From positions 1 through 41,388 of the forward strand of contig JAJFFJ010000113.1 in NCBI GenBank assembly GCA_021776685.1: a DNA stretch of 41,388 nucleotides, given 5' to 3'. The position numbers were made by a program, and so were the translations under genes. The notes beneath the pieces are model-generated. The model saw nothing but the letters and a program-made list of their open reading frames with translations, was not told the DNA's origin and did not search any database. This DNA comes from Alphaproteobacteria bacterium. Lineage in GTDB: Bacteria; Pseudomonadota; Alphaproteobacteria; Bin65. Below, one piece after another: positions 1-41,388 of the stretch; the first letter of the stretch is position 1; each line of letters begins with the position of its first letter.

Positions 1-539
1 ATGTCGAGCGCCTGCTCGGCACTGATGAAGGCGCCGGTAAACAACAGGTTGAAGGCCTGCTTGCGGGGTACATTGCGGCTGAGCGTGACCGCCGGCATGG
101 AACAGAACAGTCCGTTGGTGATGCCGTTCGCGGCAAAGGTCGCCGTGCGCGCCGCCACGGCCATATCGCAGGCGGCAACCAGCTGGCAGCCGCCGGCGGT
201 GGTCAACCCCTGGACCCGTGCGACGATCGGCTGTGGCAGCTCATACATGGTGCGTGTCAGGTGGGCCGAACGCCGGAAGGCCTCATCGTAAAATTCAGGG
301 TCCGGATTGCCGATCATTTCCGCCAGATCATGGCCTGCGCAGAAGGCGCGGTCACCCGCAGCGGTCAACACGATCACCCGGCAGGATGGATCATCCCGCA
401 CCTCGTCGAAGACTGCCTGAAGGCTCTCGACCACATGCTCGGTCATGGAATTGAATTTGTCCGGCCGGTTGAGAGTCAGCGTGGTCACGCCGTCTCTGTC
501 CTCCCGCAACAATGCCTGATGATTATTGGACTGATCCAT
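1..539 (-). CDS. Enoyl-CoA hydratase/isomerase family protein, ECHDC3-like (C-terminus cut by window edge)
   Basis: The gene reads leftward from an ATG at 539 and runs off the window after 179 codons. The fragment begins MDQSNNHQALLRED and shows the crotonase fold: an oxyanion-hole motif AFCAGHDL (66-72) and a second conserved stretch GGCQLVAACD (116-125), then GLFCSMPAV (143-151) as in ECHDC3-type proteins. Crotonases act on acyl-CoA thioesters. In classical hydratases two glutamates do the chemistry. Here the first is Gln119, and the position around 139-141 (NGI) has no obvious second Glu, so plain enoyl-CoA hydration is doubtful. A GGGGG-containing stretch a few bases before the start may serve as ribosome binding site. 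The gene is divergent from hemB. The family is sure; the substrate is not known. Confidence 0.9.
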   Translation of the reverse strand, partial: MDQSNNHQALLREDRDGVTTLTLNRPDKFNSMTEHVVESLQAVFDEVRDDPSCRVIVLTAAGDRAFCAGHDLAEMIGNPDPEFYDEAFRRSAHLTRTMYELPQPIVARVQGLTTAGGCQLVAACDMAVAARTATFAANGITNGLFCSMPAVTLSRNVPRKQAFNLLFTGAFISAEQALD

Positions 540-1892
<1,353 letters not shown>

Positions 1893-1924
1893 CGACAGGC
1901 AGGGTCAAGCATGATGGGGCAAGC

Positions 1925-2572
1925 ATGAAACGCCGAATTCATTGTGCAGCCGCAACCCACCTGATCCTGAGCCTCGCCGCTGTGCTCTTTCCTGTCGGCC
2001 TTGCCTTGGGTCAGGCCGACTACAAGGCTGCCTTCGGCGACTACACCCGGACAAAGGGCTACGTGACGGCACTGACCAAGGCGCTGGAGGCGGCGGAAAA
2101 TCGCAATCGGCCGGAATGTACCCGGCGGCGGATTGAGCGCGGCAAGGATATTCGCGTGGAACGTCTGTTCTTGAGCAAGAAATCCCGCCAGCCCACCGCC
2201 GGCTACTGGGGAGAGTTGGTGACAATCCGCGGGTGTGATGATGCGCTCAACTACCGGGTCTGGTTCATCCTGTCTGCCGGACGGCCACTGTTCGCCTTTG
2301 CCGCCGTGCCTGGCGAGACACGCGCCGATGCCTATCAGATGCGCTCCGCCATGAAGGAGGTGTTCCAAGCGTCCAAGAGAGCCGTGGTCGGATGCGACAC
2401 CGTGCGTTTCCGCAACAGCAAGCTGGTAGCAGGGGGCGACAAGGGAGCCTGGGACGAGCAATGGTCCGTTGTTGCCTGCGGCATTCCCCACACCATTGCA
2501 CTGACCTTCCGCCAATCTGGCCCCGACACTCGAAAATCCACGGTGACAGCGCGTATCACCACAGCCCGCTAA
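1925..2572 (+). CDS. Secreted protein of unknown function, four-cysteine family, copy 1
   Basis: A 215-aa protein with a basic N-terminus and hydrophobic core (about 8-28, ending LGQA), consistent with Sec export to the periplasm. I do not recognise the family. The mature part has four cysteines at 65, 104, 157 and 185 and motifs GELVTIRGC (96-104), PGETRA (129-134) and WSVVACG (180-186). The next gene encodes a protein of similar length with the same four cysteines at nearly identical spacing (39/53/28 here, 40/53/30 there) and matching WxExW...ACG and PGxTRA motifs, so the two are probably tandem paralogues. A GGGG run sits six bases before the ATG. Four conserved cysteines in an exported protein suggest two disulfides; this is inference. 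A long antisense frame over the same DNA lacks any such support. Confidence 0.8.
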   Translation: MKRRIHCAAATHLILSLAAVLFPVGLALGQADYKAAFGDYTRTKGYVTALTKALEAAENRNRPECTRRRIERGKDIRVERLFLSKKSRQPTAGYWGELVTIRGCDDALNYRVWFILSAGRPLFAFAAVPGETRADAYQMRSAMKEVFQASKRAVVGCDTVRFRNSKLVAGGDKGAWDEQWSVVACGIPHTIALTFRQSGPDTRKSTVTARITTAR

Positions 2573-2673
2573 AGTAGCCGGCCATCCTTTTACCGGCGGG
2601 AGATAGGCAGGGGCTGGTCCAACGGTTCGGCGCCGTATAGGTAGAGGGGATCGTTCAACGCAGGGAATCGCCC

Positions 2674-3288
2674 ATGCGCTCATCCGCGCTCATGATGCTC
2701 GCCGCAGCGGCTTTGACCGCCGCGCCGGCAGATGCCCAGGTCCGTGAAGAGACGGTCCGCAAGTTCCGGAAATTTCTCGGGTCGTGGACCTATTCCACCC
2801 TGGTCGCCAAACGTGCGCTGGATAACGACGCTGCGCTGCCGCCCAAATGCGGTCACCGCCGGGTGGCCGGCCGCCGCCTGATTGCCCTGCCAGTCCAGCC
2901 GGCGTTCATTGCCACCCGCCAGGTGCCGATCTCCGGCGCCTGGGTGGAACGGGTGGCGGTGCGGCGCTGTGGCAGCGTCGTTCAGCACAATATTTTTATC
3001 ACTGCCAGCAAGGTACGGGGTTTGCTTGCACGCGCCGGATTTCCCGGCACCACGCGCGCCGCCCTCGATTTACAGGTGGCCGTAGGCAAACGCGCACTTC
3101 GCAGTGTGCTGAAGGCGCGACCGGGCTGTCGGCGGGTCGACGTGGTCGATACCAAAGTGGTCGGTCGCAGCCGCGATCCCCGCGCGCCCTGGTCCGAGAT
3201 CTGGACGATCTGGGCGTGCGGCAAGCTGATCCGGCAGACCTGGGACTTCACCCCAGGAGCGGGCCGGACACGATATCGGCGGCGTTAG
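2674..3288 (+). CDS. Secreted protein of unknown function, four-cysteine family, copy 2
   Basis: A 204-aa protein with a clear signal peptide (MRSSALMMLA to about 21, cleavage near ADA-Q). The mature protein is very arginine-rich and carries cysteines at 59, 99, 152 and 182. It shares with the preceding gene the pattern C..RR, W-x-E-x-V-x-x-R-x-C, PGTTRA (124-129), a GC pair (151-152) and WSEIWTIWACG (173-183). Overall identity is low, so the duplication is old or the pair was assembled from diverged relatives. The gap to copy 1 is about 100 bp. The last 41 bp overlap convergently with the end of the peroxiredoxin gene on the other strand. Function is unknown; periplasmic location is inferred from the signal peptide. 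Confidence 0.82.
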   Translation: MRSSALMMLAAAALTAAPADAQVREETVRKFRKFLGSWTYSTLVAKRALDNDAALPPKCGHRRVAGRRLIALPVQPAFIATRQVPISGAWVERVAVRRCGSVVQHNIFITASKVRGLLARAGFPGTTRAALDLQVAVGKRALRSVLKARPGCRRVDVVDTKVVGRSRDPRAPWSEIWTIWACGKLIRQTWDFTPGAGRTRYRRR

Positions 3289-3826
3289 CGGCCGCCTGCT
3301 CCGCGGCTCTGCGGCCACGCAGCCAGGTCATCATGGTGTCCGCATCCGAGACTTCGATCGGGTCCATCGTGCAGTCATCCTCAAGGCCGGGTTCAGCGAA
3401 CATTTTCTGCACCTCGCCGTCCTCGATATAGGCTGAATAGCGCCAGGAGCGCAGGCCAAGACCGAGATTGTCCTTTTTCACCAGCATGCCCATCAGCCGC
3501 GTGAAGTCGCCGGAACCGTCGGGAAGCAGGCGCACTTTCATTACGCCCAAATGCTGGGCCCATTGGTCCATGACAAACGCGTCGTTGACCGACAGGCAGA
3601 CCACCTCGTCCACGTCCAGAGCCAGGAACTCATCGTAGAGCTCTTCATACCCCGGTAGATGCGTTGACGAGCAGGTGGGCGTGAACGCACCGGGAAGAGC
3701 AAACAACACAATTTTTTTGTCCTTGAACAAGGCCTCGCTGTCAGTGCTCTGCCAGCGAAATGGGTTCGGACCTTCGACGCTTTCATCCCGGACTCGGGTT
3801 TTGAAGGTCACAATTGGCACATACAT
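3248..3826 (-). CDS. Peroxiredoxin, Prx5/AhpC-TSA redoxin type
   Basis: A thiol peroxidase that reduces hydrogen peroxide or organic hydroperoxides. The 192-aa protein has the peroxidatic-cysteine motif PGAFTPTCSSTHLP (45-58, Cys52) and typical Prx5 sequences CLSVNDAFVM (77-86) and EVSDADTMM (158-166). Other cysteines at 77 and 152 could act as resolving partners, but I cannot say which, if any. No fused glutaredoxin domain is present. The ATG at 3826 is preceded by GGGGAA at a suitable distance. The promoter region holds a dense set of palindromes (see 3840-3900) that resembles a Fur-family operator, pointing to peroxide or iron control. The 3' end overlaps the convergent secreted-protein gene by 41 bp. 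Confidence 0.95.
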   Translation of the reverse strand: MYVPIVTFKTRVRDESVEGPNPFRWQSTDSEALFKDKKIVLFALPGAFTPTCSSTHLPGYEELYDEFLALDVDEVVCLSVNDAFVMDQWAQHLGVMKVRLLPDGSGDFTRLMGMLVKKDNLGLGLRSWRYSAYIEDGEVQKMFAEPGLEDDCTMDPIEVSDADTMMTWLRGRRAAEQAAANAADIVSGPLLG

Positions 3827-3839
3827 TGATTATTCCCCG

Positions 3840-3900
3840 AATGATCATTTTCAGGCTCATTAGCCTGACAACCCCATTATTAGAATTATTCTAATTAGAA
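3840..3900 (-). promoter_or_regulatory. Cluster of palindromes upstream of peroxiredoxin; possible Fur-family (Irr/PerR-like) operator
   Basis: A perfect 17-bp palindrome, ATTAGAAT-T-ATTCTAAT, spans 3879-3895. Its right arm is shared with a second perfect palindrome, TTCTAATTAGAA (3889-3900), giving three alternating TTAGAA/TTCTAA half-sites. The 7-1-7 layout is that of Fur-family boxes; from memory it resembles the PerR box (TTATAATNATTATAA) and the rhizobial Irr ICE motif. Closer to the gene lie a hairpin, TCAGGCT-CATT-AGCCTGA (3851-3868), and the palindrome AATGATCATT (3840-3849). The whole set is 14 to 74 bp upstream of the start codon. The region is AT-rich against a GC-rich background. 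Regulator identity is inference. Confidence 0.6.
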
Positions 3901-3927
3901 ATCAAGGCACCTTCGGCCATAAACTCG

Positions 3928-4923
3928 CTACCGCCCAAGTCCCGCCAAAAATGCGCCTGCGGCTCGGTCGTGCCATGCACGGAGACTGTCCCTTCCGTGA
4001 AACCCCACATGCCCCCCGCCCCGGCACAAAGAGGGTGTCAGGCTCTGGTTGGCAGACCAATTAATCCGCCGGTAGGGCTCAATAGGGATCCACGGGTCGT
4101 TATCCGCGTGGATGACAAGGGTTGGCATGCGAATGCTACCAAGATAGGGCGCGGCGGAATTGCGAGCGTAATATGTCGGTGCGTCGCCGAAGCCGTACCG
4201 AGGGGCAATGTAGCTGTCATCAAATTCATAGACCGAACGTGCCGCAGTTACGGCCGCGGCATACTCCGGCGTCAAATCCCGCAACATCAGGGACATCGCC
4301 CGCATGCGGCGCAGCAGATAGTGTTTGTAGACCCCATTGCGCCGGCGCTCGAAATGGGCAGACGTGGCAGCCAGGTCGATAGGGGCCGAAACCGAGACGG
4401 CGGCCACAGGGACCGCGCGTTCACCCTCTTCCCCCAGGTATTTGAGCAGCATGTTGCCACCCAGCGAATAGCCGATAGCGACAATATCGGACGCTGGCAT
4501 TTCCGCCTTGAGTGCCGCGAAAAGTGCCCGCAGATCTTCCGTTCGACCCGCAAAATACTGTTCCTGACATAGCCGGTTGATTGGTCCTGCCGCGCGCAGG
4601 TTCACCCGCAACACCGGATACCCCAGATCCAGCCACCAAGCCGCGGACGCACGAATATATTCGCTGTCGAAGCAGCCGGTGAGCCCGTGGATCAGGACGA
4701 CCAAGGGTTTTCCCGGCCCGGTAGGCCCATGCAGTTCGCCGTTCAGGATGTCGCCAGTGCCGTCGGCCATGGGAAAAGTCAGGGTACGTGTGGCCACACC
4801 GCTGAATTCCGCCCTTGGCCGGCGCAGAACGTTTCGGACAGTCTGAAGGTCGCCACCGCGCCAGGGCCAGCGCTCGGCAAATTTTGGCGGGCCGACTGCG
4901 AGTCCCGTCGAATACTCAGTCAC
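3928..4923 (-). CDS. Alpha/beta hydrolase, YheT family
   Basis: A 331-aa hydrolase of the YheT type. The N-terminal family signature is visible as W-P-W-R-G-G-D-L-Q-T (19-28). The nucleophile elbow is GYSLGG (Ser153), the likely acid is Asp274 or Asp276 in HADNDPW, and the histidine is His305 in GGGHVGF. Family members are poorly characterised carboxylesterase-like enzymes; the substrate is unknown. I choose the GTG at 4923 because it puts the signature at the usual distance from the N-terminus and overlaps the stop of the upstream hydrolase by 8 nt (GTGACTGA), a layout suggesting translational coupling. The longer frame from 4995 would lie deep inside the upstream gene. Confidence 0.9.
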   Translation of the reverse strand: MTEYSTGLAVGPPKFAERWPWRGGDLQTVRNVLRRPRAEFSGVATRTLTFPMADGTGDILNGELHGPTGPGKPLVVLIHGLTGCFDSEYIRASAAWWLDLGYPVLRVNLRAAGPINRLCQEQYFAGRTEDLRALFAALKAEMPASDIVAIGYSLGGNMLLKYLGEEGERAVPVAAVSVSAPIDLAATSAHFERRRNGVYKHYLLRRMRAMSLMLRDLTPEYAAAVTAARSVYEFDDSYIAPRYGFGDAPTYYARNSAAPYLGSIRMPTLVIHADNDPWIPIEPYRRINWSANQSLTPSLCRGGGHVGFHGRDSLRAWHDRAAGAFLAGLGR

Positions 4924-5770
4924 GCAGCAGCCAGTTATGGATGACGCTGATCTGATCCTCTTCCAGCAACGCTGGTGCATGGCCGATCCCATCAAAGGTG
5001 ATTACCTCGGTTGGCGGGCCGCGCCGGGTCATCTCCTCGGCCGTCTCCTCGGTCAGCAGCGGCGACTCACCACCCCGCACCACCAACACCGGACAGGTGA
5101 TCGCGTCCCACACATCCCACAGCACCACGTCGGCCGTGATTGGCTGGGCTTTGAAAGCGTGGCCGATCGCCGGATCGCGCCGCCACGTCCATTTGCCGTC
5201 GTCGCGCTGATATACCGACGTTGAAGCCAAGAACATCCATTGTTCCCGGGTCAGCGGACCAAAACCGGCATTGTTGGCCGCAATCGCGTCTGCAGCGGCC
5301 TCTACACTGTCGAATTCCGGCACCACATCGATATAGGTCGCGATGTGATCCAGTGCCGGCTTCGAGACCACGGGCCCCACATCATTCAGCACCAGCTTGC
5401 GGATCGGGCTCTTCGGGAAGGCCGCCATCATCATGCCGAGCAGGCCGCCCATTGACGTGCCCACCCAATCCACCTGGTTTCGGCCACCGCTGGTCATTCG
5501 CGCGATCAGAGCGTTGGCGTCCGCACAATATTGGGGGTAGCCATAATGCGCCTGCCCCACCCGGTCGCTCTCACCGCGCCCGATCACGTCCGGACAGGCG
5601 ATGTGATAGTGGGGAGCCAGGTCGGCGGCGAGCGCGTCGAAATCCCGGCCATTGCGGCTGAGGCCGTGGACGCAGATCAAGGCCCGTTCGGCTGCCGGGT
5701 CGCCCCACCCCCAAACCCGGACGTTGTGATAGCCTTCCGGCGACAGCCCCAAATAGCTTTCCGTGCGCAT
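4916..5770 (-). CDS. Alpha/beta hydrolase
   Basis: A 284-aa alpha/beta-fold hydrolase, probably cytoplasmic since there is no signal peptide. Oxyanion loop HGLSRNGRDFD (35-45), nucleophile elbow GTSMGG with Ser106, and histidine in GIGHAP (His264) are present. The usual acid after strand 7 (R-G-x-x-S-D in many relatives) reads RGGESP here, with Pro237 where Asp is expected; Asp130 in VLNDVGP could serve instead. The start at 5770 has GGAG six bases upstream, whereas the longer frame to 5824 lacks one. It is first in a two-gene unit with the YheT-type hydrolase and divergent from the CoA-transferase operon. Substrate unknown. Confidence 0.9.
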   Translation of the reverse strand: MRTESYLGLSPEGYHNVRVWGWGDPAAERALICVHGLSRNGRDFDALAADLAPHYHIACPDVIGRGESDRVGQAHYGYPQYCADANALIARMTSGGRNQVDWVGTSMGGLLGMMMAAFPKSPIRKLVLNDVGPVVSKPALDHIATYIDVVPEFDSVEAAADAIAANNAGFGPLTREQWMFLASTSVYQRDDGKWTWRRDPAIGHAFKAQPITADVVLWDVWDAITCPVLVVRGGESPLLTEETAEEMTRRGPPTEVITFDGIGHAPALLEEDQISVIHNWLLRD

Positions 5771-5849
5771 AGCTGCTCCATAGTTCACATGTGGTCTTGG
5801 ATGTAACGGCGCTCCACGAGCCAAACAAGCGCGCGATCAGTCCCGGTCA

Positions 5850-5916
5850 CAGCCGTTGCGGCTGGCAGGCCGGGAAGGCTATCAATGCCCGGCTATCAGG
5901 CGCTGGTTCAAGCGCC
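5850..5916. promoter_or_regulatory. Two inverted repeats in the divergent hydrolase / CoA-transferase promoter region
   Basis: CAGCCG-TTG-CGGCTG lies at 5850-5864 and GGCGCT-GGTTCA-AGCGCC at 5899-5916. Both are perfect 6-bp arms. The second ends 19 bp before the CoA-transferase start, just upstream of its AAGGAAAAG ribosome binding site. Either could be an operator or a leader hairpin; GC-rich DNA yields such repeats by chance, so confidence is low. Confidence 0.3.
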
Positions 5917-5935
5917 ACCCCAAGGAAAAGACTGC

Positions 5936-7099
5936 ATGACTGACACGTCCGCCGCTGGCCCGCTGGCCGGCATCACCGTTGTTGACATGACCCGCGTGCT
6001 CGCCGGTCCCTATTGCACCATGGTGCTCTCCGACCTGGGCGCCCGCGTCATCAAGGTGGAAGTGCCGGAAGTGGGCGACGATGCCCGCCATATCGGCCCC
6101 TTCATCAATGGCAAGTCGGCCTATTTCATGTCGCTCAACCGGGGCAAGGAAAGCATCGCTCTCAACCTCAAAGATGACGAAGACCGCAAGATATTCGAGG
6201 CTCTGGTCGACCGGGCGGATGTGCTGGTGGAGAATTTCCGCGCCGGCACCATGGAAAAGCTCGGCTACGACTGGGAGACCGTGCACGCTCGCTGGCCGCG
6301 GCTCATCTATGCGGCGGCGTCAGGCTTCGGCCAGACCGGTCCCTACAAGACACGCGCCGCTTACGACATGGTGGTCCAGGGAATGGGCGGCATCATGAGC
6401 GTTACCGGTCATCCCGGTGGCCCGCCCACCCGCGTGGGCACCTCTGTTGGCGATATTACCGCGGGGCTGTTCACCACCATCGGTGTCAATGCAGCGCTCT
6501 ATCAGCGCGCCGAAACCGGCAAGGGCGCCTATATCGATGTCTCCATGCTCGACTGCCAGATCGCGATCCTGGAGAACGCCATCGCCCGCTATTATGCAAC
6601 CGGCGAGGCGCCGGGTCCTCTGGGCGCACGGCATCCCTCGATCACGCCTTTCGAGGCGTTTGAGACATCGGACGGGCATGTCATCGTCGCGGCGGGCAAC
6701 GACAACCTGTTCCGCAAGCTGGCGGATGTCATTGGCAAGCCCGAACTGGTCGACGATCCGCGATTCTCGACCAACGACCTGCGCAACGATAACCAGCCCG
6801 CCCTGAAGGGTATCCTCGACACAGCATTCGCCTCAGATACGACGGAGGCGTGGCTCGCTAACCTGGAAGGCGCCGGTGTGCCTGCGGGGCCCATGAACAA
6901 TGTCGAGCAGGCGCTGCATGACCCTCAGGTGGTTCACCGCAACATGGTAGTCAGCGTCGACGACGCCGATGCCGGGCGGCTGCATATGGCAGGTAACCCC
7001 ATCAAGATGGCCGGCGTTGCCGACCCGGACACCCGCGGTGACGTGCCTGATCTTGACGGCCATCGCCAAGCGCTTCTGAAGGAGCTTGGCCTGACGTGA
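5936..7099 (+). CDS. CaiB/BaiF (family III) CoA transferase
   Basis: A 387-aa family III CoA transferase, which moves CoA between carboxylic acids through an aspartyl-CoA intermediate. N-terminal signature LAGITVVDMTRVLAGPYCTMVLSD is seen at about 10-33 (quoted in part: VLAGPYCTMVLSDLGA). The catalytic aspartate is Asp144 in AAYDMVVQGMGG. The C-terminal region (about 225-387) closes the interlocked-dimer fold. ATG at 5936 follows AAGGAAAAG. The stop overlaps the GTG start of the next gene by 4 nt (GTGA), so it heads a three-gene coupled operon with an Ntn acylase and a threonine ammonia-lyase. Substrate unknown; short-chain or branched-acid activation is one possibility given the threonine deaminase, but that is inference. 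Confidence 0.95.
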   Translation: MTDTSAAGPLAGITVVDMTRVLAGPYCTMVLSDLGARVIKVEVPEVGDDARHIGPFINGKSAYFMSLNRGKESIALNLKDDEDRKIFEALVDRADVLVENFRAGTMEKLGYDWETVHARWPRLIYAAASGFGQTGPYKTRAAYDMVVQGMGGIMSVTGHPGGPPTRVGTSVGDITAGLFTTIGVNAALYQRAETGKGAYIDVSMLDCQIAILENAIARYYATGEAPGPLGARHPSITPFEAFETSDGHVIVAAGNDNLFRKLADVIGKPELVDDPRFSTNDLRNDNQPALKGILDTAFASDTTEAWLANLEGAGVPAGPMNNVEQALHDPQVVHRNMVVSVDDADAGRLHMAGNPIKMAGVADPDTRGDVPDLDGHRQALLKELGLT

Positions 7100-9513
7100 T
7101 CATTCTTCGCCTCTTGCGATGGCTGCTGATCGGCATCGTCACCCTGGTGCTGCTGATCGCGCTGTTTGCCGGAGGCATGTATTTCTACATGCGGGGTTCG
7201 GTGCCGGAGACCACCGCCACCTACAGCCTGCCGGGGCTGACTGCCGAGGTGAAGATCTACCGGGACGGAAATGGCATCCCCTACATCTATGCCGCTTCTA
7301 CTGATGACGCCTATTTTGGCCTTGGTTTCGTCCACGCCCAGGACCGTCTTTTCCAGATGGATTTTCAACGCCGTGTGGGCCAGGGCCGGCTGGCGGAACT
7401 CGTTGGCGGCAGCGCGGCACCCATCGACCGGATCATGCGGGTCCTGGGCCTCTATCGGCTGGCAAAACGGTCGATCGCTCATATGTCACCGGAATCGCGC
7501 CGGGCGGTTGAGGCCTATACCCGGGGCGTCAATGCCTGGCTGAAGCACCGGCGCGCGTTGTTGCCCCCGGAATTTTTCCTGCTGTGGTACGACCCGGAGC
7601 CGTGGACGCTTCCCGACACCCTCGTGTGGGGACGGCTGATGGCCTTGCAGCTCTCTGTCAATTGGCGTTCTGAGCTGGCGCGCATGAGGCTCAGAAAGCT
7701 GCTCGGTGATGCGCGGATGCGGGCTCTGTTCCCCGCCTATCCGGATGATGCGCCGACAACGATCCCCAAGGAAGCGCTGCGCCGTCTACCGCTTGGCCGC
7801 CTGTGGGCTGCCCTGCCCCATCACCTGATCGGCAACGGCGCGTCGAACGAATGGGTGGTCTCCGGCAACCGTAGCGCCAGTGGCAAGCCGATCCTCGCCA
7901 ATGACCCGCATCTGGGATTGAACGTTCCCACGCTCTGGTATCTGGCGCACATCTCGGCCCCCGGTCTGACTGTCTCTGGCGTCACCGTGCCGGGCGTGCC
8001 CTATCACATCATTGCCCATAACGGCCGTATCGCCTGGGGCGTCACCACCAGCCAAATCGATACAGACGACCTGTTCATCGAACGGGTCAACGGGAGCGAC
8101 CCGACCCGCTATGACACCCCGGACGGACCCCGCGCCTTCGTCCGCTGGGAAGAGATCATCAAAGTCCGCTTTGGCAAATCCCAGAAAGTAGTGGTCCGGC
8201 AAACCCGCCATGGGCCGGTATTGGATTCGATCCTGTTCGGCGGCGCGAAAGGCGCCTCCCCGTTGGGGCCGCGCTATGTGCTGGCGCTGAAGGCGCCGTG
8301 GCTGCGCGAGGATGACACCACGGCCGATGCCTTCTATCTGCTTAACCGGGCCCGCAACTGGCAGGAGTTTCGCGCAGCCTTACGGCACTGGCAGGCGCCC
8401 CTGCAGAATGTGGTCTATGCCGATGTGGCCGGCAATATCGGCTATCAGCTGCCGGGACGTGTGCCGATCCGGAAAAAGGGTACGGGCTGGCTGCCATCTC
8501 CCGGCTGGACCGACGACCACGCCTGGACCGGCTTCATCCCCTTCGACAAGCTGCCCAGCAGCTACAATCCGGCGGATGGCTATTTCGTCAACGCCAACAG
8601 TCGCATCGTCGGGAAGGACTACCCCTATTTTCTGTCCCATGGATGGGGCGGCCGTTTTCGCGCCCAGCGCATCGTTGATCTGATTGAAATCACCGGCAAA
8701 CACACGCCAGACAGTTTTGCGAAAATGCAGGGCGACCACCTCTCCCTCCCGGCACGCACCCTCGCACCGTTGATCGTGCGCGCACCTGCCCGGCACAAGG
8801 CTGCCCGTCGGGCCAAGGCGATGTTACGCGGGTGGGACTTCCGCATGGCGCGTGGCAAGCCAGAGCCGCTGATCCTGATGGCATGGGCCCGCGCCTTCGG
8901 GCGTATTCTGATCACCGATGGGCTGCCCAAAGGGCAGAAAGCGCCGAAGGGCCTGCCGCGCAGCCTCGGCATCAGCGTGATCGTGCACCTGATGAAGAGC
9001 AACTCACCCCTGTGCGATGCCGCCGCCACGCCGAAGAAGGAAACCTGCCAGGACATCGCCGGCCGGGCCCTGGACCAGGCGCTGACCACATTGGTGAGCC
9101 GCTACGGCGACGACCTCGCCGCCTGGCGCTGGGGACGTGCTCACCAGGCCCATATGAGCCATCGAACTTTCACTTTTTTTCCGGTCCTGCGGGACATGTT
9201 TGACTTGAAGATCGGCGCGGACGGCGGCCAGCAGACGATCAACAAGGTGCAAGCGTCCATGTCTGGTAGCGGCGGCAACTTCGATGCGCGCAGCGGGCCA
9301 GGCGTGCGGGCGATCTTCACCTTTGATGACCTGCGCAAGTCGCGGTTCATGATCGCGACCGGCCAATCGGGCAATCCTTACTCACCTTGGTACGGTAATC
9401 TCCTGGCCCGCTGGGCAGACGTCAAATACCTCCGCTTTCGCACCAGCAGAAAATCCCTGGAAGCGCGCAACAGCGGCGTGCTGACACTGCGCCCGGCAAA
9501 GGCAGCCAAATGA
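7096..9513 (+). CDS. Penicillin-acylase family protein (Ntn hydrolase), membrane-anchored
   Basis: An 805-aa precursor of the penicillin amidase family, which splits amide bonds of N-acyl substrates (penicillins, acyl-homoserine lactones and others). An N-terminal hydrophobic stretch (about 7-31) forms a TM anchor or uncleaved signal. The N-terminal nucleophile is Ser250 in IGNGASNEWVVSG; autocleavage before it would release the beta chain. Following motifs PILANDPHL (265-273) and VSGVTVPGVPYHIIAHN are typical. The alpha part includes GFVHAQDRLFQMDFQRR (77-93). Start is GTG at 7096, overlapping the preceding stop; the 3' end overlaps the next start (ATGA). Substrate cannot be told from sequence; acyl-homoserine-lactone acylase is one option. 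Confidence 0.93.
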   Translation: MIILRLLRWLLIGIVTLVLLIALFAGGMYFYMRGSVPETTATYSLPGLTAEVKIYRDGNGIPYIYAASTDDAYFGLGFVHAQDRLFQMDFQRRVGQGRLAELVGGSAAPIDRIMRVLGLYRLAKRSIAHMSPESRRAVEAYTRGVNAWLKHRRALLPPEFFLLWYDPEPWTLPDTLVWGRLMALQLSVNWRSELARMRLRKLLGDARMRALFPAYPDDAPTTIPKEALRRLPLGRLWAALPHHLIGNGASNEWVVSGNRSASGKPILANDPHLGLNVPTLWYLAHISAPGLTVSGVTVPGVPYHIIAHNGRIAWGVTTSQIDTDDLFIERVNGSDPTRYDTPDGPRAFVRWEEIIKVRFGKSQKVVVRQTRHGPVLDSILFGGAKGASPLGPRYVLALKAPWLREDDTTADAFYLLNRARNWQEFRAALRHWQAPLQNVVYADVAGNIGYQLPGRVPIRKKGTGWLPSPGWTDDHAWTGFIPFDKLPSSYNPADGYFVNANSRIVGKDYPYFLSHGWGGRFRAQRIVDLIEITGKHTPDSFAKMQGDHLSLPARTLAPLIVRAPARHKAARRAKAMLRGWDFRMARGKPEPLILMAWARAFGRILITDGLPKGQKAPKGLPRSLGISVIVHLMKSNSPLCDAAATPKKETCQDIAGRALDQALTTLVSRYGDDLAAWRWGRAHQAHMSHRTFTFFPVLRDMFDLKIGADGGQQTINKVQASMSGSGGNFDARSGPGVRAIFTFDDLRKSRFMIATGQSGNPYSPWYGNLLARWADVKYLRFRTSRKSLEARNSGVLTLRPAKAAK

Positions 9514-10754
9514 CCAGCTTTGCAATTTCCCTCGACCATATTCAGGCGGCGGCCAGGAAGCTGGAAGGCCAGGTGGCGCGCACGCCAACGCGCTACTCCC
9601 CCAAGCTGAGTGAGCTTCTGGGTGCGGAAATCTGGCTGAAGCTTGAGAACATGCAGTATGTCACCTCGTTCAAACAGCGGGGCGCCTACGTCAAGCTTTC
9701 CGAACTGAACGATGACGAACGCAAGCGCGGCGTGATCGCGGTATCCGCAGGCAATCATGCCCAGGGCGTCGCCTACAACGCGCAGAAGATGGAGGTGCCA
9801 GCCATAATCGTGATGCCCCAGACCACGCCTTTCACCAAGGTGCGCCAGACCCGGCGCTATGGGGCGGAAGTGGTGTTGGTGGAAGGCAACGACCTGGCGG
9901 CAGCGGCGCCCCATGCCGAGGCGTTGCAGGCGGAACGTGGCCTCACCTTTGTGCACCCCTACGATGATCCCGCGATCATGGCCGGCCAGGGCACGGTCGC
10001 GCTGGAAATGCTCGAGGACGGGCCGGCAAACCTCGACTATCTGGTTGTCCCAATCGGCGGCGGAGGATTGATCAGCGGCATGGCGATCGCCGCCAAGGCC
10101 CTCAACCCACAGATCGAAATCATTGGCGTCGAAGCCAAGCAATATCCTTCCGCCTACCAGGCGTTGCGGGGAATCGAGGCCACATCCGGCGGGGTGACAC
10201 TGGCGGAGGGCATCGCGGTAAAGCATCCGGGCGCCTTGACCCTGCCGGTGATCGACGCGCTGGTCCGGGACATCCTGCTGGTCGACGAATTGGCCATGGA
10301 GTCCGCCATCCGCACATTCATAGACCTGGAAAAAACCGTGGTCGAAGGCGCGGGCGCCGCGGCGCTGGCTGCCGTAGAAGCGAACCGCGAGCGCTTTCGC
10401 GGTCAAAAAGTTGGTATCGTGGTCAGCGGCGGCAGTATCGACTCCCGCTTGCTGTCGTCCGTGCTGTTACGGGGCCTGGTGCGGCGCGGCCAGCTGGTCC
10501 ATATCCGGGTCCATATCTCGGATGCGCCCGGGGTGCTGGCGCAGGTCGCCAGTCTGGTGGGCGAATGCGGCGGCAACATCGTCGATGTGGCCCATCAACG
10601 GCTGTTCCACAGCGTCCCGATCAAGATGACAGACCTCGACATGACCATCGAGACGCGCGGGCCCGAACATGTGGACGAGATCCTGCGCGCATTCCGCAAG
10701 GCCGGTTTCGAGGCTGCCCTGATCAGCCGCATCGAAGAAGGCGACCTGGCCTAG
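9510..10754 (+). CDS. ilvA: Threonine ammonia-lyase with C-terminal ACT domain
   Basis: PLP-dependent deaminase converting threonine to 2-oxobutanoate and ammonia, the first step to isoleucine or of threonine breakdown. The 414-aa protein has the PLP lysine in TSFKQRGA (Lys55), an asparagine motif SAGNHAQG (79-86), the phosphate-binding loop GGGGL (183-187) and a single ACT domain (about 330-405; HIRVHISDAPGVLAQV). The short form with one ACT domain differs from the long biosynthetic E. coli IlvA. Its ATG overlaps the acylase stop (ATGA). The 3' end is 3 bp from the convergent eipB stop, with no room for a separate terminator. Confidence 0.95.
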   Translation: MTSFAISLDHIQAAARKLEGQVARTPTRYSPKLSELLGAEIWLKLENMQYVTSFKQRGAYVKLSELNDDERKRGVIAVSAGNHAQGVAYNAQKMEVPAIIVMPQTTPFTKVRQTRRYGAEVVLVEGNDLAAAAPHAEALQAERGLTFVHPYDDPAIMAGQGTVALEMLEDGPANLDYLVVPIGGGGLISGMAIAAKALNPQIEIIGVEAKQYPSAYQALRGIEATSGGVTLAEGIAVKHPGALTLPVIDALVRDILLVDELAMESAIRTFIDLEKTVVEGAGAAALAAVEANRERFRGQKVGIVVSGGSIDSRLLSSVLLRGLVRRGQLVHIRVHISDAPGVLAQVASLVGECGGNIVDVAHQRLFHSVPIKMTDLDMTIETRGPEHVDEILRAFRKAGFEAALISRIEEGDLA

Positions 10755-10757
10755 ACT

Positions 10758-11549
10758 TTAGTTGGTCTTGCAGGTCTCCGGCTTCAGGGGCTTTGCCGAG
10801 ACCAATTTACCGCTCAGGCTGAGGCCGCCTACCTTCGCACGCATTATCAGCGTGACACCGTTACCGAGAACGATCTCGTCGAGGCCGGGCCGTCCGCCAC
10901 CTGACGAATCGCGCCTCGAAAAGGCTTGGCTCTGCACGCGATAGGCCTTGTCTACTCTCAGCGGCGCAGCGATTGCCGACAGCGGCGGGACCGGCGCTGA
11001 CGCGACCTTGTCCGACACCAGCATGACCTGGCCGCTGCTTTCGTGATCGAAGACCAGAGATGATCGACTGGTTTGGCCTTTGGCGATATCGACCAGGGTC
11101 CGCCTTACGTGACTGAGAGGGAAAATCGTCCCCTTTGGCAGATGAACGGTGCGCCGCCCCGTATTTTTGGTGACTGTCGCGGTTCCCACGCCATCGGCCG
11201 TGCGCTTGGCCACGACCTTGATTTCTTCGCGCATTTTGCCGGCAACCACCCGCGTGCGCGATTCATAGGTCAGGCCATCAAGGCTCTCAACTGCTGCCAG
11301 CCGCAGGGTCATGGATAGTTTCTGGCCACCGGCAGCGAAGGACATGGTCATGACCGTGAACAAGCGCCATGCGGTACACGTCCGCTCGACCTTTACGGTC
11401 GCCTTGCCACCGCCGCTCAGTTGCTGGCCACCAGCGCCACCGCGGATGGTCAGGTGATAGGTGGCCTCATGTGGGGCAAGGCTCTGGGCTGCCGCCGGCG
11501 CGGCAACAAGAACCATCAGGACAAGTGATGGGGCGGCAACGCGGCTCAT
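10758..11549 (-). CDS. eipB: Cell envelope integrity protein EipB (DUF1849), soluble periplasmic copy
   Basis: A 263-aa exported protein of the EipB/DUF1849 family, a periplasmic beta-spiral protein needed for envelope integrity in Brucella. Signal peptide to about residue 22 (AAAQ). The mature start LAPHEATYHL, the core motif LPKGTIFP (137-144) and the two cysteines expected to form the family disulfide (Cys58 and Cys260) are all present. I prefer the ATG at 11549 (MSRVAAP) because AAGG lies nine bases before it; an ATG three codons upstream directly abuts that AAGG. It lies downstream of a second EipB-like gene on the same strand (gap 108 bp), so the two form a tandem pair. Confidence 0.88.
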   Translation of the reverse strand: MSRVAAPSLVLMVLVAAPAAAQSLAPHEATYHLTIRGGAGGQQLSGGGKATVKVERTCTAWRLFTVMTMSFAAGGQKLSMTLRLAAVESLDGLTYESRTRVVAGKMREEIKVVAKRTADGVGTATVTKNTGRRTVHLPKGTIFPLSHVRRTLVDIAKGQTSRSSLVFDHESSGQVMLVSDKVASAPVPPLSAIAAPLRVDKAYRVQSQAFSRRDSSGGGRPGLDEIVLGNGVTLIMRAKVGGLSLSGKLVSAKPLKPETCKTN

Positions 11550-11657
11550 GGGGGGCATCCTTGCGGGTGGCAGTCAGGTTGGGTACGCAGCGCGTTCGAA
11601 CTTGGTGCCAGGGGAATTTGATGCCTGTGCAGGAAGATTTCCAGTCGGATCCGGAAA

Positions 11658-12836
11658 TCAGCGCTTGGCCTTGTTTTTCTCCCGGCAAGGCCCGGTCGGG
11701 ACGACGCGGGCTCCGGCCAATGTCGATACCACCTGCATGTCGCCAACGTCCATCCTGGTCCAAAACGTAACGCCCTTGGCGTTGATGGCGATGGACGCGC
11801 GGAAGAGGCGCTCACGGTCCTGCGAGGCGCTGTCGTGATAGGCATAGTCAATCTGCCATATCCTATTTGACTGCAGCCGCTCGGGCATGCGTACGCCCGG
11901 CACTCCCTTGCGCATCTTGCGACGCGCCTCCTCGTTAAAGGGGGTGATGACGGCTCTTACCTTCAACAATAGATTTGGCGAAGATTTGCCGTAGGCTGTC
12001 GCGAGATACTCGCGCTTGCCCGCCGACGCGGCGGCAATCAACTGCTTCAGGTAGGCAACCGGAAAAATCGTCCCCTTTGGCAACGACAGAAGCGTTCGCG
12101 CGTCACCATTATCGGCGAATGCCTCTCCTGGCCCGTCAGGCGCAGTCTTCGCGACCGCTTTGGTGATCGTCGACGTGCCGAACTGATGCCACCTGTAGTC
12201 AATGGCATAGCGTCTGCCATCCACTGATTCCTTGTGAACGATCATGATTGAGACCGGGTCCGGTCCGTCTTCTGCGAGGCCTTTGTATCGATAGCCGGAT
12301 TGAAAGGTCCACGTGCCGCAATAGAGCATGTAACGAAGCTCTGCCGTACCTTTCATGATTGCCGGGGCTTTCGAGCGACCCACAGGAAAGGCTTCAACCC
12401 GGTATGTCGCGTCGTGAGGCACCAATTCCCCAGGCGACTGCACTACCACTTTGGGCTGACCTTTCACGGCAACACCAGGTGTCGTGGTACTTCCTTTAGA
12501 AGTTGTTTTGCCCGCCGCTTTGATTGGCTTGGCCGGCGCTTTGCCGTTGCGCTGGACGACGCTGGGAACAGTGCCAGGCTTCCCGGCATTATCGACGCTG
12601 GCTGCCGTCCGGATGACACCCGAATTCGGGCGCGGCTGGCGCTTTGCAGCGGCTTTTCCAGGTGCATTGACCTTGACGGCAGCCTTGCCGGCCGGCGCTT
12701 TGGCATCGGGTTTCATCATGTAGTAGCCCGCGGCGCCCACAAGCGCCACAAAGCCAATGGCCTGGAGCAATGTACGCTTGGACGGCTTGGAGCTCCGCTC
12801 TGGCCGGGCAACTTTGATTCTTGGGCGTTTCAGCAT
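11658..12836 (-). CDS. EipB-like (DUF1849) protein with N-terminal membrane anchor and Ala/Lys/Pro-rich linker
   Basis: A 392-aa protein: a basic N-terminus, one TM helix (about 22-41), a low-complexity linker rich in Ala, Lys, Pro and Gly (about 43-130), then an EipB-like domain. The domain shows LVPHDATYRV (138-147), LPKGTIFP (252-259) and cysteines at 173 and 384. The distance from the first Cys to LPKGTIFP is 79 residues, the same as in the adjacent EipB. The layout implies an inner-membrane-tethered domain that reaches into the periplasm, while the neighbour is free. AAGGA seven bases before the ATG supports the start. The aspS gene ends 48 bp upstream on the same strand. Role in envelope integrity is inferred from the family. 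Confidence 0.8.
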   Translation of the reverse strand: MLKRPRIKVARPERSSKPSKRTLLQAIGFVALVGAAGYYMMKPDAKAPAGKAAVKVNAPGKAAAKRQPRPNSGVIRTAASVDNAGKPGTVPSVVQRNGKAPAKPIKAAGKTTSKGSTTTPGVAVKGQPKVVVQSPGELVPHDATYRVEAFPVGRSKAPAIMKGTAELRYMLYCGTWTFQSGYRYKGLAEDGPDPVSIMIVHKESVDGRRYAIDYRWHQFGTSTITKAVAKTAPDGPGEAFADNGDARTLLSLPKGTIFPVAYLKQLIAAASAGKREYLATAYGKSSPNLLLKVRAVITPFNEEARRKMRKGVPGVRMPERLQSNRIWQIDYAYHDSASQDRERLFRASIAINAKGVTFWTRMDVGDMQVVSTLAGARVVPTGPCREKNKAKR

Positions 12837-12884
12837 GGCAATATCCTTTGAGACAGAATACCGCCTGGAGGGTTAACGGCTCGT

Positions 12885-14672
12885 TTAGGCCGGATCCTCC
12901 TGGGGGTCCGGCAAGCCGTGGTGGCGCAGATACAATTCCTGCAAACGCGCGTCCGGTACGTTCGCCGGCGCGCCCATCATCAAATCCTGCGCCTGCTGGT
13001 TCATGGGGAAGGCGATAACTTCCCGGATATTTGGCTCGTCCGCCAGCAGCATGACGATCCGGTCAATGCCCGGCGCAGAGCCGCCATGGGGCGGCGCGCC
13101 GAACTTCAGCGCGTTCAGCATGCCGGAAAATTCCCGCTCAAGATCTTCGGGGCCATAGCCGGCAATCTCGAAGGCCTTGTACATGATCTCCGGGCGATGA
13201 TTCCGTATCGCACCGGAACTGAGTTCAACGCCGTTGCAAACGATGTCGTACTGCCAGGCCTTGATGGTCAGCGGGTCGTCATTCTCCAGCGCCTCCAGCC
13301 CGCCCTGGGGCATGGAGAAGGGATTGTGGCTGAAGTCCATCTTGCCGGTGTCATCCAGCTCGAACATGGGGAAATCGACGATCCAGCAGAAGCGGAAGAC
13401 ATCCTTTTCCAAAAGATCGAGTTCATCGCCCAACCGGGTGCGCACGGTGCCGGAAAATTCGGCTGCATCCCCGGGCATATCGCAGGCAAAGAAGACGGCA
13501 TCGCCGTCAGAGACGCCGGCCGCGGCGGCGATCTCAGCGGTTTTCTCTGCGCCCAGATTGTTGGCGATCGGTCCGGCACCCTCACCGTCGCGCCAGAAGA
13601 TGTAACCCAGACCCGGCTTGCCCATGTCCTTCTGGGCCCAGCTGTTCATCCGGTCGCAAAATGCGCGGGAACCTGCGCCTGGTCCCGGAATAGCACGCAC
13701 GATGGCGCCTTTTTCAATCAGACCGGCAAAGATCTTGAAGCCAGAGCCGCGGAATGTCTCGGTCACATCGACAATTTCGATGGGATTGCGCAGATCCGGC
13801 TTATCTGAGCCATATTTCAGCATCGCGTCATCGAAGGGAATTCGCGGGAACGGCGCTGGCGTCACGGCCCGCTCGCCGCCAAATTCCTCGAACACCCCAT
13901 GCAACACTGGCTCAATGGCTTCAAAAACATCGTCCTGGGTGACAAAGCTCATCTCAAAGTCGAGCTGGTAGAATTCACCAGGTGAGCGGTCGGCGCGGGC
14001 ATCCTCGTCGCGGAAGCAGGGCGCGATCTGAAAATATTTGTCGAAGCCCGCCATCATCAACAGCTGCTTGAACATCTGCGGTGCCTGGGGCAGCGCATAA
14101 AATGTGCCGGGATGGAGGCGCGACGGCACCAGATAGTCGCGCGCGCCTTCGGGTGAACTGGCCGTCAGGATGGGGGTCTGGAACTCCCGGAAACCCTGGT
14201 CGATCATACGGCGGCGGATCGATGAAATTACATCGGAGCGAAGCGCGATGTTGCGCTGCATCTTCTCCCGACGCAGGTCCAAATAGCGGTGGCGGAGACG
14301 CACATCCTCGCCATAGTCGGTCTCGCTGTTAACCTGCAATGGCAGTGGATCAGCGGCACTTTCGATCTTGGCGCTCTCCACCCGTACTTCCACCTCGCCG
14401 GTAGGCAACGTCGTGTTGATGGTGTCATCGCTACGATTATCGACCTTGCCGGTAACGGTCAGCACGCTCTCCAGCTTGACCTCTTCCAGGATCTTGAATG
14501 ACGGCGCGTCCGTCTCCACCACGCATTGGGTGAGGCCGAAATGGTCGCGCAGGTCGACGAACAGCAGATTGCCATGATCGCGCTTGCGATGGACCCAGCC
14601 CGACAGGCGGACTTCCTGGTCAGATTGGTCGAGCCGCAGCTCGCCACAGGTGTGGGTTCTGAATGGATGCAT
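12885..14672 (-). CDS. aspS: Aspartyl-tRNA synthetase, bacterial type, probably non-discriminating
   Basis: A 595-aa class II synthetase charging tRNA(Asp). It has the OB-fold anticodon domain (about 1-110), class II motif 2 ([19 protein letters not shown] region), the bacterial GAD insertion, and motif 3 (GIDRIVMLL). In the anticodon domain it reads [10 protein letters not shown] (29-38): His33 sits where discriminating E. coli AspRS has Leu and where the non-discriminating Pseudomonas enzyme has His. This suggests it also aspartylates tRNA(Asn), which would require GatCAB; the window holds neither gatCAB nor asnS. I chose the ATG at 14672 ([12 protein letters not shown]), the conserved family start; the frame open to 14762 adds residues with no similarity. 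No strong ribosome binding site is visible. Confidence 0.97.
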
Positions 14673-14809
14673 GAAATGGGACCGTCGATGGTTCGAACCG
14701 GCGCGACAGCTTGGGCTGCGGGACGCCTGCAGGTGGACCTTGAAGCCATTTGAGGCAGCCACTTGTCAAGCTGTGGCTGGAATTGCGCGACTATTCACCC
14801 TGTCGCGCC

Positions 14810-15403
14810 CTATAGAACCAGCGTTACCGCAAGCGACACAAGCAGCAGAATCGCGAAAAGGATATTGATGATCCGATTGGCACGGGGCTGACGAAAAAAT
14901 CGCGTCAGGGTCGCGCCGCCAAACAGCCAGCTAACATTGACGATGGTGATGATGATCAGCAGGCACGCAAATTTTAGAGCAATGTCGAGGTCCAGCCGGC
15001 CCGGTACCAACACAAAGCCGGAAAACACCGCCGCCATGGCCGCGTAGGCCTTCGGATTGACCAAGGACAGGAACACCCCGCCATAAAATGATGGGTGTTG
15101 CCCGCGGTCTGCGCCATCCGCCAGCGGTGGGGCCGTCGCGATGCGCCAGGCCAGATAAATGAAATAGGCGGCGGCGACGGCAAGGATGATCTCCTCCGCA
15201 TAGGGCAGCGCCAGGAGAATTCCGGAGACACCGGTGGCGGTAATCACCATGACGCCCCCCATCCCGACGATCAGGCCGACCAGAAAGGCAGCACCGCGCC
15301 GGGGGCCGAATGCGGCGCCCGTGGCGGCCAGGCTGAGCGTATTGGGGCCGGGGCTGCCGGTCAGCGCGAAGGCCGCCAGAATAAAGGGCAATAGATGTTC
15401 CAT
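14810..15403 (-). CDS. LysE/RhtB family amino-acid exporter
   Basis: A 197-aa integral membrane protein with about six TM helices. The family signature near the N-terminus, TGSPGPNTLSLAATGAAFG (15-33), and SLVNPKAYAAM (about 113-123) mark it as LysE/RhtB, a family exporting amino acids such as lysine, homoserine or threonine. Length is typical. It follows the BASS-type transporter gene on the same strand with a 28-bp gap, so the two may be one transcript. Substrate is unknown. The threonine ammonia-lyase 4 kb away is not obviously co-regulated. Confidence 0.93.
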   Translation of the reverse strand: MEHLLPFILAAFALTGSPGPNTLSLAATGAAFGPRRGAAFLVGLIVGMGGVMVITATGVSGILLALPYAEEIILAVAAAYFIYLAWRIATAPPLADGADRGQHPSFYGGVFLSLVNPKAYAAMAAVFSGFVLVPGRLDLDIALKFACLLIIITIVNVSWLFGGATLTRFFRQPRANRIINILFAILLLVSLAVTLVL

Positions 15404-15431
15404 GGCACCGGGGAACCAGTGGGTCAGTCGG

Positions 15432-16292
15432 CTAGGCAGGCCTGCGGCCGGCCACCATCATATAGATACCGCCGGTCGCAAACATGATGATGCTGTAGAT
15501 ACCGGCGGGAATCATCATCGCCGGTTGCTGCAAGAGCGTCCCGGCCACCACGATGGCGAGTGTGCCATTCTGTAGACCACATTCCAGCACGATGGCCCGC
15601 CGTTGCTTCCCTCCCAAGCGGAAGAAGACCGCCAGCCCAAATGCCAGCGACATCATCACCAGATTCAGCACCAGCATGGCCGGCCCAACCTGGCGAAAAT
15701 AGTCGGCCAGATTGGCGCGCTCTGCATAGATCGCCCAGGCAACAATCAGCACAAACAGGATGGTGGCAATGACCCGCCCCAGCCGCTCGAACCTAGCGGC
15801 GAAGCCGGGCCAAAACCCACGCACGGCCATGCCGATCGCCACGGGCACGACGGTGATGACAAATATGCCGGCGACGGTCGTGAAGACCGAAAAATCCGGG
15901 GCGGCCGACGCCATCTTCCAGGCGATGGCGGATCCGACGATAAAGGGCAGCGTGACGACGCTCAGCAGGCTGATGACCGCGGTCAAGGTCACCGAAAGTG
16001 CCGTGTCTCCCTTGGCCAGATAGGTCATCAGGTTTGAGGTGACGCCGCCGGGACAGGCTGCCAACAGCATGACCCCCACGGCCAGCGCTGGCGCCATGGG
16101 CCAGACAAACACCAGCAACAGCGCCACAGCCGGCAACAAAATCACCTGACTGAATGCCCCCACCATAAAGTCCCGCGGCTGCACGGCGACGCGCCGAAAG
16201 TCCGCCAGCGCAAGAGACAGGCCCAGGGTGAACATGATGAAGGCCAGCGACACCGGCAGCAATATCTGGGTGATGAAACTGGCTTCTGGCAT
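15432..16292 (-). CDS. Bile acid:sodium symporter (BASS) family transporter
   Basis: A 286-aa membrane protein with about 9-10 hydrophobic helices. Two unwound-helix motifs of the family are visible: ACPGGVTSNLMTYLAKGD (79-96) and ECGLQNGTLA (about 237-246), whose Glu and Asn/Gln residues line the sodium sites in structures of relatives. BASS proteins in bacteria carry organic acids or sterol-like anions with Na+; the substrate here is not deducible. It is divergent from the adenylate cyclase gene and probably first in a unit with the LysE-type exporter. Confidence 0.93.
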   Translation of the reverse strand: MPEASFITQILLPVSLAFIMFTLGLSLALADFRRVAVQPRDFMVGAFSQVILLPAVALLLVFVWPMAPALAVGVMLLAACPGGVTSNLMTYLAKGDTALSVTLTAVISLLSVVTLPFIVGSAIAWKMASAAPDFSVFTTVAGIFVITVVPVAIGMAVRGFWPGFAARFERLGRVIATILFVLIVAWAIYAERANLADYFRQVGPAMLVLNLVMMSLAFGLAVFFRLGGKQRRAIVLECGLQNGTLAIVVAGTLLQQPAMMIPAGIYSIIMFATGGIYMMVAGRRPA

Positions 16293-16391
16293 GACGTTCT
16301 TCTCCTGGTGCAGGGCATCACTGTGGCCAATATGGCGGTGGTGTGCCAGTTATCTCTGCACCTTTCAGTATGCTCGACCAGGGACGAATCG

Positions 16392-17765
16392 ATGACCTCT
16401 TCCGCCACCAATCCGGAAACAGGAAAGGGTCAAACGGACCCTGTCACGGGGGCTCCGGGCGCAGATACGATGGCCCGCCTGTCTGACGCCTTCGCCACTG
16501 AGGAACTGGCGTCACTTCGACTTCTCATGTTTGTGCGCATTGCTGTGTCGGCGGCCATCATTGTTTTTTTGCTGATTAATTTTCCCTCCGCGGGCGGCGC
16601 CTACTGGTCGATCATGACGGCGGTTTTCGGTGCATTCGGCGTCATCCAATATGTCATCCGGCGCGCAGGCACCAGCGCTCCCTGGCATAAATACGCCTGG
16701 ATATTCTTCGATCTGGCGCTGGTTAGTTTCATTATCCTGGGCGGAAATCCGTGGTTGCCAGAAGCGTTTCCACCTCAGGAGCAATTGCGCTTTCCCAACT
16801 TTGATTTTCTCTATGTGGTGGTGGCGGTGTTGTCACTTAGCTACACACCGCGTGCGGTTGCGTGGATGGGGGTGTCGGCGGTGCTGTGTTGGGGCGCCGG
16901 GTTTCTCTGGATTCTGTCACAGCCAGAAACGATCACCTCCTACGACATTCCCGGCTATGATAATCTGCCCGTTCTGAAGAGGGTCGAACTCTCCAACCAG
17001 GTGACCTTCGTCAACTTATCGGCCCGCATACAGGAATTCTTCCTGATGCTGGTTTTCGCAGGCACCCTTGCGGCCGGCGTTTGGCGGTCGCGGCGGCTTC
17101 TGCAGCGGCAGGTCGTGGCCGAGCGGGCGCGCACCAATCTCTCCCGATACTTCTCACCGGCCATCGTGGACGAGATTCTCAACGAAGACATGGGCGTCAC
17201 TGAGGGGCGAACTCAAAAAGCCGCGGTGCTCTTTGCAGATATTGTCGGGTTCACACGGCTGTCGGAAAAGCTGCCGCCTGCCGACGTCATGACCCTGCTG
17301 CGTGAATTTCATGGCCGCATGGGCGCCGCCATCTTCGACCACAAAGGCACCATCGATAAATATATCGGCGACGAGGTCATGGCCACATTCGGGACACCCA
17401 TTACCGGCCCCGACGACGCCGCCAATGCGATTGCCTGCGCCCGCACCATGCGTGGCGCCCTGGCTGACTGGAACCGGGACCGTGCCGAGACGGGTGCGCC
17501 GCCCGTGGATGTGGGTATTGGCGTTGATTTTGGCGATGTGGTCATCGGCAATATGGGTGACGAACGCCGGCTGGAGTTCGCGGTGATCGGCGATACCGTC
17601 AATGTCGCCTCGCGCCTGCAGTCACTGACCAGAGAGCGCGATGCCGCAGTCTTGGTGTCGGGCGATGTTGTCGAGGCTGCAGGAACACCAACGGGTCTAA
17701 CCCAAATTGGCGCCACCGCAATTCGCGGGCGCGACGGGGAGGTCAGCCTGTGGACAGTGTCTTAG
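16392..17765 (+). CDS. Membrane-bound class III adenylate cyclase
   Basis: A 457-aa protein that should make cAMP from ATP. An N-terminal membrane domain has about six hydrophobic helices (roughly 46-65, 70-90, 101-118, 138-153, 156-175, 213-232), with no recognised sensor domain. A linker with LSRYFSPAIVDEIL (250-263) leads to the cyclase domain. Metal aspartates are in FADIVGFT (Asp283) and YIGDEVM (Asp327). Lys323 and Asp401 (IGDTVN) are the adenine-specifying pair, and Asn405 and Arg409 (NVASR) are transition-state residues, so all catalytic positions are intact. The ATG at 16392 has AGGGA upstream; the frame open to 16308 adds unlikely residues. RNase D follows 52 bp downstream. Confidence 0.95.
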   Translation: MTSSATNPETGKGQTDPVTGAPGADTMARLSDAFATEELASLRLLMFVRIAVSAAIIVFLLINFPSAGGAYWSIMTAVFGAFGVIQYVIRRAGTSAPWHKYAWIFFDLALVSFIILGGNPWLPEAFPPQEQLRFPNFDFLYVVVAVLSLSYTPRAVAWMGVSAVLCWGAGFLWILSQPETITSYDIPGYDNLPVLKRVELSNQVTFVNLSARIQEFFLMLVFAGTLAAGVWRSRRLLQRQVVAERARTNLSRYFSPAIVDEILNEDMGVTEGRTQKAAVLFADIVGFTRLSEKLPPADVMTLLREFHGRMGAAIFDHKGTIDKYIGDEVMATFGTPITGPDDAANAIACARTMRGALADWNRDRAETGAPPVDVGIGVDFGDVVIGNMGDERRLEFAVIGDTVNVASRLQSLTRERDAAVLVSGDVVEAAGTPTGLTQIGATAIRGRDGEVSLWTVS

Positions 17766-17817
17766 GCTCGGGCCTCGCGGCCAAGCGCCGCTTCCGTCTG
17801 CTGGCTGAACGGGCTAT

Positions 17818-18981
17818 ATGGCCAGCATGTCATTGATTACCGACTCGGCCGAAGTGGCCGCCCTGTGCGAGCGGCTCAGCCGGGAGACCTACGTCACCGT
17901 CGACACCGAATTCCTGCGCGAGAACACCTATTGGCCAATTCTCTGCGTCGTGCAATTGGGCGGCGCTGAGGAAGCGGTGGCCATCGACGCTCTGGCCGAA
18001 GGCATGGACCTTCAGCCGGTTCTGGATCTGATGGCCAACCCGGACGTCCTGAAGGTGTTTCATGCTGCCCGTCAGGATATCGAGATCTTTGTCCGTATGA
18101 CCGGCCAGGTGCCGGCGCCCCTGTTCGACACCCAGATTGCGGCCATGGTTTGCGGCTTTGGCGACCAGGTAGGTTACGAAACGCTTGTCAGCAAACTCGC
18201 CAAGGCGAGCATCGACAAGAGCTCCCGCTTTACAGACTGGTCGGCGCGGCCGTTGACCGAAAAGCAGATCAAATACGCGTTGTCAGACGTGATTCACCTG
18301 CGCCCTGCCTACGAGAAACTGAACGCCAGGCTGGAACGCACCGACCGGTCAAGCTGGTTGGTGGCAGAAATGAAAACCCTGTCCAACGCGGGGACCTATC
18401 AGGTCGAACCAAGCGAAGCCTGGCGGCGGCTGAAAATTCGCAGCCCTCGCCCGCGATTCCTGGCCATTCTTCAGGAAGTGGCGGCATGGCGTGAGGAAAC
18501 TGCCAAGCGCCGCGATCAACCGCGCAACCGCGTGGTGCGGGATGAAGCGCTGGTCGAGATCGCCGCCCATCCCCCGGCGGACGCCAAGGCGCTTGCGCGT
18601 GTGCGCGGGTTGTCCAAGGCGACGGCGGACGGAAACTACGGCAAGGCGATCCTGGCCGCTGTTCAACGTGGCCTTGACCTGCCGGAAGAAGATGCACCCA
18701 CCCTGCCGCCACGACCGGACTTGCCGAAAGGCAATGGTGCGACGGTCGATCTGCTGCGGGTGCTGTTGAAGATGCGCTGCGACCAGCATGAAGTGGCGCA
18801 GAAACTGGTGGCGTCGGCCAGTGACCTCGAGCTGATCGCGGCGTTCGGTGATGGCGATGTCCAAGCGCTCAGCGGCTGGCGGCGGGAGATCTTCGGCGAG
18901 GACGCGCTGGCCCTGCGTGATGGCCGGCTGGCGCTGAGGCTGAAGGGCGGCAAGCTGGACGCTGTGCCCCTGGACGACTGA
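17818..18981 (+). CDS. rnd: Ribonuclease D
   Basis: A 387-aa 3'-5' exoribonuclease of the DEDDy class, trimming tRNA precursors. Exonuclease motifs are complete: Asp29 and Glu31 (VDTEF), Asp87 (ARQDIEI), and Tyr153/Asp157 (YALSD). HRDC domains follow at about 210-290 and, more weakly, 310-375. Neither the ATG at 17818 nor one three codons later has a clear ribosome binding site; I keep the first. The stop is 9 bp from the convergent ppx stop. The ppk-ppx-rnd-aspS grouping, seen here with insertions, recurs in alphaproteobacteria as far as I recall. Confidence 0.96.
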   Translation: MASMSLITDSAEVAALCERLSRETYVTVDTEFLRENTYWPILCVVQLGGAEEAVAIDALAEGMDLQPVLDLMANPDVLKVFHAARQDIEIFVRMTGQVPAPLFDTQIAAMVCGFGDQVGYETLVSKLAKASIDKSSRFTDWSARPLTEKQIKYALSDVIHLRPAYEKLNARLERTDRSSWLVAEMKTLSNAGTYQVEPSEAWRRLKIRSPRPRFLAILQEVAAWREETAKRRDQPRNRVVRDEALVEIAAHPPADAKALARVRGLSKATADGNYGKAILAAVQRGLDLPEEDAPTLPPRPDLPKGNGATVDLLRVLLKMRCDQHEVAQKLVASASDLELIAAFGDGDVQALSGWRREIFGEDALALRDGRLALRLKGGKLDAVPLDD

Positions 18982-18990
18982 CCGCCCGCG

Positions 18991-20574
18991 CTAGCCTTCG
19001 GTCCCGTCGGCGCCTTCTTCGGCGCCCCCATCGGCACCCCCATTGGCACCCTGGCCGGCAACATCCACCCTTGGCTTCAAACCAAGCAGTTTCGCCAGGG
19101 CCCCATGCCGGCTCGCCAGTGCATCGCCCCTATATGTGCCGCTCGCTTCCGGCAGATGCAGCACCAATTGGCCGCCTTCCCGCTTGATAAAAGTAGCACG
19201 GAGGAAATCCGCCCGACCCGCGCTGATCGAAAACCCAAGGCGCAGTGCTGCACCCACTGCACGGGCGCGCATCAGCGCCTCAGGCTCCAGGCCTGCATGT
19301 TCGGCAACGGCCAGGTGTTCTTCCTCCGTCGCGCCGCCGAACCGGGCGTGGATGGCGTGTGCCAGATAGGCCCGGCCAGGATGATCCAGCCCTTGCACCG
19401 GCAGGGTGAGGAGACGGCTGAAGCCGTGGATGGCCCGATGGTCGGGATGATCGATCCAACCAAGGTCGCTCAGCAGGCACACGGCGTGGCGCAACCGGGT
19501 TTCCTCGGGTGGCTCATCGGCGAACAGTGGATCTGTCCAATCCGCCAGGGGCAGGCCAAGTGAGGCGAACCGCCCAAATCGTACGGCAATCTGCTCTGCG
19601 CTGGCCAGCAACGGGTCGTCTCGCCGCGCCAACGCGCCCAAGGCGTCAAACAGAACGCCCTCGCGAACACCCCGTGCGCTGAATTCAACTATATCGGGCC
19701 TGCCAAGACGGATGACATTGCGCAGAACCCGCGCTGACGGGCGTATGGTGTTGAGCCGGCGGGAGGAAAAGGATTGCGCCTTCAGAAGGGCCATGTCGCT
19801 CTGGCGGCTGATCAGGCGCGCCATTTCACCCATCTCGCCGGCTGGCACCTTGTAGGCATCGATAATCTGCAACCGCCCGGGATGCTGCGCCATATGTATC
19901 CGGGCCAATGCCCGCCAGGCGCCGCCGATGGCATAGAATGTTCGCCCCTTCAGGTCGCGAAGCCACGGCACCGATTCCAGCTGCTCCTTGAGCAGGCCGC
20001 CCACGGAATCGCCCTGCTCACGAAACTCATTCAGCTGTAGGGCGCCAATGGGCAGTGTCACCGTGTCCACGATGCGCCCGGCGCGCAGATTGATCAATTC
20101 CAGGCTGCCGCCGCCAAGATCGCCCACGACCCCATCAGCATCGGGCACGCCGCTGAGGAGACCCATACCGGACAGCCGCGCTTCCTCATCGCCACTGAGA
20201 ACCTGGATCGTCAGGCCCGTTTCCCGGCGGACGCGTTTGACAAAACTGCTGCCATCAGTGGCATCGCGCACCGCGGAAGTGGCGAATACATGTATCTCCG
20301 CAGCACCTGTCGCTTCCGCCGCTGCTTTGAACCGCGGCAGGTTTTCCGTGGCGAGCGCAACGCCTTTGGGGTCGAGCTTGCCGGTAGAACGGATTTTGGC
20401 GCCCAGCCCACAGATCACCTTCTCGTTGAAAATGGTCAGCGGTGCCCGGCGTGCCCCTTCATAGACGACGAGGCGAACACTGTTGGAGCCGATGTCGATC
20501 ACCGCCGACCGCCACGGAGGTGAGAATGGCAGCGTCATGTCAGACAGGATTGTCGCTTGGGGCCGGGCTGTCAT
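18991..20574 (-). CDS. ppx: Exopolyphosphatase / Ppx-GppA phosphatase
   Basis: A 527-aa Ppx/GppA protein, which hydrolyses polyphosphate ends or pppGpp. ASKHA-fold phosphate loops are visible as IDIGSNSVRLVVYEG (26-40) and GDLGGGSLELI (about 150-160), with SGDEEARLSG between them. The catalytic Glu is probably in that EEARL segment. A helical HD-like C-terminal part follows (SDLGWIDHPDHRAIHG). The last 20 residues are a low-complexity Gly/Ala/Asp/Glu tail without family similarity. It starts 51 bp after the ppk stop, so ppk-ppx is an operon. The start is uncertain: an ATG twelve codons in (20538) is possible, and neither has a good ribosome binding site. Confidence 0.94.
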   Translation of the reverse strand: MTARPQATILSDMTLPFSPPWRSAVIDIGSNSVRLVVYEGARRAPLTIFNEKVICGLGAKIRSTGKLDPKGVALATENLPRFKAAAEATGAAEIHVFATSAVRDATDGSSFVKRVRRETGLTIQVLSGDEEARLSGMGLLSGVPDADGVVGDLGGGSLELINLRAGRIVDTVTLPIGALQLNEFREQGDSVGGLLKEQLESVPWLRDLKGRTFYAIGGAWRALARIHMAQHPGRLQIIDAYKVPAGEMGEMARLISRQSDMALLKAQSFSSRRLNTIRPSARVLRNVIRLGRPDIVEFSARGVREGVLFDALGALARRDDPLLASAEQIAVRFGRFASLGLPLADWTDPLFADEPPEETRLRHAVCLLSDLGWIDHPDHRAIHGFSRLLTLPVQGLDHPGRAYLAHAIHARFGGATEEEHLAVAEHAGLEPEALMRARAVGAALRLGFSISAGRADFLRATFIKREGGQLVLHLPEASGTYRGDALASRHGALAKLLGLKPRVDVAGQGANGGADGGAEEGADGTEG

Positions 20575-20625
20575 GCGGGCTCGCGTCTATCTTCGGTCTG
20601 TCAATGGACCTAGAGGGGGACCTAG

Positions 20626-22788
20626 TCAGTCGTCAAGCAAGACTGGCGATACCGGCTGCGATTGTTTCAACGCACTGCCGCGGCCGGAAAGGCTGGGGTT
20701 GGTCATGAAGAAGTGGTGACAGGCAAATCCCTGCCCCGTTTTATCGACCCGACGATAGGTGCCGTCAGCCTGCATCTCCCAGCTTTGCGCCTCATCTTTC
20801 AGCTGTGTTGCCAGGATCTGGTTGACCAGTTGCTGGTGGACCGTTTCGTTTTCAATTGGAACGAAGCTCTCGACCCTGCGGTCAAAGTTGCGCGGCATCC
20901 AGTCGGCGGAGCTGATAAAAACCTTTGCTTCCGGGCCGGGCAGTTCGTGGCCATTGGCGAAGACATAGACCCGACCATGTTCCAGGAAGCGGCCAATAAT
21001 GCTCTTGACCCGGATATTGTCGGACAGCCCCGGCACGCCCGGCCGCAGGCAACAGATGCCACGGATAATCAGGTCAATCTGCACGCCTGCCTGAGACGCG
21101 CGGTAGAGATGATCAATGATGGTCGTGTCCACCAGTGCATTCATCTTTCCCCACATGGCTGCCGGCTTTCCGGCGCGGGCGTTCTCTATCTCCTGATCCA
21201 GCAATGCAATCAGCTTATCGCGAAGTTCCAGCGGCGCTGCCGCCAGCTTCTGCATGGGCTCCGGCGTCGCATAGCCGGTCATGTAGTTGAACAGGTGGGC
21301 GGCATCCAGGCAGAGGACCGGATCGCACGTGAAAAACGACAGGTCCGTATAGATGCGCGCGGTAATCGGGTGATAGTTGCCGGTGCCGAAATGTGCATAC
21401 GACCGGAGCGCACCGGATTCGCGGCGCACCACCAACGACAGCTTGGCGTGGGTCTTCAGGTCGAGGAACCCGTAAACCACCTGGGCGCCCGCGCGCTCCA
21501 GATCGCGCGCCCAGCGGATATTTGCTTCCTCGTCAAAGCGCGCCTTCAACTCGACCATTGCGGTGACCGACTTGCCCGCCTCGGCCGCCTCGATCAATGC
21601 GGCGACAATGGGCGAATCATTGCTGGTCCGGTAGAGCGTCTGCTTGATCGCCACCACGTTCGGATCCTGGGCTGCCTGACGGATGAACTGGACCACCACG
21701 TCAAAGCTTTCGTAGGGGTGGTGAACGATGAAGTCCTTGGCCCGGATCGCGGCGAAGCAGTCGCCGCCGAAGTCGCGCACACGTTCCGGAAAACGCACGT
21801 TATAGGGCTCGAACAGCATATCGGGGCGTTCGTCGGAGATCACTTTCGACACGTCCGCCAGGCCCAGAATGCCGTCCATCTCGAAGATATCCGCGCGGTC
21901 GATCTCCAGCCAGTCAATCACCTGAGCGCGTAAACCTTCAGGCATCCGCTTGTTGACGGACAGGCGGATCACATGGCCACGCCGGCGACGCTTCAGTGCA
22001 GATTCGAATGTCCGCACCAAATCTTCTGCCTCTTCGTCGATTTCCATTTCACTGTCGCGAATGACCCGGAAAAATCCCTTCGCGAGAATTCTGAATTCCG
22101 GAAAAAGCTGGCCGATATGCAAGGTGACCAGATCTTCAAGCGTCAGATAGCGCATGCCCTCGCCCGGCAGGCGGATGAATCGGTTGACCTGATCGGGCAG
22201 CCGGATCACCGCTTCCAGCGGTTCGTGTCCTGCCACCGGCATCAACTGCAGCGCTATTGCCAGGTTCAGATTCGGAATGAACGGAAACGGGTGCGCCGGA
22301 TCGATTGCAAGCGGTGTCAGGACCGGAAAGACCTGGTCCATGAAATAGGTACTGAGGAACCGAAGATCGGCTGCATCGAGTTCGGAAGGCTTGGCAATGA
22401 CCATGCCTTCCGCCCGCAACAGGCCGCGGACCTCATTCCAGCAATCAATCTGCCGGCCGATCAGCGAGGCGGCGCGAACGTTGATCGCAGCGAGTTGCTG
22501 CTCAGGCGTCATGCCTTCGGGGCTGGGGCGCTGAATGCCAGCTGCCACCTGCCCTTTCAGGCCGGCCACACGCACCATATAAAATTCGTCCAGATTGCTG
22601 GCTGAAATCGACAGAAACCGCAACCGCTCCAGTAACGGATGGTTTGGATTTCCCGCCTCGTCCAGGACGCGTTCGTTGAACGTGAGCCACGACAGTTCAC
22701 GATTGATGAACCGTTCTGACGACTCAAGTCCGACGACTGGCGGCGATATGGCGTCCGCATCCGGCACGGGCAGTTGCTCCTGCAACAC
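20626..22788 (-). CDS. ppk1: Polyphosphate kinase 1
   Basis: A 720-aa PPK1 polymerising ATP gamma-phosphate into polyphosphate. The N-terminal family motif [16 protein letters not shown] (27-42), the autophosphorylated histidine in [10 protein letters not shown] (His447) and the second conserved histidine in LEHGRVYVF (His605) are present. The tail (about 697-720) is variable. The frame opens with a GTG at 22788, lacking a visible ribosome binding site; a second GTG seven codons on (22767) has GGAG nine bases upstream and is the better-supported start by that criterion. The gene precedes ppx and is divergent from the SixA-type phosphatase gene. A hairpin-forming repeat (22817-22833) lies in its leader. 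Confidence 0.97.
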
Positions 22789-22816
22789 TGGCGAGGGGTT
22801 GTGGATAATTCTAGCT

Positions 22817-22872
22817 GCAGCGCATGGCGCTGCCTATGTCATATGGCGATTTTTCTTGTTTTGTCTCAAGAA
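22817..22872. promoter_or_regulatory. Inverted repeats in the divergent ppk1 / sixA intergenic region
   Basis: GCAGCGC-ATG-GCGCTGC (22817-22833) is a perfect 7-bp-arm hairpin starting 29 bp upstream of the ppk1 start. TTCTTG-N8-CAAGAA (22853-22872) is a perfect inverted repeat in AT-rich DNA, about 90 bp before the sixA start. The second has the geometry of a dimeric repressor or activator site. I see no convincing PhoB box. The function is not known. Confidence 0.4.
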
Positions 22873-22962
22873 TTTCATGTCATCGGGTTAACGCAGGAGC
22901 CTCAGGGTGCTGAAGATTACAGGGCGTAAAGCTGCAAACCTCGCAGAATCAGGACAAATACG

Positions 22963-23484
22963 GTGAAAACGATACTTTTTATGCGGCACGCAAAATCAGA
23001 CTGGAATTCTCCCGATCAGTCCGATTTTGACCGGCCTTTGGCGCCCCGTGGCGAGCGGGCATCGCCCCAGATGGGCCAGTATATTGAGGAACACGACCTG
23101 ACCCCGGACCAGGTGCTCTGTTCGACTGCCGTTCGGGCCAGGCAAACGTGGGATCTTGCCGCCGCAAGGCTGGCCGCCCCACCGCAGGTAAAGATGTTGC
23201 AATCCCTCTACCTCGCCAGCCCCCATGACGTGATCGAGGTAATTCGCGAGCAGGGTGGCGCCGCCGAGTGTTTGTGCATCGTGGGGCATCATCCCGGCAT
23301 CGATGGCACAGTCCTGATGCTGGCCGGGAGCGGTGACCGCGTGGCGCTTGACCGCATCGGTGCGAAATACCCCACCGGCGCCCTGGCAGTACTGCAAACC
23401 GGCATCGACGACTGGCAGGCACTGGCGCCCGGCATCGCGGAACTGACCCGCTTCGTCACGCCGCGGGATTTGGTCCCTCAATAA
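22963..23484 (+). CDS. sixA: SixA-type histidine phosphatase
   Basis: A 173-aa histidine phosphatase (phosphoglycerate-mutase-like branch). The catalytic RHG-type motif is FMRHAKSDW with Arg8 and the phospho-accepting His9; the second histidine is in VGHHPG (His109), and conserved STAVRARQTW (54-63) is present. E. coli SixA removes phosphate from phosphohistidine in a PTS-related or phosphorelay protein; the partner here is unknown. The start is a GTG at 22963 with AGGA eight bases before. It stands alone on this strand, divergent from ppk1 and followed by a GC-rich hairpin. Confidence 0.9.
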   Translation: MKTILFMRHAKSDWNSPDQSDFDRPLAPRGERASPQMGQYIEEHDLTPDQVLCSTAVRARQTWDLAAARLAAPPQVKMLQSLYLASPHDVIEVIREQGGAAECLCIVGHHPGIDGTVLMLAGSGDRVALDRIGAKYPTGALAVLQTGIDDWQALAPGIAELTRFVTPRDLVPQ

Positions 23485-23516
23485 TCGAATCAGGCGCTTT
23501 TGAAAGAGAGACCGCC

Positions 23517-23549
23517 CCAAAAAGAAACCGGGGCCCCGGAGGGCCCCGG
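23517..23549 (-). terminator. Intrinsic terminator of the six-TM membrane protein gene
   Basis: A perfect 9-bp stem with a 4-base loop, CCGGGGCCC-CGGA-GGGCCCCGG on the plus strand, at 23528-23549. On the minus strand it is followed by TTTCTTTTT, so it is a textbook rho-independent terminator for the gene ending at 23576. On the plus strand the following sequence is only weakly T-rich, but the hairpin may also slow transcription coming from sixA. Confidence 0.85.
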
Positions 23550-23575
23550 CTCCCGGTATTTCTGTTGCGAAACCG

Positions 23576-24262
23576 TTAGGCGGTCTTGCCACCCATACGC
23601 CCGGCACCCAACAACAGGCCGATGCCATGGCAGATCAGTGCTGCCAAGCCAACGAGCATGCCGATCAGCGCCAACACGCCGGCGAAATTGGCCAAGCCCA
23701 TGCTGAGGGTTTTGGTTACCACCATGATGATCATGATCGCCATCATGATCCCAAAACAGGCGCCCATGATCATGTAAAGAACGCCGATGGCTTTCCACAG
23801 GCCCATCTTTGCTTTGCCGCCAAAGCCAAAGCAGGCCAATGAGAACCAGAAGAAACCAATGAACATCAAAAGGGAAACAATGAGCGAGATGGTGCCCATT
23901 GCGTTTCCGGTTCCCGACATCGCTGACGGGGTTGTCATCTGGGTAACGCCTGCACCACCAATGAATGACAGAATGAAGCCGATTACCATCATGGCGATGA
24001 TGATCATCACCGGCATATTTCCGCCATTATAGCCAAAGCTATTGAACAGGCCTTTGCTGGTCCACACCGTCATTATCAGACAGATATAGACCACAAGGCC
24101 GATGATGATGCTGCCAATCTGAACCCCACCCGCTGCTGCTGTTGCGCCGCCGCTACGGGCCGCGTCAACTGCCATGCCAGCGACCACAAAAGTGCCGATG
24201 ATCATCACTGCGATCACCAGAAATGCACAAATACCGCCTATGCGGACAAATCCTGGGCTCAT
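23576..24262 (-). CDS. Methionine-rich six-TM membrane protein of unknown function
   Basis: A 228-aa protein of almost only membrane helices (about 9-30, 49-68, 84-104, 123-146, 157-182, 193-220). I do not recognise the family. About 22 of 228 residues are Met, many in helix 5 (about 163-181), where repeated ATC/ATG codons make the DNA repetitive. A conserved-looking cytosolic or periplasmic loop has WTSKGLFNSFGYNGG (67-81). A very strong ribosome binding site (GGAGGGGG) precedes the ATG, and a clean terminator follows, so it is a monocistronic and possibly highly translated gene. No catalytic motif is visible; a channel, sensor or envelope-stress protein are all open. Confidence 0.8.
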   Translation of the reverse strand: MSPGFVRIGGICAFLVIAVMIIGTFVVAGMAVDAARSGGATAAAGGVQIGSIIIGLVVYICLIMTVWTSKGLFNSFGYNGGNMPVMIIIAMMVIGFILSFIGGAGVTQMTTPSAMSGTGNAMGTISLIVSLLMFIGFFWFSLACFGFGGKAKMGLWKAIGVLYMIMGACFGIMMAIMIIMVVTKTLSMGLANFAGVLALIGMLVGLAALICHGIGLLLGAGRMGGKTA

Positions 24263-24481
24263 AAGTACCCCCTCCGTGTTTGAACTGAACTATTCAATCC
24301 GAGCAAAAAGCCCGGCGCTTCCCACCCGACCACAACGGCAGTCCGGCAAACCAAACGTGACGCTTATCCTCTGATATTACCATATCTTGTGTATGATTTC
24401 GCATCAGTTAGAAGTTGTTGTGGATAAAAGCTGAATTCCCCATAACTTTTACGTGACCCATTTGCCCGCCGTTCCCGATCG

Positions 24482-25261
24482 CTAGAACGTCCCCCAGGTC
24501 TCACCTCCGTCCAGCACGAGATTCTGCCCGGTAATGAAACCGGACTGGGCGCTACACAGGAACAGACAGGCGGCGCCGAATTCATCGGGATCGCCGAAAC
24601 GCCCGGCCGGGTTTCCGGCACGGCGCAGGTCGGCCTCCTCATCGACGGGAATACCCTTGCGGTCGGCCACGGCAGCGATGTTTTCATGCAGGCGGTCGGT
24701 CTCGAATGGTCCCGGCAGCAGGTTGTTCACTGTCACGTTGTGCTTGACGGTCTCCCTTGCCAATCCGGCAACAAAACCGGTCAGACCGGCCCGTGCGCCG
24801 TTGGACAGGCCGATCGAAGGCAACGGACGCTTGACCGCATAGCTTGTGATGTTGACGACCCGACCAAAGCGCCGCGCGATCATGTCGTCGACCACCGCCT
24901 TGGTCAGCAGAATCGGGGCGATCATGTTGGCATCCACGGCCGCAACCCAATCCTCCCGACCCCATTCGCGAAAGTCGCCGGCCGGCGGCCCGCCGGCGTT
25001 GTTGACCAGAATGTCGGGTGAGGGACAAACCGCAAGGGCCGCCATGCGGCCTGCCTCTGTGGTGATGTCCCCCGCCGAGATGTCAACGGAGGCCCCTGTT
25101 GCGTCTGCGATTTCGGCGGCCGTCGCTTTCAGGGCGTCTTCATTGCGCGCCGTGATGGTGACCCTGACGCCTTCTGCCGCAAGCGCCGTGGCACATGCAC
25201 GACCCAAGCCCTTACTGGCAGCACAGACCAGTGCGGTCTTGCCGGTGAGCCCCATATCCAT
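24482..25261 (-). CDS. SDR-family oxidoreductase with altered active site
   Basis: A 259-aa short-chain dehydrogenase/reductase fold. Cofactor motif AASKGLGRA (14-22) and structural NNAG (87-90) are intact, and the catalytic Ser is Ser140 in NITSYA. The usual Tyr-x-x-x-Lys is absent: thirteen residues after Ser140 the sequence is SNGAR, with Ser153 in place of Tyr and Arg157 in place of Lys. A branch of FabG-like proteins with this substitution exists. Either the chemistry uses other residues or the protein is not a classical reductase. The end LDGGETWGTF is typical of the family. GGGGGAGG before the ATG is a strong ribosome binding site. hdaA ends 45 bp upstream on the same strand. Confidence 0.92.
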   Translation of the reverse strand: MDMGLTGKTALVCAASKGLGRACATALAAEGVRVTITARNEDALKATAAEIADATGASVDISAGDITTEAGRMAALAVCPSPDILVNNAGGPPAGDFREWGREDWVAAVDANMIAPILLTKAVVDDMIARRFGRVVNITSYAVKRPLPSIGLSNGARAGLTGFVAGLARETVKHNVTVNNLLPGPFETDRLHENIAAVADRKGIPVDEEADLRRAGNPAGRFGDPDEFGAACLFLCSAQSGFITGQNLVLDGGETWGTF

Positions 25262-25306
25262 GCGGTGTCCTCCCCCGTGAATGAAATATTTTTAGTGGTG
25301 ATGTAA

Positions 25307-26068
25307 CTAATCCGTGACGGCAAGTTGGTCCAACGCCCGGCGCGCAAGCGGCACCGTGATGGGCCGTGCAGCGGCCAACGCTTCCTGGTCGATGGCGGCA
25401 ACCACACGATCGACGCCCCGGAACGACCGGTCAATCCGCAGCAGCATAAAATCCACGACCTCCGGTGAAACCTGCACCTGTCGGTCCCCGAAGCGCTTGA
25501 CGATAAGCGCCGCTAGGAGCGGATCGTCGGGCGCGCCGATCGATACGGATGGCAGGCTGTTCAGACGGGACGACAGGTCACGCAGACCGAGCCCCCAGCG
25601 CGCCGGCGGCGTCTTCGCGGTCGCCAGCAGGGCGCCACCCGAGGCGCGCATGCGATTAAAGAGATGAAAGACCGTTTCCTGCCGATCCGGCCGCGCGTCG
25701 AGAAGATCGTCCAGATCGTCCAGGATCACCGCCGCCGGGTCGGCCGAGGCATTGGCCGCAAGACGGTCGATTTCGTGGCCATCCAGCCAGGCCGCACCCG
25801 ACTGTGCATCCCAGACGCTGGCCAGGTGGGTTTTGCCACTAGCCGCTGGGCCGCTCAGCACCAGGCCAAACTGCGGCCAGTCCGGCCAACGGTCGAGCCA
25901 GGCAACCGCATCGCTGTTGCAGTCGGCGACCAGATAGTCCCGGCGGCCCAGGGCCTGTCGCACCGGCAGGTCGAACACCAATTGACGGGGCGTGGCAACC
26001 ACACTCACAGGGCCACACCGCCCGGACACATTTGGGCCAGACTCATTAGGGCCAGGCTCATTCTGCAT
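25307..26068 (-). CDS. hdaA: HdaA, DnaA-related regulator of replication initiation
   Basis: A 253-aa AAA+ protein related to the DnaA core without its DNA-binding domain. With the sliding clamp, Hda-type proteins stimulate DnaA-ATP hydrolysis to prevent re-initiation. A clamp-binding-like motif RQLVFDLP (28-35) lies at the N-terminus; Walker A is GPAASGKT (73-80) and Walker B ILDDLDD (115-121). The C-terminal lid has DRSFRGVDRVVAAID, typical of the family. The start at 26068 overlaps the end of the DUF2066 gene by 11 bp. The first ~20 residues are unusually Pro/Asn/Gly-rich, so a later start is possible. Confidence 0.92.
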   Translation of the reverse strand: MQNEPGPNESGPNVSGRCGPVSVVATPRQLVFDLPVRQALGRRDYLVADCNSDAVAWLDRWPDWPQFGLVLSGPAASGKTHLASVWDAQSGAAWLDGHEIDRLAANASADPAAVILDDLDDLLDARPDRQETVFHLFNRMRASGGALLATAKTPPARWGLGLRDLSSRLNSLPSVSIGAPDDPLLAALIVKRFGDRQVQVSPEVVDFMLLRIDRSFRGVDRVVAAIDQEALAAARPITVPLARRALDQLAVTD

Positions 26069-27230
26069 TCTTCTTTTTTGGCAAATTGCGCTTTTCCGGC
26101 CGACGGTCAGCGCCCGTATTCAGCAGGCGCAGTTCCCAGACTTCCGCATCACCGTCCGCGCCGCCTTTGCGCAATTCGATATCATTCTGACGCAGCGCCT
26201 CGGTCAACTGCCGCACGCCGCCAGCATGCCCAAGCTGGATCACCGCCATCGCAGGAGTCAGGCTGACAATGCGCTGACGGCGGATCAGACGCACCTGACG
26301 CAGGCCGTCACGCAGCCGGACCCAGTAGCTGAGCCCGCGGAGCGGCGCCCGTACAGTCAGAGTTGAGGTGGCGCCAGCAGGCACGATGTTGGCGGTCTTC
26401 CAGCTTTCCTCATATTCAGTTGCGATCTTTGCCGCGGTCTTGCTCAGCGCCGCTTCGCTGATGCCGGACTGGTAGCGGCCGACCAGCCGGGGCTTGCCAG
26501 TCACGGTATTGTAACGGCGCACGAGGATCTCCGCCGTCGCGCCCTTAACTGCCGCCTGGGCCACCAACACAGTCGATGCACCATAGCTCTGGGCAATCGC
26601 GGCGAGCGCGGCGGCATCCAGTTTCAGTGCCTGCTCTGCAGAAACTGCGCGGACATCTTTCAGGCTGCCGCCGGGCCGCAGATATTCCACCAGGCCTTTG
26701 TGCGACAGGTGGCGCCAGCTGTCCCGCCAGGGATTCGGATCGTCCCACAGCACTGGCAGGTCACCTTTTTGCCAGACGGCGAGAACCAAAACCGGCTTGC
26801 TGCCGGTTTCCACGAAGGACACGCCTGCCTTGCGCAACAGGGATCGCACCTTCGCCGGATGAAAAACAAATGCAAGCCGGCCCCGATAGCGGCGCGATCC
26901 CGCACGCTGGTTTTCCACCTCGTGGCTTTTGACAAGTGCATCCAGCGCCTTGCCTTTGGCGGTGGGCAACCGTTTGCGGTCCCGCCGAAGGGTCAGCCGC
27001 TGCAGCAATCGGCCGAGCGCTGCTTTCTGCCCTTTGGCAATTGCCGCCGCCTTCGCCGCCTTGGCGGACTTGCCCCGTCCATCGACTGCCACGCCTGCAA
27101 CGCGGTAGAGGTCCGCCGCCGAGGCAGGCGCAATCGTCAGGAAGCCCAGGCACAGGGCCAGAATGGCCGCGCCCGCCTCGGGGCACAGCCTGGAGAGGGT
27201 GCGTTGTGCACAATCAATTCTGTCGCGCAT
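26058..27230 (-). CDS. DUF2066 domain-containing exported protein
   Basis: A 390-aa protein with an N-terminal signal (hydrophobic about 20-38, ending ASAAD) followed by a DUF2066-type domain: LYRVAGVAVD, a region with many KAAK repeats (about 54-70), LVLAVWQKG and the DDPNPWRDSW segment. The family is uncharacterised; it commonly lies next to hdaA and purM in Rhodospirillales genomes, as far as I recall, which matches the 11-bp overlap with hdaA here and the divergent purM. Periplasmic location is inferred. The C-terminus is highly basic (RRPEKRNLPKKKNAE). Confidence 0.85.
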   Translation of the reverse strand: MRDRIDCAQRTLSRLCPEAGAAILALCLGFLTIAPASAADLYRVAGVAVDGRGKSAKAAKAAAIAKGQKAALGRLLQRLTLRRDRKRLPTAKGKALDALVKSHEVENQRAGSRRYRGRLAFVFHPAKVRSLLRKAGVSFVETGSKPVLVLAVWQKGDLPVLWDDPNPWRDSWRHLSHKGLVEYLRPGGSLKDVRAVSAEQALKLDAAALAAIAQSYGASTVLVAQAAVKGATAEILVRRYNTVTGKPRLVGRYQSGISEAALSKTAAKIATEYEESWKTANIVPAGATSTLTVRAPLRGLSYWVRLRDGLRQVRLIRRQRIVSLTPAMAVIQLGHAGGVRQLTEALRQNDIELRKGGADGDAEVWELRLLNTGADRRPEKRNLPKKKNAE

Positions 27231-27420
27231 GGCACAGGATCCGGCTATTCATGGACAACTTTGGAAGCGACTGTTATGCGGTGAATGCGCCTGAATTTAG
27301 GCTGAGTGGCAGCCCCATGGCGAGCCTGCAGTCGCCGACATGTCCACCCCCTGTGAAAAGCCTGAGAGGCGGGTGTGTGAGAGGCGCACCAAGAGCGCGC
27401 CAAGTCGGTAACCAGGACCA

Positions 27421-28497
27421 GTGAACCGGAGAATCAGCATTTCCACCACCTATAAAAGCGCTGGTGTTGATATCGAGGCGGGAAACGAACTGGTCCAGCG
27501 CATCGGGCCAGCCGCTGCCGCGACCGACCGCCCTGGCATGATGGGCGGGTTGGGCGGCTTTGGCGGGCTTTTCGATCTCAAGGCAGCGGGCTATCGCGAC
27601 CCTCTCTTGGTGGCGGCGACTGACGGGGTCGGCACCAAACTGCGCATCGCGATCGATACGGGACAGCACGCCACCATTGGCCAGGACCTGGTGGCTATGT
27701 GCGTCAACGATCTAGTGGTTCAGGGCGCAGAGCCGCTGTTCTTCCTCGACTATTTCGCGACCGGCAGGCTGGCACCAGAAATCGCGGCCGATGTGGTCGA
27801 GGGCATTGCCCGCGCCTGCAAGGACTCGGGCTGCGGGTTGATCGGAGGCGAAACCGCGGAGATGCCCGGCATGTATGGCGACGGCGACTATGATGTTGCC
27901 GGCTTCGCGGTGGGGGCGGTGGAGCGTGATAGCGTGCTCACCGGTGGGGATATCGCCGCGGGCGACGTCGTTCTCGGACTCGCCTCCAGTGGCGTTCATT
28001 CAAACGGCTTTTCACTGGTTCGCCGGATCGTTACTGACGCGAGCCTGGGATGGAGCGACCCTGCCCCCTTCGACCCGACGCAGTCGCTCGGCGCCGCGCT
28101 CCTGACCCCGACCCGGCTTTATGTGCGGTCCTGCCTGGCGGCAATCCGGACGGGCGGCGTTCACGGGCTTGCCCACATTACCGGCGGCGGCTTGCTGGAA
28201 AATATCCCGCGGGTGTTGCCGGAAGGCCTGGGCGTGGAACTAGATCCGGCTGCCTGGCCCGCGCCGGCCGTCTTCGGCTGGCTGGCGGCCTCCGGCGGCA
28301 TCGCGCCGGAAGAGATGGCGCGCACGTTCAACTGCGGCATTGGCATGGCGGTGATCGTGGCGCCGGACCAGGCCGATGCCGTCCACGACACGCTCAGCGA
28401 TACCGGTGAAACCGTCTACCGGATCGGCCATGTGAAGGCCGGCGACGGCCAGGTCGTGCCCGTCGATGGCTGGCCGGCGGGGTGGCCCGGCCCATGA
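27421..28497 (+). CDS. purM: Phosphoribosylformylglycinamidine cyclo-ligase (AIR synthetase)
   Basis: PurM closes the imidazole ring to form aminoimidazole ribonucleotide in de novo purine synthesis, using ATP. The 358-aa protein starts with the family's [17 protein letters not shown] (9-25) and has [19 protein letters not shown] and [13 protein letters not shown], all highly conserved. Start is GTG at 27421 with AGGA just upstream (close spacing). The 190 bp separating it from the divergent DUF2066 gene contain no riboswitch I can recognise. It overlaps purN by 4 nt (ATGA). Confidence 0.98.
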
Positions 28498-29150
28498 GCC
28501 GGCTGCGCGTGGGCGTGCTGATCTCAGGCCGCGGGTCAAACCTGCAGGCCCTGATTGACGCCTGCGCAGACCCCGCATTCCCGGCGGAGATTGTGGTGGT
28601 TCTGTCGAACCAGGCGGACGCCTTTGGCCTGACCCGCGCGACCGAGGCAGGAATTAAGACCGTTGTCGTGGACCACCGCGAATTCGAAGATCGACCCACA
28701 TTCGAAGCAGCAATGACGGAAATGCTGGAGCAACATGGGGTCCAACTCGTCTGCCTGGCGGGCTTCATGCGGCTTTTGACCGAAGGATTTGTCGGCCACT
28801 GGCGTGACCGGTTGATCAACATTCACCCATCGCTCCTGCCAGCCTTCAAAGGGCTGGACACCCACGCACGGGCGCTCGCGGCCGGGGTACGAATTACGGG
28901 ATGCACCGTCCACTATGTGCGGGAAGAGATGGACTCGGGGCCGATCATCATTCAGGCCGCCGTACCGGTGCTGCCGGACGATACGGAGGACACCCTCGCC
29001 GCGCGGGTGTTGGCAGCAGAACACCGCATATATCCGGAAGCCCTGGGCCTTGTCGGCAGCGGGAAGACGCAGGTGGTAGCGGAGCGCGTCGCTATCGATG
29101 CAGGCGCACCCGAGGACTTCCTGGTCAATCCATCAGATCGCCACATATGA
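28494..29150 (+). CDS. purN: Phosphoribosylglycinamide formyltransferase (GAR transformylase 1)
   Basis: PurN transfers a formyl group from 10-formyl-THF to GAR in purine synthesis. The 218-aa protein has the phosphate-binding motif [12 protein letters not shown] (9-20) and the catalytic triad Asn109, His111 (INIHPSLLP) and Asp147 (EEMDSGP). The ATG at 28494 overlaps the purM stop; the GTG at 28482 would extend into purM without better similarity. Translational coupling to purM is likely. A weak GCCCC-N5-GGGGC hairpin at 29199-29213 follows. Confidence 0.98.
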
Positions 29151-29286
29151 GCGCACGAGAGGGCATCGTCACGCTGATGCCATGATCTAGGACTACCAGC
29201 CCCCTGTTGGGGCGCAGCGGACGGAGACGCCAACACCCTTGATCAGAAATATGCGGAAGCGGTTGCGCTTTCGGGAGGAGATGGAA

Positions 29287-29694
29287 ATGCAGGACAGAAA
29301 ATGGACTGGTTTCAAAATGGCAGCGCTCGCCGGAGTCATGGCGCTGGGATTGGCAGCTTGCGGCGATGATAGCGGCAGCGGTAATGCCAACAGCGGTGGC
29401 GCCAAATCTGGCGGCGCGACGGCAGCGGCCAAAGGCCTGCCCGGCACATGGAAGGTGACCGCCGCGACCGGCGACAGCGCCAAAGACAATATGGGCACGG
29501 TCTACAAATTCGACAGCGACGGCAAGCTGCTGTTGGGCGGTTTCAACAAATGCACCTACACCCACACCGCGCCCAATCTGGAAGTCAAATGCGGCACGGT
29601 CGCGATCAAATGGAAAACCGAGCTGAAGCCTGATGGCAAAACGTTGATGCTGTCGAATGAGGCCAAGCAGGTACTGACCCTGACGCGGCAATAG
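29287..29694 (+). CDS. Small lipoprotein of unknown function
   Basis: A 135-aa protein with a lipoprotein signal: basic N-terminus, hydrophobic core and lipobox LAAC with Cys25. After it comes a Gly/Ser/Asn/Ala linker (about 26-48) and a small domain beginning GLPGTWKVTAATGD, with KFDSDGKL, CTYTH and CGTVAIKWKTELKPDGKTLML. This beta-rich, WxL-type pattern resembles lipocalin-like or META-like folds, but I cannot assign a family. I choose the ATG at 29287 because GGAGGAG lies six bases upstream; an ATG two codons earlier abuts it. A strong hairpin follows the stop. Confidence 0.75.
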   Translation: MQDRKWTGFKMAALAGVMALGLAACGDDSGSGNANSGGAKSGGATAAAKGLPGTWKVTAATGDSAKDNMGTVYKFDSDGKLLLGGFNKCTYTHTAPNLEVKCGTVAIKWKTELKPDGKTLMLSNEAKQVLTLTRQ

Positions 29695-29732
29695 CCGCAA
29701 TTGTCCCGGGCGCAACGCCCCAACTGACCTCA

Positions 29733-29770
29733 CCCGTTTGCCTGTCGGCGCTTGCCGGCGGGCAAACGGG
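29733..29770. terminator. Very stable 17-bp hairpin after the lipoprotein gene
   Basis: CCCGTTTGCCTGTCGGC (29733-29749) pairs with 29754-29770 around a GCTT tetraloop, all 17 positions pairing with two G-U wobbles. It begins 38 bases after the lipoprotein stop and about 90 bases before the cytochrome oxidase subunit IV start. No T-run follows on either strand, so it may be a non-canonical terminator, an mRNA 3' stabiliser or a processing site. Confidence 0.5.
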
Positions 29771-29858
29771 GTTGGCTATTCCTGTCTGAAGCGGTATATC
29801 GCCCCTTGTCGCGCAGCGACTTCTGGGAAATTGGCGAAACCGACGGGAACTGCGTCAA

Positions 29859-29981
29859 ATGGCAGATAACTTCAATATGCAACCGCACAATGCGACCTGG
29901 CAGCGATTTACAAAGCTGCTCACCTATTCCAGCGTGGCGATTGCCTTGCTGATGGTCCTGATGGCGATCTTTCTGACATAG
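29859..29981 (+). CDS. aa3-type cytochrome c oxidase subunit IV, small bacterial form
   Basis: A 40-residue protein: MADNFNMQPHNATWQRF, then one TM helix (about 19-39, KLLTYSSVAIALLMVLMAIF). The N-terminal M-A-D-N/H-F-N/D-M-x-x-H pattern, the T-W-x-x-F step into the helix and the total length match the bacterial aa3 oxidase subunit IV family, which packs against subunits I and III in alphaproteobacterial cytochrome c oxidase. It is too short for usual ORF thresholds and is likely to be missed. GACGGGAAC lies upstream as a weak ribosome binding site. It is isolated from any other cox gene in this window. Convergent with ndk. Confidence 0.85.
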   Translation: MADNFNMQPHNATWQRFTKLLTYSSVAIALLMVLMAIFLT

Positions 29982-30018
29982 CCAATCCAGTCAGAATCAT
30001 AAGCGCCCACATGCGCAA

Positions 30019-30048
30019 CCTGGCTTATTCAGCCGGGGCCCAGCCAGG
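30019..30048. terminator. Hairpin between convergent coxIV and ndk, possible terminator
   Basis: CCTGGCT (30019-30025) pairs with AGCCAGG (30042-30048) across a 16-base GC-rich loop. It sits between two convergent genes, where a bidirectional terminator would be expected. No T-run follows, so this is only a candidate. Confidence 0.35.
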
Positions 30049-30102
30049 CTCATGCGCCCGTCCGCAGTGTAGTCCGAGCCCGGACCCGGGTTTATCAGGC
30101 TG

Positions 30103-30525
30103 TTAGCCGACGATCTCGTTGTCAGAGAAAAAGAACGCAATTTCCTCGGCGGCCGTTTCCGGCGCGTCTGAACCGTGGACCGAATTGCGCTCGATATTCT
30201 CGGCAAATGTCTTGCGGATAGTGCCCTCGGCGGCCTCTTCCGGATTGGTCGCGCCCATCACCTCCCGGTAACGCGCAATCGCCTCTTCACCTTCCAGCGC
30301 CTGAACCACGACCGGGCCCGATGTCATGAAGGCGACCAGATCATTGTAGAAGGGCCGCTCCTTGTGGACCGCGTAGAAGCCCTGGGCCTGCTCCGTGGTC
30401 ATGTGGATGCGGCGCTGGGCAATGATGCGCAGCCCGGCTTCCTCTATCTTGGCATTGACCTTGCCGGTGATGTTCCTGGCCGTTGCGTCCGGCTTGATAA
30501 TCGAAAATGTGCGTTGCACCGCCAC
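30103..30525 (-). CDS. ndk: Nucleoside diphosphate kinase
   Basis: Transfers the terminal phosphate of ATP to nucleoside diphosphates by a phosphohistidine intermediate. The 140-aa protein is full length, with Lys11 (FSIIKPDA) and the catalytic His117 in RNSVHGSD. It lies on the same strand downstream of a lipocalin-like gene and holC; the 87-bp gap before its start could hold its own promoter. The end is convergent with the subunit IV gene. Confidence 0.98.
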
Positions 30526-30612
30526 CGTCTTCTCCGTCGCTATACTGATGGGTTTCGCGCCATATAGACGGGGCGCTCATGGCCCACAAGGCAACCGGTG
30601 TCGCAGGCGGCT

Positions 30613-31041
30613 TCAGGCGCGGACCAGCGTCGCCTGCCCCCACCGCTCAACACCGTTGATCAGGATCGGGCCAGTGGTCGCCAGGGTCAGCGTGTCACCG
30701 TCGAGCGCGAAGCGGCGGCGCTGCTCGCTGCCCGTCCAGTTGGGAAAGAAGCTGTGTTCGACTGAGACCACCACGTCGTCGCCCTCAACCCGACAGGGGC
30801 CTCCAAACGACACATAGCTCGCCGCTGCCGCGGCCTTTTCGCCGTCGCTCGCGCCCAGAAGGTCAGGCGCCGCAAATCCAGGACGGTCGGCGGCAATAAA
30901 GACCAATGAAAGATAGCCATCCGGCGTGATGACGACGCTCCCCCGTGGGGCTGCGCCTAACGGCAAGTGCGCGTCGCCGGCATCATCCATGAAGACAAAG
31001 GACCGCAGCCGCCAAGCTCCCGCAACAATCTCAAGTGACAC
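30613..31041 (-). CDS. Lipocalin-like domain protein
   Basis: A 142-aa protein without signal peptide. IVAGAWRLRSFVF (5-17), PRGSVVITPDGYLSLVF (32-48) and YVSFGGPCRVEGD fit the bacterial lipocalin-like family (Lipocalin_5 type), a small beta-barrel of unknown ligand. The start is a GTG at 31041 with a near-perfect AAGGAG six bases upstream. It follows the holC stop by 3 bp, so the two are co-transcribed. Function is unknown; nothing links it to replication beyond the neighbour. Confidence 0.85.
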   Translation of the reverse strand: MSLEIVAGAWRLRSFVFMDDAGDAHLPLGAAPRGSVVITPDGYLSLVFIAADRPGFAAPDLLGASDGEKAAAAASYVSFGGPCRVEGDDVVVSVEHSFFPNWTGSEQRRRFALDGDTLTLATTGPILINGVERWGQATLVRA

Positions 31042-31044
31042 GGA

Positions 31045-31494
31045 CTACTCCTTCTTTTCCCAACCGCCCTGTGGGGTCTGCTGCCAGTAGGTAAGCTCGT
31101 GCCCGGCCTCCTTGTAGGTGGTCCAGCGGGCTCGGGCGGAGGCAACGGCGTCGTCGTCGCGGCCGTCAAACATTTCGCAACAGCGCGCATAGGCGGCAAT
31201 CCTGGCGCTTTCAGCGCCATCAGTCAGAACCAGCACATTGGCGTCGTTGGGATTCTCGTCTTCCGCTGTAAGCCAGACCGGTTGCGCCGCCGCATTTCCA
31301 TCTGCCTTGCTGCCGTGCGGCAGGAAGCTTTCCTCACGGTAGGTCCACAGCAGGCCGTTCAACGCCTCTACCCGCGTCTCGGACCCGGCCAGCACCACAG
31401 CGCGGAAGCCGCCGGCCAGCACACGCTCCAGCAGTTGCGGCAAAGCCACTTCAAGCGGCCATTTTTGCAGGTGATAGAAACGCACGTCGGTCAT
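31045..31494 (-). CDS. holC: DNA polymerase III chi subunit
   Basis: HolC connects the clamp loader (through HolD, where present) to SSB. The 149-aa protein begins VRFYHLQKWPLEVALPQLL, the family's N-terminal pattern, and has WLTAEDENPNDANVLVL in the middle, typical of the chi fold. The alphaproteobacterial neighbourhood pepA-holC-ndk supports it; here a glycosyltransferase and a ligase-like gene separate holC from pepA. The start at 31494 is the family's usual one. Confidence 0.95.
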   Translation of the reverse strand: MTDVRFYHLQKWPLEVALPQLLERVLAGGFRAVVLAGSETRVEALNGLLWTYREESFLPHGSKADGNAAAQPVWLTAEDENPNDANVLVLTDGAESARIAAYARCCEMFDGRDDDAVASARARWTTYKEAGHELTYWQQTPQGGWEKKE

Positions 31495-31550
31495 TGGAGT
31501 CCCGGGCGGCGGAGAGGTATCGGATGATCGTCCGTGTCAGGCATCGGGAG

Positions 31551-32510
31551 TCAACCGGATTGTGCGGTGTTAAGATCAGCGACCACGCGATCCCAGACTG
31601 CCGGGGCGTCCAGGCTTGCGAGATCCGGTGCCTGAAGACAGGCAATTCTCGGAGATGGTGGCGCGTGGCGGTCCGGGTCGCTGGCAGGACCCAGGATTGT
31701 CAGGCCGCTGGCGCCCGCAGCACCGGCGATGTGCATGGGCCCGGTATCATTGCCGACCACACAATCCACCTGGGTGAACAGGGTCACCAACTGCCGCACG
31801 GATAGCCGCCCGCCCAGGTTAAGCGCGCCCGTCGCCTGTTCAATCTCCCGCAACAAATCTGCCTCCGCGGCCGCACCGACCAGAACAGGCGTGTCTCCGT
31901 CGGCACGAATTATGCGGGCGAGGTCGCCAAATCCTGGCCAGCGTTTTTCCGGCCGACTCGGGGCGGAGCCGGGTAACAGGGCGACCGTGCGACCGCCGGC
32001 GGCGGCCAGCGCGTCACTCTCCGCCTGCCCCAGGGGTTCACCGGCCCAGGACAAATCGGGCTCATGGGTGGTGGCGACGCCAATTTCGCCCAGCTGATCG
32101 CGCAAGATATCGAAGCCATGCATGTTGTGGCGGGCGGCATTTGTATGCGGATGGGTGCACCCGGGGACGATACCGTTCCACGTTGGGCGGCCCATCAGTC
32201 GCCAATATCGGCCAGTACGGCGGTTGCCCTGCAGATCGTAGACCATGTCATAGCCACCGCGTCGCAGGCGGCGCATCAGCTCCGCCACGTAACCAACACG
32301 CCAGAGCGGCAGGCGACGATCAACCTCGATCCGGTCGAACCAAGGTGCGGCTTCGGCCAGCCCGGCAAGGGCAGGCGTCGTCAGCACCGTGATCTCCGCG
32401 TCCGCTTCATGGGCGCGCAGGTCGGCGAAGGCGCCGGTCGCGAGCACGAAATCACCCAGCGCACCCAACTTGATGACCAAGACCCGCCGGCCCTTGCTTC
32501 GGGGTATCAT
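31551..32510 (-). CDS. Family 9 glycosyltransferase (LPS heptosyltransferase-like)
   Basis: A 319-aa GT9 protein, the family of ADP-heptose:LPS heptosyltransferases. The N-terminal motif VLVIKLGALGDFV (10-22) and the C-terminal donor-site motifs LLPGSAPSRPEKRWP (178-192) and GNDTGPMHIA (253-262) are clear. The ATG at 32510 has AGG seven bases upstream, and the frame open to 32651 adds unrelated residues. It is divergent from an O-antigen-ligase-like gene, so both likely build surface polysaccharide. The exact sugar cannot be told. The 56-bp gap to holC leaves co-transcription possible. Confidence 0.93.
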   Translation of the reverse strand: MIPRSKGRRVLVIKLGALGDFVLATGAFADLRAHEADAEITVLTTPALAGLAEAAPWFDRIEVDRRLPLWRVGYVAELMRRLRRGGYDMVYDLQGNRRTGRYWRLMGRPTWNGIVPGCTHPHTNAARHNMHGFDILRDQLGEIGVATTHEPDLSWAGEPLGQAESDALAAAGGRTVALLPGSAPSRPEKRWPGFGDLARIIRADGDTPVLVGAAAEADLLREIEQATGALNLGGRLSVRQLVTLFTQVDCVVGNDTGPMHIAGAAGASGLTILGPASDPDRHAPPSPRIACLQAPDLASLDAPAVWDRVVADLNTAQSG

Positions 32511-32702
32511 CGTCGGACCTATTCTGTCAGAAACGCGCGAGTCGCGACAGCGCGGCTCCGATCGGCAGACGTGTGATGCATGGGCAGCTGAGAGAGCAGG
32601 TAGTTGGATCGAACGAAACGCCAATCTAGTACAGTGCAGCATGATGACCAACCGGCAGAGTCGGCACCCCGCACCAATCCGTGCGCCGCAAATATCTGAA
32701 CC

Positions 32703-34016
32703 TTGAATACATCAACTGAATCTCCCCAAGCCGAGCAAAGCGGGCTGCAGGCATGGTTCCGGCGGCGCCTTGCTCGATTGACCATCGGGCGTGTCATGGC
32801 GACCGTCCTGATCCTTTTGCCGTTGGTCTCCCTCTATGCCCGACAGCAAATTGTCGGATTGATGGTAATCGGCGCGCTTGTTGCGCTGGCCGCGGTGCGT
32901 GCTGGCAAGCCCCAGCCAACGAATCGCTGGGCCGGGGTCGATCCATGGCCAGCGATCGCGTTCCTGCTGTTCGCAGCCTGGGGTGCACTGAGCCTTACCT
33001 GGAGCATCGACGTAGGCCGCAGCGCGGGCGTGCTGGGCAAGCTCGTTGGGATTGGTCTGGCGGGGTTCGTCTTCGCTTTGGCGGCCCGGCGTTCAACGGC
33101 GGCGGACAGGCGATTGATCAGCACCGCCGCACTGGTCGCCGCGGCAGTATCGGTCGCAATCATCGTTTTTGAAGCGGTTCTGGACCTTGCGCTGATCAAA
33201 TGGCTTTGGCCGATGCTTGGACAGAAAGCGCCCGAGCGGCTTGTCTATCTCAACTTCCCCTTGCTGGTCATGTCCGGACTGGTTCCGCTTGGTGCTCTGT
33301 TTGCTTTCGTGCGCGGCTGGTGGTGGCTTGTGCCACCGCTCTATGCAGGCGCCCTAATTGCAGCCCTGCAGCTTGAAAGCGCCACATCGATCCTGTCCCT
33401 CCTGGTGACCGGCATCGCGCTGCCGCTGTTCGGGGCAACCCCCCGGTGGTTCGGCGGTGGTGCGGCTGCCTTGGCGCTGATCATGGGCCTGATGTTCATT
33501 CCGATGACCGGCAAGCCGCTGTCCACTTTTCGACCAGCGCTCGAAACCGTGGAACGGTTCGGGGACTCAGCCCGGCACCGGCTGGCGATATGGGGGGCAC
33601 TCAGTGGCAAGCTGGGCGACAGGCCGGTTGTGGGTATCGGGCTGGGTGCAATCCGTTCCATGCCCCAGGCAGGCAAAATCATTGACGTTCCGGGAAGCAC
33701 AAAAAGTGTCAGGAAGCTGCGCGTCCACCTGATTCCCATGCACCCGCACAATGCAGGGCTCGAAATCGGCCTCGAGTTGGGAGCAGTGGGCCTGGCGCTG
33801 GCCCTGTTCATGGTCCTGAGCATCCTGCGGACTGCCCGCAACATGGCAACGACCCGGTGGCAGGCGGCAGGCATTGCCGCCCTCGCCTGCGCCATTGCCG
33901 CCACCAGCATGATGGCGCTCAGCATCTGGAACTATGCCTATCTGTCCGCCTGGCTGATCATATTCGCGAGCTTGGCCGGTGGCAGCGGCCGAGGCTCGGC
34001 CCCTCAGCCCTCGTAG
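32703..34016 (+). CDS. O-antigen ligase / polymerase-like membrane protein (Wzy_C)
   Basis: A 437-aa polytopic inner-membrane protein with about 10-12 TM helices. The Wzy_C region is marked by an arginine-rich step RHRLAIWGAL (291-300) and the periplasmic motif MHPHNAGLEIGLELGAVG (346-363), whose His is functionally important in WaaL-type ligases. It probably ligates or polymerises surface glycan, in line with the adjacent GT9 gene. The start is uncertain: the TTG at 32703 has no clear ribosome binding site; a later ATG (32796) would remove the N-terminal tail. Its last 13 bp overlap the convergent end of pepA. Confidence 0.88.
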   Translation: MNTSTESPQAEQSGLQAWFRRRLARLTIGRVMATVLILLPLVSLYARQQIVGLMVIGALVALAAVRAGKPQPTNRWAGVDPWPAIAFLLFAAWGALSLTWSIDVGRSAGVLGKLVGIGLAGFVFALAARRSTAADRRLISTAALVAAAVSVAIIVFEAVLDLALIKWLWPMLGQKAPERLVYLNFPLLVMSGLVPLGALFAFVRGWWWLVPPLYAGALIAALQLESATSILSLLVTGIALPLFGATPRWFGGGAAALALIMGLMFIPMTGKPLSTFRPALETVERFGDSARHRLAIWGALSGKLGDRPVVGIGLGAIRSMPQAGKIIDVPGSTKSVRKLRVHLIPMHPHNAGLEIGLELGAVGLALALFMVLSILRTARNMATTRWQAAGIAALACAIAATSMMALSIWNYAYLSAWLIIFASLAGGSGRGSAPQPS

Positions 34017-35491
34017 TAGCGGGCAACCAGCTCGTTCAACAGCTGGACGCCAAAACCAGTGCCGCCCTTGGGCACCGTCGGCGTATCCTTTTTCGACCAG
34101 GTGACGCCGGCAATGTCGATATGCGCCCAAGGGGTGTCGTTCACGAATCGCTGTAGGAATTGGGCGGCAGTGATGCTGCCCGCATCGCGGCCGCCAACAT
34201 TTTTCATGTCAGCTGCTTCACTGTTGATCTGCTTGTTGTAGTCGTCGCTGACCGGCAACCGCCAGACCGCTTCGCCGACATCCCTGCCGCATTCTGCCAG
34301 GCGATCCGCGAGCTCGTCATTGTTCGCAAACACGCCCGCATGGTGGTGCCCAAGAGCGATGATGATCGCGCCTGTCAATGTCGCCAGATCGATCATGAAT
34401 TTGGGCTTGAAGCGCTCCTGGGTGTACCAGAGCGCGTCGGCCAGCACGAGGCGGCCCTCGGCGTCAGTGTTGATCACTTCGATGGTCTGGCCGCTCATGG
34501 ACGTGACGATATCGCCGGGCCGTTGGGCCGTGGATGACGGCATATTTTCCACCAGGCCTGCCACGGCCACCACATTCACCGGCGCTTTCCGGCCGGCCAG
34601 CGCCTTCATCAGGCCGATGACAACACCGGCACCGCCCATATCCCATTTCATGTCTTCCATGCCGCCGGCGGGTTTGATCGAGATGCCGCCCGTGTCAAAG
34701 CAGACCCCCTTGCCGATAAACGCGATGGGGGCCTCACCGGTTTGCCCGCCATTCCACTGCATCACCAGCAATTGGGATTCCCGGGCGCTGCCCTGGCCGA
34801 CGCCAAGGAGTGCCCCCATGCCCAGATCCTTCATCTGGGCCTCGCCAAGCACTTCCACCTGGACACCTAGGGATTCCAGGGTCTGGCCCGCCTGCGCCAA
34901 AGTTTCCGGATAGATTATGTTTGCCGGTTCAGAAACGAGGTTGCGGGTGAACACAACGCCGTCGGCAACCTTGTCCAATGGTTCGAACCCTGCAGCCGCA
35001 TCGCCTGCGCCGGCCGCCATCAGGGTCAGCTCTTCCAAGGAAGGCTTCTGATCTTCTTTCTCTCGGGTGCGGTATTTATCAAACCTGTAGGCGCGCAGCC
35101 GGGCGCCAAACGCCAGGCTCGCAAGCGCAGCGGCGCCCTCCACCTTGGCCCCCTCGAGGGTGTCGAACGCAAATACCGCCTTTTTGACGCCAGCCCGCCC
35201 CAGATGGGCGACCACAACCCCACCGGTGTCCTGCGCCTTCCGCAACGTCAGGTCTTCGACCTTCCCCAATCCCACGAGCACAACACGGTCCAGACCATCA
35301 GACGGCGCCAGCACATCCAACAATTCGCTCGGCTTGCCCCGGAAACGGCTGGCAGCCATCGCCCGGACCAGGGCGCCGCCCGTGCGGCCATCAACGGCTT
35401 CGGCGGTGGGCGTGAGCTGACGGTCATCCAATACCCCAACGACCAGGGTGCCGGACTCAGGCAGGGCGGGCTCGGCGAATGCGATCTTCAT
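34004..35491 (-). CDS. pepA: Leucyl aminopeptidase (M17)
   Basis: A 495-aa cytosolic aminopeptidase that removes N-terminal residues and, in E. coli, also binds DNA. Di-metal ligands and catalytic residues are intact: Lys261 and Asp266 (GKGVCFDTGGI), Lys273, Asp284, and Asp343/Glu345 with Arg347 in NTDAEGRLVLAD. The M17 N-terminal domain covers about 1-160. A perfect inverted repeat (35527-35546) lies 36 bp upstream of the ATG. It is divergent from lptF. Confidence 0.98.
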   Translation of the reverse strand: MKIAFAEPALPESGTLVVGVLDDRQLTPTAEAVDGRTGGALVRAMAASRFRGKPSELLDVLAPSDGLDRVVLVGLGKVEDLTLRKAQDTGGVVVAHLGRAGVKKAVFAFDTLEGAKVEGAAALASLAFGARLRAYRFDKYRTREKEDQKPSLEELTLMAAGAGDAAAGFEPLDKVADGVVFTRNLVSEPANIIYPETLAQAGQTLESLGVQVEVLGEAQMKDLGMGALLGVGQGSARESQLLVMQWNGGQTGEAPIAFIGKGVCFDTGGISIKPAGGMEDMKWDMGGAGVVIGLMKALAGRKAPVNVVAVAGLVENMPSSTAQRPGDIVTSMSGQTIEVINTDAEGRLVLADALWYTQERFKPKFMIDLATLTGAIIIALGHHHAGVFANNDELADRLAECGRDVGEAVWRLPVSDDYNKQINSEAADMKNVGGRDAGSITAAQFLQRFVNDTPWAHIDIAGVTWSKKDTPTVPKGGTGFGVQLLNELVARYYEG

Positions 35492-35526
35492 TTAGGAACT
35501 CCTGGAACATAACTGTTGTTGAGGCG

Positions 35527-35546
35527 CCACCTGCACAATCAGGTGG
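35527..35546. promoter_or_regulatory. Perfect inverted repeat in the pepA / lptF divergent region
   Basis: CCACCTG-CACAAT-CAGGTGG, 7-bp arms with a 6-base spacer, 36 bp upstream of pepA and 146 bp upstream of lptF. The geometry fits an operator for a dimeric regulator that could affect pepA. No regulator is nearby to pair with it. Confidence 0.4.
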
Positions 35547-35691
35547 AAGTGCACCAGTGGGCGCAGCAGCGGCGGACCATCCGTATCAGATTTAGGCGAC
35601 CGAAGGCGGTTGGGCAACCTGCACGCAATGACACGGCAGACGCGTTCGATTGCCGCTATCAGGACCAGAAGGCCCCCGCTATAAACAGCCC

Positions 35692-36843
35692 ATGCTTCGT
35701 CTGCAAACCTATCTGTTCCGCCAGTTGTTCATATCCACCGTGTTCGTCACGCTGACGCTGACCATGGTGCTGTGGCTGACTCAGTCCATGCGGTTCGTGA
35801 AATTCATCCTGAACCGCGGGTTGGAGCTGTCGACATTTCTGGAACTGACGATGTTGCTAATCCCCGGCTTCTGGCTGGTGATTTTGCCCATCTCGCTGTT
35901 TTTCTCCACACTGTTCACTTACAACAAATTCACCAATGACCGGGAGTTGGTGGTAATGCGCGCGGCTGGCGTCAGCCAGTTGGGGCTCGCAAAGCCAGTC
36001 CTCATTCTTGGCGGACTGGTGATGCTGTTCTGCTATCTCCTCAGCCTCTACGTCGTGCCTCTCTCATTTCGGCAATTTCGCACCGTACAGCACGAGATTC
36101 GCTCGAATATTTCCGCCGGCCTGATTCAGCAAGGAAGCTTCACGCAGATAACCCGCGGCCTGACGATTTATGTGCGGGAGCGGGTGGATACCGAAATTCA
36201 CGGCATCATCTTGCATGACACACGCGACGCGACGAAACGCATCACAATGCTGGCTGAGCGCGGCATCGTCCTGCCATCGGACCAAGGTCCCCGCGTGTTG
36301 ATGCTGAATGGCAGCCGACAGGAACTGGACATCAAGAGTGGCAAGATTTCACTGCTGTATTTCAAGCGGTACGGTTTTCGCCTGGCGGATCCATCCAAAC
36401 GAAAAAAGCGAGTCTTCCGACAGCCTGAAGAACGCTTTGTCGGACAACTGTTGGAGCCCGACAATTCGGCCCACGACAAATTTTACCGGAAGAAGCTGAT
36501 CGCGGAAGGCCACAACCGCATAGTGGGGCCGCTGGGAGCGCTTGTCATGCCGTTGATCGCGCTGGTCGCGCTGCTGACCGGTGAGTTCAACAAGAGAGGT
36601 CAGGCGATCCGACTGGTGGCGGCATGTGGGATCGCCGCGGCAATGCAGGGGACCATGATTGGGCTGCTCAGTGCGTCCGCCAAGAACAACATTCTGATTC
36701 CACTGACCTACCTGAATATGATCATCCCATTTTGCTTGCTTCTCTACTTTCTGGTCCGAAGTCCCCGGCGCCATAAAGGGAATGTCACCGGCGCCCCGCC
36801 GCCGGTTGACTCAGCCGAAGCCCCGGTGACAGGGGCAACCTGA
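35692..36843 (+). CDS. lptF: LPS export ABC transporter permease LptF
   Basis: A 383-aa inner-membrane permease that, with LptG and the ATPase LptB, extracts LPS toward the outer membrane. N-terminal helices (about 11-35, 50-75, 95-120), a periplasmic beta-jellyroll (about 130-275) and C-terminal helices (about 285-365) are visible. FTNDRELVVMRAAGVSQ (about 79-95) is the conserved LptF/G coupling segment facing LptB. The ATG at 35692 is chosen over the TTG at 35650 because MLRLQTYLFRQ is the usual start; no strong ribosome binding site is seen. TGATG overlap with lptG (1 nt). Confidence 0.96.
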   Translation: MLRLQTYLFRQLFISTVFVTLTLTMVLWLTQSMRFVKFILNRGLELSTFLELTMLLIPGFWLVILPISLFFSTLFTYNKFTNDRELVVMRAAGVSQLGLAKPVLILGGLVMLFCYLLSLYVVPLSFRQFRTVQHEIRSNISAGLIQQGSFTQITRGLTIYVRERVDTEIHGIILHDTRDATKRITMLAERGIVLPSDQGPRVLMLNGSRQELDIKSGKISLLYFKRYGFRLADPSKRKKRVFRQPEERFVGQLLEPDNSAHDKFYRKKLIAEGHNRIVGPLGALVMPLIALVALLTGEFNKRGQAIRLVAACGIAAAMQGTMIGLLSASAKNNILIPLTYLNMIIPFCLLLYFLVRSPRRHKGNVTGAPPPVDSAEAPVTGAT

Positions 36844-37952
36844 TGACCGGCCGCAACCTGTCTCTGACACTCTCACTCTACATAGGGCGTCAGTATCTAC
36901 TTGTTTTCGCCGGCATTCTGGCGATTTTCGTCTCGATTGTGCTGATGATCGACATGATCGAGCTTCTTCGCCGCTCGTCAGGCAAAGCCGACGTCACCTT
37001 CAGTCTGGTCATGACGATGGCGGTCTACAAGCTGCCTCTGACCGCCCAGAAAACCCTGCCCTTCGCCATTCTGTTTGCCGGCATGTTCGCGTTCTGGCAG
37101 CTCAACCGACATAGTGAGCTGGTCGCCCTCCGGGCTGCCGGCGTCTCGGTCTGGCAGTTTCTGCTCCCAGTATTCGGTGGCGCTCTGTTGATCGGCATCG
37201 TCAAAATTACCCTGATCAACCCGCTGGGCACCCACCTGATCGCTCAATTCGAGTTGCATGAAAACCGTTACCTGAAGGGGCGGTCCCAGTTGATGGCGGC
37301 ATCGGCATCCGGCATCTGGCTGAGACAAACCGATAAAAAGGGCGACACGGTTATTCATGCCAAACAGTCGAAAGTTGCCGCCAATGGGCTGAAGCTCCAG
37401 CAGGTTATGGTGCTGCTCTATGCCAAGGGCGACCACTATATCGGGCGCATCGACGCGGCTCAGGCCAGATTGGACAAGGGTTTTTGGGTCCTGGAAAACG
37501 CGCTCGTGCGCATGAAGGACAAGCCCGACAAAAAGCACCCGAGCTTCAAGATCGCCACGGATCTGACATTCGACAAGATTCAAGAGAGCTTCTCTTCACC
37601 CGCGTCGATCTCATTCTGGGACCTGCCAAAATTTATCCGGTCCCTCGAGGCGACTGGCTTCTCTGCGCTAAGCCACCGGCTTCATTGGCATTCCTTGCTG
37701 GCCGAACCAATGCTGTATTTGGCGATGATCCTAATTGCAGCGGTTTTCTCCCTGAGGCATAACCGGCGGACCGGAATCTTGCTTTCGGTCGCGGGGGGAG
37801 TCGGTGCAGGTTTTCTTTTGTTCTTTATTTCCGACCTTGTGCTGGCGTTGGCGCACTCGACCAACCTGCCACCTATCATGGCGGCATGGTCACCCGCTAT
37901 GGCCAGCGCCTTCTGCGGCCTTGCTATCTTGCTTCATGTGGAAGACGGCTGA
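36843..37952 (+). CDS. lptG: LPS export ABC transporter permease LptG
   Basis: A 369-aa partner permease of LptF. The typical N-terminus LSLYIGRQYLLVFAG, the coupling segment LNRHSELVALRAAGVS (about 87-102), a periplasmic jellyroll (about 125-270) and C-terminal helices (about 285-365) are present. ATG overlaps the lptF stop by one base, so the two permeases are translated together, as expected for a heterodimer. lptD follows 18 bp downstream. Confidence 0.96.
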   Translation: MTGRNLSLTLSLYIGRQYLLVFAGILAIFVSIVLMIDMIELLRRSSGKADVTFSLVMTMAVYKLPLTAQKTLPFAILFAGMFAFWQLNRHSELVALRAAGVSVWQFLLPVFGGALLIGIVKITLINPLGTHLIAQFELHENRYLKGRSQLMAASASGIWLRQTDKKGDTVIHAKQSKVAANGLKLQQVMVLLYAKGDHYIGRIDAAQARLDKGFWVLENALVRMKDKPDKKHPSFKIATDLTFDKIQESFSSPASISFWDLPKFIRSLEATGFSALSHRLHWHSLLAEPMLYLAMILIAAVFSLRHNRRTGILLSVAGGVGAGFLLFFISDLVLALAHSTNLPPIMAAWSPAMASAFCGLAILLHVEDG

Positions 37953-37970
37953 GCAGAAGTTGCAGAGACC

Positions 37971-40127
37971 TTGCTGAAACGACTTACCATTCTGCTGATC
38001 GCCTTAGGGGTCGCTGCCGGCGGTGCCAGCGCGCAGGTGCTGCGCGGCGCTAACGACAAGCTACCGGTGCTGGTGAGCGCCGATAACCTGCAATATGACC
38101 GGGAGCGGGATATCATTACCGCCAGCGGCCGGGTGCGGGTGTCCCAGGGTGACAACGTCATCCTGGCGGACAATCTGGTCTACAACCGGCGAACCAAGAT
38201 CCTGATCGCCACTGGCAAGGTCAGCGTCACCCGGCCCAGTGGCGAAACCGTCTTTGCCTCTCGTGTTGTGTTGAGCGACGATCTGAAAAACGGCGTTATT
38301 CATCAGTTCCGTCTGCTGTTTCCAGATAATACCCGGGTTGCCGCCAATGGCGCAGTGCGCGTGGGCGGCAAACGCGATGAAATGGCGAAAGTAGTCTTTT
38401 CGCCCTGCAACCTCTGCGAAAAGGATCCCACGGCGGCGCCGCTCTGGCAGATCAAGGCGCGAAAGCTGGTCCATCTGAAGGAAGAACGTGACCTGGTCTA
38501 CCGTGATGCCTGGCTAGAGGTTTTTGGCTTCCCGGTTTTCTACTCCCCTTATTTCCGGCATCCGGATCCGTCGGTGCGGCGGCGTAGCGGCTTTCTTGTT
38601 CCCAAATTCGGAGGCGAGAGCACGCTGGGGCAGTTTCTTAAAGTGCCCTATTTCTATGCAATCTCCCGGGACAAAGACATCACCATCACGCCCTTCCTCA
38701 CCACAAAGGAGCGGGCGGCCCTATTTGCTACCTACCGGCAACGCTTCAAGAATGGCGCGGTGATCCTCGACGGCAGCTACACCTACGTTCGGCGTCAGAA
38801 TGACGAGGGTGAGCACATCAGAGGCAATCGCAGCCGAGGTCATTTGTTCGGCAAACTGCACTATGACATAAACCGCCACTGGCGCTTCACCTTCGATGGC
38901 GGCGTGACAACCGACGATACCTTTCTGCGCCGATACAGCGTAACCGGCACTGATGTCCTGACCACAACTCCCAAAATCGAAGGATTCTACGGCCGCAACT
39001 ACTACGCCGCGGAATCATTCATTTTCCAGGGGCTCAGAACAGAGGACGACTTCGACAAGGACGGCATCGTCTTGCCGATGCTGACATTTTCTGCATTCGG
39101 CAAGCCTGTGCGCCGCTGGGGCCGGTGGCATGCGAATGGCAGCCTGGTCGGCCTGCAGCGACTGGAGGGAGCGGCCAATCAAAGGCTCCACGCAAATGCT
39201 GGCTGGCGGCTGCCCTTTACGCACAAGAGTGGCTGGCAGCTGGCAGTCAGTGCCGACGTCCATTTCGATCTTTTCCTGTTGAACAATGTTCCACGTTTGG
39301 GTGCACGTTCGTTCAACGGGTTTGTATCCCGCGTCTACCCAATCGGGCGTATCGACTGGCGATATCCGTTCGTGCGCGAACTGGGAAATGTCAGAAACGT
39401 CATTGAGCCCCGAATCGCGATTGTCACCGCTCCGACCGGGCTCAATACCGGCAAGATTCCCAATGAAGACAGCCAGGATATTGAACTTGATGACGCAAAT
39501 CTGTTCTCGATCAACAGGTTCAATGGCCGTGACCGGGTCGATGACGGCAGTCGGATCGTTTATGGAGTCCGGACTGCTTTCTTCGGCAACCGTGGGGGTC
39601 GCACGGATATCTTCCTCGGACAGAGCCTGCGTATCGACGGATCGCGGTCGATAACCGTCGATCCGTCATTCCGGGAAACATTCTCTGACATCGTAGGTCG
39701 TGTTCAATTCGAGCCCGGCGATTTTCTCAGCCTCGCTTACAGGTTCCGGTTCGATGTCTCTGAAATGACCTCGCGTCGTCATGAACTTACGGCGTCATTT
39801 GGTGTTCCCGCCCTTCGGGCATTCGTCAATTATGTCAAATTCTCAGGGAATGGCGTTAGCGAACCTGCCGGCCGCAGTGAGCTTGTTTTTTCGCTGAATA
39901 GCCAGATCACCAAGAACATCTCTATGTTCGGCGGCGCCCGCATTGACTTGGCCAGAGACGGCGGGGTGCGTCGCTGGCAAATGGGCGCCCAATTCAAGAA
40001 TGAGTGCTGTACAATTCGTGGGACCTTTACACGAACATTTTTTACGGACCGGGAGCTTCGCCCCAACAGTTTGTTTATCGTCGAAATTACGCTTAAACAT
40101 CTGGGCGGTTTCGGCATTTCCAGGTGA
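37971..40127 (+). CDS. lptD: LPS-assembly protein LptD
   Basis: A 718-aa outer-membrane translocon that inserts LPS into the outer leaflet together with LptE. Signal peptide to about residue 21 (GASAQ), an OstA/LptA-like jellyroll (about 32-135), then the beta-barrel. Cysteines are at 146 and 149 (SPCNLC) and a CC pair at 679-680, which mirrors the interstrand disulfides of E. coli LptD. The start is TTG at 37971, within 20 bp of the lptG stop, with only a weak ribosome binding site. Order lptF-lptG-lptD-surA fits alphaproteobacteria. Confidence 0.96.
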   Translation: MLKRLTILLIALGVAAGGASAQVLRGANDKLPVLVSADNLQYDRERDIITASGRVRVSQGDNVILADNLVYNRRTKILIATGKVSVTRPSGETVFASRVVLSDDLKNGVIHQFRLLFPDNTRVAANGAVRVGGKRDEMAKVVFSPCNLCEKDPTAAPLWQIKARKLVHLKEERDLVYRDAWLEVFGFPVFYSPYFRHPDPSVRRRSGFLVPKFGGESTLGQFLKVPYFYAISRDKDITITPFLTTKERAALFATYRQRFKNGAVILDGSYTYVRRQNDEGEHIRGNRSRGHLFGKLHYDINRHWRFTFDGGVTTDDTFLRRYSVTGTDVLTTTPKIEGFYGRNYYAAESFIFQGLRTEDDFDKDGIVLPMLTFSAFGKPVRRWGRWHANGSLVGLQRLEGAANQRLHANAGWRLPFTHKSGWQLAVSADVHFDLFLLNNVPRLGARSFNGFVSRVYPIGRIDWRYPFVRELGNVRNVIEPRIAIVTAPTGLNTGKIPNEDSQDIELDDANLFSINRFNGRDRVDDGSRIVYGVRTAFFGNRGGRTDIFLGQSLRIDGSRSITVDPSFRETFSDIVGRVQFEPGDFLSLAYRFRFDVSEMTSRRHELTASFGVPALRAFVNYVKFSGNGVSEPAGRSELVFSLNSQITKNISMFGGARIDLARDGGVRRWQMGAQFKNECCTIRGTFTRTFFTDRELRPNSLFIVEITLKHLGGFGISR

Positions 40128-40231
40128 GGTACCGTTGCGCGATGGCCTTCGGGTTTTTATAACCGTGGTCAACATGGCCCCAGCTACAATGAAATGGGGT
40201 CGAACAAGCATACGAAATGTCAGGTTATCCA

Positions 40232-41388
40232 ATGAGACACCTTGCGACGATGGCGTTGGCGCTGTGCTGCGCGCTTGCGCCGAATATCGCTGCGGCCCAA
40301 TCCCATGGACTAGCTGCAGTGGTCAACAGCGAACCGATCACGGCCTACGACCTGTCTTCACGGTTGCGGCTGGCCGTGTTGACCCTGCGCGTACCGGATC
40401 GTCCTGAGATCAGGCGACGGCTGGCGCCCCAGGTCTTGCGGCGGCTGATCCAGGAAAGGCTGCGCGTGCAGGAAGCCACACGACTCAAAATCAGGATCAA
40501 TGCCAAGCAGGTGCAGACCTATGTTTTGTCCCTTGAGCGGCGACGCGGTCTCGCCCGTGGACAGTTTTTGAAGAATTTTGAACGGGCGGGCGTCGACCCC
40601 AAGACCGTGGTCGCGCAGATACACTCAGGTCTGCTCTGGAACCAGGTAGTCGCCCGGCGCATCGCCCCATTGGTGCGCATCACAGACGCGGAAATCGATG
40701 AAGTGGCGGCCCGAATGCGTGCGGACAAAAATCGTGTCCAATACCGGCTGCGCGAAATCTATCTCCCGGTTACGACTGCAGACCGTGAAGCGACTGTCCT
40801 CCGCAACGCCCAACAACTGATGTTGCAGCTTCGCCGCGGCGCGCCTTTTGTAGCGCTGGCGAGACAGTTCTCCAGCAGCAGCACCGCCGCTGTTGGGGGC
40901 GACCGCGGTAATGTCTTCGAAGCACAGATGGAACCGGAATTGCTGTCGGCCGTGCGCAAAATGCGGCCCGGACAGATTGTCGGGCCGGTCAGAACGGTGA
41001 CGGGATATTACATCGTTCAGCTGGTTTCGCGCGGGACGCTGGCAACCGGGGCAACCGGTGCCAAGACACTGTCTATCGCCAATGTTGGGTTTCGCTACAA
41101 GACACGCCGGCCGGCGGAGCGCGCAAAGGCGGTAAAGGCGATGAGAGAAATCGCCAAGGTTGCCAAAACCTGCCCGGCCATTATGGCCGCCGCCCGCCAA
41201 AGGAACACGAGCATTACACGATGGGAAAGGAAGGTTCGGGTTGGAACCTTGTCCCCTGCTGTGCGCGGAATAGTACAACGCCTGAAAGTGGGCCAGAAAT
41301 CCAGAATACTTCAAACGCCACAGGCCGTTGTCGTCTTCATGCGTTGCAAGGAAGTCGGCCGCAATCTGCCGACCCGGGCAGCAATCCG
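40232..41388 (+). CDS. surA: Periplasmic chaperone / peptidyl-prolyl isomerase SurA (C-terminus cut by window end)
   Basis: SurA escorts outer-membrane proteins, including LptD, across the periplasm. The visible 385 codons hold a signal peptide (MRHLATMALALCCALAPNIAAAQ), a SurA N-terminal chaperone region opening with VVNSEPITAYDL (30-41), and one PpiC rotamase domain (about 170-267) with QFSSSSTAAVGGDRG and TGYYIVQLV. A further segment after 275 continues to the edge. I take the ATG at 40232, which has AGG seven bases upstream; another in-frame ATG is at 40217. Its place after lptD fits their functional link. Confidence 0.95.
   Translation, partial: MRHLATMALALCCALAPNIAAAQSHGLAAVVNSEPITAYDLSSRLRLAVLTLRVPDRPEIRRRLAPQVLRRLIQERLRVQEATRLKIRINAKQVQTYVLSLERRRGLARGQFLKNFERAGVDPKTVVAQIHSGLLWNQVVARRIAPLVRITDAEIDEVAARMRADKNRVQYRLREIYLPVTTADREATVLRNAQQLMLQLRRGAPFVALARQFSSSSTAAVGGDRGNVFEAQMEPELLSAVRKMRPGQIVGPVRTVTGYYIVQLVSRGTLATGATGAKTLSIANVGFRYKTRRPAERAKAVKAMREIAKVAKTCPAIMAAARQRNTSITRWERKVRVGTLSPAVRGIVQRLKVGQKSRILQTPQAVVVFMRCKEVGRNLPTRAAI

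Follow-up and report, generated by a model that had tools for sequence, protein, structure and literature searches.

The closest described counterpart of the genes analysed here is EipB of Brucella abortus, which belongs to the Pfam family PF08904 (EipB_like, formerly DUF1849) and is represented in the PDB by entry 6NTR. Brucella EipB is a periplasmic protein and a determinant of envelope integrity; whether its molecular role is LolB-like, that of an outer-membrane protein chaperone, or something else is among the open questions (PMC10787603). In Rhizobiales its locus is the bamA cluster (PMC10787603). Possession of LolA without LolB is usual for the class, and it has been proposed that, in the absence of LolB, LolA performs both functions (PMC10787603).

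The window (the whole 41,388-nucleotide stretch analysed, positions 1 to 41,388 of contig JAJFFJ010000113.1 from an Alphaproteobacteria bacterium) contains two tandem genes for proteins of this family, e1 and e2, at 10758-12836, exactly where the original prediction had placed them. The relevant features are:

9510-10754, forward strand: ilvA-like gene, flanking the EipB pair on the side opposite aspS.
10758-11558, reverse strand: e1, 266 aa, an apparently secreted EipB-like paralogue with a short Sec-type leader, MSRVAAPSLVLMVLVAAPAAAQ (read by eye), followed by the EipB domain.
11658-12836, reverse strand: e2, 392 aa, an EipB-like paralogue with an N-terminal hydrophobic segment and a long spacer.
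12714-12836, reverse strand: basic N-terminus of e2 (residues 1-21, 9 of them basic) and hydrophobic segment TLLQAIGFVALVGAAGYYMM (residues 22-41), a putative signal anchor.
12429-12713, reverse strand: spacer of e2, residues 42-136 (95 residues), predicted disordered.
11658-12428, reverse strand: EipB domain of e2, with Cys173 and Cys384 (protein numbering).
12885-14762, reverse strand: aspS (aspartyl-tRNA synthetase), directly upstream of e2, 76% identical to the best named locus, which comes from an uncultured alphaproteobacterial MAG.
35650-40127: two LptF/LptG-like permeases and then an LptD-like ORF, all identified by eye in the translations; these are probably genes for LPS export.

Gaps of 99 bp (e1/e2) and 48 bp (e2/aspS) separate the genes, and e1 and e2 are presumably co-transcribed. 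As read from the sequence, the annotated ATG of e2 is preceded by a ribosome-binding-like AAAGGA. In e1, an AAGG abuts the first ATG and precedes the second, at 11549, by 9 nt, so the latter is probably the true start. A six-frame search of the genome (4.54 Mb, 98.9% complete) found e1 and e2 as its only EipB genes. In many relatives, the gene upstream of EipB is usually aspS (of 80 named AspS loci, 24 have an EipB gene after aspS), and the window keeps both strand and order; the pair sits beside aspS, in contrast to the bamA cluster described for Rhizobiales. In one genome of the window's own family (G010), a thioesterase-like ORF recognised by eye (L010 347-763), absent in the window, lies between aspS and the EipB pair.

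Both proteins match PF08904 well above its curated cut-off of 25 bits (e1, 82.3 bits, E 5e-23; e2, 71.5 bits, E 1e-19), so the matches are not due to chance. EipB_like is the sole Pfam match of each, and a search of NCBIfam returned no match. By phmmer, e2 matches 6NTR (E 2.3e-6), and e1 has no match among PDB sequences. The PHEATY/PHDATY and LPKGTIFP motifs and two cysteines in family positions, all foreseen in the original prediction, are present in both proteins. The cysteines (C61 and C263 in e1, C173 and C384 in e2) occupy columns that do not vary across an alignment of 32 sequences, made up of e1, e2 and 30 EipB domains from named-record loci, and the family disulfide probably stabilises both domains. 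In four family members elsewhere (L154, L165, L188 and L169) the domain has fewer than two cysteines; this disulfide is therefore not universal. The distance from the first cysteine to LPKGTIFP is, as had been noticed, 79 residues in both copies, but it is nothing special: 82 of 90 family members measured have a spacing of 79-81. We therefore rejected it as a sign of recent duplication.

AlphaFold2 models were built on the EipB-domain alignments. That of e1 has a mean pLDDT of 87.4, and that of e2 shows blocks of pLDDT 80-97 between residue 131 and about residue 380; the order of strands is identical in the two. In Foldseek searches of the PDB, the top four matches of each model are the four chains of 6NTR (e1, E 1.8e-13, TMt 0.81-0.86; e2, E 9.6e-15, TMt 0.81-0.84), beyond which scores drop sharply, with LolA among the distant matches. 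Both proteins are thus predicted to adopt the beta-spiral fold of Brucella EipB. Neither outcome named beforehand as refuting the idea, a second protein without a DUF1849 match or with another predicted fold, occurred. The pair shares family HMM, predicted fold and cysteine positions with the Brucella protein, at about 18-22% identity in structural alignments. It differs in comprising two diverged copies, of which e2 alone adds a hydrophobic segment followed by a 95-residue basic spacer.

The pair is tandem, as predicted, but its copies are very divergent, with 23% identity over 252 aligned columns. Judging from conserved positions, neither is canonical: e1 keeps 58% and e2 56% of 59 such positions, whereas the median for 146 reference members is 80%. 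Few terminal branches in the tree are as long as theirs (3.1 and 3.7 changes per column). Conserved positions lost number 25 in one copy and 26 in the other, 19 of them in common where 11 would be expected. Complementary motif loss (subfunctionalisation) is accordingly not supported: the losses lie largely at the same positions, a pattern that speaks against a straightforward complementary split and gives no sign of a complementary division of labour between e1 and e2.

The family is present in 231 of 385 genomes drawn from the class, nearly always as a single copy. Adjacent pairs were nonetheless found in four genomes of one family (G075, G194, G287 and G364), three of another (G096, G208 and G376), in G110, in G009 and G010 from the window's own family, and at the named loci L084, L096, L103, L104, L107 and L113. 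The pair is therefore not unique to the window: surveyed alphaproteobacteria of five or more other groups also have tandem EipB genes, the two same-family genomes among them. The Reyranellaceae-like pairs (L103, L104, L107, L113, L184, L185, L193 and L065) and those of G009 and G010 are adjacent and on one strand, and lie downstream of aspS wherever the stretch includes it, all as in the window. In both groups, however, one copy of each pair is canonical (scoring 176.7 bits in G010 and 168.8 bits in G009), whereas neither is in the window. In three genomes with tandem pairs (G364, G075 and G194; loci L199, L200 and L204), a third, very divergent paralogue is encoded elsewhere in the genome.

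Second copies from the Reyranellaceae-like group, family f87, G009/G010 and the Rhodospirillaceae loci occupy separate supported groups in the phylogenetic tree, which is consistent with EipB having apparently been duplicated several times independently. Those of G009 and G010 nest with the canonical copies of their own family in a clade supported at 99%. The survey indicates that duplication has often taken place at one locus next to aspS. The placement of e1 and e2 shifts with the taxon set, and the order to which the window genome belongs contributed 11 genomes to the sample, which limits dating of the pair. Assignment of e1 or e2 as orthologue of the relatives' first or second copies was not retained, as AU tests reject no alternative (p 0.53-0.81). 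A search of genome contigs with e2 as query found no relative, and a second scan used AspS. e1 also matches EipB-like sequences on seven large Azospirillum plasmids, for example NZ_CP032322.1 48210-48821 (26-28% identity in the five matches listed); an EipB gene can thus lie on secondary replicons.

Both proteins begin with N-terminal hydrophobic segments, anchor calls for all proteins being based on hydropathy and inspection. That of e2 (residues 22-41, hydropathy 1.81), originally described as a transmembrane helix, is a hydrophobic segment read from sequence and a putative anchor; the model places short helices in this N-terminal part, at pLDDT below 50. The Ala/Lys/Pro-rich spacer, estimated beforehand at about 90 residues, measures 95 and ends before ELVPHDATY. 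Its most frequent residues are A (17), K (14), P (12), V (12) and G (11), and with 18 basic and 2 acidic residues it carries a net charge of +16. As pLDDT is below 50 over residues 8-119, the spacer is predicted to be disordered. Fully extended, 95 residues would span about 34 nm, while the end-to-end distance of a disordered chain, by polymer estimate, is typically several nanometres. It is therefore plausible that the arm could reach peptidoglycan, whereas the outer membrane would come within reach only if the chain were stretched.

Long N-terminal spacers recur in the family. Besides e2, nine of 172 EipB hits examined have a distance of at least 43 residues from the strongest hydrophobic stretch to the domain. 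One of them is L148, in which an unset start may have produced the gap artefactually; the remaining eight represent four families. As their compositions differ, the spacers of different EipBs probably arose separately. Three of these nine hits, from one family, look signal-anchored and are canonical, single-copy EipBs with the apparent anchor MLRRA..FFL.RW.F.GG:

L028, 508-2244.
L036, 1258-2238.
L206, 1506-3911.

Like e2, they combine a hydrophobic N-terminal segment that has no clear cleavage site and a long low-complexity spacer (60-90 residues, Ala/Pro-rich) with an EipB domain. They differ in being the sole genomic copy, in having a spacer that is not lysine-rich and in retaining 86-92% of conserved positions. 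They are a cleaner case of an apparently tethered EipB than the window. Pairs and long spacers each occur separately elsewhere, so neither part of the soluble-plus-anchored design is unique; only the combination of an apparently tethered with an apparently secreted copy, in a genome that has no canonical one, is confined to the window genome among the alphaproteobacteria surveyed. The window pair is an unusual form of a protein already known, not a new one.

On the most economical reading, a free and a probably tethered paralogue share the EipB job, and we favour, with moderate confidence, a division of one envelope-maintenance task between them. Diverged from periplasmic EipB at a conserved aspS-eipB locus, e1 would be exported and released into the periplasm, while e2 would retain its hydrophobic segment as an inner-membrane signal anchor and bear its beta-spiral domain, which like that of e1 would contain the family disulfide, on an arm that is flexible, strongly basic and about 95 residues long. 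The arm would set the zone of e2, near the inner membrane and peptidoglycan, and e1 could act anywhere in the periplasm; that the pair spans or regulates different envelope zones, as first proposed, is an inference. Anchoring of e2 is itself quite likely. The three sole-copy proteins are a precedent for an apparently anchored, long-spacer EipB serving a genome alone, and tandem pairs have precedents as well. The segment might instead be cut off as a signal peptide whose n-region is long and basic, leaving both proteins soluble and e2 with a long flexible N-terminus. This would suit its glycine/alanine-rich composition, the AAG-type sites near its end (GAAG being a possible cleavage site) and the ordinary cleavable-looking leaders of other long-spacer EipBs (L154, L165 and L193). 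We consider it rather unlikely: some 21 residues including 9 basic ones ahead of the hydrophobic segment are unusual for a cleaved Sec leader, the full 20-residue hydrophobic stretch leads straight to KPD, and a possible later site, AKA, has a proline directly after it.

The long branches (3.1-3.7) and low retention of conserved positions (56-58% against a median of 80%) could also reflect ordinary duplication under relaxed constraint, with one copy decaying or redundant and no new role. We judge this improbable: both frames are intact, the cysteines and LPKGTIFP are retained in each, the two domains are modelled at high confidence, and no canonical copy is left in the genome to carry the function. 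A more novel reading, in which a canonical copy was replaced by a two-component EipB whose polybasic-arm tethered partner and free partner cooperate across the periplasm, is unlikely. A handover relay is possible in principle: inner-membrane e2 would pass cargo to e1 in a LolB-like or OMP-chaperone role in outer-membrane biogenesis. LolA structures turn up among the more remote fold matches, the genome encodes LolA with no match to LolB (PF03550) anywhere in it, and such roles have been raised as open questions for EipB (PMC10787603). The LolA and LolB carriers have a distantly similar beta fold, but show no sequence match to e1 or e2 (neither is a LolB by HMM), and the structural similarity to LolA is low (TMt about 0.3-0.4, rmsd of roughly 10 or above). 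Given also the proposal that LolA does the work of LolB as well where the latter is missing (PMC10787603), we regard the relay as very improbable.

The survey points to repeated duplication of EipB, frequently beside aspS. If the tethered reading is true, EipB variants fixed to one membrane, alone in L028, L036 and L206 and with a free partner in the window, would constrain the site at which EipB acts and would speak against models that require a single free shuttle.
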